A DNA stretch of 64,000 nt from an uncultured Planctomycetaceae bacterium (GTDB taxonomy: Bacteria; Planctomycetota; Planctomycetia; Pirellulales; Pirellulaceae), in assembly GCA_937862885.1 (NCBI GenBank), contig CALMEE010000008.1, positions 1-64,000 of the forward strand, in the 5' to 3' direction. Within the stretch, counting starts at the first letter, position 1, and every line of letters begins with the position of its first letter. The notes below the pieces were generated by a model. It ran no database searches. It was given only the letters and a program-made list of their open reading frames with translations, and was not told the DNA's origin. This document shows, one piece after another, positions 1-64,000 of the stretch. A program made the translations under genes and the position numbers.

Positions 1-210
1 ACGAAATGCCTCAGCTTTTTCATTCTCGTGATGTTTGATGAAGCGCAAGAACTGATGCGTACAACGTCGACTCGGCCAATTTTGAGTAGCCGACTGGATC
101 CAACAGCGTTGAGGCACCGTAGCAAAGCTGTGTCCTTGCTCGTTGAATCGACAATTGTCTCCGATTAGATCGCGGCGGGATGCCGTTTTTTGCCACCAAT
201 ATCATGAGTC
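1..210. other. Left-edge sequence upstream of the AsmA-like gene
   Basis: One plus-strand frame stays open from base 1 to a TAG near 168, and a short minus-strand frame covers 20-205. Neither resembles a known protein. It could be the end of a gene lying outside the window, but I cannot support a call. No tRNA or clear promoter is visible. Confidence 0.3.
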
Positions 211-597
211 ATGGAAGACCGTTTCGATAGATCTCGCATAAACTACGTCCTTAAATCGCATGTTGCGGGGCAATCCGGCATTGCGATTGGGCTGCGGCAT
301 TTTCGCGGTTTCATGGCGTTTCTGTTGATTGTCGTATTGCTTGGTTTGGTGGCTTACTTCTACTTGAAGGAGAACATCGGGTCCGCGCTTCTCTACAAGA
401 TCGAAGCGGAGTTGAATCATCACTTGATAGACCAGGGACTGCAAGTCAGGATCAAATCTTGCGAGTTGCACGAGGGTGAGGGTATACGCCTGCGTGGGGC
501 TGCACTTTTCGTTGTCAACGCCGACACGTCGATTTCAACAATTGCACCACCGATCGCCACCATTGATGAGTGCTTCATTCGAGTTCCCGCCTACTAG
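211..597 (+). CDS. AsmA-like protein, N-terminal fragment before an in-frame TAG
   Basis: This 128-residue frame encodes a short cytoplasmic N-terminus, one membrane segment at about residues 35-55 and the start of a periplasmic AsmA/DUF3971-like domain. It ends at TAG 595-597. The next open frame, from 604, is in the same frame with only two codons (Thr-Gln) between, and the protein sequence runs on naturally across the junction. The two pieces are therefore almost certainly one gene of about 1141 residues, 211-3639. AsmA-like proteins are inner-membrane-anchored bridges linked to outer-membrane lipid transport and assembly. The ATG at 211 has no strong ribosome binding site. The fragment is either the front of a decayed gene or of a gene with a sequence error. 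Confidence 0.6.
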   Translation: MEDRFDRSRINYVLKSHVAGQSGIAIGLRHFRGFMAFLLIVVLLGLVAYFYLKENIGSALLYKIEAELNHHLIDQGLQVRIKSCELHEGEGIRLRGAALFVVNADTSISTIAPPIATIDECFIRVPAY

Positions 598-603
598 ACG
601 CAG

Positions 604-3600
604 TTGATCCTCGGCCAACAAATTGTGCATGCCGTCGAGTTGCACCGCGCAACGATCCGTGTCGAACAGGACCAACAGGGCGAGTGGAATCTTTCACAAC
701 TGTTTGAACGCATTCATAGTTCTCCGCAGAGCGGAACACCTCCGCCAATTCTTGTCCGAGACTCCAACGTCGAGATCATCTTCCCTGGTAAAGGAACGCT
801 CCGGGTTGAAGGCATCAACTTGGATGTGGAAATCGCTGAGCAAATCGCAGACGAAGTTGATTCGATTTCCACATTGATTCTAGACATCAAAGGCAATTTA
901 AAATCCAATTTTATTGAGCGTTTGGAATTCGCATCGTTGATTGATTTGCGATCCCAGCTTTGGACTTTGGCGATCGACGCCAATGACGTGATTCTATCGG
1001 AGCGGCTACTCGATTTTGTGACCCCCAAGAACTATGAACAGCTCATCAGCTTATTTGCCATCTCAAAAGATTGTCCAGCGCCTGAATCCTTTGGTGACAA
1101 CTCATCGCGCGACTTCGCTTCGACTCGAACGATTCGTTCGTTGCGTGGGACGCTCAATCTGAGCGGACATGCTACTGGAAACCTGAAAGAAAAACAGCTT
1201 GGTCGGTTCAACTTCGTCGGCAAATTAGTGGGTGCAGCCCTTGATGATATTTCGCTGCCATACGCCATCAATGATCTTTCGTGTCATGTCGAAGCGACTA
1301 ACGAATTTGTACATGTGAAAGATTTGATTGGGCGCGTCGATAGCGGACGAGTTCAACTTGAATTTTTGCGATATGGCTGGGGGCCAACATCTCCCTGGCA
1401 TCTCATTGCAGACATGGCTGATTTTCGTTTGGACTCAAAGTTATTCCCTTGGTTACCGGAGAGATTGCAAAAACTTTGGCAAGATTATTCTCCCGAGGGA
1501 GTCGTCAGCGTAAATTGTGAATTCCGCCATAACGGCGTATCCACGGATTCAGACGTAACGGCGCAAGTGCACCGTGGTTCATTTTCGTTCGTCGGCGCTC
1601 CATTTCGATTTAACGATTGCCAGGGCCAAATTTACTACACGGAGAAACAGCTCAAGCTGGCACTGAGAGCTGAAGAGCACGGAACGCCTATTTCTATATC
1701 GGCCGATTTCCGCAACCCTGGGCCAAATTGCACTGGAAAACTAGTTGTGGAATCGCAAGGGTTTCTGCCGTTCAATCGGAAAGCTCTCGCGACGTTGGTA
1801 GGTTATCCCAAAGCCTTGGACGCGGTCGAGGCATTCAATGCCACTGGAGAATTTCAAGTTAAAGCCGTATTGGAAAAATTCGATGCTGCGCAGCGAAAAC
1901 CGACGCCACTGATCGACGTCAATCTGCGCAATACGGTGATTCGTCATCGCAATTTCGAGTACCGCTTGTTCGACGTCAGCGGCCACGTTCGCATCCATTC
2001 CGGACGCTGCGAATTCATTCAGCTGCAAGGCGCGCGGGACTATGGATACGTCGTCTGTAACGGCGAATGGAGTGAAAGTGACGGACTCTTGCTCAATTTT
2101 GATTGTCACTCGATAGCATTGGACGACCATTTACGGAATGCACTTCGACCCGCATATCAGGAACTTTGGGGTCGACTCCAGCCCGTCGGCACAATCGATT
2201 CGATGCAAGTCTCGTTGGAGCACCAACGTGGATGGACGGAACCAAAGCTACAGATCTTGGGTAGAATTTTTGACCAAGTTGGTGAGGCCTATTCCGATGT
2301 ATCTATTGAACCAACTTGGTTCCCCTATCGAGTATCGCAATTGACGGGTGAATTCCAGATCGGTGATGGAGCAATAACCCTACACCGATTTAGCGGAGTG
2401 CATAACGACACATGGATCAGCTTCGCTGGAGAAGGATCGTACAACGATTCTTATTGGAAGATGGCACTAAAGGATTTGCTCGTGGGCGGGTTAGACATGA
2501 ACGAAGACTTGTACCGTGCTTTGCCTATGAGTCTGGAGGACGCGCTCCGCAAGCTGGACCTTAAAGGGCAAGTCGAAGTGGAGGGACAAATAGTCTTGCA
2601 GGGCAATATCCGCGAAACAAGGATGAAACCGTCGCGAACCAGCACTTTCGGCTCAGATCGCCTGGATGCCACGGATGGATTTCGTATGAGTTGGGACATT
2701 CGCTTGACGGCCGTCAATGTGGACATGTACGTAGGCGTCCCCATCAAGAACTTGACGGGGCAAATGCGGCTGATTGGTCGACTGGTTGATGAGCAACCAT
2801 CTTCCATCGGTGAAATCGTCGTCGATTCCATGATGTATCAAGGGATGCAAGTGACGAATTTGCGGGGCCCAGTATCGATCGAACCGAGCAAAATCGCCAT
2901 CGGTTCCTGGGCGTCTATGCCGCCAGAATTCGGTCCGGCCGAACCTCTGCAAGGGGATTTGGTCGATGGGCGACTGGGCCTTGATGCTCAGATTAATGCC
3001 GGCCAGAACGGCGAGTTCTACGTGCGCTTGACGGCGCAATCTTTTGACTTAAATGCATTGGCAACGGAATTGAGCACCCAATCCAAGTCCCTGTCCGGCA
3101 AAGGATATTGCGGCATTTTGCTAACCGGCAATGTAGACGGCAGTAGCGAGGTACGCGGTGATGGCTATGTGCGGTTACGCGATGCCAAACTTTATGAGTT
3201 GCCGGTTATCTTGGCATTGCTAAACGTTGCCAAAATTGCGCAGGCTGATCGGTCTGCTTTCGACGAAAGCAATATCGATTTCACCGTAATGGGATCGAAT
3301 ATTGAATTGAACCGGATTGAATTGATAGGTGACATGATAAGTTTGATCGGGACTGGGGATATGAACCTCGACCAACAGATCAACCTCGATTTCTATACGG
3401 TCATGGGGCGAAACCGGCTCTACATTCCCCTGATAACGCAGCTATATCGCGCCGGGAGCCAACAAATTTTATGGATCAACGTGAGTGGAACCCTGCAAGA
3501 GCCGAAAACGACCCACGAACTTTGGCCTGGTCTTACGGACTCAATAAGACAAGTTTTGTTGGATTTTGAGAACAGTCGCACGGGAGTAATCCCCTCGGGA

Positions 3601-3639
3601 GTTGACCGCAACATAACGCCGTTGCCAAATTATCGCTGA
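604..3639 (+). CDS. AsmA-like (DUF3971-type) large periplasmic protein, main part
   Basis: About 1011 residues of repeating beta-strand-rich sequence typical of the AsmA/TamB-like superfamily, with no membrane segment of its own. The anchor lies in the 211-597 fragment, separated by the in-frame TAG at 595-597. The first codon here is TTG and has no Shine-Dalgarno, so a true start at 604 is unlikely; this is the body of the interrupted gene. The C-terminal 150 residues carry the AsmA_2-like pattern (repeated 'GTGDMNLDQQINLDFY' type strands). Family members shape the outer membrane, probably by moving lipid between membranes. The frame is otherwise intact over 3 kb, so if the gene is dead, the loss is recent. 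Confidence 0.7.
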   Translation: MILGQQIVHAVELHRATIRVEQDQQGEWNLSQLFERIHSSPQSGTPPPILVRDSNVEIIFPGKGTLRVEGINLDVEIAEQIADEVDSISTLILDIKGNLKSNFIERLEFASLIDLRSQLWTLAIDANDVILSERLLDFVTPKNYEQLISLFAISKDCPAPESFGDNSSRDFASTRTIRSLRGTLNLSGHATGNLKEKQLGRFNFVGKLVGAALDDISLPYAINDLSCHVEATNEFVHVKDLIGRVDSGRVQLEFLRYGWGPTSPWHLIADMADFRLDSKLFPWLPERLQKLWQDYSPEGVVSVNCEFRHNGVSTDSDVTAQVHRGSFSFVGAPFRFNDCQGQIYYTEKQLKLALRAEEHGTPISISADFRNPGPNCTGKLVVESQGFLPFNRKALATLVGYPKALDAVEAFNATGEFQVKAVLEKFDAAQRKPTPLIDVNLRNTVIRHRNFEYRLFDVSGHVRIHSGRCEFIQLQGARDYGYVVCNGEWSESDGLLLNFDCHSIALDDHLRNALRPAYQELWGRLQPVGTIDSMQVSLEHQRGWTEPKLQILGRIFDQVGEAYSDVSIEPTWFPYRVSQLTGEFQIGDGAITLHRFSGVHNDTWISFAGEGSYNDSYWKMALKDLLVGGLDMNEDLYRALPMSLEDALRKLDLKGQVEVEGQIVLQGNIRETRMKPSRTSTFGSDRLDATDGFRMSWDIRLTAVNVDMYVGVPIKNLTGQMRLIGRLVDEQPSSIGEIVVDSMMYQGMQVTNLRGPVSIEPSKIAIGSWASMPPEFGPAEPLQGDLVDGRLGLDAQINAGQNGEFYVRLTAQSFDLNALATELSTQSKSLSGKGYCGILLTGNVDGSSEVRGDGYVRLRDAKLYELPVILALLNVAKIAQADRSAFDESNIDFTVMGSNIELNRIELIGDMISLIGTGDMNLDQQINLDFYTVMGRNRLYIPLITQLYRAGSQQILWINVSGTLQEPKTTHELWPGLTDSIRQVLLDFENSRTGVIPSGVDRNITPLPNYR

Positions 3640-3846
3640 AAATATATTTTCAGTATTTGCTTCGAACGCACGAATAGACTTATGTTCAACAATCAAGACG
3701 AACAGTCTGACCAAGCCAGTGAATACGTACTCGATTCCTGTTGCCATACCACGTCGCTAAGGATTCAAGTCGCATTTCACTGGCCTGCGTACAGTGTAAT
3801 GCCGTAGAATTTGGCGGTTCTCGCGCCTATCCAAAAAAGCACCTTC

Positions 3847-4674
3847 ATGACAAATCGAAACCAAGAAAATCAACTTAGCGTTCGTCCTATTCAGCGCTAC
3901 GGTGGCGTATTGATGGCGACCGTGATGCGGCAAATGGTCCGTTCGCTCGACTTACGTGCAAGCCACTATGATCGGAGTGTGAACCCAGGCCTCGATGAAT
4001 ATGGAGAGCACGTGATCTTTGTGTTCTGGCATGAATACATTTTTCCACTATTGCCGCAATGGGCAAACCGACCACTAACGCTTTTGGTGAGCCAACACCG
4101 AGACGCTGAATGGCTAAACCAAGCGGCAATTCGCCTCGGTTATGATGTAGTTCGCGGTAGTACAAATCGTGGAGGCGCAAATGCTATTCGGACCCTCAAA
4201 CGCTACGCCAAACACTCCAGCTTTGCGATTACGCCTGACGGTCCGCGCGGCCCGCGTCGGGAAATGGCGGTGGGACCGATCTTTCTGGCTTCACTGTTGA
4301 ACATGCCCATTGTGCCAGTGGGGGTCGGTTGCGACCGGCCGATGCGCTTGCTGACCTGGGATCGATTTGCTATTCCCCGAATCTGCTCGCGCGTTCGGAT
4401 TGTTTTTGGACCAAAAATTGAGATCCCCAGAAAGAGCAAGACTGAAAACGAAACGTACCGTGTCAAGATTCAATCATTGATAGAGAAGTTAACCAATTTT
4501 GCTGAAGACTGGGCGGTGAGCGGCCGTTCAGTCATTGGCGAGGAACGGCTATCGAACCACGCGCCGCGGCAAACCAAATACTCGGGGAACCACCGCGTGG
4601 AAACCTACCCGAGTGCCGCGGGTGAGAATGAAATTCTGCTGGTCCATAGCCGTTTCCCGCCGCTCGGGACTTAA
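3847..4674 (+). CDS. Lysophospholipid acyltransferase family protein (DUF374)
   Basis: The protein of about 275 residues matches the DUF374 branch of the lysophospholipid acyltransferase/LpxL-like superfamily. Diagnostic stretches are FWHEY, SQHRDAEW, RGSTNRGGANAIR and ITPDGPRGPRR, which supply the acyl-acceptor and acyl-donor pocket residues of this family; the substrate is unknown. The C-terminal tail of about 40 residues is not part of the domain. I chose ATG 3847; an in-frame TTG at 3811 would add 12 residues, and neither has a strong ribosome binding site. It stands alone, downstream of the AsmA-like gene, and a role in envelope lipid synthesis is inferred. Confidence 0.8.
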   Translation: MTNRNQENQLSVRPIQRYGGVLMATVMRQMVRSLDLRASHYDRSVNPGLDEYGEHVIFVFWHEYIFPLLPQWANRPLTLLVSQHRDAEWLNQAAIRLGYDVVRGSTNRGGANAIRTLKRYAKHSSFAITPDGPRGPRREMAVGPIFLASLLNMPIVPVGVGCDRPMRLLTWDRFAIPRICSRVRIVFGPKIEIPRKSKTENETYRVKIQSLIEKLTNFAEDWAVSGRSVIGEERLSNHAPRQTKYSGNHRVETYPSAAGENEILLVHSRFPPLGT

Positions 4675-5147
4675 ATCAGCAAGCGAAATTGGCGTGGCCC
4701 ATTGGAATGAGGAGGTCGACTGGATCGCGATGAGAGCGAAAATAAGTTCACGGTCCACTTTCTGAAATTTGCTGGCCGCAATAAAATAAGGCGTTAAACT
4801 TTTCAGGCTTTGGTAGTAGCTGCGGGCTCGATTTTGCCTGGAGTTTAATGGACTCTCATCACAGGCACTGGTGAAAAGCATGCAACAACTTGAGGATAGT
4901 CGAGGTTCACGTCAATCTTAGCGAACTGGCTTTTGATCGCTGTAGAGACGCAGGACCTGCCAAGCTTATATTAGATTTATCCCATGCCAAAGGTCTATGC
5001 GTGGCCGGTTTGTTGTACGATATTGAATTGAGATGGCCTGGTTAATTGCAGACACTCGGACCAGTGCTGAATGGAGCGACTCCATCCGTTCAGAGTCAAT
5101 AAGGCGTTTGAATTGCGTTTAACTAATTTTAATCATTAAAGATTGCA
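4675..5147. other. Intergenic region with a perfect small dyad
   Basis: No credible gene in 473 bases; the short frames here have no family likeness. The one structured element is an inverted repeat at 5071-5085 (ATGGAG, loop CGA, CTCCAT), about 60 bases upstream of the GTG start of the lipid-synthesis fusion gene. It could be an operator or an mRNA hairpin. Confidence 0.4.
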
Positions 5148-8100
5148 GTGGATATTTCAAAAAATAGCAGCCCGTATTCTCCTCCCTTAACGCACTTGGT
5201 TGACAGATTCCGTTACTGGTGCTTCGCTTCGCCCGACAGCGTCGCCTTTCATTTCATCTTAGACCAAGATGACGAACCGGTTTCGTTGACGTATCGGCAG
5301 TTGGATGAGCGGATTCGGGCAGTTGCTGCAAAGTTGAACTCTAAAGTGGCACGAGGTCAACGCGCAATTCTGATGTATCAAAGCACGTTGGACTTTGTAA
5401 TCGCTTTTTTTGCCTGTCACTACGCAGGTATTATTGCCGTACCCGCTTATCCGCCACGTCGTAATCGCCGCATGGGAAGAATTAATGCGATTGCCGAGGA
5501 CTGTCAGGCCGCGATTGCGCTCACGGCCGGCGAGGTCATTCGCCGCAAGGAAGGGATGATCGAAGATTGCGATGCCTTGCGCAATATACCTTGGGTAGCT
5601 ACGGAAGAGATTCCGTTGGAAATGGCGGGAGACTGGGTTTATCCCGACTTGGACCGGGATGAGGTCGGCTTGTTGCAATACACATCCGGTTCCACAGGAT
5701 CACCCAAAGGTGTCGTGCTTACCCATGCCAATATCATGGCGAACTTGGCGTATATTTCGGAAGCATTTGAACTGGATCGGAGCAGCGTTGGCGTGACATG
5801 GCTGCCACCATACCATGACATGGGACTGATCGGCGGATTGCTGGTTTCCTGTTACTGGGGAGGCATGTCGGTGGCGATGACACCAATCCAGTTCCTAACC
5901 AAGCCAATTCGGTGGCTGCGGGCGATTTCCAAGTTCCGCGGGAACGTCGCCGGTGGCCCTAATTTTGCATACTCACTCTGCGTCAATCGCATCGACGAGG
6001 CTGATTGCGAAGGTCTCGACTTGTCATCCTGGCGAGTCGCCTTCAACGGGGCCGAACCTATCCGTTCCGAGACACTGGATGCGTTTACCAAGAAGTTCGA
6101 ACCGTATGGCTTCGAGCACAAAAATCATTACCCGTGTTACGGAATGGCGGAAACAACTTTGTTGGTCACGGGGAGCAACATCGATCAGCCCCCGATTTAC
6201 AAATCGGTGAGTCGTCAACACCTCGCCGAACATCGCGTGGTTTCTAGCAAGCCAAATCAAGCCGATTCGCGGATCCTTGTAGGATGTGGTCATCCGGTTG
6301 AAGGCGAAAAAATCATCATCGTCCACCCGGAAGCGCGCAGGCAACTCCCGGCGGACCAAATTGGAGAGATTTGGGTAAAATCCGACAGCGTCGGTCAAGG
6401 CTATTGGAATAAGCCAGAAGAAACGGAAAAGACGTTCCGAGGTACGCTCGTCGATGGCGTTGAAGGCGAGTACTTTTTGCGAACCGGTGATCTCGGATTC
6501 ATGGATGGAAATGAATTGTATGTAACCGGTCGCCTCAAAGACATGATCGTTATCCGAGGTGTGAATCGGTACCCACAAGACATTGAAGCAACCGTCGAAC
6601 GCGTGAGCGATCGCCTGCAGGATGCCGGTGCTGCCGCTTTTGCGATTGATAGTTGGGAGCGAGAACGGCTACTCGTTGTGTGTGAGGTCGATCGCCAACG
6701 CGTCGAAACGGACTGGAATCAAATCATCGACCAAATTCGTTCGGCCGTTACCGAAGAACACGATTTGGCACCCGACGGCATCATCCTGGTTCGTGCTGGC
6801 TCTGTCCCCAAAACATCGAGCGGTAAAGTTCAACGCCGGGCTTGTCGCGATGATTACCTTGAAAATCGGTTATTGGTAGTAGCGAAATGGTTGTCCTGGG
6901 AAAAATCTGCTTCACATGATTGGATTCCTGAGGTCGATCAGGAGCAACAACCGATTGACGATCAACTTTTGGGAATCGTGATTGATCATGTACGGCAAGT
7001 GGCGAAGGAACGCGCAAAATCGATTAACGAAGATACGAATATCGTAATTGATTTGGGCCTTGACTCGCTGGAGCGACTGCAGATTGCCAACAGCTTAGAG
7101 GACACTTTCGGCGGGCGATTCCCCGACGACGTTCTGCAAGAGATCGAAACGATACGTGAAATTTGTACCGCGATCAAAGCGCATATTGGCGATCGCCCCG
7201 TTGCCATCATCTCGAAAAACGAATCCGCTAAGGAAAAGAAACTGGCGATCAAAGGACCGATCCCGAGTTCTTATTATGAACTCGACCAAATGCCGGAATT
7301 CATTCGTGTTCAGCAATTGCGATCCGTGTTTGAGTCGACAGGTATTCGCAACCCATTCTTTTCGCTGCATGAGGGGGTTATCTCCGATACAACGCGAATC
7401 GATGGTCGCGAGTTAATCTCGTTCTCCAGTTACAACTACATTAACATGTCCGGCAATCCGGAGGTGACTGCCGCCGCCAAATCAGCAATCGACCAATTCG
7501 GGACGAGCTCATCCGCCAGTCGCCTCGTGTCCGGTGAAAAGACAGTGCACAAACAACTGGAGCGAGAGCTTGCCCAATTCTTGGGGGTCGAAGATGTGGT
7601 CACGATGGCTGGTGGGCATGCAACTAATGAAAGTACAATCGGCCATTTGGTCGGTGCCGGCGACTTGATTTTGCATGATGCCTTGGCCCACAACAGCATT
7701 ATTCAAGGTGCAGCACTCTCTGGCGCGCGACGTCGTTCATTTTTGCATAATGACTGGAGAAACCTCGATGAGGTCCTATCCGAAATTCGCCACGAATATC
7801 GCCGCGTGCTTGTCGCCATTGAAGGGCTGTATAGCATGGATGGCGATTCACCTGATTTGGCTAGATTCGTCGAGATCAAAAAGAAGCACAAAGTCTGGTT
7901 GTTCGTCGACGAAGCTCATTCGATCGGAACCTTAGGGCCAACTGGGCGCGGAATTGGCGAAATCTATGGGGTTGACCGCACGGACGTGGAAGTTTGGATG
8001 GGAACCCTAAGCAAGTCGATGGGCAGCGTCGGCGGGTTTATCGGAGGAAAGCGAAGTCTTATCGAGTACTTGCGGTACACGAATCCGGGATTTGTTTTCG

Positions 8101-8504
8101 CGGCTGCATTAGCTCCTGTAAACGCAGCCGCTGCATTGGCGAGTTTACGCATTTTGAAGCGCGAACCGGAACGGGTTCGACAACTGGCGGAAAATTCGCG
8201 GTTATTTCTTGAACTGGCGCGCGAAGCAGGATTGAATACAGGGATGAGCAAAGACTCACCCATCATTCCCATCATCACGGGGAATTCGCTCCAGGCGTTG
8301 CAGCTATCTCAGGCTCTGTATTTTAGAGGATTCAATGTGCAGCCCATTCTTCATCCGGCCGTGGAAGAAGAAAAGGCGCGCTTGCGCTTCTTCATCACTT
8401 CGGCGCACAGCAGCGACCAAATCCGCGCAGCCGTTAGTGCATTGATCGAAGAATACGCCAAGATTGCACCGCAAAAATTCGATGTCGAATGCAGCACTCG
8501 ATAA
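5148..8504 (+). CDS. Fatty acyl-AMP ligase / ACP / alpha-oxoamine synthase trifunctional protein
   Basis: One 1118-residue chain holds three units. Residues about 10-590 form a fatty acyl-AMP ligase, with the ATP loop YTSGSTGSPKG near 178 and the FAAL-type motif KDMIVIRGVNRYPQDIE. Residues about 605-685 form an acyl carrier domain with the LGLDSLE attachment site, phosphopantetheine on Ser640. Residues about 720-1110 form a PLP enzyme of the alpha-oxoamine synthase family (KBL/AONS/SPT), with the Schiff-base lysine in TLSKSMGS at Lys956. Expected chemistry: activate a fatty acid, load it on the carrier, then condense it decarboxylatively with an amino acid to give an amino-ketone lipid precursor, as in sphingolipid-like pathways. 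The GTG start at 5148 is the longest in-frame option. The amino-acid substrate cannot be read from sequence. Confidence 0.88.
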   Translation: MDISKNSSPYSPPLTHLVDRFRYWCFASPDSVAFHFILDQDDEPVSLTYRQLDERIRAVAAKLNSKVARGQRAILMYQSTLDFVIAFFACHYAGIIAVPAYPPRRNRRMGRINAIAEDCQAAIALTAGEVIRRKEGMIEDCDALRNIPWVATEEIPLEMAGDWVYPDLDRDEVGLLQYTSGSTGSPKGVVLTHANIMANLAYISEAFELDRSSVGVTWLPPYHDMGLIGGLLVSCYWGGMSVAMTPIQFLTKPIRWLRAISKFRGNVAGGPNFAYSLCVNRIDEADCEGLDLSSWRVAFNGAEPIRSETLDAFTKKFEPYGFEHKNHYPCYGMAETTLLVTGSNIDQPPIYKSVSRQHLAEHRVVSSKPNQADSRILVGCGHPVEGEKIIIVHPEARRQLPADQIGEIWVKSDSVGQGYWNKPEETEKTFRGTLVDGVEGEYFLRTGDLGFMDGNELYVTGRLKDMIVIRGVNRYPQDIEATVERVSDRLQDAGAAAFAIDSWERERLLVVCEVDRQRVETDWNQIIDQIRSAVTEEHDLAPDGIILVRAGSVPKTSSGKVQRRACRDDYLENRLLVVAKWLSWEKSASHDWIPEVDQEQQPIDDQLLGIVIDHVRQVAKERAKSINEDTNIVIDLGLDSLERLQIANSLEDTFGGRFPDDVLQEIETIREICTAIKAHIGDRPVAIISKNESAKEKKLAIKGPIPSSYYELDQMPEFIRVQQLRSVFESTGIRNPFFSLHEGVISDTTRIDGRELISFSSYNYINMSGNPEVTAAAKSAIDQFGTSSSASRLVSGEKTVHKQLERELAQFLGVEDVVTMAGGHATNESTIGHLVGAGDLILHDALAHNSIIQGAALSGARRRSFLHNDWRNLDEVLSEIRHEYRRVLVAIEGLYSMDGDSPDLARFVEIKKKHKVWLFVDEAHSIGTLGPTGRGIGEIYGVDRTDVEVWMGTLSKSMGSVGGFIGGKRSLIEYLRYTNPGFVFAAALAPVNAAAALASLRILKREPERVRQLAENSRLFLELAREAGLNTGMSKDSPIIPIITGNSLQALQLSQALYFRGFNVQPILHPAVEEEKARLRFFITSAHSSDQIRAAVSALIEEYAKIAPQKFDVECSTR

Positions 8505-8603
8505 CTGCTCTTCGTGTTGCTCAGTTCGCGCCAGATCTGATTTCATGACAACGTCTGCTGTCGCGCCGTTATCCTCAGCAAACCGCGCGGTATTTCGTCT
8601 AGG

Positions 8604-8621
8604 GACTCTAACGGAGTCTTT
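8604..8621 (+). terminator. Weak hairpin downstream of the trifunctional lipid gene
   Basis: GACTC (8604-8608), loop TAACG, GAGTC (8614-8618), followed by only three T. The stem is short and the T-run poor, so this is a marginal Rho-independent terminator candidate. Confidence 0.2.
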
Positions 8622-8735
8622 CCACCACGCTGCGCAAACCGAACCCTCATTGATTGATAAGCACTCTGTCGGTTATCATCGTGGTTGAAGGCAGTTCGTT
8701 GTTGAAAATTTTTCCGAATCCGAGGTGCATTTAGA

Positions 8736-9713
8736 ATGAAAAAGACAATTGATGGCCTGACATTTGGCTGTTTCATTTTGGTCTGCGTGACCTTGATTGG
8801 CTGTGCTGGCTCAAGTGATCGCTCCGAAGCGAATGATGGCTCCACTTTTGGTGAGGCAATTTCTGCTATCGATGAGGCTCCAAAACGCCCTGATGTTGCG
8901 CCTGAGCCACCAGCGGCAGATTTGCGGAATGACGGCAAAAACCTCGCGTTTCTTCATTGGAATGTTCAAGGGGATGATAGTGATCCGCAGTACGTTGCTC
9001 AGGACATTGCACGCGACCTTGGCAAGTTCCATGTGTACGCATTAAGTTCCGTACATAAACCCGATGTGTTTGAGTCAGTTTTGAAGACAAAATGGCCAAA
9101 CACGTACGACCAGATTGTGAGCCAAGGTGGTCGTATTCCAGGAGGGTTCAATCGCCATTTACTGATCGTTTATGACTACGTGCGGCTATATCGCATCAAC
9201 AAGATCGAGTTGGAAGAAGTCGATGGAATAAGACTGGCCAAAGATGATTTTCCAGCCCCCATCGTCGCTCACTTGCGTGACAAGACGGACGATCAAGAGT
9301 TCTTTTTAATTCTGGCGCACTTGCACCCTGACGATGCTGATTTTCGAGTTCAACAGGTGACGGCCTTGCGCAAGTGGGTGGAGTCCAAGAAGGAACCCGT
9401 GATCGTTTTAGGCACCTTGAACGTCGAATACAATTTCGAAAGCAAGCAAGGCAATTCGGCCTGGAATACGTTTCAAGCCGACGGACTTTACCGCATGCTC
9501 ACGCCTAAAGTTCCCGTTGAAACGGAATGGCGGGATGCCGATGGCGACAGCCAGAATGATCTGGCTGGGATTGCATCCGACATGATCTTTGTTGCTGGCC
9601 GTGCACGTGCTTGGCCCTACACGATGCGGATACTAACCCGAAGTCGAGACTTTCCCGACAATGAACGGACTAGTAACCACCGACCCGTGGAGTTGTTTTT
9701 TAAGACGAAGTAG
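8736..9713 (+). CDS. Lipoprotein with endonuclease/exonuclease/phosphatase (DNase I-like) fold
   Basis: The 325-residue protein begins with a lipoprotein signal; the lipobox LIGC places the lipidated cysteine at residue 23. After a low-complexity linker comes an EEP-superfamily domain: start LHWNVQG, middle LILAHLHPDD, late VLGTLNVEYN and terminal SNHRPVELFF. In active family members the last two motifs usually read GDxN and SDH, so two metal/catalytic aspartates appear replaced by Thr and Asn. It may bind rather than cut a phosphoester, or use altered chemistry. It is predicted to sit on the periplasmic face of a membrane. The gene follows the lipid-synthesis fusion by 230 bases; a link is possible but unproven. 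Confidence 0.75.
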   Translation: MKKTIDGLTFGCFILVCVTLIGCAGSSDRSEANDGSTFGEAISAIDEAPKRPDVAPEPPAADLRNDGKNLAFLHWNVQGDDSDPQYVAQDIARDLGKFHVYALSSVHKPDVFESVLKTKWPNTYDQIVSQGGRIPGGFNRHLLIVYDYVRLYRINKIELEEVDGIRLAKDDFPAPIVAHLRDKTDDQEFFLILAHLHPDDADFRVQQVTALRKWVESKKEPVIVLGTLNVEYNFESKQGNSAWNTFQADGLYRMLTPKVPVETEWRDADGDSQNDLAGIASDMIFVAGRARAWPYTMRILTRSRDFPDNERTSNHRPVELFFKTK

Positions 9714-9723
9714 GTTCACCTTG

Positions 9724-9759
9724 TTGGCGATTCTGTCGTAATACTCCCGCCAAGTTTTT
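9724..9759. terminator. Possible terminator between convergent genes
   Basis: TTGGCG (9724-9729) pairs with CGCCAA (9748-9753), followed by G and five T on the plus strand. The loop is 18 bases. It lies 10 bases after the stop of the EEP lipoprotein, between convergent genes. Confidence 0.3.
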
Positions 9760-9831
9760 AGTATTGAGCCACGAATCCGGTACGGCAATAGCACATTTGT
9801 TTCAACTCACTTTTTGAAGACGTTGGTTGCC

Positions 9832-10575
9832 TTATTGAATGTCTAGTCGGGACAAAACGAACGACATTTTGGGTCGCTTTGCATCGAAAAACAACCAATT
9901 TTTCGCCGTAATCGAAATGCGTTTTCGAACTTCCGGATGGAGCCGAAAAGAATTGTCGAGCAACTGCTCAATTCGCTGGGCCGAGGCCATCGCTTTTGAT
10001 AATGCGCCGGGGCTTGGGAGGTTTGCCCAAACGATAATTTCCAGTTCGAATTGAGAGTTTGATGCCTGCTGAACGGCGTCGGACAATAGTTGTAAAGCGT
10101 TCGGGCCCAATATCGGTTGCTCTGCAGCTCCAAGCTTCTCAAACGAGTCGAACACGATTTGTGCCTGAATTGGCGGAGCAGCATGAACTTCAAATTGATA
10201 CTGCATTTCGTTTAGGAATCGAGCGAAATTATCTCGCTCTCGACTCTTGACGACTTTCGTTGTGTCATCGTCATCCGGACCGCGGTTGCTCTTTCTTTCC
10301 GATGGGTCATTTTTCTGTATGGCGTAAATAGGTGCCTGATCCACTTTGGGGATTACAATATCCGATCGACTGCCAGGACGATTGCCGGCGACCCCAGTTC
10401 GCTTAAACGCGGTTACGAACGATCCCGTACCGGAATAGAGTTGCGCGCCGGTCTGATCTTTAGCCAACGAATTCAGTACGATGAAAAAGGCCAGTAGCGC
10501 GGTCATTGTGTCCCCAAAAGAGATGAGGTACGATTTGCTCGGCTTTTTGGGAGGTGCTTTTGCGGATCGACTCAT
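9832..10575 (-). CDS. MotB-like flagellar stator protein, second copy
   Basis: The 247-residue protein has one N-terminal membrane segment preceded by FGDTMTALLAFF; Asp22 fits the proton-carrying aspartate of MotB. The C-terminal 80 residues resemble a much degenerated OmpA/MotB peptidoglycan-binding domain and lack a clear binding motif. Its ATG overlaps the stop of the preceding motB-like gene by four bases (10572-10575), so the two are translationally coupled. With motA just upstream this forms a stator operon of one MotA and two MotB-like proteins. The paired subunits may form a mixed stator, or one copy may be regulatory. Confidence 0.8.
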   Translation of the reverse strand: MSRSAKAPPKKPSKSYLISFGDTMTALLAFFIVLNSLAKDQTGAQLYSGTGSFVTAFKRTGVAGNRPGSRSDIVIPKVDQAPIYAIQKNDPSERKSNRGPDDDDTTKVVKSRERDNFARFLNEMQYQFEVHAAPPIQAQIVFDSFEKLGAAEQPILGPNALQLLSDAVQQASNSQFELEIIVWANLPSPGALSKAMASAQRIEQLLDNSFRLHPEVRKRISITAKNWLFFDAKRPKMSFVLSRLDIQ

Positions 10576-11237
10576 GGCTGGTTTACCAAATGGTGCTTGA
10601 TTACGATCCGAAAACTGTCCCTGTCTAAAGAGGCATCTTTGATCAACGACATGCCGATTGAACCTGGACGAGTCCGTTCTTGATTGATCAAATGCATCAT
10701 GACGGCGGAGATTTTTGGTGTGTCATCTTGGTTGGAAAACTGGAAGGCGACCTGAAATGGCAAGTCTCGCAATTGTGCTGCCAGCATGCTCAACAATATC
10801 TTGCCTTGAGCGGTGATCTCTCCATTTGACGCAAAGACCCGATTGAACCGCACGTCAAAAAAGTGAGTCATCACTTCATTGTGCCTTTTCTCGTCCGGCT
10901 TTAATGCTTCCATCCCTTTCGAGAAGGCTTCTTTCGGAGGACTTTTTGTGATCGGAGGCATTTCAGCGCCACGCAACGCGATGCGAGAAGATGGCGGTCG
11001 AACTCTACTCACCCAGGTCTCTTTGGGTTGCCCTTGCAACTCGACACCGTGAATCCCTGTGGCACTGGTTGCTGAAGAAACACTAGTTTGCACTCGATCA
11101 AATTTCTCAGGCTCCATCGTCGAGAACGTCAACAACAGAATGAAAAAGGTCATCAGCAACGTGATCACGTCGCTGTACGTCATGAACCAAGGCGGGATGT
11201 CGTCTTTCTGAGGAGGAAAGATTATTTTCTTCGCCAT
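10572..11237 (-). CDS. motB: MotB-like flagellar stator protein, first copy
   Basis: The 221-residue protein carries the typical MotB N-terminus: a charged stretch, then FMTYSDVITLLMTFFILL with the conserved Asp23 at the start of the only membrane helix. It is expected to pair with MotA to form the ion channel that powers flagellar rotation. The periplasmic part is short and poorly conserved, without an obvious OmpA peptidoglycan-binding motif. It lies 123 bases downstream of motA and overlaps the second MotB-like gene by four bases. The assignment as stator rests on the membrane motif and the operon. Confidence 0.82.
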   Translation of the reverse strand: MAKKIIFPPQKDDIPPWFMTYSDVITLLMTFFILLLTFSTMEPEKFDRVQTSVSSATSATGIHGVELQGQPKETWVSRVRPPSSRIALRGAEMPPITKSPPKEAFSKGMEALKPDEKRHNEVMTHFFDVRFNRVFASNGEITAQGKILLSMLAAQLRDLPFQVAFQFSNQDDTPKISAVMMHLINQERTRPGSIGMSLIKDASLDRDSFRIVIKHHLVNQP

Positions 11238-11360
11238 ACTTAACTCGACTTGGTAGCTCTTATGGTCATGTTAGGTTAAGCGGAGATCAGTCGGCAGCTC
11301 AAACGAATTTGTCCGTTTATCATGTACTCTTTATCTTCATTGAGGCACGGCGCTTCGCGT

Positions 11361-12143
11361 TTACGCTTGCACTGGCTGCAATTTCTTACGACTCTTCGGT
11401 GCCAAATATGCAGCCATCTGGTCTTCGAGCGCACGAGGAGCAAGACCCTCAGCTAACCCAGTCAACCCGGATATCATCAATTCTCTGACCAAGACTTCTT
11501 CCTTACTGCGGCTTTCCAATTTTCCTGCTAACGGTATACACGCCACGTTTGCGATTACTGCACCGTATAACGTCGTTAGCAATGCCACGGCCATGCCGCT
11601 GCCGATTTGGCTTGGGTCGTCCAGCGAGCGTAGCATTTGCACTAGGCCAACCAGCGTACCAATCATGCCAAACGCCGGTGCAGCTGCTCCCATGGCATCG
11701 ACAATTTGTTTGCCTTTCATGTGACGAGATTCAATCGCCGACAATTCGGTTTCGAGAATGCCACGCAATTGCGTTTCACTAGCTCCGCTAATGACGTTTT
11801 CCAAGCCCCGCCGCATGAAATCATCGTTTATCTTTCCAAGTTCCTGTTCCAGAGCCAACATGCCATCTTTGCGAACGATCGTTGCCAAATCTTTGAATTG
11901 CTTGATAATTTCGGTGCTTAGTGGCATCTTAAAGAGAAAGCATTTCTTTATGACGCCGACAGTGGTCAGCACAGTGTGCATAGGAAAATTGATAAACAAC
12001 GCTGCAATCGATCCTCCTACAGTGATCATCAGCGATGGAACGTCTATGAACGACGCAAATCCTTCAGCGCCACCGCCAATTACAATTGCGACGGCAATCA
12101 AACCAAAACCAGCAAGAAGTCCAACTATTGTTGCGATGTCCAC
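11361..12143 (-). CDS. motA: Flagellar motor stator protein MotA
   Basis: The 260-residue protein fits MotA/PomA throughout: N-terminus MDIATIVGLLAGFGLI, an early helix with the GGSIAALFINFP region, a large cytoplasmic loop rich in charged residues, and the late pair of helices containing PAFGMIGTLVGLVQML and the GMAVALLTTLYG motif. It forms the stator ion channel with MotB and presses on the FliG rotor. The start is GTG at 12143, with a GAGG about 8 bases ahead. It is the first gene of the motA-motB-motB operon on the minus strand. Confidence 0.92.
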   Translation of the reverse strand: MDIATIVGLLAGFGLIAVAIVIGGGAEGFASFIDVPSLMITVGGSIAALFINFPMHTVLTTVGVIKKCFLFKMPLSTEIIKQFKDLATIVRKDGMLALEQELGKINDDFMRRGLENVISGASETQLRGILETELSAIESRHMKGKQIVDAMGAAAPAFGMIGTLVGLVQMLRSLDDPSQIGSGMAVALLTTLYGAVIANVACIPLAGKLESRSKEEVLVRELMISGLTGLAEGLAPRALEDQMAAYLAPKSRKKLQPVQA

Positions 12144-12700
12144 AAGGCCACCTCGAGATTTCCAATGTTACGGCGAAATTCAGACTCACCGCTGGCGAAA
12201 CGTCCGGATCGATGAGCGCTACACCAGCAATTTTAAAATGTAGGATTGTCTTACATTTGCCATCGCCTAATTTCTCCCGCAATACGCCAGCCATTGCGTC
12301 CAAAAGCCGAAAAGACATCAAAATCGCTACGATCTGCCCAGCACTACGTCTTCCACGAGCACCGTGCTAATTCACCAAGACGCCAATAAAGGTCGTTTGC
12401 TGTCAACAAATCGCTCTCTTTAAGAGAACGTGGTGTTTTCTTCGCATGACCGCTTTGCAGACTGCTTGTTCGCAAATGTTCAAGTGTCTAAATGTTTACT
12501 CCTGGTCTCGACTTCGCAACAAACCAAACGCCTTCACTGCAAAAATCTATAAAAATCTGCTACGCTGATAGGCAGATCTGTCTTGCCGAATCGTGTTTGA
12601 TCTGACAACAGACGCAACATCGCTTGTACCATTGTCGATTTCATCGATCGCATGACAATGAATTTGAACTCAGCATTTCTTGAAGGAGAGGTAGCTTAAT
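12144..12700. other. Divergent intergenic region between motA and the DJ-1 gene
   Basis: The 557 bases separate two divergently transcribed genes. A minus-strand frame (TTG at 12321) overlaps the motA start out of frame and reads protein-like for about 55 residues, but has no recognised family. I see no RNA gene. A good AAGGAGAGG ribosome binding site at the right end serves the gene starting at 12701. Confidence 0.4.
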
Positions 12701-13297
12701 ATGTCCAGACCTATTGCGATTTTTGTCGAGCAAATCTACGAAGATATGGAATTACAATATCCACGATTTCGTCTGCTGGAAGCTGGCTACCAGGTTTGTA
12801 TTGTCGGACCAGAAGCTGGCGAGACCTACAAAGGCAAACATGGTTATCCGCAAAAATCGGACATTGCAAGCGCAGATGTAAGCGCGAGCGATTTTGGCAT
12901 GATCATCATTCCCGGAGGGTTTGCGCCTGACTTCATGCGGCGAGATCATCACCTACTCCGCCTGGTGCAAGAGGCAGCAGACGAAAATATTCCAATGGCG
13001 GCGATTTGCCATGGAGTCTGGATGTTTTGCTCGACCCATGCATTGCAAGGCCGACGCTGTACTAGCTTTTATGCCATCGCGCATGACGTGGTCAACGCCG
13101 GTGCGATTTGGGTTGATGAAGAATGCGTCGTTGACGGTAATTTAATCACCAGCAGAACTCCGGCTGACCTGCCGGCATTCATGAAGTCAGTCATACAAAT
13201 GCTCGATACGGCGAAAGCTGAGGGGAGCCAAGGAAAGCCGGTCGCTCCACATTGGCTTCAGGAAACTTTGAATCAACCCACGGGAGCACGGGGATAA
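12701..13297 (+). CDS. DJ-1/PfpI family protein (type 1 glutamine amidotransferase-like)
   Basis: The 198-residue protein is a full-length DJ-1/PfpI/YhbO-like domain. The nucleophile elbow reads AAICHGVW, with Cys103 followed by His as in the family, and the upstream Glu region is present in MIIIPGGFAPD. Relatives act as glyoxalase III/deglycases or stress proteases; the exact activity cannot be told here. A strong AAGGAGAGG precedes the ATG by about 9 bases. No neighbour suggests a partner, so a general stress role is the most that can be inferred. Confidence 0.88.
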   Translation: MSRPIAIFVEQIYEDMELQYPRFRLLEAGYQVCIVGPEAGETYKGKHGYPQKSDIASADVSASDFGMIIIPGGFAPDFMRRDHHLLRLVQEAADENIPMAAICHGVWMFCSTHALQGRRCTSFYAIAHDVVNAGAIWVDEECVVDGNLITSRTPADLPAFMKSVIQMLDTAKAEGSQGKPVAPHWLQETLNQPTGARG

Positions 13298-13373
13298 TTG
13301 TTGGATATCAATCAAACGCACGCCAATCTGTGGGCTTGTTTCAAATAGCTTTTTTCACACCGGAAAATTTACT

Positions 13374-14705
13374 ATGAAATCATTTACTCTATTCTTGACT
13401 TTATCGCTATCCCTGAATTCGCTGTCCCTGATCTATGCCCAGACGGAACACCAAGATGGTTGGGTTCGATTTCGCGGTCCAAATGGAACTGGCGTTGCCA
13501 CTGAAACTATCGGAGTGCCACTGTCGTGGAATGGTTCTGCGCACATTCGTTGGAGGATTGAATTGCCAGGCTTGGGGTCTTCTTCTCCAATCGTCTTGGG
13601 AGATAAGGTTTTTGTTACAAGCTACACCGGGTACGGGATCGACAAGGCAAATCCTGGTGAGCCAAACCAATTGAAAAGGCACTTAATTTGCCTGAAATGC
13701 TCAGACGGTAGCGAGGTCTGGCGCGCGACGGTTGACGCAATTAATGAGGAAGATCCTTATCAAGGTTTCATACAGGAACATGGGTATGCCAGCAGTACAC
13801 CTGTCTCGGATGGTACATCTGTGTACGTATTCTTCGGCAAGGATGGCGTCTTTGCATTCGATTTGGAAGGGAATAAGCAATGGCAGACTTCGGTGGGAAC
13901 TCAATCGGATCCCGCGAAATGGGGTGGCGGCGCCAGCTGCATGTTGGTCGACGACGTTCTTGTCGTAAATGCAGGCAACGAAGGTCGAGCGATTCTCGGA
14001 TTATCTAAATCTGATGGCAAAGAGATTTGGCGTGTTGAAAGCGATGGTTTTGCGAATTCCTGGTCGACACCCTGCCTCGTCGAAGTCGCTGGACGAAAGG
14101 AGATCGTGATTAGCGTGCCCGATAAGATTATCGCCATCGATCCACTGACGGGTAATCAATTGTGGTGGGCGAAATCGCCGGTTTCGAACACAACTTGCCC
14201 CAGTCTCGCATTGGGCGACAATGTCGTCTTTGCGATGGGTGGCCGAGGCGGACAAGCAATTGCCGTGCGGTGCGGAGGAACGGGTGATGTTTCGGAATCG
14301 CACACTGTTTGGCAAGCAGCATTGCCTGCCGGAATTGGAACGCCACTTTTTGCCAATGGCCGCCTCTACTGGAATGCTCGTGGTATCGGTTATTGCGCCG
14401 ACGCCGAAACCGGAGAAATGATATACAAGGATCGACTGAAGCCGGGCGAAGACGAACCAACTCCTGAGGGCGGTCGCCGTAGTCCGGCAGGTGACTATGC
14501 GTCTCCCATCTCCGTGGATGGTCACTTGTTCTACACACTTCGAAATGGAATGGTCTATATCGTCCAGGCTGATACCGATACATTGAAGGTAGTGTCCAGC
14601 AACGCATTTGATGACGACGATAGTTTGTTCAATGCAACCCCGGCAGTTGGTAATGGTGAACTCTATTTCCGAAGCGAAAAGTTTTTGTACTGCATCGGCA
14701 AATGA
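13374..14705 (+). CDS. Secreted PQQ-like beta-propeller repeat protein
   Basis: The 443-residue protein has an N-terminal signal peptide (hydrophobic residues about 5-20, cleavage near Ala-Gln at 22-23). After it comes a family-typical opening, GWVRFRGPNGTGVA, and repeated blades with Gly-Glu-x-x-Trp or Gly-x-x-x-Trp sequences (SDGSEVWRA, LEGNKQWQT, SDGKEIWRV). These are PQQ/BamB-like propellers without evidence of a bound quinone. Proteins of this kind are very numerous in Planctomycetota and mostly lack assigned function. It is monocistronic and is followed by a 500-base gap. A second, unlinked propeller protein lies at 44365-45942. Confidence 0.85.
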   Translation: MKSFTLFLTLSLSLNSLSLIYAQTEHQDGWVRFRGPNGTGVATETIGVPLSWNGSAHIRWRIELPGLGSSSPIVLGDKVFVTSYTGYGIDKANPGEPNQLKRHLICLKCSDGSEVWRATVDAINEEDPYQGFIQEHGYASSTPVSDGTSVYVFFGKDGVFAFDLEGNKQWQTSVGTQSDPAKWGGGASCMLVDDVLVVNAGNEGRAILGLSKSDGKEIWRVESDGFANSWSTPCLVEVAGRKEIVISVPDKIIAIDPLTGNQLWWAKSPVSNTTCPSLALGDNVVFAMGGRGGQAIAVRCGGTGDVSESHTVWQAALPAGIGTPLFANGRLYWNARGIGYCADAETGEMIYKDRLKPGEDEPTPEGGRRSPAGDYASPISVDGHLFYTLRNGMVYIVQADTDTLKVVSSNAFDDDDSLFNATPAVGNGELYFRSEKFLYCIGK

Positions 14706-15202
14706 CCGAAGCAACATGCGTGCATGAATCGTTTCAGTCTCAATCGCAGACTGTTGTTAAGCCATTTTTCACGCGATCGGCAACGACAGTCCGTGAATAG
14801 ATGCGCAATCCCATTTTGTTCCACCAATCCTCGTCCAGTACGATTGGGCGTTGCCATCCGTGCTTGTTGAGGTCTTTTCGACATTCAAATTTCCCAAGGA
14901 TGTGGGTACATGTCCGCACGGTTCGAATGTTTGAGGTTAATGTACGATTTTTTTGTATGCCCCACATTTTGCGGCGAAGGCGTGAAACCTTGAACCCGAC
15001 CCTGATGTTCGGGAGTACAATTGGTTCCATAAATCGAGATCGGTTCAATCGACGGTCGTTTGGTGCGCAGCCTTATCGATTGAATCAAGTCGCGACACTG
15101 CACATTGTTGATCACGTTCATAGAATTATGACGTCCACTGCGCGCGTGGAACCAAAACGAGCGCGGCGAGTTCACGTACGTAATTAAACAGGAGCTAATC
15201 AA
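14706..15202. other. Intergenic region without recognisable content
   Basis: About 500 bases. Several overlapping frames on both strands lack ribosome binding sites and any family likeness. A GGTTCAATC near 15033 recalls a tRNA T-loop, but the flanks do not form a cloverleaf. An AGGAG about 8 bases before 15203 belongs to the next gene. Confidence 0.4.
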
Positions 15203-15865
15203 ATGATGACAAACTGGTTCAGTTTTAGTGTCATTGGAGTTGTCGGGCTGGTCGTTGTACTAAATTCTTTGCCCGCGCGTTCGTTGGTCAGCGGTGCGAA
15301 AAAATGTTCATCGGAAATGTGCAGCAACTTTGATGACGAACGCTTTGCACAACTTGAAGAGCGTGTGGACCGACTTGAAAATTTGCTGTTCAATGCCACA
15401 AAGTTGGCGGTCTTCGATGCAGAAAGGCGTCTGAGCGAGGCACACGACCGTTTAACCAAAAGTGAGCGATTGTTTTTGCAAGGATTTATCACGGAGGCAC
15501 AAATCTCCCAGGATCGTTTTGCCGCCGATCGTGCTTTCCGCGAACTTGAGTTGGCTAAAGCCTCTTGCGACGGTCGCTTAGTCGCTGGCCATATTGATTT
15601 GATGCAGGCCAAGCGCAACCTGGAATTGGCGCTGCAGCAACTCGAATTCAGCGAACGGATGAGACTACGAGGCTTCGTGACAAGCGATCAACTGGAAATC
15701 CAACGACGTCTGGTCGAATCGATGCGATTGGAACTCCAACATGCGCAAACGAAACTCGAAGCCGTGAACGAACTTCACAATTTGAGGAACGACGACAAGG
15801 ATGCAACTTCGCCACCTGAAACCCTAGACAAATCAACGGACAAGTCGGATGACAATGAACGCTGA
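15203..15865 (+). CDS. Secreted coiled-coil protein resembling an HlyD alpha-hairpin
   Basis: The 220-residue protein has an N-terminal signal or anchor segment (about residues 7-25) and is otherwise almost wholly coiled coil. Two units echo each other: one around residues 85-120 with RLFLQGFITEAQISQDR, and one around 150-185 with RMRLRGFVTSDQLEIQRR. This 'L..GF.(T/S)..Q(I/L)' pattern is the turn of the alpha-helical hairpin of HlyD/MacA-type periplasmic adaptors, yet no lipoyl or beta-barrel domain is present. It has the sequence AGGAG upstream of the ATG. Function is unknown; a structural or adaptor role in the periplasm is inferred. It precedes the DUF3754 gene by 120 bases. Confidence 0.7.
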   Translation: MMTNWFSFSVIGVVGLVVVLNSLPARSLVSGAKKCSSEMCSNFDDERFAQLEERVDRLENLLFNATKLAVFDAERRLSEAHDRLTKSERLFLQGFITEAQISQDRFAADRAFRELELAKASCDGRLVAGHIDLMQAKRNLELALQQLEFSERMRLRGFVTSDQLEIQRRLVESMRLELQHAQTKLEAVNELHNLRNDDKDATSPPETLDKSTDKSDDNER

Positions 15866-15985
15866 AGAAACTTAGCATGTTAGCCAACGGGAAGAAAGCA
15901 AAAGGATATTGCGGCAAATGAAACTTAACGTCACTCGTTGCGATTCAGCTGGCTGAATGTTGAGGTCATTCCGAAATACTTAGAC

Positions 15986-17182
15986 ATGGATCGAAATCTG
16001 ACTAATCGCATGGACCCGCTCGGCGAGAACTTTATTCCTCTGCGACACAGAGAATTGATCCATCGTCTCGTCGAGAAGTTCAGCCATTCTGACGTAATTG
16101 ATGAAAATCGCCTGTTGAGCCTGTACAATTCCTTGGTAAAAGTCTTTCAAATCGAGCACCTGTATCAGCTTCAACATATTGAAGATCTTTATAGCCCACT
16201 GGATCCCGATGAAGAACAGCAAGATGTTGAAGAATTGGATGTCGCAGCGCAGGAAACGGATTTGCTGTTTGCCCAGCTTTCACAAGTTCTGAAAGCTGCA
16301 CACTATGATCGCCTTGACCAGGAGGAGTTGAATCACGCCGTGACGCTCGGCTGGAATTGGGGAGTTCGGCTCAATCTCGATTTTACTATCTTCGAACGAC
16401 TCGAAGTCTATGCCAGAGGCTATCGCTTGGTCAAACGCAATCGCCGAAGACTGTTGAATCTATTTCGGCTCGAAGAGGTTGAGTTCCCCGAATTCCACCG
16501 TTTAGTCGTCGCGTTCAAGATTAGGCCACGTGCGCGAATGAACCCCCAAATGCAGGCAAATGCGGTCTACCTGAAAAGTTTTAAGAATATTCCGGAGAAC
16601 GAATTGGAAGTGCTGTTGCCCGGTTCGACGATCAAACTGAGTCTGATTGATCGAGGCAAAATCTTGCTCCCTTCATTGTCGGGAGCAGCTTTAGCCGCCT
16701 ACAAAGTGACCCGCGGAGCGATGATCGTTACGATTTTCACGCTTTCGGCGTTTTACAATTGGTTGTTGTTTGGTCTGATCGTCTCGTTTTATCTCTGTCG
16801 CGCACTCTTTAGCTATTTACGTACCAAGGACAAATATCAATTTGGATTAACTCGCAATTTGTACTTGAAGAACTTGGATAATAACATCGGCGTCGTCTAT
16901 CGACTATTTCGTGAGGCTGAGGAACAGGAAGTTTGTGAGACAATTTTGGTCTATTGCCTTTTACTCGACGCTGAGGATGGTTTGAACGCGGATGAATTAC
17001 ATGACCGAGCGACAGAAGTACTTTTCGAATTGACGGGGCAAACTCTTTCGTTCGACGTTAAAGATGCCACGAGAAAGTTATTGCGTTACGGACTTGCAGT
17101 GGAATGTGCCGACCATTCATGGAAGGTTGTCCCGCTTGATTCGGCTACCGAGAAGTTGATGCAGTTGTTCCCGACCCTGTAA
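15986..17182 (+). CDS. DUF3754 (TMEM143-like) membrane protein
   Basis: The protein of about 398 residues matches the DUF3754/TMEM143 family: N-terminal REFIPxRxxEL-like segment (NFIPLRHRELIHRLVE), the central FKNIPENELEVLLPG motif, then two adjacent membrane helices around residues 250-290 and a helical C-terminus. The family is found in bacteria and, as TMEM143, in mitochondria; its biochemical role is not established. I chose ATG 15986; an in-frame TTG at 15938 would add 16 residues. It probably shares transcription with the coiled-coil gene upstream. Confidence 0.78.
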   Translation: MDRNLTNRMDPLGENFIPLRHRELIHRLVEKFSHSDVIDENRLLSLYNSLVKVFQIEHLYQLQHIEDLYSPLDPDEEQQDVEELDVAAQETDLLFAQLSQVLKAAHYDRLDQEELNHAVTLGWNWGVRLNLDFTIFERLEVYARGYRLVKRNRRRLLNLFRLEEVEFPEFHRLVVAFKIRPRARMNPQMQANAVYLKSFKNIPENELEVLLPGSTIKLSLIDRGKILLPSLSGAALAAYKVTRGAMIVTIFTLSAFYNWLLFGLIVSFYLCRALFSYLRTKDKYQFGLTRNLYLKNLDNNIGVVYRLFREAEEQEVCETILVYCLLLDAEDGLNADELHDRATEVLFELTGQTLSFDVKDATRKLLRYGLAVECADHSWKVVPLDSATEKLMQLFPTL

Positions 17183-17499
17183 CCGCAAAGGTTAACTTGC
17201 ATCAGGATGCCAAGCGCTCTGTTGCCGCCCGATGGTTGTGTCTTAAATGGTCGAATGTACCGCTCGCCAAACATTCGCGGTCTCCGCTGCATCCCTCGTG
17301 CATTTTAGCCAGTCGATTTAGCCTTCGACATCGCCAGCGTCGCAGCACAAAGCCATGCAAGTTGCGCTCGGGACTGCATGCTGTTCAAGAATTCAGCTCT
17401 ACATTGCATTCAAATTGCGGGTATGGAAAACGAGATCCGGCAACGCAAGCGAGCGATTTGGGATAGGCCATTGGTTTACAACGGGATAGACTCACCATA
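17183..17499. other. Intergenic region, nothing recognised
   Basis: About 317 bases between the DUF3754 gene and the MFS gene, both on the plus strand. One frame runs through it without a convincing start or family. No terminator hairpin or RNA gene seen. Confidence 0.4.
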
Positions 17500-18855
17500 A
17501 TGACAAAACCTGACACACATATTGCTCCAATCGGTGCTTCCGCGCCCGTCGATCAAGGAGCGTTGCTTGAAGAACCAGCGCGACCGCAAATTTCGAAACC
17601 AACCGAGATGTCTCATGTCGACCGACTGAATTTTCGCCGGTTGATTATCCATCATATTGCGATTCGCACTGGTTGGATTTTTAAGACGGAAAGCGTTGTC
17701 ATTCCCGCAGTCTTGGATTTGATCGGTGGCTCGGCCTGGTTGCGTGGTTGGTTGCCGACGATGAGTCGTTTAGGGCAAAGTATTCCTCCGTTGTTTGTGG
17801 CGAACACTATTCGATGTGCCCCGCTTAAAAAGCGAATTCTTGCTGTCACAAGCATGTTAATGGGTTTCAGCATGCTCGGCATTTCACTCTTGTGGCTATT
17901 TAGTGGCGGCGTTGGTCAATGGCTCGCTTTGTCATTTCTATTTCTGTATACGTTTTTCTTTGCCTGCACCGGTACCAACCAAGTTGTCTTAGGAACATTG
18001 CAATCCAAGCTCGTGTACGTCAATCGACGCGGAAGATTGATGCTGTTTGCGAATGTGATGAGTACGATTGTTTCGTTGAGTGTCGCGTGGCTCTTACTCA
18101 GGCATTGGTTTAGTCCTGAATCGATTAACGTCGTGGCCATCTTTTTCGCGTCAGGTCTATTCTTCCTAGTTGGCGGGACAGTAGCACACTTGTTGATCGA
18201 ACCGGCTGACTCCAACGGCACAACGTCTGGAAATCGCGGCAATTTAATGCGGCAAGCTTGGACGACTGTGCGAAAGAACCGCCAATTCAGATTGTTGGCA
18301 ATCGTCACCAGTCTTTTTGGAATGACGTTGACTCTGTTTCCACACTATCAGGCATTGGCCTTACAGCGTCTAAACTTGGATTTGACTTACTTGATTCCCT
18401 GGTTGATCGCGCAGAACATCGGCGTTGGTGTGTTCAGTGTACCGGTAGGCAGTTTGGCGGATCGGCTCGGGAACTTATGGGCATTGCGAATTCTCATGTT
18501 GTTGGCCGCATCGATTCCTCTTTTGGCCTTGTTGGTTGCATCGCTGGGGCCCCAAGGGCAAAACTGGTTCACGCTCGTTTACCTGCTCCTTGGTCTGACA
18601 CCGATCACAATGCGAATCACCAATAATTACGCGTTAGAGTTAGCCGTACCAGAAGAACAACCCATCCATTTAAGCACCCTGGGCATTTTTCTGGCTGCTG
18701 GGCCGATTGTCGCCGGTCCACTGATTGGCATCCTGATCGATGTTTTTGGATTTGAACTCGCGTTCGGCAGTGTCGCGGTACTATTGTTGTTAGGTTTCGG
18801 ACTCACATTGTTCATGCTTGAGCCACGCTCGCTTGATATCGAAGCGAGTGCATAG
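17500..18855 (+). CDS. MFS transporter
   Basis: The 451-residue protein has a hydrophilic N-terminus of about 60 residues, then around twelve hydrophobic helices. The loop after helix 8 contains GSLADRLGN, the second copy of the MFS 'GxLaDRxGxR' signature. The start is ATG 17500. The long cytoplasmic N-terminus and the late PEEQPIHLSTLGIFLAAGPIVAGP region are typical of a poorly characterised bacterial MFS branch. Substrate cannot be inferred and no neighbouring enzyme suggests one. Confidence 0.85.
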   Translation: MTKPDTHIAPIGASAPVDQGALLEEPARPQISKPTEMSHVDRLNFRRLIIHHIAIRTGWIFKTESVVIPAVLDLIGGSAWLRGWLPTMSRLGQSIPPLFVANTIRCAPLKKRILAVTSMLMGFSMLGISLLWLFSGGVGQWLALSFLFLYTFFFACTGTNQVVLGTLQSKLVYVNRRGRLMLFANVMSTIVSLSVAWLLLRHWFSPESINVVAIFFASGLFFLVGGTVAHLLIEPADSNGTTSGNRGNLMRQAWTTVRKNRQFRLLAIVTSLFGMTLTLFPHYQALALQRLNLDLTYLIPWLIAQNIGVGVFSVPVGSLADRLGNLWALRILMLLAASIPLLALLVASLGPQGQNWFTLVYLLLGLTPITMRITNNYALELAVPEEQPIHLSTLGIFLAAGPIVAGPLIGILIDVFGFELAFGSVAVLLLLGFGLTLFMLEPRSLDIEASA

Positions 18856-18884
18856 GCAATCGACGTACTTGTAATAATTATCTT

Positions 18885-19295
18885 TCAAAAATGTTCCAAA
18901 ACCCAGGTGTACTCGACTCCCAGCAATTTCGACAAGTAATTCTCAACGTCACCCGCATCGATCAAGTCTTGCTGGTAATCTATTTGTCGCTTCTCGAGTT
19001 CCGCCTCAGCATTCTCAATCGAGTAACTTCTCCGAGTTTGCCCCATAAAATACATGAAGTCGGCATTTAGCAGCGCTTCTTCGATACTCGGAAAACGACC
19101 GAGAATGTGTCCCGGATTGTTGTTGAGGATTTGTTGCCGACAGTAGTTGGCGAGTGGTCCCAAACTCAGATTATGGGCCGTGACAACCGCCAACAGTTTC
19201 CATCGAGAATGCTCAGGCATCTTCAATTGCTGTTTCGCTACGCGGGCCATATTTAGATAGATCAACAGAGAATATTCACTATCCAACATCAGCAT
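18885..19295 (-). CDS. Conserved hypothetical protein, 136 residues
   Basis: I do not recognise this protein. It starts at ATG 19295 (a second Met follows two residues later) and has no signal peptide or membrane helix. Its sequence is helix-rich, with the stretch HNLSLGPLANYCRQQILNNN and a charged C-terminal region (ENAEAELEKRQIDYQQDLID) ending in aromatic residues. It lies tail-to-tail with the MFS gene, 29 bases apart, and head-to-head with the methyltransferase gene 170 bases away. Composition and start support a real gene of unknown function. Confidence 0.55.
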   Translation of the reverse strand: MLMLDSEYSLLIYLNMARVAKQQLKMPEHSRWKLLAVVTAHNLSLGPLANYCRQQILNNNPGHILGRFPSIEEALLNADFMYFMGQTRRSYSIENAEAELEKRQIDYQQDLIDAGDVENYLSKLLGVEYTWVLEHF

Positions 19296-19465
19296 TACAT
19301 CCGGATTCAGTCACTGTCTTGTGATTTCACACCTATCGAATAGCGGATCCATTCACGGTTTCACAGCTAGTATGAACATAACCATTACTTTAGAGATTTT
19401 CAACGAGGTCCGTAATGATTACTATTTGGTGATCGCGAATTGAGAACCGCCATTCAACTAGTCGA

Positions 19466-20755
19466 ATGTTTGCAAATATGCTGGAGCAGCTGGATACTGA
19501 GGATTTAGCCGATGTGCGCTGGCTGGTCAGTGACGACGCCGCCGCAGATTTGACCCAAGCGTATTCCGAGTTGTGCCGGGGGACGTCATCATTGGCGCTC
19601 TTGCGACGTTTGAGAAAGCAATTTTCCGTTGAGCGAGCGAGGCTCATTGTGCAGCAGGCGGAACTGCGTAAGCGGGCGACTGCCAAATTTCGGCTCCACG
19701 ACAAAATGTTCTTCACGCCCAAAGGTCTCGAACAAGCAACTTCCGAGAATATCGCCGCATATAAAGCGCGCCGAATGGCAGCTGCACCCGAAATCGCTGA
19801 TTTGTGCTGTGGTATTGGCGGAGATTTGATTTCGTTGGCTCAGACCGCCCCAACGATCGGCGTCGATCTGGACAAACAAACGAGTTTGATTGCCGAGGCA
19901 AATTTGAAAGTATACAACCAGCACCATGCCTGCCATGCAACCACGGTTACCTCATTCGATGTCACAACACAAGATTTCGCCGAACATCTTTGGGTCCATA
20001 TTGACCCTGACCGCCGCGTCCGTGGTAAACGGACTACGAAACTAGACTGGTTTCAACCGTCGCCAGCGTATCTGCAAACGATCGTTTCGAAGCATAAGCA
20101 TGTCGCAATTAAGCTCGCACCGGCTTCCAACTTACACGAGTACCCCGAACTTCATGACTGTGAACGAGAATTCATTGGCAGCTCGCGTGAAGTCAAGCAA
20201 TTGGTTGCTTGGTATGGAGAAACTAAGTGCTCAAAGCGAGCAGTAACGGCGACGGCAATCGACTCTTCGGGCCAAATAATCGGCCAGTTCAGTACAGATG
20301 ACGCGCTGGCCGGCGATTCGCCTTTGAGCCGTAGCAACCGCAAGATCACGAGCAGTAATGAACATCGATTGCGCGCGGGAGACAATATTTACGAACTGCA
20401 TCCCACTTTGGTGCTGGCACAATTAAGCGAAACGTTTTGCAAAATGTATGACCTTACCACGATCGACATGCATAGTTCGCTGTGTATTGGCCCATGCTTT
20501 ACGCATGGACTTGCGCGGGGTTTCCGTGTGGTCGATCAGTGTTCACCAGACCTGAAACGGATTGAAGCGATGGCGCGATTTTATCAAGTCGGCAATCTTG
20601 AAATGAAATTTATTGGTGTCGACGTGCGCACCCAACAACGCATGCAAAGGCTGAAGTTAGATGGTGCAGAGAAGATGGTTTTGTTTGTTGCGCGCACACT
20701 CCACGGTTTGACGGCCATCTTTGCTCAACGTACTGCTCCGTTGGAACTGAGTTAA
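19466..20755 (+). CDS. Class I SAM-dependent methyltransferase with THUMP-like C-terminus
   Basis: The 429-residue protein has a helical N-terminal domain (about 1-90), then a Rossmann methyltransferase core. SAM motif I is IADLCCGIGGDLISLA near residues 112-127; the acidic motif II is IGVDLDK. The segment HIDPDRR fills the motif IV position. The C-terminal part from about 270 (ELHPTLVLAQLSETFCKMY) matches the THUMP-like domain seen in this family, which suggests RNA as substrate. ATG 19466 is used. It sits 55 bases before the amidohydrolase, probably the same transcript. Confidence 0.8.
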   Translation: MFANMLEQLDTEDLADVRWLVSDDAAADLTQAYSELCRGTSSLALLRRLRKQFSVERARLIVQQAELRKRATAKFRLHDKMFFTPKGLEQATSENIAAYKARRMAAAPEIADLCCGIGGDLISLAQTAPTIGVDLDKQTSLIAEANLKVYNQHHACHATTVTSFDVTTQDFAEHLWVHIDPDRRVRGKRTTKLDWFQPSPAYLQTIVSKHKHVAIKLAPASNLHEYPELHDCEREFIGSSREVKQLVAWYGETKCSKRAVTATAIDSSGQIIGQFSTDDALAGDSPLSRSNRKITSSNEHRLRAGDNIYELHPTLVLAQLSETFCKMYDLTTIDMHSSLCIGPCFTHGLARGFRVVDQCSPDLKRIEAMARFYQVGNLEMKFIGVDVRTQQRMQRLKLDGAEKMVLFVARTLHGLTAIFAQRTAPLELS

Positions 20756-20810
20756 ATGGCTTTGTTGACGTTTGCTTCTCAATTGCGGCCTTTAAGCGGT
20801 CGTAAGTTCA

Positions 20811-22046
20811 ATGAATGACGTAGATTATCGTGCCAAATGGGTGATCTGTAACACGCGCTCACCGATACAGGATGGTGTGGTTTCCATTCGAGGAGGCAAG
20901 ATTTTCTCGGTGAAAGAATTCTCGAAGAACGACAGAGCAAGTTCGTTCAGGTCATTAATCGATCTTGGTGACGTCGCCATCATCCCTGGCTTAATCAACG
21001 CCCACTGTCACTTAGAATTCAGCCACCTCAGCCAACCCTTAGGTCACGCTGGCATCCCGTTTACCGACTGGATCAGGCTGGTCATCGAAGAGCGTTCAAA
21101 CCGTCGAACTTCATTATCGGAATCGGTTTTGCGGGGCATGCAAGAGGTGGTCACAACCGGAACCGTTGCAATTGGGGAGATTGCGACACGCCCCTGGCCG
21201 ATTTCGCTCGAGCCTTTGGCTGAGCTGTATGGACGATGGTTTCTAGAGCGGTTAGGTAATCAACCCCAACTGCACGCGACCATATTGGAAGAGAGTCAAA
21301 GTATTTTAAGCCAATTGGACCAGCTGCCGGTCTTCAAGTCGGCGGCTTGGCGACTTGGAATTAGCCCTCACGCGCCTTATTCGGTCCCGCTGGAACTCTT
21401 GCGGGGGCTGACGCGTTTCGCGGAGCAGCTGCGTACACCACTGGCGATCCACGTTGCTGAGACGCGAGCGGAAATCGAGTTGCTTGAACATCAAACAGGT
21501 CCCTTTGTGGAACTTCTGCGTAGCCTGGGAGCTTGGTTTCCAGCCTCTCAAAACGAGCGAACAGGAATCCGGAACTATCTTGAATGGTTGAAGAATGTTC
21601 CCAACGTCTTGCTCGTTCATGGCAACTACCTCGGCGAACAGGACCTAGACATTGTTGCGAAGCAGTCGAAGACATCAATCGTTTATTGTCCGCGCACACA
21701 CCACTTCTTTAGACACGATCCCTATCCATTGGCAGGCATGCTGCGACGGGGCATCAATGTCGCAGTGGGAACTGACTCACGAGCTTCAAACCCGGACTTA
21801 AGCTTATGGCGGGAACTCCAGTTTATTGCCAATGCCTTTCCAACACTAGATCCTCAATTGGTCTTGAAAATGGGAACATGGAATGGCGCAATCGCGTTAG
21901 ACTTACACGACCTCGTCGGTGATATCGCCCCAGGATTGTGTTCTCGTTTGCTGCAGGTACACCTTGATTCTCAAACCAACGATCCACTTGAACAATTATT
22001 TCATGTGGAAGAAAGTCACGTTGATTGGATCGGTGTCGAGAAGTGA
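20811..22046 (+). CDS. Amidohydrolase family protein, possibly aminodeoxyfutalosine deaminase
   Basis: The 411-residue protein is a metal-dependent hydrolase of the TIM-barrel amidohydrolase superfamily. Metal ligands are visible: HCHLEFS (HxH-type), SPHAPYS, HVAETRAE and GTDSRASN (Asp). The pattern of HCHLEFS, WI and the PRTHHFF segment resembles the MqnX-like deaminases of the futalosine menaquinone route common in Planctomycetota, but no other mqn gene is in the window, so the substrate remains a guess. The gene converges with the ABC permease and their 3' ends overlap by 31 bases. Confidence 0.75.
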   Translation: MNDVDYRAKWVICNTRSPIQDGVVSIRGGKIFSVKEFSKNDRASSFRSLIDLGDVAIIPGLINAHCHLEFSHLSQPLGHAGIPFTDWIRLVIEERSNRRTSLSESVLRGMQEVVTTGTVAIGEIATRPWPISLEPLAELYGRWFLERLGNQPQLHATILEESQSILSQLDQLPVFKSAAWRLGISPHAPYSVPLELLRGLTRFAEQLRTPLAIHVAETRAEIELLEHQTGPFVELLRSLGAWFPASQNERTGIRNYLEWLKNVPNVLLVHGNYLGEQDLDIVAKQSKTSIVYCPRTHHFFRHDPYPLAGMLRRGINVAVGTDSRASNPDLSLWRELQFIANAFPTLDPQLVLKMGTWNGAIALDLHDLVGDIAPGLCSRLLQVHLDSQTNDPLEQLFHVEESHVDWIGVEK

Positions 22047-24307
22047 GGTTGAAGCTCGACTTGTTCGATCGGCGTTGGATTCGACAGTTCCTTTTGTTTG
22101 CCGATCCAGATCAGCAGCACGGTAGCGGCAAGCGTCATCCCGCAGGCGGCCAAGGGTTCAAATTCAATACGGGTGCCGCTTGCCAATTCTGTTTCGCGTA
22201 GAACCCAAGTGAAGGGCGAATCACTCGCTGCCAAATGTTTCATTCGAGACAGGATGATGGTCATTCCATTATGCGTCATGTGAAAGGCAATGCACGGCCA
22301 AATGCTTGCCGTACGCAGGGCGATGAAACCGAGAATTAAACCGACAACAAACGCCATGACGGACTGTTGAAAAACGGCATGAGTCGCGCCAAAGAATATG
22401 CTCGTTAAGATGACGCCTGACCACCGCCCGCGCAACTTTTCGAGGCCCGAGAGAATGAACCCTCGGAAGGTCAACTCTTCACAAATGGCCGGCACAACGG
22501 AGAAGACCAGTAAGACCGCCAAGATTCCGGGCGCATTATCAATTAGCGCTGCTAGAACCGTTTCCACCTTTTGCAGTTCGGCTCTCGGCGGGTAGAGGTG
22601 TAGCACGATTTGCCCCAGGTAGCTCAGCGCTGGATAGAGCAAAATCGCAGTCAACGCAGCAGCAGCTATCAGCCCAGCCCTCGGAGTGTTCAAGCGAAGC
22701 GTTGCTTTGGCACAGCGAGTCAGTATTGCGGCCATGAGTAACCCCGGTATCGCGATCGCCGCGATTTGAACAACCCAAATCTGTTTGGCGAACTCATGCC
22801 AGGATTGCGGCATCGTTACGGCCAAGCTCAAGAAGAACTTAATGATCAGGATTGTTACTACGCACAATATCGCTTGACCTAGCGAAGGCTTCAAATCGCG
22901 GTCGCGCATCACCTGTTTAAGCCACAGGCCGAAACCAAACTGGTCACTGCTGCGAAACAGCACATTTTCGCTATTGAATTGTGCAACGGCCCAGCGAATG
23001 CTCAACCAACAACAAAACAATGTCGTCGCCAAAACAGGAGAAGCGTATTGCACGACATTACTGTAATTGCCTTCAATCATTGATCGCAGTAACAACATCA
23101 TGCCTGTTACCGGAATGAAACTGGTTCCAAGCTCCAAGTTTGTGGTCGGCATGCTTGAGAGCATCATGAGCGGCAATAAGCACATCAACAGCGGAATCAA
23201 ATAATATTGTCCCTCTTTCGAACTCCGCGCGAATGATGCCAGTGCCAATGCCAGTGCGCTAAACATGGCTGCTACCGGCAAAAGCCCCAAAACAATCCAA
23301 GGAATCGCGTTGAGAGGAGGTGCACCGACCATCGACAATCCATTCATGGGCGACGCGCTACCCAAATGCTGTATTACAAAAAATCCCGTAAGCATCATGC
23401 TAAATAGATTCAATATGGAATTCCCTACGCTGAACACCATGATGGTCATCATCTTGCCGATAACGATCTCCGCTCGGGTCGCAGGGCTACTGAGCAGCGT
23501 TTCCAGCGTTCCACGTTCCTTTTCTCCGGCACACAGATCGATCGCCGGATAGAATGCTCCGGTCAATGCCCAGAGCATAACGATTAGAGGAAGAATCTTG
23601 CTCCAAGTTGCGGCTTGTTGGATCGTGGAGTCAACCACATCAATTGGATCAATCGCAAATGGAAAGGCCAAAGCAAACGGCAGATCATTTTGTACGAAAT
23701 TGTCCTCGATCAACTTAGCTCGCCAGTTCCCGAGAAGCTTTTGCACTTCCAACGCGGTCATCCGGGACTTGTCGCGTGCCGAATTGACGATTAGCTGGAC
23801 CGATGCAATTTGATCGATGGATTGCGGATCATCGGTTTGACTTGGCCCAATTTCATCCGCTACCCATACAATCACGTCAACTTGATTCGCCTGCATGTGA
23901 CTTTGCAGCCACTGCTTCTCGCTGGAATTAGATATTGCTCGAGCATGCTGTTCGTGTCTGCTTGGCACAGGCTCGAGTCGAGCCAAACTCTTGCGAAGCT
24001 CGTTGGCGAATATTTCTTCCTGCGAATCGGATACGACTTTGATGTTCTCAATAGTCGCAAAATCGGCCAATGAACTGACAAATCTGCCATTTTCGACCAG
24101 TGGAACGGTCTTCGGCAGCTTGTTTGCTCCGATGATCCATACGATCGACTGACTTCGATGCATGAACTGTGCAGTATGTAAAAGAGCCGATCCCAACAAC
24201 GGATACAGGATCAATGGCAAAACGAGAATTGTGAACAGCGTGCGTCGATCGCGCATCTGGTCGATGATTTCACGCTGAAAAATGAATTTAGTGTTTTTCC
24301 AATTCAT
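22016..24307 (-). CDS. ABC-2 type exporter permease fused to a CPBP intramembrane protease
   Basis: The 763-residue protein joins two membrane modules. The first about 450 residues form a NatB-like ABC-2 permease: helix near 25, a large extracytoplasmic domain to about 230, then a helix bundle containing AGEKERGTLETLLSSP. Residues about 480-730 form a CPBP/Abi-type protease domain with EELTFRGF (EExxxR), FGATHAVFQ and the late His in FHMTHNG. The fusion is a known planctomycete arrangement. The start ATG overlaps the stop of the ATPase gene by four bases, so the two are coupled. A sodium or toxic-compound efflux role with coupled proteolysis is inferred. Confidence 0.88.
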   Translation of the reverse strand: MNWKNTKFIFQREIIDQMRDRRTLFTILVLPLILYPLLGSALLHTAQFMHRSQSIVWIIGANKLPKTVPLVENGRFVSSLADFATIENIKVVSDSQEEIFANELRKSLARLEPVPSRHEQHARAISNSSEKQWLQSHMQANQVDVIVWVADEIGPSQTDDPQSIDQIASVQLIVNSARDKSRMTALEVQKLLGNWRAKLIEDNFVQNDLPFALAFPFAIDPIDVVDSTIQQAATWSKILPLIVMLWALTGAFYPAIDLCAGEKERGTLETLLSSPATRAEIVIGKMMTIMVFSVGNSILNLFSMMLTGFFVIQHLGSASPMNGLSMVGAPPLNAIPWIVLGLLPVAAMFSALALALASFARSSKEGQYYLIPLLMCLLPLMMLSSMPTTNLELGTSFIPVTGMMLLLRSMIEGNYSNVVQYASPVLATTLFCCWLSIRWAVAQFNSENVLFRSSDQFGFGLWLKQVMRDRDLKPSLGQAILCVVTILIIKFFLSLAVTMPQSWHEFAKQIWVVQIAAIAIPGLLMAAILTRCAKATLRLNTPRAGLIAAAALTAILLYPALSYLGQIVLHLYPPRAELQKVETVLAALIDNAPGILAVLLVFSVVPAICEELTFRGFILSGLEKLRGRWSGVILTSIFFGATHAVFQQSVMAFVVGLILGFIALRTASIWPCIAFHMTHNGMTIILSRMKHLAASDSPFTWVLRETELASGTRIEFEPLAACGMTLAATVLLIWIGKQKELSNPTPIEQVELQPHFSTPIQST

Positions 24308-25074
24308 GCAATTCCAGTTTTACCCAGCACAGGCTTCGAATTGTCCATGGAAACGAGTTGATAGAAGAGTTCCTCCAAATCGTTTTGATTGTATTGCTCG
24401 ATGAGGCCTTGGATGGTGCCGGTAGCCAAGATTCGACCACGGTGCATGACCGCCACGTAGTCGCAAATCCGCTTAACTTCACTCATGATATGCGAAGAGA
24501 ATACGATGCATTTTCCCTGGTCTCGCAACATCTGGACGGTATCGAGGACTTCACGGGCCGCAAGAATATCAAGCCCCGAAGTTGCTTCATCGAATATAAG
24601 AACCGGGGGATCATGTACCATGGCGCGAGCAATCGACACTTTCTGCTTCATGCCGGTCGACATTTTTCCACCCAAAAGATTACGGCATCGTCCCATGTGA
24701 AACCGTTCAAAAAGTTCTTCCATTCGTTCGGCGAGTATTCGCTCAGGCATCCCATACAGGCGGCCAAAATGCCTCACCATTTCCCAACCGGTCATGCGAT
24801 CGTAAATGGCGGTATTGGTCGAAACGAAACCGAGGTGGCGCCGCACATCCTCAGCGTCCGCGACGGTATCGTATCCATTCACACTTACCAAGCCCGACGT
24901 GGGTTTGAGCAGCGTGCTCAAAATCCTCAAAACCGTTGTCTTCCCCGCGCCATTTGGTCCCAACAGACCGAAAATTTGACCTGGCAATGCATCAAACGTC
25001 ACTGAATCTACGGCGACGAATTTGCCGGCAGCAGGATCTTCGTATGCTTTTACTAGCTGGCGGACGTGTATCAT
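24304..25074 (-). CDS. ABC transporter ATP-binding protein (NatA-like)
   Basis: The 256-residue protein is a complete ABC ATPase. Walker A is LLGPNGAGKTT near residues 37-47, the signature region reads GKMSTGMKQKVSIARA (a degenerate LSGGQ typical of NatA/drug exporter ATPases), and Walker B is VLIFDEATSGLD. The H-loop His is in VFSSHIMSEV. It energises the permease encoded next, overlapping it by four bases. The start ATG at 25074 is the first gene of a two-gene operon, transcribed divergently from the AAA ATPase gene. Confidence 0.92.
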   Translation of the reverse strand: MIHVRQLVKAYEDPAAGKFVAVDSVTFDALPGQIFGLLGPNGAGKTTVLRILSTLLKPTSGLVSVNGYDTVADAEDVRRHLGFVSTNTAIYDRMTGWEMVRHFGRLYGMPERILAERMEELFERFHMGRCRNLLGGKMSTGMKQKVSIARAMVHDPPVLIFDEATSGLDILAAREVLDTVQMLRDQGKCIVFSSHIMSEVKRICDYVAVMHRGRILATGTIQGLIEQYNQNDLEELFYQLVSMDNSKPVLGKTGIA

Positions 25075-25427
25075 AGCGAATCCACAAAAAGCGTTTTAGG
25101 AGCATACCTTACGCGTTGCGATTTGCATGCCTGTTGTGCACAAAGTTTCGATTTTGTCACTGTGAAGTCGGAGGATGAGACTAGTCATTTCAAAATTGAA
25201 GAATATTCAGGTTTTGGCCGACTTCTAGTTTGAACCTGTGTCGAACCCGCGTGCGGCAACGCATCACAAAATCAGGTTAAACAGAATATCGCGACCAATT
25301 GAGTCCCCGAAATCATTGGCGCGAGATTCCGCATGCTCCGAACATTGAGCTACGAATACACCGGCGCCAGGCAGTTGACTTGGTCGTCTGTTTCCGCTGG
25401 CATATACCGAATTTTGGAAAGCCTTTT
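25075..25427. other. Divergent intergenic region
   Basis: About 353 bases between the minus-strand ABC operon and the plus-strand AAA gene; it must hold both promoters. The AAA reading frame stays open upstream to 25299, but that extension has no protein-family likeness. No strong dyad or RNA gene seen. Confidence 0.4.
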
Positions 25428-26804
25428 ATGACAAATACGCAGAATACTTTCTCGCCTCAGATTTCATTTCAGCCGATGAATCCGGCAACGGAACACGGAC
25501 ATCGCGAGCAACCTAACCAGTTTGGTTCGAGCCAAAGGAGTGGTGAGTTCTTTCCTCCGCGCCCGCAGAGCCTAGAGCAGGCAGCACTGGAAGAGGTCGA
25601 TGTCTTTCGTTTGATTTTAAGATTTCTGTACCTGCGGGGAGTGCAGTCAGGTAGAGCCATTGCCAACCAGCTGAATTTGTCATTCTCGATCGTCGAGCCG
25701 CTATTGACGTCGTTGCGCAATCAACTCCTGATTGGATATCGAGGCGCTTCCATCGGTGGAGACTACGCATATGAACTGTCGCCAAAGGGAATTGAACAAG
25801 CGCGTGAGAGCATGAAGCAATGCACGTTCTGCGGCTCTGCTCCGGTCAGTCTAAACGACTACTGCAATTCCATAAGATTGCAATCGGTGCGAAATCAGAA
25901 AGTATCGTTTGACAATGTCAAAGCCGCCCTCAGTGATTTGTCCATGGACACAACTGTTGTCAGCCAAGTCGGACAGGCGTTGAACAGTGGTTCGACGTTG
26001 TTCCTTTACGGTCCGCCCGGCAACGGCAAATCTAGCATTGCAAAACGATTAATTCGCGCGATGAGTCCCTATATTTGGATTCCTCGTTCACTAATTATCG
26101 GTAGCGAAATTGTGCGCATTTTTGACCCGATGGTGCATGAACACTGTCCCTTGCCTAAGCACGAGGGATTCGTTAACGAACAAGAAAATGACGATCGGTG
26201 GGTACGCATCCGACGTCCGATCGTCATCGTCGGAGGAGAGTTGTCACTCAAGCACCTGGAAGCCACCTGCAATCCAGTCACTGGAGTTATCGAAGCGCCA
26301 CTCCACATGAAAAGCAATTGCGGATGCCTGGTCATTGACGATTTTGGGCGTCAGCGCATTAGTCCAACGGATTTACTCAATCGCTGGATCGTGCCGATGG
26401 AATCGGGACGAGATTATTTGACGCTTCAATCAGGACGTCAAGTTGAGATTCCCTTTGACCAATTCTTGGTATTCGCGAGCAACTTGACGCCCAAAAATAT
26501 AGTCGACGAGGCGTTTTTGCGAAGGATACCGTATAAAGTCCTGATAAAAGACCCAACTCCAAAACAGTTTATTGAACTGTTCATCAACAGAGCGAAAATC
26601 ATCGGCTTCAACGATGCCAATGAAGAGTGGGCCAAGTATCTGATCCATGGCGCGTATGATGATAAGAATCGCAACATGCGGTTTTCACATGTGGACGACA
26701 TTCTGACCCAGATTCGAGATTTTTGTGACTTCCACAATAAGCCGCTGACCATCAATCAAGCAACGCTCGACTTGGCGATACACAACTATTTCTCGCAGAG
26801 CTAG
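25428..26804 (+). CDS. AAA family ATPase with N-terminal winged-helix-like and Cys-rich segments
   Basis: The protein of about 458 residues has a low-complexity N-terminus, then a helix-turn-helix-like region (about 60-125), a cysteine pair CTFCG near 135, and an AAA ATPase domain. Walker A is LYGPPGNGKSS, Walker B is CLVIDDFGRQ, and the arginine-containing sensor region is DEAFLRRIPYKV. I chose ATG 25428 because the 43-residue upstream extension from 25299 has no family-like sequence. Relatives are common in Planctomycetota and sometimes lie near type IV pilus genes; the function here is unknown. The gene converges with the Gfo/Idh gene 25 bases away. Confidence 0.78.
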   Translation: MTNTQNTFSPQISFQPMNPATEHGHREQPNQFGSSQRSGEFFPPRPQSLEQAALEEVDVFRLILRFLYLRGVQSGRAIANQLNLSFSIVEPLLTSLRNQLLIGYRGASIGGDYAYELSPKGIEQARESMKQCTFCGSAPVSLNDYCNSIRLQSVRNQKVSFDNVKAALSDLSMDTTVVSQVGQALNSGSTLFLYGPPGNGKSSIAKRLIRAMSPYIWIPRSLIIGSEIVRIFDPMVHEHCPLPKHEGFVNEQENDDRWVRIRRPIVIVGGELSLKHLEATCNPVTGVIEAPLHMKSNCGCLVIDDFGRQRISPTDLLNRWIVPMESGRDYLTLQSGRQVEIPFDQFLVFASNLTPKNIVDEAFLRRIPYKVLIKDPTPKQFIELFINRAKIIGFNDANEEWAKYLIHGAYDDKNRNMRFSHVDDILTQIRDFCDFHNKPLTINQATLDLAIHNYFSQS

Positions 26805-26828
26805 GCGGGAAGTCGGCATCGCCGTTGC

Positions 26829-27854
26829 TTAAGCCGCGCGCAGTGGATACGATTTTTCGGAAGTCAATTGGATCTGCTCAAGAATCTGATTGGCAACCAG
26901 TAATGCCGCATGGCCTGCTTCTCCGTCGACGAGCGGGAGGCGATGCTGGCGAATGGCGTCACAGAAGTCATGATGTTCAGCCTCGATCGCGTTGATCGGA
27001 GTGACTGATTCGCAACTCCTCGGGAGGATCTCGGTGAAGAAACACTGTTTCAGTCGAGACTGTTCCTCGCTGGAAACGCTTAGCATGTCATGCATGCCTT
27101 GTTGGACCCACCCCGGAACGGAAATCAAAGCAACCGAGCCGGCATCCAAATCCGACGTGACGAATCCGTCTTCGCTGTACCATCGAATTTGACGCTGACG
27201 TTCAAAACTGCATCGCGATGCCGATAAATTAGCCACACAGCCGTTTTCGAATTCGAGACGAGCGTGTGCAAAGTCTTCATGCGGCCCAATTACTGCGCGG
27301 CCAAAAGCCGATACCTTTGCAACGTCAGAATTGACCAGGCTCAGCACCAAGTCGAGGTCGTGAATCATCAGGTCGAGCACGACACCAACGTCTGTCGACC
27401 TGAATGTATAACTGCTTGTTCGTACCGTTTCAATGAAAGATGCGAGCGGCAAATGCTTTTTGGCGGCCACGAAGGCAGCGTTGAATCGTTCATTGTGTCC
27501 GACTTGAAGTACGACGTCGCGTTTCTGGGCTGCGCGCACCAAAGCCGTTGCCTGTTCGACTGTCAGTGCCAATGGCTTTTCGATGAGACAATGAATGCCT
27601 TGATGAATCAATGGCAAGGCCGACTTATGGTGATGGATCGTCGGGGTTGCAATAATCGCAGCCGAAAAATCCTCTTTTACATGGTCGATTCGTTCGTAAG
27701 TACGAACACCAAGTTCTTTTTCGATCCGTTCGCGAGTCGTCGCATTGGGTTCGACGACTGCGGCAACTAGGAACCGCTGATTTTGCGTCAGCAACCTTGT
27801 GTGAATTGTACCTAAATGGCCGGCCCCCACTACAATAGTGCGCACTGGCGTCAT
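26829..27854 (-). CDS. Gfo/Idh/MocA family oxidoreductase (GnnA candidate)
   Basis: The 341-residue protein begins with the Rossmann motif VVGAGHLGTIHTR and carries the family motif EKPLAL near residue 95, whose Lys is catalytic. The C-terminal alpha/beta domain follows. Its ATG overlaps the lpxA stop (27851-27854), so it is translated with lpxA. In organisms that make lipid A with 2,3-diamino-glucose, an oxidoreductase of this family, GnnA, oxidises UDP-GlcNAc at C3 before GnnB transaminates it, and the genes lie next to lpxA. That role is a reasonable inference here but not proven. Confidence 0.85.
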   Translation of the reverse strand: MTPVRTIVVGAGHLGTIHTRLLTQNQRFLVAAVVEPNATTRERIEKELGVRTYERIDHVKEDFSAAIIATPTIHHHKSALPLIHQGIHCLIEKPLALTVEQATALVRAAQKRDVVLQVGHNERFNAAFVAAKKHLPLASFIETVRTSSYTFRSTDVGVVLDLMIHDLDLVLSLVNSDVAKVSAFGRAVIGPHEDFAHARLEFENGCVANLSASRCSFERQRQIRWYSEDGFVTSDLDAGSVALISVPGWVQQGMHDMLSVSSEEQSRLKQCFFTEILPRSCESVTPINAIEAEHHDFCDAIRQHRLPLVDGEAGHAALLVANQILEQIQLTSEKSYPLRAA

Positions 27855-28723
27855 GCCACCTTCCTCCGATCACGACCTCGACCATGCCGACCGTTATTTT
27901 GGCATTCAACATATTCAAAAAGGTGTTCGACCTCGGGACACATTTGGTCTTTGTTCAACATGATCTCGCGAGCGCTTTCCAAGCCAACACGTGAGCGATA
28001 CAACAATCTGTAGGCATAGTTCAATTTGGAAATTGTATCGCTGGAAAAATTGTTCCGCTTCAGTGCCACAATATTTAAACAACGTGGTCGCGAGGGAATC
28101 CCTTCATGAAGCATGTATGGCGGAGCATCTTGAATCACCCGACACAAACCAGCGACAAACGAATAGGCACCGATTCGTGAATAATGATGCACTCCCACGT
28201 TCCCCGAGATGGTCGCATTCTTATGCACGTGGACGTGGCCGCCGAGCATGGAGCCGTTGGCAATCACCACGTTGTCGCCGACAACGCAGTCGTGAGCGAT
28301 ATGCACACAAGCCATAAAATAGCAATTGTTGCCTACGCTGGTCACAAGGTTTTCTTTTGTCGTTGCCTGATTAACGGTAACGCATTCGCGAAATACGTTA
28401 TTGTCACCAATGATTATTTTTGTGACGGTTCCATCATACGTTAAGTCTTGTGGTGGTCCGCCGATAACCGTATTTGGCATGAAAAGATTGTTGCTTCCGA
28501 TCTCCACATTACCCGTGATCGTCACATTATTTTGGATTCTGGTTCCCGGACCAATTTTGACATCTGGTCCAATCAACGAGAACGGTCCGATTTCGGTTCC
28601 CGGCGCAAGTCGCGCCTTCGGATCGACAATCGCGTGTGGTGAAACGATTGGGTCAGGTAATTGTTCTGCGAGTGGAAGTTGTGGTCTAAAAGGGATTATC
28701 TCGGACACGATCGTTCTCGTCAA
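27851..28723 (-). CDS. lpxA: Acyl-ACP--UDP-N-acetylglucosamine O-acyltransferase (LpxA)
   Basis: The protein of about 290 residues is a left-handed beta-helix of hexapeptide repeats followed by a helical C-terminus. Catalytic context HIAHDCVVGDN and GVHHYSRIGA align with E. coli LpxA, and the IVALKRNNFS segment matches the conserved stretch before the C-terminal helices. It transfers the first hydroxyacyl chain from ACP to the UDP-sugar in lipid A synthesis. It is about 28 residues longer than E. coli LpxA, mainly at the N-terminus. TTG at 28723 gives the longest form; GTG at 28708 is an equally plausible start. It follows lpxC by 22 bases and overlaps the Gfo/Idh gene by four. Confidence 0.9.
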   Translation of the reverse strand: MTRTIVSEIIPFRPQLPLAEQLPDPIVSPHAIVDPKARLAPGTEIGPFSLIGPDVKIGPGTRIQNNVTITGNVEIGSNNLFMPNTVIGGPPQDLTYDGTVTKIIIGDNNVFRECVTVNQATTKENLVTSVGNNCYFMACVHIAHDCVVGDNVVIANGSMLGGHVHVHKNATISGNVGVHHYSRIGAYSFVAGLCRVIQDAPPYMLHEGIPSRPRCLNIVALKRNNFSSDTISKLNYAYRLLYRSRVGLESAREIMLNKDQMCPEVEHLFEYVECQNNGRHGRGRDRRKVA

Positions 28724-28745
28724 AAATTCAATTTAAAAACCTAAT

Positions 28746-29618
28746 TTATGCCGCTCGGGCCGCTTCGACAAATCGGCCTTCTTGAAGTAACCTATGAATC
28801 AGTTGCGTATGGAGTTCATGCCCACTCCGAAAACCAACAAAGTGACCTACCAAGTCAAATGGCGCCAATGCCAGGTCCCCGTAAAAATCGAGTACCTTGT
28901 GGCGAACGCACTCGTCCTGGAAACGCAACTCGTTATCGATCAACCCATTGGCGCCAAATACCAATAAATCAGCATACGCAACATGTTGACACAAGCCAGA
29001 ATCCCTCAGCTTCAACGCGTCGCTTTCCCGAATAAACGTACGAGCTGAAGCAATCTGTTGCTCGAATGACTCTGGCGTCATCTCGATGTTGATCGATTGC
29101 TTTCCTATGAACTGACAATCTTGGAATTCGAGGTGGTATTCGAGCTGACACCGATTGAGGCAAGGACGCGCCTCGACCCATCGGTGTTGATCGCCCATGC
29201 GAATTGTATGAGTAACGATCAATTTTTCGCGAAGAGCTTGCTGGCTTACAACCCCCACGCGCCGAATTTCGTCGACGTATGCCTTGGCTGAACCATCAAG
29301 ACCGGGCAACTCGTCCCGGTCGATCCACACTTCACAATTGTCGACAGCCATGCCAGCCAAGGCTGCCATCAGGTGCTCGATCATCTCAATGCGCACGTGA
29401 CCATTGGCAAGCACTGTTCGTAAGTTGCAGGAAACTCTGTTAGAGACGCGAGCCGTCAATGCAGGACAATCGGGAAGATCGGGTCGATGAAACACGATAC
29501 CGGTGTTCACATTCGCTGGCTTCAATAACACTTGAACATTTAAACCAGACCAATATCCTCTGCCCTTGATGGTTATGGGTCCGGCCAGCGTGCGCTGATG
29601 TCTAAGCGAGAGACTCAC
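28746..29618 (-). CDS. lpxC: UDP-3-O-acyl-N-acetylglucosamine deacetylase (LpxC)
   Basis: The protein of about 290 residues contains the LpxC zinc and catalytic motifs: IEHLMAALAG, ELPGLDGSA and RHKVLDFYGDLAL, plus the late SGHELHTQL histidine. It removes the acetyl group in the committed step of lipid A synthesis. In many relatives LpxC is fused to FabZ; here it stands alone. I chose GTG 29618 because AAAGGGA lies about 6 bases upstream; a TTG at 29636 would add 6 residues but overlaps that site. It lies between ompH and lpxA on the minus strand and is probably co-transcribed with both. Confidence 0.92.
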   Translation of the reverse strand: MSLSLRHQRTLAGPITIKGRGYWSGLNVQVLLKPANVNTGIVFHRPDLPDCPALTARVSNRVSCNLRTVLANGHVRIEMIEHLMAALAGMAVDNCEVWIDRDELPGLDGSAKAYVDEIRRVGVVSQQALREKLIVTHTIRMGDQHRWVEARPCLNRCQLEYHLEFQDCQFIGKQSINIEMTPESFEQQIASARTFIRESDALKLRDSGLCQHVAYADLLVFGANGLIDNELRFQDECVRHKVLDFYGDLALAPFDLVGHFVGFRSGHELHTQLIHRLLQEGRFVEAARAA

Positions 29619-29690
29619 GGTAATTCCCTTTCTCAAAAGTCGCCAACCAGAAACGCAGATCTAACTACAATGCGTGCGCATCAACAAACA

Positions 29691-30287
29691 TTAACGATTC
29701 GTTTGAGGAACGGCACTGCTGCGATCATTGAAGTTGGGAGAATTGAGAATGGCGATTACTTCTCGCGTAATGTCTTTGTGCGGCTTGTGGAAGACGACAT
29801 CGCTATTCACCTTCATCATAATCGACTCCGGGTTATCCAGGTCCATTTCGTGATTCGCATATTGTAAGACGAGGCGAATATTCTTTTGGTTGCAAACCAT
29901 GGCAACGGCCTGCGTTGTTTGCACATAGGTTTCGAAATGAATTTGTGCTTCACGCTGCTGGATTTTTCGAGTCTTTTCATTGCGTTCAATCTGCAGATTC
30001 GCGTTGTCTTGAGCAAGCTTCCTTTCAAGAGCGGCGAAATCGGGTGAGTTCACGTTCATCGTCCGCAATTGTTCCTGCATCGTTTGTAGCTCTGTTACGC
30101 GATTTTGCAGGTACTGAGCAAATTGCTCCGTTTCTTTCTTCAGAGCCTCAAGCTTCGTGTTAAAAGCATCGTTGTTCTTGAAGACTGTGGCAACGTCGAT
30201 AACACAGACATTATTGGCTTGGGCGTACGCAGAGTTTCCGGCCAAGCAGGCCAGAAGGAAGCCAGTTAGAACGAAAAAGGATTTCAC
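29691..30287 (-). CDS. OmpH/Skp-family periplasmic chaperone
   Basis: The 198-residue protein has a signal peptide (hydrophobic residues about 4-18, cleavage near AYAQA) and the OmpH layout: a short N-terminal strand NVCVIDVATVFKN, two long charged helices forming a tentacle (about 35-120), and a return to the body domain. Skp/OmpH holds unfolded outer-membrane proteins in the periplasm. The GTG start at 30287 has an AAGGAG about 9 bases upstream. Its place directly before lpxC matches the common ompH-lpx gene order and supports a true outer membrane in this organism. Confidence 0.88.
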   Translation of the reverse strand: MKSFFVLTGFLLACLAGNSAYAQANNVCVIDVATVFKNNDAFNTKLEALKKETEQFAQYLQNRVTELQTMQEQLRTMNVNSPDFAALERKLAQDNANLQIERNEKTRKIQQREAQIHFETYVQTTQAVAMVCNQKNIRLVLQYANHEMDLDNPESIMMKVNSDVVFHKPHKDITREVIAILNSPNFNDRSSAVPQTNR

Positions 30288-30564
30288 GACAGCACTCCTT
30301 GCTAAGTTTACCCGAATGTGGGATTCGAAATCCGATCCAATTCCTTTGGATCGAGGCGAGACGAAACCTCAATATTCCTTGCGGATTTCGACTTGCGGGC
30401 TGCATTCTGGCGACAATGTATTTCCAAGTAAATAGCGAAATCAGAATTTTTCTGGTACTGGGAAAATTGCACCGCTGAATTAGCAAAAATGCTAGTACCA
30501 CGTTCCTATTTCTCGGCCGTCTTACGAGCAAATCGAGATTTCAATGGAGGCAATTCCCATCGGG

Positions 30565-31260
30565 CTAATAGAAGAAATTGATCGAGAGAGTGTGGTTGCT
30601 ACGATCCGCATTGGTTGGCAAATCGATGTACTGGTTCAAATAACCAATTTCAGTTCTCAAACGGCTTTCGGGCTTCTGCTTCACGCCTAGCCCCAGAAAT
30701 ACCCGGTTTTGATCAAAGCCTGAACGCGCTCCCCAGTCGGTGTCATTCAAATGAAAGAAGAATTCATCCCAGGCAATCATGCTTAAACGCGGATGACCAT
30801 GAATCGGTTGTTGTATCCGAACCAATTGCCGAAAACGCCAGCCTAAGTCACTTCCAGTCTCAACAAAACGTTGTTCCAAACGAGGACGCAATAAAATCGT
30901 CGTGGAGTCAAATTTGTGTGACCATGTGAATTGTTGCCAAATGCGATGTTCGTCGAATTCGTCGCCAGTGATCGGGGATGTGTGGATCCAAGCATAACCG
31001 CCCCAAAACACCAAGTCGTCTGAGATCTTTTTTCCGATACCTGGTCGTACAATGTGTTGATTCAATCCACCAACATCATCAAGGTACCGCAAATGCCCAT
31101 CAAACCACCACTTCCAACGACTCTCCTCTCCACCCAAATTGTCTTGTGCAAATACGGCGAGCCATAGCGCAGCATCATTCGTCGTTTGCCCACGTAACGA
31201 ACCTACATTGCTAGCAGTCACACAGGCGATTAGAAATACCCACCATGAAAAAAACTTCAT
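30565..31260 (-). CDS. DUF2490 domain secreted beta-barrel-like protein
   Basis: The protein of about 231 residues starts with a clear signal peptide (MKFFSWWVFLIACVTASN), then the DUF2490 pattern: ALWLAVFAQDN, many Trp/Arg-rich amphipathic strands (RPRLEQRF, FRQLVRIQQP), and a terminal aromatic residue (NFFY) typical of outer-membrane barrels. I chose ATG 31260 because it begins the signal peptide and has AGGGGAAAC just upstream; the 40-residue extension to 31380 is not signal-like. Function of DUF2490 proteins is unknown. It lies upstream of ompH on the same strand, separated by 277 bases. Confidence 0.75.
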   Translation of the reverse strand: MKFFSWWVFLIACVTASNVGSLRGQTTNDAALWLAVFAQDNLGGEESRWKWWFDGHLRYLDDVGGLNQHIVRPGIGKKISDDLVFWGGYAWIHTSPITGDEFDEHRIWQQFTWSHKFDSTTILLRPRLEQRFVETGSDLGWRFRQLVRIQQPIHGHPRLSMIAWDEFFFHLNDTDWGARSGFDQNRVFLGLGVKQKPESRLRTEIGYLNQYIDLPTNADRSNHTLSINFFY

Positions 31261-31597
31261 GTTTCCCCTAACGAATGAAGGAGCAATTTTGTGATGCGCG
31301 GCGAATTTCCTGTACTTCTTTTCGCTTGGATCGCCGCATTTCCTGGGTTTATTTGTGAGGCGATCCTGGCCATTGGACAAGATATCCGATAACTTGCCAT
31401 CAAGAATTTAAGACTTGATTTTATTTTCGGCGATTCGATGGCTGGATATTGATGAACATGCCAAGGAAGTTGATCAACAAAAAAGGCAATCCTGTCGAAG
31501 AGTCAGAGAAATCGCGCCAAAAACGGTTATTTGCCACGAGTTTAACAACCGGCGTGTATTCATGCTGGAGCAAGAACGGCAAATTCATGATTTTGAT
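31261..31597. other. Intergenic region, nothing supported
   Basis: About 337 bases between two minus-strand genes. A 62-codon plus-strand frame (31449-31637) enters the 3' end of the next gene and has no family likeness, so I do not call it. No terminator with a T-run is clear. Confidence 0.4.
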
Positions 31598-32398
31598 TCA
31601 TGATTTCGCTCTCACACTCTGTTGCAAAAGAACTTGATGGAGTTTCGCGTGAAAGTCGATTACCGTTCGCGGCGGATTGCCGGTCACCTCTTTGAACATC
31701 TGGTCCGCGACAACAAAAATCGGCAGATCGATTGGTTTCGTCCCTATGGGGATGAAGCACACGTACCAAATCAAGACGCGCATCCCATACTTGCCAACAC
31801 GCTTGATGTAATTTCCAACCCCACAATTCAATCTTATATTTGCCGGCACGCGGTATTCTCTCGTATAGAACAGGTGAGGAATTCGCACGATGAGTTCTCC
31901 GTTTGCATTTCGAGCAAATCGGTAGGTCGCCGTCGGTAGTCGAAGCAATGCCGCAATGAAGCACAATCCGATGCACGTCATAAGCAGCCAGATCATGCCG
32001 ACTAAGAATGAGATGGCTATTCCGACCCATGTAATACGTAGATCTTGCTCCCGGTTTTTAGTCGCTCTTTCATCGGCTTTTTCCCGAACCTTTTGCAAAA
32101 TTTTTTCAGTGGCCTCATCACCAAATTCCCTACGAAAATCTTCCACAATTTGGCGTTGAGCCCGTTCCATTTGTTCGATCTCAGCTTCATTCAGAAATGG
32201 CTTACGGTCTTCAGCGCTGGTCAGCTGGCTCCACATTCCCCATGGAGTTACACCGGCAACTGTCAGACAAGTCAGTACAAGAAGAGGCCCAGCCAGAAAA
32301 TAAACTGAATACTTGGCGTAGGCTTTCGCAGTTGGAAAAACAACCAATGCCGTCCCATCGATACGCCAATCCCACCCAATCAAATCAGCTTTTTTCAT
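31598..32398 (-). CDS. Hypothetical membrane protein with two transmembrane segments
   Basis: The 266-residue protein has membrane helices at about residues 30-55 and 125-155, separated by a highly charged helical loop rich in Glu, Arg and Lys (about 62-118). The last 110 residues are soluble and beta-rich, ending with several conserved-looking aromatic residues. I do not recognise a family. The ATG at 32398 follows a weak purine stretch. It is flanked by gaps of 337 and 743 bases, so it is probably transcribed alone. Composition supports a real gene. Confidence 0.6.
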   Translation of the reverse strand: MKKADLIGWDWRIDGTALVVFPTAKAYAKYSVYFLAGPLLVLTCLTVAGVTPWGMWSQLTSAEDRKPFLNEAEIEQMERAQRQIVEDFRREFGDEATEKILQKVREKADERATKNREQDLRITWVGIAISFLVGMIWLLMTCIGLCFIAALLRLPTATYRFARNANGELIVRIPHLFYTREYRVPANIRLNCGVGNYIKRVGKYGMRVLIWYVCFIPIGTKPIDLPIFVVADQMFKEVTGNPPRTVIDFHAKLHQVLLQQSVRAKS

Positions 32399-33141
32399 CG
32401 AAACTTCTTTGCTCTTTGCTTTGGACGGAACCGCGGCGTGTTGCCCAAAGTGGACACTATTTGAGAATTTGCTTTACTTGTGCAAGTTCCACATTCATGG
32501 GTTCCAAGTATTAACCACACATCGATCGCAGCATTCAAATTTCGTGCTGCTCGTGAGCTTCTCCAACAATCTAAAGCATTCCATTAGAATATCGGCATCT
32601 GCCGCAGGTTTCAAACCGATTCGGTCGGTACAACGCTGCGTTGAATTTGGCTGGGAACTGATTTGCTCCAACCAAAAACATTCCATCACGACGATCGGCA
32701 CCCTTATTCACATCGTCTTGCAGTGACTTCGGCCAACGTGATTCGTGACGAACAACCGGAACTTTCTTCCGAGCCAATGGCGGGTAAGATTTCTCTCACA
32801 ATCTAAACGTCCGCCAACCAATCTTCTTTGAAGCAAGTTTGCACCGTTTGCATTAGCAGCTCCATATGTTTTGCTCGGTATTAGTTGAGTAGAAGTTGTC
32901 ACGGGTGCTTGAAATTTATCAAAGTTTTGATAACTTCGTGCATCGGTTCCGTGCAATTGCAGGACAGTTTTCGGGTGGATTGTGACGTTTGCAAATTGGT
33001 TGTTCGCTGGATTTGACGTTGATATTTCTTGCTGCGTCAACTTTTTGGCCGAATTGTCGCTCGGCAGCAGTATCTTTGTAGCCCGTTCAACTGTCTATTC
33101 AAAGTTAACTCGAATTTAATATTTCGCTGAGGAGAAGTCGA
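32399..33141. other. Long divergent intergenic region upstream of fae
   Basis: 743 bases with no convincing gene. A minus-strand TTG frame (32708-33040) is Thr/Asn/Gln-rich and lacks a ribosome binding site. Structured elements are a perfect 8-bp palindrome with 2-base centre at 32916-32933 and a 6-bp inverted repeat GCAGCA...TGCTGC at 32528-32550 with an 11-base spacer. The region may carry the control elements of the C1 genes or a small RNA. Confidence 0.45.
32916..32933. promoter_or_regulatory. Perfect palindrome upstream of fae, candidate operator
   Basis: TTATCAAA, spacer GT, TTTGATAA: an exact 8+2+8 inverted repeat, 208 bases before the fae start. It is AT-rich and compact, as are many dimeric repressor sites. 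The half-sites face the opposite way from an FNR box (which reads TTGAT-N4-ATCAA), so FNR/Crp-type binding is not supported. The regulator is unknown. Confidence 0.4.
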
Positions 33142-33642
33142 ATGTCTATGTTTGTTGGTGAGGCATTAGTTGGTGGTAACGATAACGAAGTCGCACATAT
33201 TGACTTGTTGATTGGCGACAAAAGCGGCCCGGTGGGAATTGCTTTCGCCAATGCACTTGCGCGACAAAGCGAAGGCCACACAAATCTTCTGGCTGTGCTC
33301 ACTCCGAACCTCGCAGTAAAACCGGCGACAGTCATGATTACGAAAGTAACCATCAAGGGCATGAATCAGGCCGTGCAAATGTTTGGTCCAGCGCAAGCGG
33401 CTGTTGCCCAGGCCGTTGCTGATTCGGTTGAAACAGGCGTCATTCCAAAATCAGAGGCCGAGAACTTGGTAATCGTTTGCGGAGTCTTCATTCATCCACA
33501 AGCTAAAAACGATCGAAAGATTTACGAATACAATTACGAAGCCACAAAGCTCGCGATTGCCAACGCAATGGGCAATAAGCCGACGGTCGATGAAATGCTT
33601 ACTGGAAAGAATGATGCCGTGCATCCTTTCCGCGGATTCTAA
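33142..33642 (+). CDS. fae: Formaldehyde-activating enzyme (Fae)
   Basis: The 166-residue protein matches Fae along its whole length: GEALVGGNDNEVAHIDLLIG at the N-terminus with His19 in the catalytic position, PVGIAFANALARQSEGHTNL, the MFGPAQAAVA motif and the C-terminal FIHPQAKNDRKIY. Fae condenses formaldehyde with tetrahydromethanopterin to give methylene-H4MPT in the cytoplasm. A GAGGAGAAG lies about 6 bases before the ATG. The next gene, 95 bases downstream, encodes the dehydrogenase for the product, so the pair is the entry to H4MPT-dependent formaldehyde oxidation. Confidence 0.97.
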   Translation: MSMFVGEALVGGNDNEVAHIDLLIGDKSGPVGIAFANALARQSEGHTNLLAVLTPNLAVKPATVMITKVTIKGMNQAVQMFGPAQAAVAQAVADSVETGVIPKSEAENLVIVCGVFIHPQAKNDRKIYEYNYEATKLAIANAMGNKPTVDEMLTGKNDAVHPFRGF

Positions 33643-33736
33643 ATATTTAACGAAGCTTCCGTTTTTGGTTCGTGAACTTTATGCAGGCGCACATTTATCG
33701 AGACGCCCGAAATTTGCGGTCGTCTGGTAGGGAAAC

Positions 33737-34618
33737 ATGTCGCAAAAGAACAAGATTTTGCTGCAACTCGATGTCGACCCTGTTCCGAGTTCATTTGATG
33801 CGATTGTCGCGCTCGACAACGGCGTCGATCGTTTGCTCTCCTACGGCGCGATTGCCGAAGAGCAAGTAGAATCGTTAGTGCATGGTGCGATTTTTACACG
33901 AAAATCTGACGACTTAAATCGTACGGCTGTCTTCATCGGTGGCAGCAACCTTGAAAAATGCGAACAAGTGCTTGCGCGTGCTCTCGCTTCGATGTTCGGA
34001 CCTATGCGCGTCTCCGTCATGTTCGACCCGTCTGGGGCAAACACCACGGCGGTGGCGGCAATAGCGGCCGTAGAACGGGACGGTGCATTAAATGCGTCAG
34101 ATATTGCAGTGTTCGGTGGTTCGGGTTCGGTGGGAAGTCGTATTTGCCGTTTGTTAGCTTTGAACGGTAAGACCGTACATATCGTCTCTCGAACACGGCA
34201 AAAGGCGGAATATACGCGTGACGTGTTGCAATCCATGGTACCCGCCGCTCGCATCGTCCCGATTGCTCTCACCGATCCTGAACAAGTTGCCGTTGTCTTG
34301 GCTTCAGTCGGCGGAGTTTTTGCGGCTGGGGCTGCCGGGAACCAGCTCATTTCCAAACAGCAACTTGAAGCCGCACAGCATTTGGATTTTGCGGTTGACC
34401 TTAATGCCGTACCCCCAGCCGGAATCGAGTCAATCGCCCTGTCTGCAACCGGCACATGCGTTGGCAATTTGCGAACCTATGGGCCGATTGGCATCGGTGG
34501 GTTGAAGATGAAGATTCATGCTCGTTGTATTGCAACACTTTTTGAATCGAACGACCACGTGTTAGATTTGGCCGAAATTTACGAAATTGGCAGGTTAATA
34601 CTCGACACACAAACATAA
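33737..34618 (+). CDS. mtdB: NAD(P)-dependent methylenetetrahydromethanopterin dehydrogenase (MtdB/MtdC-like)
   Basis: The 293-residue protein opens with ILLQLDVDPVPSSFDAIVALD, the typical N-terminus of this family, and has the nucleotide-binding motif VFGGSGSVGSR near residues 128-138 and GIGGLKMKIH at the C-terminal end. It oxidises methylene-H4MPT, made by Fae from formaldehyde, to methenyl-H4MPT. AGGGAAAC directly precedes ATG 33737. MtdB and MtdC cannot be told apart with certainty by reading. Later pathway genes (mch, formyltransferase/hydrolase complex) are not in the window. Confidence 0.93.
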   Translation: MSQKNKILLQLDVDPVPSSFDAIVALDNGVDRLLSYGAIAEEQVESLVHGAIFTRKSDDLNRTAVFIGGSNLEKCEQVLARALASMFGPMRVSVMFDPSGANTTAVAAIAAVERDGALNASDIAVFGGSGSVGSRICRLLALNGKTVHIVSRTRQKAEYTRDVLQSMVPAARIVPIALTDPEQVAVVLASVGGVFAAGAAGNQLISKQQLEAAQHLDFAVDLNAVPPAGIESIALSATGTCVGNLRTYGPIGIGGLKMKIHARCIATLFESNDHVLDLAEIYEIGRLILDTQT

Positions 34619-34727
34619 CCCATCCTGCAAGCAAAATTCTGAGATTTTAGGACGCAGACCGCCGAGTCCTTCAGGATATAATAGGGTCAGTCGAACTAAA
34701 TCCGTGATTTTTTAGGAAAGAATACTT

Positions 34728-34940
34728 GTGAGTGGATTAGTTGCTCAGAATTTTGCCGTTGGTTATACGATTATTGGGTTGTGCATTGGCCTAGGTTTAA
34801 TTGCCGTCTGTGTACCACGTCGCCGCAAACCATTCTCACTTGAAGACCCAACTACGGAAAAGCGAGTCAAAGTGGTCGTCCATCAGGCAGCTGGTTCAAT
34901 CCAGAAGAAATCGACTTATGCACAACAACGGAAAGGATAG
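34728..34940 (+). CDS. Small single-pass membrane protein
   Basis: The 70-residue product has one membrane helix (about residues 9-29, VGYTIIGLCIGLGLIAVCV) followed by a basic cytoplasmic tail with Arg/Lys clusters. GTG 34728 is preceded by TTAGGAAAG at good spacing, and a TATAAT (34677-34682) lies upstream, though its -35 match is poor. It is 109 bases downstream of mtdB. No family is recognised; similar short helix-plus-basic-tail proteins are common in Planctomycetota. Confidence 0.6.
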   Translation: MSGLVAQNFAVGYTIIGLCIGLGLIAVCVPRRRKPFSLEDPTTEKRVKVVVHQAAGSIQKKSTYAQQRKG

Positions 34941-35032
34941 TTGTGCGAGCCCAACGCGCAATTTTTTGCCCGATTGGAACATTGGCCCGCACAATACCGA
35001 TTTCGTCAACTTGCTATTTGTGTGGCACACGC

Positions 35033-36208
35033 TCAAGATGCTTTGCGCCGCGGATGTGCCGATGAGTCGCAAATTTCGGCACAGCATCTCACAACATACT
35101 CTTGTTCTTTTTGGGTGAGTCCCGGAAAGTTGGGAAGGCTAATAACTTGATTGGCCGCTCTTTCCGTTTCTGGCAGATCACCTGCTTTGTACCCTAGGTA
35201 CGAGAAACACTCTTGGAGGTGCATGGGAACTGGATAGTACACTTCAGTGCCTACTTTGCGTTTGGCGAGTTCATTACGAAATTCATCGCGCGATAGATCG
35301 CGAACGCGAATGGTAAATTGATTCCATACATGGGTTCCTCGGCTGTCATCGGCAGGCAAATCGAATTTCCCCACCAAATTATGTTGCACAAACAATTGGC
35401 GATAACGGCGAGAATTTTCCCGCCGTGCAACCGTCCAATCGTGCAGGTATTTCAATTTGACGATAAGCCCGGCTGCTTGCAGCGTGTCTAAACGACTGTT
35501 AATCCCAATAACCTTGTGATAGTAGCGGGGGTTCATCCCATGGTTGGCGTAAAGACGCATCGATGCGGCGAGCTTCTCATCGTTGGTTGTAATGAGTCCT
35601 CCATCCCCAAACCCACCCAAATTTTTCGTTGGATAGAAACTAAAGCAACCAACATCACCGATTGATCCCGCGGACTGACCTGCATGCGTCGCTCCAATGG
35701 ATTGACAAACGTCTTCGACCACGAATAGATTGTGCCGCTGCGCGATGCGATTGATTTCGGTCATGTCGGCACAGCGCCCGAATAAATGCACCGGAATAAT
35801 GCCTCGCGTTTGGGGAGTGATCAAAGCGTTGATCTTGTTGACGTCTAAATTGAAGGTCAATGGATCGATGTCGACAAAAACGGGTCTTGCACCCAAGCGA
35901 GTTATGCAACTGACCGATGCGAAAAACGTGAAACTTGGGACGATAACTTCGTCTCCGCTTTTTACTCCCAAGGCCATCAACGCCAACAGTAATGCGTCCG
36001 ACCCCGATGCACAGGCAATCCCAAAACGTGCGCAGCAAACTTCGGCCATGGCTTCTTCAAGCTTCTGGATATCTGGTCCGCCCACGAACCGTCCCGAGAC
36101 CAGGATCGATTGAATCGCGTCGTTGATTTCGTCAAGAATCGGAGCGTTACTTCGGTTCACGTCGAGCAGAGGAACCTGCGTGACTCCATTTGAATTATGA
36201 GTATTCAT
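35033..36208 (-). CDS. DegT/DnrJ/EryC1/StrS family sugar aminotransferase (GnnB candidate)
   Basis: The 391-residue protein is a full PLP-dependent nucleotide-sugar aminotransferase: VPLLDVNRSN start, ACASGSDALLLAL phosphate-binding region, EDVCQSIGA with the ring-stacking residues, and SFYPTKNLGGFGDGG with the Schiff-base Lys. The C-terminal HVWNQFTIR and YYPVPMHLQ motifs are also typical. Products of such enzymes are amino sugars for surface polysaccharides or lipid A. With the lpxA-linked Gfo/Idh oxidoreductase 7 kb away it could form a GnnA/GnnB pair, though the two are not in one operon. Start is ATG 36208. Confidence 0.88.
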   Translation of the reverse strand: MNTHNSNGVTQVPLLDVNRSNAPILDEINDAIQSILVSGRFVGGPDIQKLEEAMAEVCCARFGIACASGSDALLLALMALGVKSGDEVIVPSFTFFASVSCITRLGARPVFVDIDPLTFNLDVNKINALITPQTRGIIPVHLFGRCADMTEINRIAQRHNLFVVEDVCQSIGATHAGQSAGSIGDVGCFSFYPTKNLGGFGDGGLITTNDEKLAASMRLYANHGMNPRYYHKVIGINSRLDTLQAAGLIVKLKYLHDWTVARRENSRRYRQLFVQHNLVGKFDLPADDSRGTHVWNQFTIRVRDLSRDEFRNELAKRKVGTEVYYPVPMHLQECFSYLGYKAGDLPETERAANQVISLPNFPGLTQKEQEYVVRCCAEICDSSAHPRRKAS

Positions 36209-36611
36209 GGCGTTATCCTTCGTGCAAACATCGCTAGCTTCACCAATTGGAGCGATTGCGGTGAGTCTTTAGTTGTGTCGTTGAGGCAAGAGGAACTGTC
36301 GAATTCGCCAAGATTTTTATTCCGTGCTACGGAAGCGTAAGAGGCCGCTCAACCGTTCGTTGCCAAGTTGAGCGGAGATTATCTGAGCTTGCCGGATTGG
36401 TCAATAGCGACAATTGCCAAGAAGCTCTGGCAAAATCATTGCAAGAAACTGCAATCAAACGATACCCGCTAGGCGCACGGGAGGCGTATTAAACTGGCAA
36501 ACGAAAACAGCTGCCACTGCAGTCGCCGCGAAGTTTGCATAATCTAAATGAACGTTTCCCAGTCTTGCCGCAAATTCACTCGGAAGCCTGTAGTCAAAAT
36601 TGGCCAATCAA
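36209..36611. other. Intergenic region with two perfect hairpins
   Basis: 403 bases between two minus-strand genes, without a gene. It holds a 9-bp perfect inverted repeat at 36345-36375 and a 6-bp one, TTCCGT-gct-ACGGAA, at 36320-36334. Neither is followed by a T-run on the minus strand. Confidence 0.5.
36345..36375. terminator. Strong hairpin downstream of flgE
   Basis: CCGCTCAAC (36345-36353) pairs perfectly with GTTGAGCGG (36367-36375) across a 13-base loop, about 237 bases past the flgE stop and 137 bases ahead of the aminotransferase start. There is no T-run, so it may be a Rho-dependent 3' end, a processing site or an attenuator rather than a standard terminator. Confidence 0.35.
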
Positions 36612-38255
36612 TTAACGGACAATATTGGTCAATTCTTGCAGCATTTCGCTGGCCACGGTGATAGATCGGGCATTAGCCGAAAAACCCCGCTGCGCCACGA
36701 TCAATTGGGTGAACTCAATTGCTACGTCCACATTTGAAGACTCTAAGTGCCCGTTACGAACCGAGCCAATTCCACCGGCGGTGGCACCGGAAACTTGAGC
36801 GTTTCCACTAGCTGCAGTTTCTCGGAAGTTACTGTCCCCAACGGCTTCTAAACCTAGCGCATTGGAAAAATTAGCGATGGCAAGCCGTGCGACTGGAACG
36901 CGGGTACCATTGTTTGCGATTCCTTCCAAAAGCCCATCCGATGTGACCCCAATCGAGACGATGTTCCCTGGTGGGAAACCATCTTGGTTCACGGCGGCAG
37001 AAAACGCCGTTGCGCGGTGAGACAATTTTGCGAAGTCGATATTGATCGTTTGACTGTTTAACAATGAATTGAAGTCAATGACGATCTGGGAATTATCGAC
37101 ACCGACTCCTCTTACTGAAATAAAGTTCCCTTCTTCATCAAATTCGATCTCGCCGACGCGCCCGTCGATCATGTTGCCTGAGTCGTCAATTAGCGTGAAA
37201 TTGGCGTCCCAAGTGTTGATTCCCATCTTCTGAAATTGAACGCTGAGGACATGAGGTTCGCCTCGACTATCGAAAATCTGAATGGTTGTATCAACGACGT
37301 CGGGCCCCTTGCCTTTCACTTGTTCTAGAAACGAGTGAGCCATGTAATTCATATTTCCGGTATTTCCAGTCACACCGGCCAACTCCAAGCGATGTGCGGA
37401 TTCTCCAGTCTGATCTGCCGTTACCAGAATTCGACCTTCTGAGTCGATTGATGCGACAGCATCGACAATATGGGAATTATAAAAATTAACAATGTCGCCC
37501 AGGGTCGTAGTGCTCGAAATGGTTAGAAATGCATCGATGCTATTTCCATAAAAGTCTCGCCCCGTAAGATGCAATTGGTCACCAGGCGCAAATGGCGTTA
37601 TAATTGTGTCGAGGTCGTTAAGTAGCGTGGTCGCCGTAGCAGGTGAACCACCAGTTAAATAGGGCTGATTCGAGGCGAGAATTTCAGCCGCCGGCGGCTT
37701 AGCCGACACGGGGAGATTGCCAAAAAATGAAGCCTCTGTCGTGCGACTTCCGCTGACGCTCGCTCCCAATGGTATGCGAATTCGATTGTCGGACGAAACT
37801 TGAAATGCTGGATTGTTACTGTCTCCTTCACCTGTGATACCAAACCTTTGAACGTAGGCACCGTTCACGGGATCAACTAGAAACCCCAGCGAGTCCATCG
37901 AAAACGCTCCGTTTCGCGTATAATTTCGGACTCCATTATCGGTCACGAAGAATCCCGGTCCCTCCAGCGCGAAGTCAAAAATGTTTCCGGTTGGATTCAA
38001 GACGCCCTGGCGATGATTTCGGGTCGTTTGAGATACCTTGACACCGAAACCAGATTGAACTGGGTTCCGTCCGCCGACGTAGAAGTTATCGCCGGTCGTT
38101 GCGGTTTGAAGGGTGTTATACATCAAGTCGTTAAATAGGATATTCGCCGACTTGAAGGCCGTCGTGTTCATATTGGCCAAGTTATTGGCCACGATATCCA
38201 GTTTTCGTTGATGTGCAATCAATCCGGAAACACCGCTAAACATCGCTTGTGACAT
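36612..38255 (-). CDS. flgE: Flagellar hook protein FlgE
   Basis: The 547-residue protein starts with the flagellar rod/hook motif: MSQAMFSGVSGLIAHQRKLD, then VVANNLANMNTTAFK-like sequence (IVANNLANMNTTAFKSA), and ends with the matching C-terminal helix VDVAIEFTQLIVAQRGFSANARS. The long middle (about 90-440) is the hook D1/D2 region. It builds the universal joint of the flagellum outside the cell. Its length is usual for hook proteins. It is last in the order fliK-flgD-flgE on the minus strand, 94 bases after flgD. Confidence 0.93.
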   Translation of the reverse strand: MSQAMFSGVSGLIAHQRKLDIVANNLANMNTTAFKSANILFNDLMYNTLQTATTGDNFYVGGRNPVQSGFGVKVSQTTRNHRQGVLNPTGNIFDFALEGPGFFVTDNGVRNYTRNGAFSMDSLGFLVDPVNGAYVQRFGITGEGDSNNPAFQVSSDNRIRIPLGASVSGSRTTEASFFGNLPVSAKPPAAEILASNQPYLTGGSPATATTLLNDLDTIITPFAPGDQLHLTGRDFYGNSIDAFLTISSTTTLGDIVNFYNSHIVDAVASIDSEGRILVTADQTGESAHRLELAGVTGNTGNMNYMAHSFLEQVKGKGPDVVDTTIQIFDSRGEPHVLSVQFQKMGINTWDANFTLIDDSGNMIDGRVGEIEFDEEGNFISVRGVGVDNSQIVIDFNSLLNSQTINIDFAKLSHRATAFSAAVNQDGFPPGNIVSIGVTSDGLLEGIANNGTRVPVARLAIANFSNALGLEAVGDSNFRETAASGNAQVSGATAGGIGSVRNGHLESSNVDVAIEFTQLIVAQRGFSANARSITVASEMLQELTNIVR

Positions 38256-38349
38256 TGAACTCTCTCTTATTCAAATGGGTCGTATTTATTTGCGCTAAAA
38301 TTTCAGAACAGGTGATTCGTTGAACGTTGTCCTAGAAACAACGTTGTCG

Positions 38350-38712
38350 CTATGCCCTTACGCTCGCGATATATTCAATTGGAAATGAGCGACCTTGGAT
38401 CACGAACATGACCTTTCCTTGGTCGACAAACATTTCTTCCACTCTTCCCGAATTGATGTCGAATTGACCTGGAATCTGGTAGCTGACTTCTTTTCCAACG
38501 AGACTGACCCCTTGGCTGATTTCTTGCAAAAGCAACATATTTCGAAATGATGTGTTTAGGTTCTCAACGCCCTCTAACATCGAAAATTGGGTCAACTGGG
38601 CCACAAAGTTCTCTTGTTTGATCGGATCGATTGGATCCTGGTTTCGAAGTTGCACGGTCAACAATTGCAGGAACTCTGATGATGCCGCGTTCGCTGTGAG
38701 AATTTGATTCAT
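38350..38712 (-). CDS. flgD: Flagellar hook capping protein FlgD (short form)
   Basis: The 120-residue protein has the FlgD N-terminal signature FLQLLTVQLRNQDPIDPIKQENFVAQLTQFSMLEG at residues about 15-50, read here in pieces. It lacks the C-terminal FnIII/tudor-like domain found in E. coli FlgD, so it is a minimal cap protein, as in some other phyla. It sits at the growing hook tip and lets FlgE assemble. ATG 38712 is preceded by AAGGAAGGG; the TTG at 38727 would overlap that site. It lies 29 bases downstream of fliK. Confidence 0.88.
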   Translation of the reverse strand: MNQILTANAASSEFLQLLTVQLRNQDPIDPIKQENFVAQLTQFSMLEGVENLNTSFRNMLLLQEISQGVSLVGKEVSYQIPGQFDINSGRVEEMFVDQGKVMFVIQGRSFPIEYIASVRA

Positions 38713-38741
38713 GTCCCTTCCTTTCAATGAAGTTGAAGTTG

Positions 38742-40349
38742 CTAGGCAACAATATTGATTCCATTTTGAATTGCTGAAACCGACTTCGCATATTCGGACA
38801 CAACTTGGGGATGCAATGGTCTATGACTGTTGTGCCCCGGATTGAGATCCAGCTCTCGATCTTGAAAATTACTTGTATCTTGGTCTCGAGGATCTCGATG
38901 CGATATATCGACATCAGGGAAGTCGATACCCTGTTCTCGTAATGCACTGACCAAATGAGCCTTTTCGCGGATAAGCAGGTCACTGGTTACAGCTTCGGTT
39001 GCTAAGATTTGAACCCGGACATTGTCATCAATCGAGCTTACGTTGATCTGCAGGTGACCCAACTCCTGCGGATGAAGACGCAAACTCATTGACCGATCTG
39101 AAATCAGAGTCGCAAACTTCGAATCGCGTACCAAAGAGTCGATAATCTGATTTAGCACAGACTCCTTAGCTATGGGCTCGTTCGACGACCGCGTAGATCG
39201 GGTTTCTGAAGGAGCGTCCATCTCGTGCACACCACTAAACTCAGCCGCATTGGTGTTGCCATTGATACCTGTTGTTTCAAGCGGTTTATGGGCTACACTT
39301 GCCGACGGTGAATCTGTCGAAACGACATCGACTATTGCGAAGCCCTTCGTGCGATCCGTTTTAAATTCCCGTGAGTCCATTTCGCTGAGAATCGAGAATT
39401 CAGCCATTGGATCGGACAGTTGGATGTTATCACGCAAATAAGGCTCGTCTGATCGTTCAGGCGGCGAAGCATTCGCGGGTGGAGCGATGTCCGCAGCGAA
39501 TTTGGCACCTGATCGCGTTAGCAAGTCGCCTGATCGTGCAGACTGAAACTTACTTGATTCTAAAATTGAATGCGGTCGTACATATTCCGCTGCATCCTCA
39601 ACTAATGCCGATTCAGAACTCGCTGACCGCGTAGTTTTGATTTCGTTGGCTAACGGATCTGGCTCTTCACCCTTAGTTTGGTTGGCTTCTCGCTTAATGT
39701 CACGCGTATCGACGTCAGCCGGCTTATCGGTAGGTATTTTCGCTTGCTGATCACTTGGAGGATGAAACTCATCGACTGTATTGTTTGAAGCGTTCCAGGG
39801 CCTAGAAGGGAAATCGGCAAAGTCCGAGGCCGATGGTGGAGGTCCGCTTTTTGCCACATCCGAAGTTGCCACGGTGCTACCACGAGATGCGTCCGGGTAC
39901 GTTGGTATTTCAACGTCAACTGATGTGAATTTATGCTGAGTCAAAAATTTTTGTTTGTTGTCGCCGAAAGTGGTGGGGTCGACTGGCGTTTCGTCGCTTG
40001 ACGGCGGCAACGTTTCAGTATCTGTTGCTTCACCGGTTAAATTCAAAGCAACTTCATCAATCAGGACAGGCACCAGGGGCGGCACTTGCCACAAGACAGG
40101 TTGTTTGAACTGCTCCTCGACAGCATCAATGGCCTGGTCGACAAGATGACTTTGGAACGACGGGACACCTTCGCGGGTCTGAGCATTCGGGGCGCGAGAT
40201 CTTGAATTTGTTGTGTCAACAGGCATCGCCCCCGAACCGAGGCCGGCGCGACTTACTTCAGAAGCTTGAGGCACGAGAGCGGAAACCACATCTCGGTTCG
40301 GTTCTGCACCCACACTCTGCTTAATTAGCGGTACCTGGAAAACTGACAT
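38742..40349 (-). CDS. fliK: Flagellar hook-length control protein FliK
   Basis: The 535-residue protein has a long, low-complexity N-terminal region rich in Ser, Thr, Asp and Pro and a compact C-terminal Flg_hook domain (about 420-490) containing SMSLRLHPQELGHLQINVS and VTSDLLIREKAHLVSALREQ. FliK acts as a ruler and switches export from hook to filament subunits. ATG 40349 starts the family-typical protein; TTG 40364 would add five residues. The neighbouring flgD and flgE confirm the call. Confidence 0.88.
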   Translation of the reverse strand: MSVFQVPLIKQSVGAEPNRDVVSALVPQASEVSRAGLGSGAMPVDTTNSRSRAPNAQTREGVPSFQSHLVDQAIDAVEEQFKQPVLWQVPPLVPVLIDEVALNLTGEATDTETLPPSSDETPVDPTTFGDNKQKFLTQHKFTSVDVEIPTYPDASRGSTVATSDVAKSGPPPSASDFADFPSRPWNASNNTVDEFHPPSDQQAKIPTDKPADVDTRDIKREANQTKGEEPDPLANEIKTTRSASSESALVEDAAEYVRPHSILESSKFQSARSGDLLTRSGAKFAADIAPPANASPPERSDEPYLRDNIQLSDPMAEFSILSEMDSREFKTDRTKGFAIVDVVSTDSPSASVAHKPLETTGINGNTNAAEFSGVHEMDAPSETRSTRSSNEPIAKESVLNQIIDSLVRDSKFATLISDRSMSLRLHPQELGHLQINVSSIDDNVRVQILATEAVTSDLLIREKAHLVSALREQGIDFPDVDISHRDPRDQDTSNFQDRELDLNPGHNSHRPLHPQVVSEYAKSVSAIQNGINIVA

Positions 40350-40839
40350 GAACAACAAACCCAAAACTTCGAAATACTATTGCCGCATCAGTTCCACCGA
40401 ACCTGTACGACACCAAATCAACCTCAAAGCAACTTGCATGCCAGATTCGTACGCAAGCAAAACTTTTGTGATAGTATTCTGCAAATGCTTTGAGAAGCGT
40501 GGAAATTTGGAGAAATTTAAATCCGCGTTGTTTGGCGAATAAACGCTGAAACAGGAAGTTTTTTCTGGGTGTAGGAAAACTTTTCTGCATCCAGTTAATA
40601 AATCGTGAACTGTGACAAACTTTTTTCGGACGGGTCATCCAATGTTTATCGAGTGGTCAGCGTACGTCAAAGCCTCACCATGGGCCTTTGAGTTACTTGA
40701 CATGCAAATTCTTGTGCTTTACGATCACGGCGAGTGGGGCGTTCGCAAGCGGCAACCGAGCTTCCGTGAAGTTTGTGGCTCGTGAGAGTCCAACGAAAAT
40801 AGAATGATTGATTTGGCCAGAGAATCGGGAATTTGCTGA
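40350..40839. other. Divergent intergenic region between fliK and the PEP-CTERM gene
   Basis: 490 bases holding the promoters of both the flagellar operon and the PEP-CTERM gene. A good sigma70-like promoter for the plus strand is listed separately at 40697-40725. No gene or RNA gene is supported. Confidence 0.5.
40697..40725 (+). promoter_or_regulatory. Sigma70-like promoter of the PEP-CTERM gene
   Basis: A perfect -35 box TTGACA (40697-40702), a 17-base spacer and -10 box TACGAT (40720-40725). Transcription would begin near 40732, leaving a leader of about 108 bases before the ATG at 40840. Confidence 0.5.
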
Positions 40840-41733
40840 ATGGATACGAGTGGATTTCGTCGCATTTTGTTCGTCGTAGTTGGCTGCGGCATCAGCTGCT
40901 GGTTTGCATCAGTGGCATTGTCCCAGGATTTCTTTTTCGCATCTGACCGATTCGGTTATACCGGTACAGTAACTGTATACGATTCATTCGCTGATGCTCA
41001 AAATCAAGTCAACCCGCGCAGCGGCCCGCACAGCGCGCCGCAGCGAGATCTTTCGCTCTATTTCAACCTGGGCACGTCGTTAATCGCCAATGATTTTGCA
41101 GCGTTTTTTACGGCCTGGTATTACACGACTGCGGGCGGGGCTCCGTACAGCGGTTCAGGAAACCCTAACAACACGAACCATGGTTTCTTACAGTTCTATG
41201 ATGATGGTGCAACGACGACCCTCAATGTTACTGGAATGTGGTCGGTACTTGACCTGAACAACCCGGGATCAAGCGAATTTACATTGAGCGGCAGCGGAGT
41301 CAACGCTACCAGTAACGCTGCGTTAACGCGCTTATGGAATGCTCCATCACTGGCGTCTGGTCCGTCATCGTTGACGATTGGTGACTTGTTGGAATGGGAT
41401 CTCATGGTGGTCGCCGGAGGCTTAACCGTTTCTGCGGATACTGAATATTTCTATAGCGCGGATCACCCGACCAATGTGAGTGGCCATATCCGCGGGATCT
41501 TCCACAATACGAATGTCGATCCAACGGTCAACGGCTTCTACCGGTTCGATTTCTCGATCAATATGAACAATTGGGCGTGGGACAATCGAGATAGTTTGAA
41601 TGGGGACTTTCGCGGTAGTTTTTTTGCCACCGTCGTTCCTGAACCCGCCTCCGGTATTTTGATCGGATTGGTGCTCGCGCCATTCTTGTTCTCGCGCCGT
41701 CTTCGTTGCCGCCGTGTTGCCACTTCGTTTTAA
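40840..41733 (+). CDS. PEP-CTERM sorting domain protein
   Basis: The 297-residue protein has an N-terminal signal segment (about residues 9-29), a beta-rich body with many Asn, Gly and Thr, and a C-terminal PEP-CTERM tail: VVPEPASG, then a hydrophobic helix (ILIGLVLAPFLF) and a basic end (RRLRCRR). Such proteins are exported, cut and processed by an exosortase, and often belong to the extracellular matrix. No exosortase gene is in the window. A good promoter lies upstream. The last 30 bases overlap an upstream in-frame extension of the cytochrome gene, but the chosen start of that gene lies beyond the stop. Confidence 0.85.
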   Translation: MDTSGFRRILFVVVGCGISCWFASVALSQDFFFASDRFGYTGTVTVYDSFADAQNQVNPRSGPHSAPQRDLSLYFNLGTSLIANDFAAFFTAWYYTTAGGAPYSGSGNPNNTNHGFLQFYDDGATTTLNVTGMWSVLDLNNPGSSEFTLSGSGVNATSNAALTRLWNAPSLASGPSSLTIGDLLEWDLMVVAGGLTVSADTEYFYSADHPTNVSGHIRGIFHNTNVDPTVNGFYRFDFSINMNNWAWDNRDSLNGDFRGSFFATVVPEPASGILIGLVLAPFLFSRRLRCRRVATSF

Positions 41734-41783
41734 TATTTGACTACAGCCACGTGCCAAGCGAACAAGCAGTTTCTCGTCGCAGC

Positions 41784-44270
41784 ATGAAGTCTCCGATACT
41801 CTTGGCTGGCCTAATATTGCTCGTTGTTGCAGGTCTTACTTGGATCTTCTTGATTTCTAATCGTGTGACCGCGGATTTCGATTTGAACTCTGCGACTTTT
41901 GTTGGGCGGGCGAGTTGCCTTGAATGTCACCAGACAGAAGCCGAGAGTTTCCATGGCTCTCACCATAATTTGGCGATGGATCTGGCGACGGTGGCAACGG
42001 TTCGAGGGAAGTTTGACGGACGAACGTTGACCCATTTTGGCGTGACCTCAACCTTTTTTGTACGAGACGGCAAGTATTTTGTCACGACCGATGGCCCGCT
42101 CGGGGAATTGCAAGACTTCGAAGTAAAATACGTTTTCGGCTATGAACCACTGCAGCAATATATGGTCGAATTGGAGCGGGGCCCTGATTATGGGCTGCAA
42201 GAAATGGGACGCGTGCAGGTCTTGCGTCTATGCTGGGATACTGTCGGAGAGCGGTGGTTTTACCTTTCGCCGCCTGATGTTAATTACCGACTAGAACCCG
42301 ATGATCCATTGCATTGGACTGGCATCACAATGTGTTGGAACGTTAGCTGTGCCGACTGCCACTCAACTAATTTCCACAAGAACTTTGATCTGCTGACCAA
42401 AACGTATCGTTCAAGATATTCCGAAATTGATGTGAGTTGTGAAGCATGTCACGGTCCCGGCAGCCTCCACGTCGACGTGATGAATAATCGTAATTGGTAC
42501 TCCCGAACGACTTCTACTGGGCTCGTTTCGCTCAAGCACTCCGATGCAACCACGCAAATCGAAGTTTGTGCAAAATGCCATTCTCGTCGACGTCAGATCG
42601 CTGATGGCTATCATCTTCCACAGCGATTCGCCGACCATTATTCGTGTGAACTCTTGCTGGATCACACCTATCACGCTGACGGTCAGATCAAAGACGAGGT
42701 ATACGAGTACGGCTCCTTCACACAGAGCCGCATGTACCACCAGGGCATTCGTTGCACGGACTGCCATGATCCTCATTCAGCCCGTTTGAAGCGACCAGGA
42801 AATTCTCTGTGCACGGATTGCCACGCCCACCCCGCGTCAAAGTACGATACGCCCAACCATCATCACCATCCGATTGGTTCGCCTGGTGCATTATGCGTTG
42901 AATGTCATATGCCCGCCACGATTTACATGGAAGTGGACGCCAGACGTGATCATAGTTTGCGTGTCCCTCGCCCTGACTTGAGCGTGAAATTCGGAACGCC
43001 CAACGCTTGCTCTGCATGCCATATTGAATTGGAGAATCTACCGATCGAAGATCGCGCTCACCTGAAACAATACGCAGACTGGCTGGCGCACGCCAAAACG
43101 GGAAACATCGCGATACAAGCTGAACTTCAGCGTCTTGATCGGGCCATGCTCGAAGCGGTCAAATTGTGGTATGACCGCGAATACGACGGTTCGCATTATT
43201 ACGATCGGCTTGCCGCCACATCCCGGTTTTCACTGGATTTCCAGGGATCAGACGACCGGACGTCGGCAGAAAATCTTTTGGTACAGTTGGCTCGCGATGC
43301 CTCGGCACCAGATATCGTGCGGGGAACGGCCATACATCGGCTGCGGCAAAGTAATTCGCAGGACTCACTCGATACCGCACTCTCCTTGACCCAGTCTTCA
43401 TCTAGTCACATTGTCGTCGGCGCAGTCCCGCGCATCGAAGCGGAACTGCTTAAGCGGCTCGATTACCTCCAGTACCAGCCAAACGAACGCGTTCACATCG
43501 ACCAGATTAAAACTGTCGTCGCCGAGTTGATCAACGCCCTCAATCACCCGCGTCTGGAAGAACGTTTGGCCATATTTCAAGCACTTTTGCAGGTCCCAAC
43601 ACAATTTCGTGTACAAAATCTAGATTCTAGTCAACGCCAACGATATGAACGCGTGCAGGAAGAGTTTTTGCTGTCGTTGAAGCGTGACGCCGACGTACCG
43701 CAATCTCATGTTATGTTAGCGAACATTCAAGCCACCGCAGGTAACTTGGACGATGCTGTCCGATCGATTCGCCGCGCCATCCATATTGCACCAGCGACGC
43801 AGGGTCTGCGAAGTGAGTTGGCGAATTTGCTTAGTTACCAAGTCACGGCGATGCATCAGGCCGCGGCACAACTTCGACAGTCTAACGATGCTGTTAGAAT
43901 CGAAGAGCTGAGCAGGGCGGGACAGGAATTACTGGATGAAATAAATCAGTTGCGGGAAGCCGACCACAAATTGCTATTACGTGATCTGAAACGAAGCGAA
44001 GGGATTGAAGGCGTCGATGCGTTACATTACCGGGTCGCGATGTCCAGTTACCTGCGGGGTGAACTTGAAGCAACACGAAGCCATTTGTCCCAAGCCCTTG
44101 CGGCCCAACCCCAAAACGAAACTTACGTTTTGGCCGCGGCGACGTTTTACAAGAGCCAACTCGAATGGAAAGAAGCAATGGAATTCGCCAAGTTGTTGGT
44201 GGAACTCGATCCGAACCACCCAGGGTATCGATTGCTTTTTGAGGAAATCAGTCGACAACTCCGTCAATGA
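41784..44270 (+). CDS. Octaheme c-type cytochrome with C-terminal TPR repeats
   Basis: The protein of about 828 residues has an N-terminal membrane anchor (LILLVVAGLTWIFLI) and eight CxxCH heme sites in the first 440 residues: CLECH, CADCH, CEACH, CAKCH, CTDCH twice, CVECH and CSACH. The C-terminal half holds helical repeats, with TPR-like units around residues 640-690 and 770-820. It should face the periplasm and carry electrons or bind a partner through the repeats. ATG 41784 begins the anchor; a GTG at 41751 is also possible. It lies 50 bases behind the PEP-CTERM gene and probably shares its transcript. Confidence 0.88.
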   Translation: MKSPILLAGLILLVVAGLTWIFLISNRVTADFDLNSATFVGRASCLECHQTEAESFHGSHHNLAMDLATVATVRGKFDGRTLTHFGVTSTFFVRDGKYFVTTDGPLGELQDFEVKYVFGYEPLQQYMVELERGPDYGLQEMGRVQVLRLCWDTVGERWFYLSPPDVNYRLEPDDPLHWTGITMCWNVSCADCHSTNFHKNFDLLTKTYRSRYSEIDVSCEACHGPGSLHVDVMNNRNWYSRTTSTGLVSLKHSDATTQIEVCAKCHSRRRQIADGYHLPQRFADHYSCELLLDHTYHADGQIKDEVYEYGSFTQSRMYHQGIRCTDCHDPHSARLKRPGNSLCTDCHAHPASKYDTPNHHHHPIGSPGALCVECHMPATIYMEVDARRDHSLRVPRPDLSVKFGTPNACSACHIELENLPIEDRAHLKQYADWLAHAKTGNIAIQAELQRLDRAMLEAVKLWYDREYDGSHYYDRLAATSRFSLDFQGSDDRTSAENLLVQLARDASAPDIVRGTAIHRLRQSNSQDSLDTALSLTQSSSSHIVVGAVPRIEAELLKRLDYLQYQPNERVHIDQIKTVVAELINALNHPRLEERLAIFQALLQVPTQFRVQNLDSSQRQRYERVQEEFLLSLKRDADVPQSHVMLANIQATAGNLDDAVRSIRRAIHIAPATQGLRSELANLLSYQVTAMHQAAAQLRQSNDAVRIEELSRAGQELLDEINQLREADHKLLLRDLKRSEGIEGVDALHYRVAMSSYLRGELEATRSHLSQALAAQPQNETYVLAAATFYKSQLEWKEAMEFAKLLVELDPNHPGYRLLFEEISRQLRQ

Positions 44271-44364
44271 GGGCTTATGCGGTGAAAAACCGTCCAAGTC
44301 CTGCAATCATTGCATATTCGTTTGAACCGCGCGCAGCGAGGTGGTTAATTGAACCGTTTCGATC

Positions 44365-45942
44365 TCATTCGTCGCTGGAAACTTCAACCGCGTACAATGA
44401 GTTGCGATCTGTCAAATACATCATTCCGTTGACAAACGTCGGTGTACTGTAAATTGACGCCCCACCTGTTTCAAATTGCTTCAACATTGTGGGACCCTCG
44501 CGGCTGGCTTCATAGACCACTAAAAGGCCGTCTTCATTTCCAATAAATACCTTTCCATCGACCAACAACGGTGACCCCCAAATTGTGGTCAGCATGTCGT
44601 CAGCCCAACAGCGAGTTCCGGTCTGCAAATCGATACAATGTAGAAAGCCAACCATGTCGGCGGCAAAAACCAATTCGCCATCGATGGCGACTGTTGAAAT
44701 TGTCCGACGAAAGATTGGCTCATTTTTTCGACCGGTTATGGCTCCATCCACGTCGATGCCGCCATACCGCCAAATAATTCCTGAATTGGGATTGGCAGAT
44801 CCGGGCTTGCCGTATTCCCCAATCTCTTCGCTAATGTCACCCGATTTCGTCGCATCAATTCGCCATAAATAAGCCACACCTTCACCGGCCTCAGGTTCCT
44901 GCCCGACACCAATCACGACACTGTTTTCGAAAAATACGGGCGTCGCGACTGTGTAATTTCGCGTGCCGCGACCGGCAACTTGCCAAACCGTCTCCTTGGG
45001 GTTAAGGTCGCACTTCCAAATGAGATCTCCGGTTTCAGCATGGTAGGCATACAACCAACCATCGCCGCCGGGGAAGTAAATTTGTGGAACTCCGTCGACG
45101 ATGCCGAACGCCGGGGAATTCCACTGGCCATGCAAAATTCTGTTTTCAGGTTTGGCACTCCAAACTAACGAGCCATCGTCTCGATTAAGACAAAGAAAAC
45201 TTGGTGCATCAGCTGCGGGAACCTCGATCAAATCTTCACCCACGCCATTCGACGTCAATAAGTACACCTTATCCTCGTAAACGAGCGGCGAACTTGTCGC
45301 CAAATTGTGAGGAAAGACGCCGTATTCGGCAATCATATCGACCGACCAAATTATGTCCGCGTCAAATTCCGTCTGATCCACTTCGTCTTGAACCAATCCA
45401 TCATTCTTCCCGTCGCGGAATCCGTTCACGTCAAGGCACATGATTTCGCAGCGGTTCGTGACAACATATAATCGGTCACTCACGACATGTGGCGTGGAAC
45501 AGATCCCCTGGTATGGCCAATCATTGATTCGGCCTTGGGGTAATTTCTCGCGGGTCAGCTGCCAAAGAAAATCGCCGGTTTCCGCATCGAAGCAAATCAA
45601 ACATCCTCGGTCCCCCTCGTGATTGTCGCGATATTTCGAATCGTTGTTTGCACCAACAAAAATCTTTCCATCGACGACCACCGGATTGGCGTAGGTCTGC
45701 GATCCTAGATCTTTGCGAAACTTAACTCGCTCACCATCGGCAATATCAAAATCTAGTGAAACACTCTGCATTGATGAAACCATATTTCGATCCACGCCCC
45801 TGCCAAACATCTGCCATGAGGATGCATCATTTTGGGCCTGGCTTGCGCTGTAACTGATGATCAAGTGAAAAAGAAAGCTTAGAATAGTCACTACTTTCGC
45901 CTTGTTGCGAATTGTCACCGCTTGTGTTTCTATCTTGCGCAT
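44365..45942 (-). CDS. Secreted PQQ-like beta-propeller repeat protein
   Basis: The protein of about 525 residues has a signal peptide (hydrophobic stretch VVTILSFLFHLIISYSASQA), then propeller blades with the Gly-x-x-x-Trp pattern: DAETGDFLWQL, HAETGDLIWKC and LQTGTRCWADD. The sequence also has repeated VDGKIFVGANN and VDGKVFIGNED strands. It is exported, with unknown function. I chose ATG 45942 because it begins the signal peptide; a GTG at 46119 would place 59 residues of non-signal sequence in front. Its 3' end faces that of the octaheme gene 94 bases away. Confidence 0.83.
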   Translation of the reverse strand: MRKIETQAVTIRNKAKVVTILSFLFHLIISYSASQAQNDASSWQMFGRGVDRNMVSSMQSVSLDFDIADGERVKFRKDLGSQTYANPVVVDGKIFVGANNDSKYRDNHEGDRGCLICFDAETGDFLWQLTREKLPQGRINDWPYQGICSTPHVVSDRLYVVTNRCEIMCLDVNGFRDGKNDGLVQDEVDQTEFDADIIWSVDMIAEYGVFPHNLATSSPLVYEDKVYLLTSNGVGEDLIEVPAADAPSFLCLNRDDGSLVWSAKPENRILHGQWNSPAFGIVDGVPQIYFPGGDGWLYAYHAETGDLIWKCDLNPKETVWQVAGRGTRNYTVATPVFFENSVVIGVGQEPEAGEGVAYLWRIDATKSGDISEEIGEYGKPGSANPNSGIIWRYGGIDVDGAITGRKNEPIFRRTISTVAIDGELVFAADMVGFLHCIDLQTGTRCWADDMLTTIWGSPLLVDGKVFIGNEDGLLVVYEASREGPTMLKQFETGGASIYSTPTFVNGMMYLTDRNSLYAVEVSSDE

Positions 45943-46252
45943 TCGTCTAAATAAAAATAATGGTTCAAAATCCTGGACCTGACGCTCGGAATCTGAGCAC
46001 GGTTCACCGGGCCGACTGTGAAAAAGGATAGACCGCTCGGCTGACTTTGACAATGCAAGGCCCACCGGCAATCGTTCAAGAGGAAGAATTGAGCGAATGT
46101 ATTGTTTGTTTTGATCCACTCAACTTCGAACGAATCGGTTTTGCGCTAAATACGTGGACAAAACTCTCCGCCTGATTCGAGCCGCCCGCGTGCAGTCAGT
46201 TTGGAATTATGGGAAACCAAATTGGTCCTTCCATCCGTCGTTAAATTATCGA
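45943..46252. other. Intergenic region, nothing recognised
   Basis: About 310 bases upstream of the propeller gene; its frame stays open through here to 46119 without signal-like or family-like sequence. No strong promoter or hairpin seen. Confidence 0.4.
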
Positions 46253-46642
46253 CTAACTATTAATGTTCAATACGATTACCACGATGAAGATTGTGGAGAC
46301 AATGAACCCTAATACGCCTGTGACGATCCCAATCCATGCCCGCACCGATGACATCGTTTTCCCGTATGTTGACTCTTGGACTTTCCAAGTTCTCAGACCG
46401 AGAAATCCCAATAACACGGCAGTTGGCCCCAACAAAATTCCCGACCCGCACAAAATCAGGCCAAAGATGCCGGTGTAACATGAAATCGCGGCCAGAGGAT
46501 TCGTTGGAAGTAGCCCATCGATAGTCGATGCACCCTGTGTCTCAGCGGAGATTGGTTTTGCCATTAGCGGTTCCGCGAACTGGCTTCGAGTGATTGGGGG
46601 AACGCCGGGTGTCGGTGTGTTGGGGTTAGTCGGGTCATTCAT
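46253..46642 (-). CDS. DUF4190-type membrane protein
   Basis: The 129-residue protein has a Pro/Thr-rich N-terminus (about 1-45) and two hydrophobic helices, about residues 50-80 and 100-126, joined by a short loop. The pattern NPLAAISCYTGIFGLILCG followed by a Gly-rich turn and a second helix with IGIVTGVLGFI fits DUF4190. The role is unknown. Start is ATG 46642. It is flanked by gaps of over 300 bases on both sides. Confidence 0.75.
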   Translation of the reverse strand: MNDPTNPNTPTPGVPPITRSQFAEPLMAKPISAETQGASTIDGLLPTNPLAAISCYTGIFGLILCGSGILLGPTAVLLGFLGLRTWKVQESTYGKTMSSVRAWIGIVTGVLGFIVSTIFIVVIVLNINS

Positions 46643-47087
46643 GAGCGAGAACTTGGGCTTGAAGGTAAAACTTGCCTACCAGAATCGACAACAGGTCACC
46701 TTCGACCAGCATCACAAAACGCCGCTAGGGTGATATTCCGCACAGTTTACCGAATCTGAGATAAGAAACCAATGCTACGCCGTCGAAATTCTTGCAACGG
46801 AAATCAGCACGTATGAATTCTCGTCGGTCGAAATATCCGAAATTAGGCATCGTCCAAAAGTTTTCGATACGCAGTGAAAACCACCGCTGGAGAAATCATG
46901 AATAACGGAAGACGATTGATACGATTTCAATCCCTACAATTTCTCATTATTCTTGGAAATCCCGACAATGTTTGGCGGATTGCCACAAAGCCAAATTGAT
47001 GCGAGGTTAATTAGACGCTACCATTAACCTGGGAAAGATGGGTTCAAGGATGAAAGCACTGCGATTTAAGCTCCTCAGGAGCATGGA
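46643..47087. other. Divergent intergenic region upstream of ispE
   Basis: 445 bases without a gene. The notable element is the 8-bp inverted repeat at 47004-47030, listed separately. An AGGAGC stretch lies about 6 bases before the ispE start. Confidence 0.45.
47004..47030. promoter_or_regulatory. Inverted repeat upstream of ispE, candidate operator
   Basis: AGGTTAAT (47004-47011) and ATTAACCT (47023-47030) form a perfect 8-bp inverted repeat with an 11-base spacer, 57 bases before the ispE start. Half-site centres are 19 bases apart, close to two helix turns, as for many dimeric regulators. It could also fold as an mRNA hairpin in the leader. Confidence 0.4.
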
Positions 47088-48044
47088 ATGGACAACCGGT
47101 TTTTTGCAACATATGCTCCGGCAAAGTTAAATCTCTTCCTTGAACTGCTGGGCAAGCGAGGTGACGGATATCACGAACTGGAAACCGTGATGTCTCCGGT
47201 CAGTTTATGCGACTACATTTCGGTACGACCCAATACTGAAAGTGGGCTCAAGTTGTCTTTACTACTTATTGGTTTAGGTAAGTCCCCGCACACTGTGCCT
47301 CAGATTCCAACAGACGAACGAAACCTTGCCGTGAAAGCGTGGCGGGCAATCGAGTTGATTGCCAAGGCCCACTCAGAAATTGATGCCGGAGTAAGCATCG
47401 AAATTCACAAGCGAATCCCCACAGAAGCAGGTTTGGGAGGCGCGAGTTCGAATGCCGCTGCTGCGTTGCAGTTGGCGAACGTATACTACAATTTGAAGTT
47501 GAGCACAACTCAGCTCAGCGAGATTGCCGCGCGACTCGGTAGCGACGTTCCTTTCTTTTTGCAAGGTGGTTCGGGCCTTTGTCGGGGACGCGGCGAAGTT
47601 GTTACACCTCTTAGATGTGGCGGTAATCTTTGGTTTGTCATTTTGAAACCACAACAGGGTTTTTCGACCAGCGAAGTCTATCGCCATGCCGTTTTGGCGG
47701 CACAGGCTGAACCTGTTCAACCGATGTTGAAGGCATGGCGTTCCGGCGATGTGAGGTTGATCGGCCGTTCCATGTTTAATCGTTTGCAACAAGCGGCGCA
47801 CGTCTTGGGTGATTGGGTGGACCGCGCCAGATTTGAGTTTTCGCGGGTTCAATGTCATGGACACCAACTTAGCGGTAGCGGATCAAGTTATTTCGGTTTA
47901 TTTGCTAGGCGAATACAAGCCATGCGCGCAGCCAAGCTTTTGCAAGGCCGTCTGCCGCAAGTCGATTGCTATGTCTGTACCGCATTGAACCGGCTCAGCA
48001 ACTTGAATTCCAAAAAAAGAATCGCAGCATCAATGTATGGGTAA
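47088..48044 (+). CDS. ispE: 4-diphosphocytidyl-2-C-methyl-D-erythritol kinase (IspE)
   Basis: The 318-residue GHMP kinase starts with FATYAPAKLNLFLELLGKRGDGYHELETV, of which the PAKLNL and DGYHEL motifs are diagnostic, and has the ATP loop IPTEAGLGGASSNAAAAL near 110-127. The late LSGSGSSYFGLF is the third GHMP motif. It phosphorylates CDP-methylerythritol in the non-mevalonate isoprenoid pathway. Gene order ispE-spoVG is also seen in Bacillus. Start is ATG 47088; the next gene begins 41 bases after its stop. Confidence 0.95.
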   Translation: MDNRFFATYAPAKLNLFLELLGKRGDGYHELETVMSPVSLCDYISVRPNTESGLKLSLLLIGLGKSPHTVPQIPTDERNLAVKAWRAIELIAKAHSEIDAGVSIEIHKRIPTEAGLGGASSNAAAALQLANVYYNLKLSTTQLSEIAARLGSDVPFFLQGGSGLCRGRGEVVTPLRCGGNLWFVILKPQQGFSTSEVYRHAVLAAQAEPVQPMLKAWRSGDVRLIGRSMFNRLQQAAHVLGDWVDRARFEFSRVQCHGHQLSGSGSSYFGLFARRIQAMRAAKLLQGRLPQVDCYVCTALNRLSNLNSKKRIAASMYG

Positions 48045-48085
48045 ATGTAAGAATTGACAACGACGTTGAGTGATGGAGTGCTTGG

Positions 48086-48721
48086 ATGGAAATTACTGAG
48101 ATTCGCATCAAATTGATGGACGACTCCGAAGATCGACTTAGGGCTTTCTGTAGCATTACCTTCGACCACGCCTTTGTAATCAGGGACCTCAAGATCATTG
48201 AGGGAAACAATGGCCCGTTCGTCGCAATGCCCAGCCGAAAATTGACTTCTCATTGTCCGAAATGCAAGTTCAAAAATTATCTGCGCGCACGATTCTGTAA
48301 TCAGTGTGGTTGTCGTCTACCCGAAGATCAAGTTGAGTACGACCCTTCCGGACGTGCAAAGCTCTACGCCGATGTTGCCCACCCCATCAACGCTGAATGT
48401 CGAGAGCAAATTCAGTCGAGAGTTGTAAAAGAATTCGAATTGGAATTAGAACGAGCGAAACTTCCTGGATACACTTCACGGTATGATGACAGTTATGAAT
48501 CGGGCGTGACGACTCGTAAGCCAAAACGGCCTGAGCTCGATGAGCCTGTATCGGACGAGCTTGAGCGAATTGATCCTGCCCATCCAGAAATGCCATCCGC
48601 ACATCGCGTCGATCAAGAGAAAGCCAGCGTAACTGACGCGGCCTCAAAAACTCCGGATGCAGGTCAGTCTGCTGAGCCGAATGGTTCAAACGATGGAGGG
48701 GCCGGCCCAAATTCTGGGTAA
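48086..48721 (+). CDS. spoVG: SpoVG-family protein with an inserted zinc ribbon and acidic tail
   Basis: The 211-residue protein has the SpoVG fold split in two: [10 protein letters not shown]...[13 protein letters not shown] at residues 1-52 and [19 protein letters not shown] at about 92-110. Between them, where SpoVG normally has a short loop, lie two Cys pairs, CPKC (about 56-59) and CNQCGC (about 71-76), a zinc ribbon. A low-complexity acidic tail of about 80 residues follows. Typical SpoVG is 90-100 residues and binds nucleic acid as a global regulator. The ribbon would add a zinc-held site at the binding face. It is co-directional with ispE. Confidence 0.85.
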
Positions 48722-49253
48722 ACCGATTTGCCAAGATCTTGATCCACGACAATTCATGTGGGATTCGAGCCGTTAGATTCCAATGCACTTAAAAGTTTCG
48801 GATGCTCGATCGATCAACTTCGGCTCCTCGTGAATGGCACTTTTTTTCTTTGCTCAGCCACGGTTTTCGCGGTTACTCGTGATGCGCTAGCCGTTTTTCC
48901 TTGGAGCGAGTTTGGGTTGAGATCAACTGAATCGAACGACTGCCGCCATTTGAAATCGCAAGTCTTGTGAGACGATGATTTGGAAAAAAGCCTAAATCTC
49001 TCGCCAAAGTGGCTCTAAAACGGCGACGTTTGCCGGAATAATCGGAAAATGTGCCGTGATTACTGTAAAAGCCAAATGCGTTCGCGGATCGAAAGATTTT
49101 CTTGACCTGCTCTTTTTGCAGTAACTATACTTAAGATATTGTGGATTGGTATCGATTCCATTTAGTGAACCCGATTTTCGACAAACGATTCCCGCGAAGG
49201 CTGGATTTCAGTTTCGCCGCGCTTATTTTCGGTCAAAGGATTTAGGAATTTAC
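48722..49253. other. Intergenic region with a promoter for the secreted protein
   Basis: 532 bases. A 70-codon frame (48758-48970) lacks a convincing start or family. A sigma70-like promoter lies at 49102-49131. The in-frame extension of the next gene back to 49146 begins inside the predicted leader and is not signal-like. Confidence 0.5.
49102..49131 (+). promoter_or_regulatory. Sigma70-like promoter of the secreted hypothetical gene
   Basis: -35 box TTGACC (49102-49107), an 18-base spacer and -10 box TATACT (49126-49131). Transcription would start near 49138, giving a leader of about 115 bases before ATG 49254. Confidence 0.5.
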
Positions 49254-50606
49254 ATGCGTACGCTTCGTATATTGTTCTGCAGCAACCTCGCACTTATCTT
49301 GATGACGGCTGTTCTCGCTGGCCACGCGCAGGCTCAAACGCGGGGATCGGCACAGGTACTAGCTCCTGGGGTGCTTAAAGTCATTCAACCCAAAGTTGAT
49401 CCCCGAGATACGCATACGCTTCCGCTCAACCTGCCGGACATTAATCCTGTCGCATTCGAGCCTCGTCTCTCGCCAGTGACAAGCACGTTGGCCGAACGCA
49501 CGCGGCGGATCACGATGTTCAGAGATGCATGGCAGTATGAGTTTTCTTTCATTCCTCTTCGACAGATTGAACTGGATGTGGCAGTCGGCGATGGAACCAC
49601 TGTACGTCGCAATTTCTGGTATCTGGTTTATCGCATTCGCAACACCGGCGAGGCCTTGATAAACGAAGAGATTAAGCATGCAAAGTTCGCCACCAGCGAG
49701 TACGAAAAGATCACGAACTTTCGGGACATGAGCGAAGAAAGGCGACAACAGTCGATTGCAAAACTAGAACAGGAGACTTTATTCGGTCGTTACATTGGCA
49801 ACTTCACTTTGGAAGGTTGGGTAGAGAACATCTCTGCGGGCGAATATGTTAAAGTTTCGTATCGTCCCGTTGTCGACAAAAATATTATCCGCGCGATTCA
49901 AATGGAGGAGGATCCGGCGACCCAGTTGCACTCCCCCATCGACATGCTCAAAATGCAATTCCCAATCGTGCCTGCTGATTCTGATGTCGGCGGTGTATGG
50001 GGAGTTGCTGTTTGGGAGAACGTCGATCCTCGCATTGACTTTGTCAGGGTTTATGTAAGTGGTCTGACGAATGCGTATCGTTTGGCACGTGATAATAACG
50101 GTGAACTGACCACAAAGCGAAAAACACTTCAAGTCAATTTTTGGCGCCCAGGGGACGCTGTGCGCGAAACGCGGAATCCAGTCCGCTACGGAATTCCACT
50201 CGAAGATAATTATCGGCGGCAAATTCAAATCTGTGATCGCTACAACTTGCCGGGACCTGTCTTGCAAGGATATGAATACGATACGGAGACAACTCGTCGG
50301 CGCTTGATTGTCGAAATCGACGCTGAAGTTAGCCTGCGCGACCTCAAGTCTGCCGCGGCCGGAACATTAGATGGCGGCACGTTGCCGGAGAATTTGAAAA
50401 AGGCGTTTGAAGATGCCGGTTACCCTATACCGAGCGACATCCGCCCTAAAACCAACATTACCGGGAAACAGTGGTCCTTCGAGACAATGATCGGCGGTGA
50501 GAATGTTTCGTTCATCATTCAATTGAGCCCGCAACTCTGGGAGCCAGACATCCAAGGAGGAATTCGCTTCATAAACACCCTTGATTACATTTGGATTTAT
50601 CAATAA
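49254..50606 (+). CDS. Secreted hypothetical protein, conserved style
   Basis: The protein of about 450 residues begins with a clear signal peptide (MRTLRILFCSNLALILMTAV, cleavage near AQAQ). The body is beta-rich with repeated Tyr/Arg motifs (WYLVYRIRNTG, NFTLEGWVEN, NFWRPGDAV) and no domain I recognise. I chose ATG 49254 over 49146 because it opens the signal peptide and has AGGAAT upstream. It lies between spoVG and rpmA, and 44 bases separate it from rpmA. Exported function is unknown. Confidence 0.68.
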   Translation: MRTLRILFCSNLALILMTAVLAGHAQAQTRGSAQVLAPGVLKVIQPKVDPRDTHTLPLNLPDINPVAFEPRLSPVTSTLAERTRRITMFRDAWQYEFSFIPLRQIELDVAVGDGTTVRRNFWYLVYRIRNTGEALINEEIKHAKFATSEYEKITNFRDMSEERRQQSIAKLEQETLFGRYIGNFTLEGWVENISAGEYVKVSYRPVVDKNIIRAIQMEEDPATQLHSPIDMLKMQFPIVPADSDVGGVWGVAVWENVDPRIDFVRVYVSGLTNAYRLARDNNGELTTKRKTLQVNFWRPGDAVRETRNPVRYGIPLEDNYRRQIQICDRYNLPGPVLQGYEYDTETTRRRLIVEIDAEVSLRDLKSAAAGTLDGGTLPENLKKAFEDAGYPIPSDIRPKTNITGKQWSFETMIGGENVSFIIQLSPQLWEPDIQGGIRFINTLDYIWIYQ

Positions 50607-50650
50607 AATTTGGAGTTTAATCGTCCCAAATTAAGTCTAAGGATCAATCC

Positions 50651-50902
50651 ATGGCTCATAAGAAAGGTCAAGGTTCTAGCCGCAATGGTCGCGACTCGAA
50701 TGCACAGCGTCGCGGTGTAAAGAAGTTCGGTGGAGAACAAGTGCGGGCTGGAAATATACTGGTTCGCCAATGCGGTACAAAGTTTCATCCAGGAAAAGGC
50801 GTCGGCATGGGCAATGATTACACATTGTTTGCCCTAACGGATGGATTTGTGCAATTCGATCGAAATGGCCGCCGTATCAATATTGTTGCGGAGCGCAATT
50901 AG
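50651..50902 (+). CDS. rpmA: 50S ribosomal protein L27
   Basis: The 83-residue protein is full-length L27: [20 protein letters not shown] at the N-terminus, [28 protein letters not shown] and [14 protein letters not shown]. It sits at the peptidyl-transferase side of the large subunit. AAGGATC lies 8 bases before the ATG. The usual upstream partner rplU (L21) is missing here; a secreted hypothetical protein gene takes its place, while obg follows downstream as usual. Confidence 0.97.
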
Positions 50903-51198
50903 TTTATAGCGGCTAGTTTATAGCGGCGAAATGATAATTCGATGTGCTTCACGACAAATTCTTTGTCACGATACCAATTTCGGCAGAGCCCATAATCGTC
51001 TTATCACTGGCGCTAATTGCTGTAGGACTCCAGCGTAATACCAAAAGCCATGTCCAATTGGCAGTTTCTTGTCGGGCGTTCATTGGACGATGTTTTTTTC
51101 TCTTGATGGGCAAATGAAGTAGTTGGCAGATCCGTGCTCGTCCGTCTGTATCGTTGCTGGTGTATTCGTGCCTGCCCCTTTGCGAATTTGATTCTCCA

Positions 51199-52200
51199 AT
51201 GTTTGTTGACCGAGTCAGAATTGAAGTTAGCGGTGGGCGTGGCGGTAATGGCTGTATGAGCTTTCGCCGGGAGAAATACGTCGCAAAAGGCGGACCGGAT
51301 GGAGGCGATGGAGGCGATGGCGGCAGTATAATCATTGTGGCGAAGGCTGGTGTTAACAGCCTCGTTAATCTCGCCCATCGAAAGCATTGGCGTGCTGAGC
51401 GCGGCGCCCACGGCTCGGGAAGCAATCGACATGGTCGCAGCGCCAATGACCTCATTATCGAGGTTCCCCCAGGCACAATTGTAATTGACGCTGAGCGCGA
51501 CTACGTCATCAAAGACCTGACCGATCATCGTGACGAGTTGATCGCTGCGCGAGGCGGAAAAGGCGGCAAAGGTAACGCCCATTTTAAGTCAGCCAGTAAT
51601 CAAGCGCCTCGAGAATGGACTGAAGGCAGCGATGGAGAACGCCGCGTGCTGATTCTGGAATTAAAGGTGATTGCCGACGTTGGTTTAATTGGGAAACCAA
51701 ATGCCGGCAAGAGCACGTTGCTCAGTTGCGTTTCTCGCGCGACGCCGGAAATTGCCGATTATCCCTTCACCACGAAATACCCGAATTTGGCTCAAGTCTC
51801 TATCGATTTAGACCACGCCTTCGTCATGGCCGATATTCCGGGTTTAATCGAAGGCGCTTCCGAAGGGGCTGGACTGGGACATGAATTCTTGCGCCACATT
51901 GAGCGGGCCGGGATATTGGTTCACTTAGTGGAACCGCTCCCAATGGACCAATCGGACCCCATCCAAAACTATTTTTTGATTCGCCGGGAATTGGATCAGT
52001 ACAACCCCCTACTCTCGGAACGACCGGAAATCGCGGTGGTCACCAAAGCAGAGTTGCCCGGGGCCAAGGATATCAAGGAACAACTTGAGGAGGCGATTGG
52101 GAAGCCGGTGCAACTGATTTCGGCAGTTACTGGCCAGGGACTGCGAGATCTTGTGTTAAAAATTGCTGAAGAATTGGGTGAACGAACGGTAATCAAGTGA
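51199..52200 (+). CDS. obg: GTPase Obg
   Basis: The protein of about 333 residues has the Gly-rich Obg domain (FVDRVRIEVSGGRGGNGCMS, residues 2-21) and a GTPase domain: G1 GLIGKPNAGKST, switch II ADIPGLIEGA. The G4 site reads VVTKAELPGA, with Thr replacing the usual Asn of NKxD, an unusual change. The C-terminal OCT domain is absent, as in many relatives. Obg GTPases act in ribosome assembly and stress control. I chose ATG 51199, the start of the family-typical sequence. The coaX gene overlaps the stop by four bases. Confidence 0.93.
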   Translation: MFVDRVRIEVSGGRGGNGCMSFRREKYVAKGGPDGGDGGDGGSIIIVAKAGVNSLVNLAHRKHWRAERGAHGSGSNRHGRSANDLIIEVPPGTIVIDAERDYVIKDLTDHRDELIAARGGKGGKGNAHFKSASNQAPREWTEGSDGERRVLILELKVIADVGLIGKPNAGKSTLLSCVSRATPEIADYPFTTKYPNLAQVSIDLDHAFVMADIPGLIEGASEGAGLGHEFLRHIERAGILVHLVEPLPMDQSDPIQNYFLIRRELDQYNPLLSERPEIAVVTKAELPGAKDIKEQLEEAIGKPVQLISAVTGQGLRDLVLKIAEELGERTVIK

Positions 52201-53066
52201 ATAAAGTCGCTTCGTCATTTCCGTATGCCGTCATCGACATTGGAAACAGCAATGTAAAAATCGCGACCAGTGAATCACTCGAATCGAATGATTTCGACCT
52301 GATTTTGCGAGTTGATCCCCGCCAAGAAAATTGGCGGGACACACTCTTGGAATTGTCGAACCAACTACCTCGGACCGCCATGCACTGGATCTGCTGTAGC
52401 GTCAACACGCGAGCACATCAAGCTTTTCAAGAGTTTTTCCGAGAGTTACGCCCAGACGACATTTGGTTGGACCTCACCAATGATGATGTCGCTTTCGAAA
52501 TCGTTCCGCAACCAGCCAAGAATGTCGGCACAGATAGATTAATGGCTGCCGCAGGTGCGGTTGCTTTAGTTGATCTGCGATTTCGCAACCAACCCACATC
52601 GTCGACGATCGATAAATTGATCATTATCGATGCTGGAACCGCCATAACTGTCGACGCAGTGGAAATAGCGTCAAGTAGTCAAGCGATTCGTTTTCTCGGT
52701 GGCACGATTCGCCCAGGCTTGACCCTGCAACGTGATGCGCTGCATCGCTACACCTCCGCTTTACCAGATCTTTCGTTCGTTAATTCGCAGATTCCGCAGA
52801 GCGTAATTGGGCAATCAACGGAGGAAGCCATTTTGGCCGGCACATTGTTTGGGGAATTGGGGGCGCTGGCCTCGCTAGTGCAACTCATTGAAGACGAATT
52901 GCAAGGGAAGGCCATGGTTTTCGTTACTGGCGGAGATGGCGAATGGATGTCCCGATATTTTGAAGATGAGTGGCATTTCGAACCGCATTTAGTTCAGCTT
53001 GGAATGTTGCAGGTGGCCCGACAAAAATTGAACCACTCACCGACTGGAACAAGTCCACGCAAGTGA
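52197..53066 (+). CDS. coaX: Type III pantothenate kinase (CoaX)
   Basis: The 289-residue protein has the ASKHA-fold motifs of CoaX: VIDIGNSNVKIA (phosphate 1), NVGTDRLMAAAGA and IIDAGTAITVDAV (phosphate 2), and GGTIRPGLTLQRDAL. It phosphorylates pantothenate, the first step of CoA synthesis. The GTG start overlaps the obg stop (GTGA), and its own stop overlaps the start of the next gene in the same way, so three genes are translationally coupled. With panD at 59671 the region holds two CoA-pathway genes. Confidence 0.93.
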   Translation: MNKVASSFPYAVIDIGNSNVKIATSESLESNDFDLILRVDPRQENWRDTLLELSNQLPRTAMHWICCSVNTRAHQAFQEFFRELRPDDIWLDLTNDDVAFEIVPQPAKNVGTDRLMAAAGAVALVDLRFRNQPTSSTIDKLIIIDAGTAITVDAVEIASSSQAIRFLGGTIRPGLTLQRDALHRYTSALPDLSFVNSQIPQSVIGQSTEEAILAGTLFGELGALASLVQLIEDELQGKAMVFVTGGDGEWMSRYFEDEWHFEPHLVQLGMLQVARQKLNHSPTGTSPRK

Positions 53067-54325
53067 CCGGCACGAATTCAAGGAATTTTGACGCCGCTTG
53101 GCTCGTTTCGCTAAGCACTCCTCCTGGCCGCGGGGCAGTTGCTGTTCTGCGAATAACAGGAGCCAGCGTGCTCGAATTAATCTCACATTTTTTTCAACCA
53201 AACCACTCGATCTCTTGTCGCGACTTGCACGTTGATCGCCCCTATTTTGGGAAGTGGGCTCGATATGCCGATCCGAATGTATTCGAAGAATTAATTGTAT
53301 GGTTACGCTCAGAACAAGAAATCGAAGTGCATTGCCATGGTGGTGAGTGGGCCTGGCGAAGTATTGTGAGCGATCTTGAGCAGGCGGCCAACGTCCAATT
53401 GCTTGCGTGGGAAGATCATTTAGGAAAGCAATTCGCTGGCGATACTAGCCAAACACGAATAGAAGCATTGCGTCTGCTCCCAAATGCGTTGACAACAAAT
53501 TGCGCAATGGTTTTGTGGGACCAACATCAAGGCGCTTTCGATCACGCCATAGAGATCATCGTTCAGGCCATTCAACATGAGGACGTCATACAGGCATGGC
53601 GGCTCATCGATCACCTGTTGCAATTCGCCAGACTGGGCCAACGTTTAACATCCGAATGGCAAGTGATCATGATGGGGCCAGCGAATGTAGGGAAAAGCAG
53701 CCTGATCAACGCTATCTTGGGGTTTGAACGGTCCATCGTTTTTGATCACCCGGGCACAACGCGCGATACCGTTCGCGGCTCGACAGCCATTCAAGGTTGG
53801 CCAATGTCCGTATCCGATTCTGCCGGGTTGAGAGCAGCGGAATCAAGCGTCGAATTGGCCGGAATTGATCGTTCGCGAAAACTTGCGCAGTCAGCTGACT
53901 TGGTAATTTGGACCTTCGATCAGACTCAACAGATTGACTTGATCGAGCGGGAAATCAACGCCCTTTTCGGCAATCCCGGCGAAACTTCAGCGGAAAATTC
54001 GGCTCCGTCGATCCTGGTTGTCCAGAACAAGATCGACCTTGCTGAACACGAACGCGTTAAAAACATCGGCCGACACTCAGTAATTCATACGAGTGCGGTT
54101 CGCGGCGATGGAATCGATGTTCTTATGCGTGCGATCGTCCAAGAGCTGATCCCGATAACTCCGGAAGCTGGCGCGGCGGTACCGTTTCTCGCGTCCCAAT
54201 CCCGTGATTTAAGGCAAATTCAAAAACTAATGCGGAAGTTTTATGGCGAAAATCCGGAGCGATTGCCGCTTGATGCCTCAACCAAATTAAAGCTCACCAT
54301 CGCATTAAAAGGACTTCTCGGTTAA
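53063..54325 (+). CDS. MnmE-like GTPase (reduced tRNA-modification GTPase)
   Basis: The protein of about 420 residues has an N-terminal TrmE-like segment (LSTPPGRGAVAVLRITG, EIEVHCHGGEW) and a GTPase domain: GPANVGKSSLINAIL, PGTTRDTVRG, VSDSAGLR and QNKIDLAE. Canonical MnmE is about 450 residues and ends with FC(I/L/V)GK, whose Cys is needed for wobble-uridine modification. Here the end is LTIALKGLLG with no Cys, and the N-terminal folate-binding stretch is shortened. It may be a related GTPase with a different job. GTG 53063 overlaps the coaX stop by four bases. The frame open back to 52970 lies inside coaX. Confidence 0.82.
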   Translation: MTGTNSRNFDAAWLVSLSTPPGRGAVAVLRITGASVLELISHFFQPNHSISCRDLHVDRPYFGKWARYADPNVFEELIVWLRSEQEIEVHCHGGEWAWRSIVSDLEQAANVQLLAWEDHLGKQFAGDTSQTRIEALRLLPNALTTNCAMVLWDQHQGAFDHAIEIIVQAIQHEDVIQAWRLIDHLLQFARLGQRLTSEWQVIMMGPANVGKSSLINAILGFERSIVFDHPGTTRDTVRGSTAIQGWPMSVSDSAGLRAAESSVELAGIDRSRKLAQSADLVIWTFDQTQQIDLIEREINALFGNPGETSAENSAPSILVVQNKIDLAEHERVKNIGRHSVIHTSAVRGDGIDVLMRAIVQELIPITPEAGAAVPFLASQSRDLRQIQKLMRKFYGENPERLPLDASTKLKLTIALKGLLG

Positions 54326-54422
54326 CGACTAGTTGCACAGCGGCTAAAACCAACGACAAATCGCATTGAAAAACTACTTTCAACAATTTTGAATAAATTG
54401 GGGCATTTACACAGTTTTTCCT

Positions 54423-54450
54423 TTGTTTATTCAGCCGACTTTGTTACAAT
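54423..54450 (+). promoter_or_regulatory. Promoter of the cold-shock gene
   Basis: -35 TTGTTT (54423-54428), a 16-base spacer and -10 TACAAT (54445-54450). Transcription would begin near 54457, leaving a leader of about 70 bases, a length fitting cold-shock mRNA leaders. Confidence 0.4.
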
Positions 54451-54527
54451 CTGGACTTGTGAGTCGAAGGCGCACTTGGACACTGGGTTCTTTTGTGTCG
54501 CGATAGTTTAGTTGAGGATTTCGATTA

Positions 54528-54725
54528 ATGGCAGAAGGTACAATCAAACGATTGACGGACAAGGGTTTTGGGTTTATTGACGTTGGCAGCAAGAAGGATT
54601 TGTTCTTTCACAGCTCCAATCTTGATGGCGTTCGGTATGAGGAGCTTCGTGAAGGACAACGCGTCACATTTGACGAAGGTCACGGACCCAAAGGCCCACG
54701 AGCCGAAAACGTTAAACTTGCTTAA
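54528..54725 (+). CDS. Cold-shock domain protein
   Basis: The 65-residue protein is a single cold-shock domain. It has the RNP-1-like strand KGFGFIDVG, the RNP-2-like LFFHSSN and the REGQRVTFDEGHGPKGPRAENV end. It binds single-stranded RNA or DNA. TGAGGA lies about 10 bases before the ATG. It is a monocistronic gene with its own promoter and a strong terminator downstream. Confidence 0.95.
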   Translation: MAEGTIKRLTDKGFGFIDVGSKKDLFFHSSNLDGVRYEELREGQRVTFDEGHGPKGPRAENVKLA

Positions 54726-55114
54726 GTATTAATTCCTAACGCGGCCAGCCGCATGGATAAATCATTTGGCCGGTGGCGCTGCCATCGGCCATTTTCGTTG
54801 ACCGACTCGTCCGGCAGTTCGGTTTGCCACTAAGGAAGTCAAACGTAAAATTGGCTAGAACTAACGATTGCAGACCAGATCTCGTTTGAAGTTGGGAAGA
54901 CTTTCAATTGTAACCAAACTTTGAATCGGGCAAGGAATGCTCAAGTGGTCAAAAACATTTGTTGCGGCGTTGTAGAAGCCATCTCTAAATAGCTCCACTC
55001 GGCGCCAATTGCCCTGATTAGCTTTCAAGATGCGGCAAGCGCAGGACAAAGCACTTAAACGAATTCGCAAACGCCCTTATTCCATAATCTCATCACACAA
55101 CACATCTTCTTGGA
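54726..55114. other. Intergenic region between the cold-shock and FG-GAP genes
   Basis: 389 bases, of which the first 70 hold the terminator. A short minus-strand frame (54861-55070) has no family likeness. No strong promoter seen for the next gene. Confidence 0.45.
54767..54795 (+). terminator. Rho-independent terminator of the cold-shock gene
   Basis: TGGCCGGTGGC (54767-54777), loop GCT, GCCATCGGCCA (54781-54791): an 11-bp GC-rich stem with one G-U pair, followed directly by TTTT. It begins 42 bases after the stop. Confidence 0.8.
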
Positions 55115-57250
55115 ATGAGTAACAAGAGACGTCAAGGTAAAACGAAACGTGACCTCCAACGACAAGCTGCGTCGGCCAAAGCTCGTGGAATTACGGGCTC
55201 GCGTCAAGCTACGGATTCAGGCAAGAGGCATTTGAATCCGGCCGTCGTTGCGGCAGTTATCATCCCGCTCCTTGTCGTAAGCTGCATTGTGATTTGGCTC
55301 AACCTGCGCTCCGAAATCTCAACCAACGACAACAATCAAATTGCGAAATCGGACGACCTCGACTCGCACTTGACTTCGCATGGACAGCCTGTCAGTCCTG
55401 CGAGCGTACCAGCTTGGGTTGCCCGTGATAAGGAAATTCGCGACGCTTGGAAAACAGAAGAAGACTGCGCGCGAGAGTGGGATCGAATCGATGACCCAAC
55501 GGTTGATGGGTGGAATACCGAGGTAATTTCAGACCGGATTACAGCCCATTACAACTATCTGAAGAAGGCGATACTTTCTGGCAAACCGATTTCCACGGAA
55601 ACCGTTGAAAAAATGGTGGACCCCGATTTACGCGTTTCCACCCTTTATCCCGCTGACTTCACAACGGTTTATCTGGATGATCAATTGACGGTCCAACGCG
55701 GAGTATTTGATCTACAGACGGAAGACGAAAATTCAGCACGCGACTCAGATGCGGAACTGACAGGTGCCGATGCTTTTTCTCGAGCATGGATGCAAATCCT
55801 GGAACCCTATATTGATCGAACTAAACTCACCTTCAAGCTAAAGGTATTTCGAGTTCTGGTTGAACCGACTGGGGACACGGTGCGCACTCAACAGACACTA
55901 GAGCTATTTGGAGCAACGGCCACTGGCGTACGCGAGGAGAATGCGGCTTGGGAAATTATTTGGACAAACGAACCGGTTCCTCGAATGCTTTCCCTGGATG
56001 TCACAGGTTTCGAACGCGTTGATTCCCTTGAAGGAACGCTATTCGCTGACTGTACGACTGCGGTTTTCGGAAACGAAGAGAGTTTTCGCAAGAGTGTGAT
56101 GCTAGGTTATGATCAATGGTTGGAGCGGAGCCAAATCAATATTCCCTTTGTTTTGTTAGGAAACAACGGTATTGCGATTGCTGATGTCGATGGCGATGGG
56201 TTGGACGACATCTATATTTGTCAGGAAGCGGGATTGCCGAATCTACTTTACTTGCAGAATCCAGATGGTACGGTTCGCGATGTGTCAGCGGATTCCGGAA
56301 TTGATTTTCTGCAGAACTCCTCCACTGCCGTTTTCGCTGATTTGAACAACAATGGGATTAAGGATGTCTTGATCGCCGTCACCGGCGGTGTTGTGGTTGC
56401 TGAAGGCGATGGAACCGGAAGATTTCAAATTCGCAACGTAATTGACACAGCCGACTATATTTGGTCGCTCAACGTAATTGACTTCGACCAAGACGGTTGG
56501 CTTGATTTCTACGTCGGCGCATATAGCGCGGATGGCGCATCGAATATCGCCGCAAATGTTGTCATTACTGGTGACGATGGTGAATTTGTCGCCGGCGGAC
56601 GCAATGCCCTATATCGAAATACATCGGCGCTACGATCCTTCCAATTCGAGGATGTCACGGAAGACGTTGGGCTGTTGGCCAACAATTTCCGTTACACGTT
56701 CGCATCGGCTTGGGACGACTTTGATAATGATGGTCTTCCCGACCTTTACGTGGCCAACGATTTTGGTTGGAACAATCTTTATCGCGCTGAGGCCCGCGCC
56801 GATGGCAGCATCTACTTTCATGACATTGCTGCGGAAGCCCATGCCCAAGACGATTCTTTCGGGATGTCTGTAAATTGGGTTGATTTTGATCGTGATGGTT
56901 GGATGGATGTCTACATTAGCAATATGTTTTCCTATGCGGGTAACCGCATCACGACCCAAGAGACGTTCAAGGTAGAAGCGGATCACGACATTAAACAGCG
57001 CTTTCAACGCTACGCGCGAGGAAACACGCTATTGCGGAATTTAGGGGCAAAGCAAGTTCAAGAGGTAACTGAATCTTTGTCGGAATTGGCGACCGATCAT
57101 CTGGGCTTTGAAGATGTCAGTGTCGAGAGCGGCGTCAATATGGGGCGCTGGGCGTGGGGTTCTGCCTTCATTGACTTCAATAACAACGGCTGGGAAGACA
57201 TTTTCGTCAACAACGGCTACATTACCTCAGCCGATACTGGAGATTTGTGA
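55115..57250 (+). CDS. FG-GAP/VCBS repeat protein, N-terminal part before an in-frame TGA
   Basis: This 711-residue frame has a basic N-terminus, a membrane anchor (about residues 45-68), an alpha/beta region, and then at least six VCBS/FG-GAP calcium-loop repeats such as DVDGDGLDDIYI, DFDQDGWLDFYVG, DFDNDGLPDLYVAND and DFDRDGWMDVYIS. It stops at TGA 57248-57250, directly after NNGYITSADTGDL. The same frame then continues without break (SFHWRQV...) into the next open frame. Related planctomycete proteins read straight through this point, so this is the front half of one gene, 55115-59317. Either a nonsense mutation or a sequence error is the cause. Confidence 0.75.
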   Translation: MSNKRRQGKTKRDLQRQAASAKARGITGSRQATDSGKRHLNPAVVAAVIIPLLVVSCIVIWLNLRSEISTNDNNQIAKSDDLDSHLTSHGQPVSPASVPAWVARDKEIRDAWKTEEDCAREWDRIDDPTVDGWNTEVISDRITAHYNYLKKAILSGKPISTETVEKMVDPDLRVSTLYPADFTTVYLDDQLTVQRGVFDLQTEDENSARDSDAELTGADAFSRAWMQILEPYIDRTKLTFKLKVFRVLVEPTGDTVRTQQTLELFGATATGVREENAAWEIIWTNEPVPRMLSLDVTGFERVDSLEGTLFADCTTAVFGNEESFRKSVMLGYDQWLERSQINIPFVLLGNNGIAIADVDGDGLDDIYICQEAGLPNLLYLQNPDGTVRDVSADSGIDFLQNSSTAVFADLNNNGIKDVLIAVTGGVVVAEGDGTGRFQIRNVIDTADYIWSLNVIDFDQDGWLDFYVGAYSADGASNIAANVVITGDDGEFVAGGRNALYRNTSALRSFQFEDVTEDVGLLANNFRYTFASAWDDFDNDGLPDLYVANDFGWNNLYRAEARADGSIYFHDIAAEAHAQDDSFGMSVNWVDFDRDGWMDVYISNMFSYAGNRITTQETFKVEADHDIKQRFQRYARGNTLLRNLGAKQVQEVTESLSELATDHLGFEDVSVESGVNMGRWAWGSAFIDFNNNGWEDIFVNNGYITSADTGDL

Positions 57251-57271
57251 AGTTTCCATTGGCGACAAGTT

Positions 57272-59317
57272 TTGTCGAAATCAATTGATGAATGTAACAA
57301 TGAGCAGCAAATGCAAATCTTGCGGATCGCCCCCAGCGAACGTAGCGCGCAAATGGATATGATGCTCCGCCAGGGAAGGGCCATGAGCGCCCACGAGCGG
57401 AATTGCAGCTTCTTGAACACCTTTTCCAGCGAATCTGCGGATCGGAAATTCGCCACGGTCTCGGCGGTAACGGGCCTCGATTTTGATACCGACGGACGTG
57501 CAACTGCAGTCGTCGATTGGGACCAAGATGGCAAACTTGATATCATCATGACCAATCGAAATGCGCCGCGCGTGCGATTGATGCTCAACCAATCGCGTTC
57601 TGACAATGACTTTGTTCAAATAGGTTTGATCGGCAACGGCACAACGACGAATCGAGATGCGATCGGCGCGCGGGTGATACTTGAAATCGAAGAAACGGAT
57701 GGTGGGTTGGCCAATCCAGTTAAACTAATCCGCACGCTTCGCGCTGGCGATGGATTTATGTCGCAGTCATCGAAATGGTTGCACTTTGGATTGGGTAAAG
57801 GACAAAGCATCACAAGTGTTTCGGTCCGTTGGCCCAATCGTGACCATGAAGTTGAAACCTTCGAAAACGTCGCTCGAAACGGACGATTTCTGCTTGAGCA
57901 GGGCACTGGAATTGCCAGACGAGCGTCATCCGCAGAACGCAGCGTGCAACTTCAAGCGTCACCCATTACCGCGCAGCCTGTAGAATTGTCGTCGCGCATT
58001 CCACTGCTGCACCCATTGCTGGCCCCCACTTTGGGCTACTATGACTTCGACGGAAAACCTCATGATTTTCAGCTTGACGGAAAATCGTATACGTTACTCA
58101 ATTTTTGGTCAGTTACGTGCGCACCGTGCCTACAGGAACTTGGTGAATTTACTGAACGCTATAATGAGTTGGTTGCCGCAAATATCCGCGTGCTTGCGGT
58201 TAGTATTGACGAAATTCAATCGGGGCCGACATCTCGTGAGCCTGCGCGACTGCTGGCGAACCGATTGGGATTACCGTTCACGTGCGGCTTGGCTCCTGCG
58301 TCGCTAGTTGACGAACTGACTCGAAGGCATCAAGCGATATTCGTAATGGATCGACCGTTCACCATGCCATCCAGTTTCTTAATTGATCCGGATGGTCGTC
58401 TGGTCGCCGTTTATCGCGGCATCACAGATGTTGACACGATACGTAACGACAGGCAACTTTCCCCCAGCACGTTTGAAGAGCGTTTCATTCGCTGCTCAGC
58501 TGGTAGCGGGACGTATTTGTCCGATGATATCGTTAATCGCTCAACTCAAGATTACCACGCGGCACTCCTGCTGAAACTGTCGAACAACTACTTGTCGGAA
58601 AATCGCTTGGATGAAGCATTGACCACCTTAGAAGAGGCAATTGCGATTATCCCCGACAACATCGCTGTCTTGAACGAGATGGCCAACATTAAGAGCGTTC
58701 AGGGTGACTTGGAGTCTGCGTATGCGTTGCTGAATCGGGCATTGACCATTGAACCCGAAAATGCGGACCTCAACGTGGGATTTGCCCAGTTGTTGATTCG
58801 CGAAGCAAAGTACGCAGATGCCACGCAAAAACTCGACGTCGCGCTTCGGAGTGAGCCCGATCATGCCAATGCCCATTACAATCGTGGGTTGGTGCAGGAG
58901 TCGACCGGACAGAATGATGATGCACATGCGTCCTACCAGCGGGTTTTGGAGATTAGACCGTTGCATCCACAAGCCTTGTTCCGCTTGGGACGACATTACG
59001 AACGGGCGCGCGAGATGCAGCAAGCGAAGCGATTTTATCAAAGAGCCGTTGAAGTTGCACCGGAAGAACCTAGCGTCTTGACGGCCCTCGCACGAATTCT
59101 TATGGTCGACAATGATCTTGCCAATGCAGAGCGGCTGCTCCAGTCGGCTTTGCATTCTAACCCGCGATACGTGGAAGCCCGTTACCAATTGGGTATGTTA
59201 TCGCTCGCCAAGGGTGACTTGGTCGACGCTGGGCAACAGTTTCGTGCGGTACTGCAGATCAATCCTAACCACGCTGGTGCGATCTCAGCACTTCGGGATT
59301 TGCAAAACAGGAATTGA
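57272..59317 (+). CDS. ASPIC/UnbV, thioredoxin-like and TPR part of the same FG-GAP protein
   Basis: This 681-residue frame follows TGA 57248 in the same frame and has no ribosome binding site at its TTG, so it is the back half of the gene starting at 55115. It holds one more calcium loop (DWDQDGKLDIIM), an ASPIC/UnbV domain (IGARVILEIEE... SVSVRWPNRD, about 135-215), a redoxin/TlpA-like domain with Cys283-x-x-Cys286 in CAPC, and about six TPR units from residue 430 to the end. This set is a known planctomycete architecture, likely periplasmic. The whole protein would be about 1400 residues. Confidence 0.8.
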   Translation: MSKSIDECNNEQQMQILRIAPSERSAQMDMMLRQGRAMSAHERNCSFLNTFSSESADRKFATVSAVTGLDFDTDGRATAVVDWDQDGKLDIIMTNRNAPRVRLMLNQSRSDNDFVQIGLIGNGTTTNRDAIGARVILEIEETDGGLANPVKLIRTLRAGDGFMSQSSKWLHFGLGKGQSITSVSVRWPNRDHEVETFENVARNGRFLLEQGTGIARRASSAERSVQLQASPITAQPVELSSRIPLLHPLLAPTLGYYDFDGKPHDFQLDGKSYTLLNFWSVTCAPCLQELGEFTERYNELVAANIRVLAVSIDEIQSGPTSREPARLLANRLGLPFTCGLAPASLVDELTRRHQAIFVMDRPFTMPSSFLIDPDGRLVAVYRGITDVDTIRNDRQLSPSTFEERFIRCSAGSGTYLSDDIVNRSTQDYHAALLLKLSNNYLSENRLDEALTTLEEAIAIIPDNIAVLNEMANIKSVQGDLESAYALLNRALTIEPENADLNVGFAQLLIREAKYADATQKLDVALRSEPDHANAHYNRGLVQESTGQNDDAHASYQRVLEIRPLHPQALFRLGRHYERAREMQQAKRFYQRAVEVAPEEPSVLTALARILMVDNDLANAERLLQSALHSNPRYVEARYQLGMLSLAKGDLVDAGQQFRAVLQINPNHAGAISALRDLQNRN

Positions 59318-59670
59318 TTTCTCTCCGAGAATTCAGCAAAGCCGAGTTCCCGGAGGGCGCAAAACTGCTGGGAACGCGGAATTCGCCTAGCCGATGGGGT
59401 GCGGGCTCGGTATGATAGAATTCGTTAATTCATGCGGGTAATCCTCAGGAAAATCAGGCAAAATTCACTCGACTTGAAGCGAATGGCACCAAGTTGGGAT
59501 GAAAATCGGGTCAGTTCCGACTCTTGAAAAACCTTGACGTTGTGTCGAAGAAGAATTCTGTCGGCGGGGAGATTGTCGTGTTAACAATGCGGCTCCTTGT
59601 TGGCTTAATCGCCTGCCCGTTGCAACTTGATGACTGGCCTTGCGCAAAGGCGACCGATTGAAAAGTAGAA
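59318..59670. other. Intergenic region, nothing recognised
   Basis: About 353 bases between the TPR gene and panD. No gene, RNA gene or clear promoter stands out; a minus-strand frame (59465-59695) lacks family likeness. Confidence 0.4.
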
Positions 59671-60057
59671 ATGCTACGAACCTTATTAAGATCAAAAATT
59701 CATCGTGCTCATGTGACCGAAGCTGATTTGCACTATGAAGGCAGCATAAAGATCGATGTTGATTTATTGACCGCCGCCAATATCGTGCCTCTCGAAAAGG
59801 TGGAAATCTACAATGTCACAAACGGAAATCGATTAGCCACCTACGCGATTCCGGGTGCGGCAGGATCAGGTGAAATATGTATCAATGGAGCCGCGGCAAG
59901 ATTGGTAAACGCGGGTGACACGATCATCATCTGCTGTTACGGTGAATACCATGAAAACGAGATTGATGGCCACGTTGCCAAAGTACTTATTGTCGACAGC
60001 AACAATCGGATCGTGAATCAATACGAGAAATCTCCGCTTGAAATGATGACGAATTAG
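59671..60057 (+). CDS. panD: Aspartate 1-decarboxylase (PanD)
   Basis: The 128-residue protein is full-length PanD. It has [20 protein letters not shown] at the N-terminus and Gly24-Ser25 as the self-cleavage site that forms the pyruvoyl cofactor. [20 protein letters not shown] and DTIIICCYG follow. It makes beta-alanine for pantothenate and CoA. The final Cys pair and the basic Lys9 of the family are present. It stands 147 bases ahead of the M24 peptidase gene on the plus strand. Confidence 0.96.
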
Positions 60058-60204
60058 CTCGACCTGACTTGCCATACGCGGTTGAACTTGGCAGCGAGTC
60101 TCTTAGCTCACGCCGCAGATATTGAAATCGATGAATCGTTGTCTTGTTGAGCTTGAGATTCATTGGTCTAGTATTTCCTCTCACTTTTCTCGATAGCGGA
60201 TTGA

Positions 60205-61338
60205 ATGAGTCAACTTGCTTGCAATGCGTTGCCACCTCGAAACATTTTGGTCAAGCGAAGACAGGTATTGTCTCGCGAACTGAAAAACCTTGGCGTTGAT
60301 GGGCTCTTAGTTACTGATATCCTCAATGTTCGCTATTTGACTGGATTCACGGGAAGCTCTGCCCAGCTACTGGTTACTCGCAACGAATTGATCTTGATGA
60401 GTGACACAAGGTATACTACGCAAATCGAAATAGAGTGTGGCGATCTAACCGTCGACATTCGGACTGCAAAGGAACCGGTATTGACGCAAGTCGCTCGGCA
60501 AGTCGAACTGGCGGGAATCTGCCAACTCGGTGTCGAATCGGAATCGATGACACGACTCTTCTATTCGCAACTTGCCGAGAAACTGCCCAAGATTGCGTTG
60601 GTTGATACCAATGCACTGATATTGAACCAGCGTGCGATCAAAGACGCGTTTGAAATTTCCATGATTCGGCAGTCATTAAAGGTCGCGGAAAAGGCCATTT
60701 CGGTCACCATTGCTGAATTGACGGAATCTCAAACAGAAGTTGAAATTGCCCGAAATCTTGAATATTCGATTAGAAAATTTGGCGGCGAAGGGTGTGCGTT
60801 TGAGCCGATTGTCGCGGTTGGACCACACGCTGCATTGCCGCATGCCCGCCCGACGCAAGTTTGCGTCACGGATTGGCCGTTTTTGTTAATTGACTGGGGT
60901 GCGAAGTTCAACGGTTATGCAAGCGACTTGACCCGCATTTTCGTGACCGGTAAAATCTCCGCCAAGCTGAAAAGGGTCTATGAGTGCGTATTAACAGCGC
61001 AACAACTGGCCATCCAGCAAATCCGACCGGGAAGAAAAACTGGTGAAATCGACCTCATCGCGCGGACAGCGATCGAAGAAGCTGGTTTTGGGAAGTATTT
61101 TGGACACGGATTGGGGCACGGTTTTGGATTGCAAATTCACGAACAACCTCGGCTTGCGCCAAACGATCATACTGAATTGAAAGCAGGGATGGTCGTAACC
61201 GTGGAACCGGGTATCTACCTACCTGATTGGGGTGGTGTTCGCATCGAGGATGATATCTTGGTGACTCCAAGTGGGTACGAAATTCTGTCGGGATTGACGA
61301 GAGAACTGGAGGCATGCACGGTGGATATGCTGGCCTAG
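60205..61338 (+). CDS. M24 family Xaa-Pro aminopeptidase
   Basis: The 377-residue protein has the creatinase/prolidase layout: an N-terminal domain (LLVTDILNVRYLTGFTGS, about 30-50) and a pita-bread catalytic domain. Metal ligands are visible: two Asp in LIDWGAKFNGYASDL, His in GHGLGHGFGLQIHE, and two Glu in VTVEPGIYLPDWGG and RIEDDIL. It removes N-terminal residues before proline. In Bacillus the matching gene precedes efp and accBC; here accB follows directly and efp is absent. Start is ATG 60205. Confidence 0.9.
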   Translation: MSQLACNALPPRNILVKRRQVLSRELKNLGVDGLLVTDILNVRYLTGFTGSSAQLLVTRNELILMSDTRYTTQIEIECGDLTVDIRTAKEPVLTQVARQVELAGICQLGVESESMTRLFYSQLAEKLPKIALVDTNALILNQRAIKDAFEISMIRQSLKVAEKAISVTIAELTESQTEVEIARNLEYSIRKFGGEGCAFEPIVAVGPHAALPHARPTQVCVTDWPFLLIDWGAKFNGYASDLTRIFVTGKISAKLKRVYECVLTAQQLAIQQIRPGRKTGEIDLIARTAIEEAGFGKYFGHGLGHGFGLQIHEQPRLAPNDHTELKAGMVVTVEPGIYLPDWGGVRIEDDILVTPSGYEILSGLTRELEACTVDMLA

Positions 61339-61493
61339 TTTGAAAACTCTCGTGTACAATGAGAGGCGAAATGACGTGGGTTAGCCTGCGCTTGGAAGGT
61401 TGGATCCAAGGACTAGAAGCGTTAATCAGCGTTTAGAAATTTACCAATAAGAGCTGTTCGCGTGTTTTTGCGAGCATTTGACCGGAGTATTTG

Positions 61494-62018
61494 ATGACTG
61501 CACGAAAAGAACCTGAAAAACCGAATGATGGCGAAAACGTATTTAATGTTGATAAGATACGCGAACTCATAGAGTTGATGAAGGATCATGAGTTAAGCGA
61601 AATCGACTTGCAGCATAAACCGCGCCGCATTCGCCTGCGAAAGGGGGGTTCGTTTCCAATGGTTGGAGCGCCAATGGCCTATCCAACACATTTTGCCGCT
61701 CCAACTCACCTTCCGCCTCATACTTCGGGTAGCGGCCATGCGGGTGCCACGGATGCGGCCCCAGCCGATGATGCCAACGTGACCGTGGTGAAGAGCCCAA
61801 TGGTCGGTACTTTTTATCTTCGTCCAAAGCCAGATCAACCGACGTATGTGAAGGTTGGGGACCATGTTAATGCCGATACGACCGTCTGTCTCATCGAAGC
61901 AATGAAAATGTTCAACGAAATTCCGGCGGGAGTTTCGGGTACGGTTGTTGAAGTCCTCGCCAAGGACGAAGACGCGGTCGATGTCGGTCGCCCATTGTTC
62001 AAAATCAAGACTGGCTAA
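61494..62018 (+). CDS. accB: Acetyl-CoA carboxylase biotin carboxyl carrier protein (AccB)
   Basis: The 174-residue protein has an N-terminal helical part, a Pro/Ala/His-rich linker (about 55-95) and a biotinyl domain. Lys138 in EAMKMF is the biotin site; TVVKSPMVGTFYLRP and VGRPLFKI frame the domain. It carries biotin between AccC and the carboxyltransferase in fatty acid synthesis. I chose ATG 61494 (CGGAG about 8 bases upstream); a TTG at 61491 would add one residue. It lies 96 bases before accC, and 155 bases after the peptidase. Confidence 0.95.
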   Translation: MTARKEPEKPNDGENVFNVDKIRELIELMKDHELSEIDLQHKPRRIRLRKGGSFPMVGAPMAYPTHFAAPTHLPPHTSGSGHAGATDAAPADDANVTVVKSPMVGTFYLRPKPDQPTYVKVGDHVNADTTVCLIEAMKMFNEIPAGVSGTVVEVLAKDEDAVDVGRPLFKIKTG

Positions 62019-62114
62019 TCTCAACGCAAACTTCTGGATAGAATGCAGCGCGTCGCATCACGTAATTCAGCGGAAAAAACCGCGCGGACTCGCGCTAAAT
62101 CGTAGGGACTTCTT

Positions 62115-63452
62115 ATGTATAACCGAATTCTAATCGCAAATCGCGGCGAAATCGCATTGCGGATTATCCGTGCTTGCAAAGACTTGGGCATTGGGACTGT
62201 CGCCATTTTTAGCGAAGCCGATCGCGGCAGTGCGTATCTTGAATTGGCTGATGAAGCTTATTGCGTCGGCGGAGTTCGCAGCAGCGATAGCTATCTTAAA
62301 ATTGATCAAATCATCAGTGCCGCAGAAGTCGGCAAGGTAGATGCAGTCCACCCTGGATACGGGTTCTTGGCGGAGAACGCATATTTCAACGAGGTATGTC
62401 GGGATTGTAATATCGACTTCATTGGGCCGACCCCACAGGCGATGCAAAAGTTGGGGGACAAGAACGAAGCGCGGGCTATGGCCAAGGCGGCCGATGTGCC
62501 CGTCGTCCCTGGGAGTGATGGGCTCATTGAAAATGAAGATGAAGCGGCACGCGTCGCCAAAACTATCGGTTTCCCGGTGCTCATCAAAGCCACGGCTGGC
62601 GGCGGGGGCAAGGGCATGCGAATTGCCGAAAATGAACAGGTCCTCAAGACCGCGTTCAACCAAGCCACCACCGAGGCCAAGGCCGCGTTTGGCAATCCCG
62701 GCGTGTACTTGGAAAAATTTGTCGAACGCCCCCGTCACGTTGAGGTACAGGTCCTGGCGGATTTGCATGGCAATGTGGTGCATCTGTGGGAACGAGACTG
62801 CACCACACAACGACGCCATCAAAAACTCATCGAGGAAAGCCCGGCACCAAATCTGCCGACCAGCGTTCGCACAGCAATCTGTGATGCAGCCGTGCGACTC
62901 GTCCGCACTGCCGAATATACGAATGCTGGGACCGTCGAGTTTATCGTCGATCGAAACAATAACTTCTTTTTTATCGAGGTGAATGCCAGAATCCAAGTTG
63001 AACATCCTGTCAGCGAAATGGTGACCGGGATCGACCTGATTCAGCAACAGATAATGGTGGCCGCGGGACAAAAACTTCCGTTCAAGCAGAAAGACATTCC
63101 CTGTAAAGGCGTTGCTATAGAATGTCGGATCAATGCGGAAGATCCAGAGAAAAACTTCATGCCTTCTCCGGGAAAGATTACTGACATTTATATTCCCGGA
63201 GGCCTGGGTGTTCGATTCGATACGCACGCCCACACCGGCTATGTCGTTCCACCTTATTATGATTCAATGATCGGTAAGTTGATTGTGCATCGTCCAACTC
63301 GTGACCAAGCGATCGCCACGATGGTTCGAAGCCTGCGCGAATTGCGAATTGGCGGGATTAAATCTTCAACCGACTTCCACGTTAAAGTCCTGCAACATCC
63401 TGAATTCGTGGACCACACCATTGATACGAAATGGGTTGAACGCACGTTTTAG
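62115..63452 (+). CDS. accC: Acetyl-CoA carboxylase biotin carboxylase subunit (AccC)
   Basis: The 445-residue protein matches AccC throughout: [20 protein letters not shown] at the start, the ATP-grasp glycine loop [11 protein letters not shown] near 165-175, [10 protein letters not shown] and the catalytic [17 protein letters not shown]. It carboxylates the biotin of AccB in an ATP-driven reaction. The length is normal. It is the last gene of a plus-strand run from panD. The convergent dioxygenase gene ends 210 bases beyond. Confidence 0.97.
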
Positions 63453-63662
63453 CGGCTCTCGAATTCAAATTCGGAAGATCATCGGGATTCCGCACATAAA
63501 TCGCCGCTCCTGATGCTCGCGGTAACTGCCAACTGAGCACAACATTTGAGGACGGTTAAGCGCAATGCACAAGATTAGCTGTATTGAAACATGCTGACGT
63601 TCATCGAAGCCAGCTGAGATTTGACAAACGCCACAATCCCAAACTAGATTTGCGTAAGCTCA

Positions 63663-64000
63663 TTAGCCTTCTATCGAGGCTAAATCAAAAGTCCCCGCCC
63701 GTGTAATTACGGTACCACAGGATGCACAGGTTCTGCCCGCTTCTGGACCATTCCAGAATTTGTCCATCACCTTGTGCAAATCTTGATCAATGTGCTTCAA
63801 ACGGAATGAAGCCTCATGCACCAACGAATCGCATTCGCTGCAATACCAGCGCAGACCATCGGTTGTTCCGACAGGTCTCGGAAACTCGACAATCAATCCA
63901 ATCGTGCCTTCCGGACGCTGTGGACGATGCGGAACATGTCGCGGACAGAGCCACATTTCGCCTTCGCGAATCACCACCTCATGTGGCTGCGATCCGTCCA
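63663..64000 (-). CDS. 3-hydroxyanthranilate 3,4-dioxygenase, 5'-truncated at the window edge
   Basis: The frame runs off the right edge on the minus strand, so about 112 C-terminal residues are seen. They include PHEVVIREGEMWLCPRHVPH, which carries the third cupin metal-ligand region, and PQRPEGTIGLIVE. The C-terminal rubredoxin-like iron site (CSEC and CASC) is intact. The enzyme opens 3-hydroxyanthranilate in the kynurenine route to quinolinate and NAD. The apparent GTG at 63977 is internal: homology continues upstream through GSQPHEV to the edge. Confidence 0.88.
   Translation of the reverse strand, partial: DGSQPHEVVIREGEMWLCPRHVPHRPQRPEGTIGLIVEFPRPVGTTDGLRWYCSECDSLVHEASFRLKHIDQDLHKVMDKFWNGPEAGRTCASCGTVITRAGTFDLASIEG

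Follow-up and report, generated by a model that had tools for sequence, protein, structure and literature searches.

The window, the 64,000-nucleotide stretch of DNA analysed here, carries on its plus strand a gene at 5148–8504 (GTG start, 1118 amino acids) that fuses three domains: a fatty acyl-AMP ligase (FAAL) domain (amino acids 24–577, window 5217–6878; FAAL type by its best matches), an acyl carrier domain (ACP; amino acids 611–676, window 6978–7175) and an alpha-oxoamine synthase (AOS) domain (amino acids 745–1106, window 7380–8465) of the RkpG/PKS-AOS clade inside the SPT supergroup. Pfam matched the chain to AMP-binding at 24–420 (8e-62), AMP-dom_DIP2-like at 465–577 (3e-13), PP-binding at 611–676 (3e-12) and Aminotran_1_2 at 755–1099 (7e-48). 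The best NCBIfam models for the ligase domain were FAALs (437 bits, versus 180 for a general CoA ligase), at scores that stayed below the FAAL equivalog cut-offs, and in alignment the domain was colinear with E. coli AasR, the FAAL insert region included. The fusion was modelled using AlphaFold2 (mean pLDDT 81, pTM 0.54), which gave confident domain folds and, because of the pTM, an uncertain packing of the domains. With Foldseek, the ligase domain matched FAAL structures best (7r7e, TM 0.92 by target) and was placed on the FAAL of the Synechococcus olefin synthase; the AOS domain matched the AOS/SPT structures 7poc, 8guh and 3a2b (TM ~0.89). Pfam, alignment and Foldseek thus agree on an acyl-AMP ligase, a carrier and an AOS in one polypeptide, as the preliminary description had proposed, and family, alignment and structure evidence backs the chemistry predicted there, in which a fatty acid would be activated, held on the ACP and condensed.

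Catalytic residues were compared in an alignment of 27 fusions. Ser640 (codon 7065–7067), in the motif GLDSLER, was invariant, and Lys956 (codon 8013–8015), in the motif GTLSKS, was kept in 26 of the 27, in line with the roles given to them earlier, as phosphopantetheine site and as PLP Schiff-base lysine, respectively. The PLP-stacking His of SPTs, His848 (7689–7691), was likewise kept in 26/27 fusions, while the PLP ring contacts Asp921–His924 (DEAH, 7908–7919) and the carboxylate Arg of the AOS domain, R1080, were present in all 27; with K956, H848, the DxxH residues D921 and H924, and R1080, the domain has the residues by which AOS membership was judged. The motif GTLSKS resembles the GTFSKS of SPTs and differs from GTLGKA, found in the KBL and ALAS rows of that alignment. 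None of the pocket residues compared separated serine users from glycine or alanine users with confidence. At another position, His833 (window 7644–7646), 27/27 fusions and the PKS-AOS rows shown have His, where an aromatic residue is usual in the AOS family and RkpG has Tyr.

A DUF374 acyltransferase-like gene (3811–4674, plus strand) lies 473 bp upstream of the fusion. The preliminary description had mentioned it as a neighbor; the gene is real by Pfam, but the hint of a partner found no support, since no homologue was present in the other fusion loci examined, and the gene was rejected as a partner of the fusion, to which it is probably unrelated. Neighbors conserved in up to 16 loci were porin-like, TraB/GumN-like and AP_endonuc_2 genes, which have no lipid link. 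Among the fusion neighbors examined, there were no ceramide genes and no PKS RkpA, SDR RkpH or capsule genes. The swf clusters (PMC3908369) were looked at as a lead and were unrelated. Just downstream of the fusion, the minus strand (window 9832–12143) carries a MotA/ExbB-type gene followed by two MotB_plug genes, an ordinary arrangement.

Complete fusions with the same domain order were found in 30 of 40 related genomes (46–57% identity), and three more were cut by contig ends; because complete fusions recur in this way, the gene is neither a chance joining nor an assembly chimera. An alignment-based scan of a genome collection named Pirellula, Rhodopirellula, Mariniblastus and strain TBK1r as hosts, and also returned more distant full-length fusions in Limnothrix and a Bacteroidetes bin, and FAAL-ACP modules of similar type in many cyanobacteria and myxobacteria. 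Judged by the named hosts, the window stems from Pirellulaceae or close relatives. The architecture was already known: Table 2 of a 2013 survey lists proteins of the same domain layout, termed A-CP-PLP2, in Blastopirellula marina (A3ZWL3) and Microscilla marina (A1ZVW4) with no function assigned; where the survey treats A-CP-PLP2, it draws no function, lipid or bCerS link (PMC3870968). A3ZWL3, from a Pirellulales species, is very likely an orthologue of the window fusion, and what is new here is the evidence on the product of the fusion, not its architecture.

In AOS trees, which were quick trees with several deep forks open and with deep branches that shifted when degenerate rows were added in the third, the window AOS fell into a clade (99) with the other fusions, ACP-AOS proteins, PKS-AOS proteins and RkpG of Sinorhizobium meliloti, and membership of the RkpG clade had support of 99 and 96 in two trees. 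This clade nests in the SPT supergroup (97), to which bacterial SPTs and human SPTLC2 belong as well, and the window AOS falls outside the proteobacterial SPT clade and the proven bacterial SPTs in these trees. The NCBIfam cut-offs for the SPT family were missed (278–291 bits versus 500–640, and 229 versus 670 for a third model). RkpG, at 46% identity, is the closest relative of the window AOS with a known genetic role, and both RkpG and PKS-linked AOSs are nearer to it than the proven SPTs are. Because the domain groups with RkpG and PKS-linked AOSs, away from proteobacterial Spt, serine can be named only as the presumed substrate. The other two AOSs of the window genome (G000) fell elsewhere, C114 with KBL and C101 in a BioF-like set from planctomycetes, which leaves the fusion as the sole SPT-supergroup AOS of this genome (94% complete) and as the one candidate long-chain base synthase that was found there.

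In the wider Planctomycetota, the ceramide locus consists of Spt directly before the ceramide synthase (bCerS), with CerR usually divergent. A bCerS gene directly behind an AOS gene on the same strand was counted, by eye from tables, in at least 40 of 246 genomes sampled phylum-wide; the AOSs directly before bCerS grouped with proteobacterial SPT (97) in 16 of 16 cases tested, and a CerR homologue lay nearby at 11 of these 16 loci, most often in divergent orientation to the AOS. In Pirellulales, standalone Spt is generally missing and bCerS is kept, and among the Pirellulales loci examined, only those of G025 and G001 had bCerS adjacent to an AOS. The window genome encodes three bCerS/YghO homologues (33–38% to YghO), one of which (C130) adjoins an SDR that is a CerR candidate by a weak match (60 bits). 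Clear CerR homologues lie beside bCerS in G002, G005 and G006, and G026 has a CerR-like gene and no bCerS; because of this genome, and because SDR paralogues blur the picture, CerR co-occurrence was not used as evidence.

Presence of a fusion-type AOS (E below 1e-85) and of bCerS was listed for 197 Pirellulales genomes, by hand from tables. Both were present in 163 genomes, the AOS only in 4, bCerS only in 12 and neither in 18, and thus 16 of the 197 were discordant (Fisher test p 3.5e-14, shared ancestry ignored); the fusion-type count takes in PKS-AOS proteins too, because some genera have these besides the fusion. The 18 genomes with neither gene span 9 genera and 5 families. Three of the four fusion-only genomes are at most 87% complete. 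Among the 12 bCerS-only genomes, G025 has its own AOS-bCerS pair, G294 and G360 have contig-end fragments of the fusion, and in G309, G320 and G372 the fusion is full-length but its AOS is degenerate, with a separate AOS whose Lys is intact present as well. The product had been called not readable from sequence; comparison of genomes goes beyond this, the co-occurrence with bCerS suggesting a lipid of ceramide type. The literature searched held no report of Pirellulales sphingolipids; the section of a Black Sea study that deals with Spt-like proteins gives 138 Planctomycetota MAGs with them and does not name their orders (PMC11334938). Outside Pirellulales, a distinct family (f43) has AOS fusions of ~1100 amino acids whose ligase domain is divergent, and gave no bCerS match, so the AOS clade of the fusion is not always tied to ceramide.

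In G001 (C88), an ACP-AOS of the fusion clade (L062:8064-9572) and a bCerS neighbor (L062_7) form a divergent pair, which directly links the AOS clade of the fusion to ceramide synthase by neighborhood. The fusion of the same genome (L043:7867-11346) has Thr in place of the PLP Lys, and in fusions of genus g249 this Lys is replaced by His in G309 (L221), by Ala in G320 (L225) and, by alignment, by Ala in G372 (L239). All four genomes hold additional AOSs with an intact Lys: in G001, the ACP-AOS that adjoins bCerS, and in genus g249, proteins that form a tight extra clade near SPT-type rows in the tree. In these four genomes, the pairing of a degenerate fusion with a separate intact AOS fits a need to keep condensing activity, and the degenerate AOS of the fusion is possibly an SPTLC1-like partner or pseudo-subunit (n = 4 genomes).

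The same three reactions are carried out by the separate proteins AasR, AcpR and Spt in Caulobacter (CC_1165, CC_1163 and CC_1162) and E. coli BL21 (ECD_02851, 02853 and 02854), and Spt prefers acyl-AcpR as the donor (PMC9386255). The operon order in E. coli BL21 is FAAL-epimerase/CerR-ACP-spt, with yghO (bCerS) adjoining. The fusion is like this system in its predicted activities and their logical order, in a carrier-bound acyl donor rather than CoA and in a yghO-type bCerS in the genome, and unlike it in being one chain instead of three genes, in an AOS outside the proteobacterial SPT clade and in a CerR that is not adjacent. The best reading of the fusion is a single polypeptide that would carry out AasR-AcpR-Spt chemistry with an AOS from a different lineage. 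RkpG is a separate protein, encoded next to the PKS RkpA, with an acyl chain that is presumably PKS-made, whereas the window AOS would be loaded by its FAAL domain. Fold, PLP site and the motif GT(F/L)(S/T)KS are shared with the SPTs of Sphingobacterium and Sphingomonas and with human SPTLC2, which, unlike the fusion, are separate proteins with acyl-CoA or an acylated free ACP as donor.

Given the computed domains, intact catalytic sites, phylogeny and bCerS co-occurrence, the fusion is probably a single-chain long-chain-base synthase that feeds ceramide-type lipids and has replaced standalone Spt in Pirellulales; catalysis, the use of serine, the order of the later steps and the final lipid are what we infer from these results. 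By the known chemistry of the families, the FAAL domain would convert a free fatty acid and ATP to acyl-AMP, the acyl group would be passed to the Ser640-phosphopantetheine of its own ACP, and the AOS domain, presumably a dimer like its family, would join acyl-ACP to the PLP aldimine (Lys956) of an amino acid, most likely serine, with release of CO2 and formation of a 3-ketosphinganine-type amino ketone. Genomic evidence suggests serine, and bCerS as the next enzyme. The bCerS homologues of the genome would N-acylate the long-chain base and a CerR-type enzyme would reduce it, giving a ceramide-type lipid, with the Pirellulales fusion taking the place held in other Planctomycetota by a standalone Spt next to bCerS.

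The relationship to RkpG raises an alternative, which we regard as unlikely, in which the product of the fusion is no ceramide but an RkpG-like lipid, a fatty-acid-derived amino ketone serving as anchor or carrier of an envelope polysaccharide. S. meliloti RkpG and PKS-AOS proteins share the clade of the window AOS with strong support (99 and 96), rkpG belongs to the rkp-1 capsule region and has a PKS and an SDR as neighbors (1997 work, as cited in PMC7902896), several related genomes encode a highly reducing PKS (HR-PKS) with an AOS of the same type at its C-terminus, and the f43 fusions occur without bCerS. Capsule genes are, however, absent among the conserved fusion neighbors, fusion-type AOS and bCerS are co-present and co-absent across Pirellulales, and the ACP-AOS that adjoins bCerS in G001 is of the same clade; moreover, the RkpG product could itself be a sphingoid base.

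Use of another amino acid in the same chemistry, either alanine or glycine to give 1-deoxy bases or cysteate to give capnine or a sulfonolipid, appears improbable. AOS enzymes differ in the amino acid used, the pocket holds no residue that proves serine, and use of alanine by Spt is discussed in part of the Black Sea study (PMC11334938). For cysteate, the cysteate acyltransferase SulA has Lys281 where Spt has Ala, and this Lys marks cysteate use (PMC9304779). The corresponding position, placed by alignment, is Ala986 in the window and mostly Val, never Lys, in the other fusions shown, and because the marking Lys is absent there, the sulfonolipid option raised in the preliminary description loses support. 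The structure matches also stand against cysteate, with cysteate acyltransferase at 169 bits, below SPTLC2 (229) and S. wittichii SPT (214). FAAL-ACP modules in cyanobacteria and myxobacteria often start natural-product assembly lines, and modules of similar type are common there, as would fit an amino-ketone enzyme that serves secondary metabolism or signalling and has nothing to do with membrane lipids; for a fusion that is near-universal across an order, linked to bCerS and without an adjacent biosynthetic cluster, such a role is very hard to credit.

Within the reading as a single-chain long-chain-base synthase, a more specific history is put forward tentatively: the canonical Spt may have been displaced in Pirellulales, as the entry enzyme to ceramide, by an AOS of RkpG type that is fused to a fatty-acid loader and a carrier of its own, and in some lineages (G001 and genus g249), where the PLP lysine was lost and a separate intact AOS is present, the fusion may be an acyl-loading, SPTLC1-like partner. 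If the fusion is such a synthase, sphingolipids are made throughout an order of common aquatic bacteria via an enzyme that appears as divergent in standard Spt searches, a compact one-chain route leads from free fatty acid to long-chain base, and Spt has been replaced by another AOS lineage; it would then also become possible to test directly whether Planctomycetota are a source of the environmental sphingolipids for which no producer is known.

Several related proteins were observed besides the fusion. A second FAAL-ACP-AOS type (L058:7621-10950 and L108:6114-8877) has an AOS that groups with an ACP-AOS adjoining a CerR homologue. An AOS of the same clade as that of the fusion also ends the large proteins L063:3419-11086, L103:1837-9576 and L104:2-7369; by Pfam, the L063 protein is a highly reducing PKS with an ACP and then the AOS, a PKS-fed version that recalls fumonisin-type sphinganine analogues. 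In the window genome, a gene at L077:7400-8659 that adjoins bCerS encodes a protein of 419 amino acids (start MNDVVVTGMGIVSPLG), ketoacyl synthase-like by eye, and genes resembling it, again by eye, lie near bCerS in G007 and G027.
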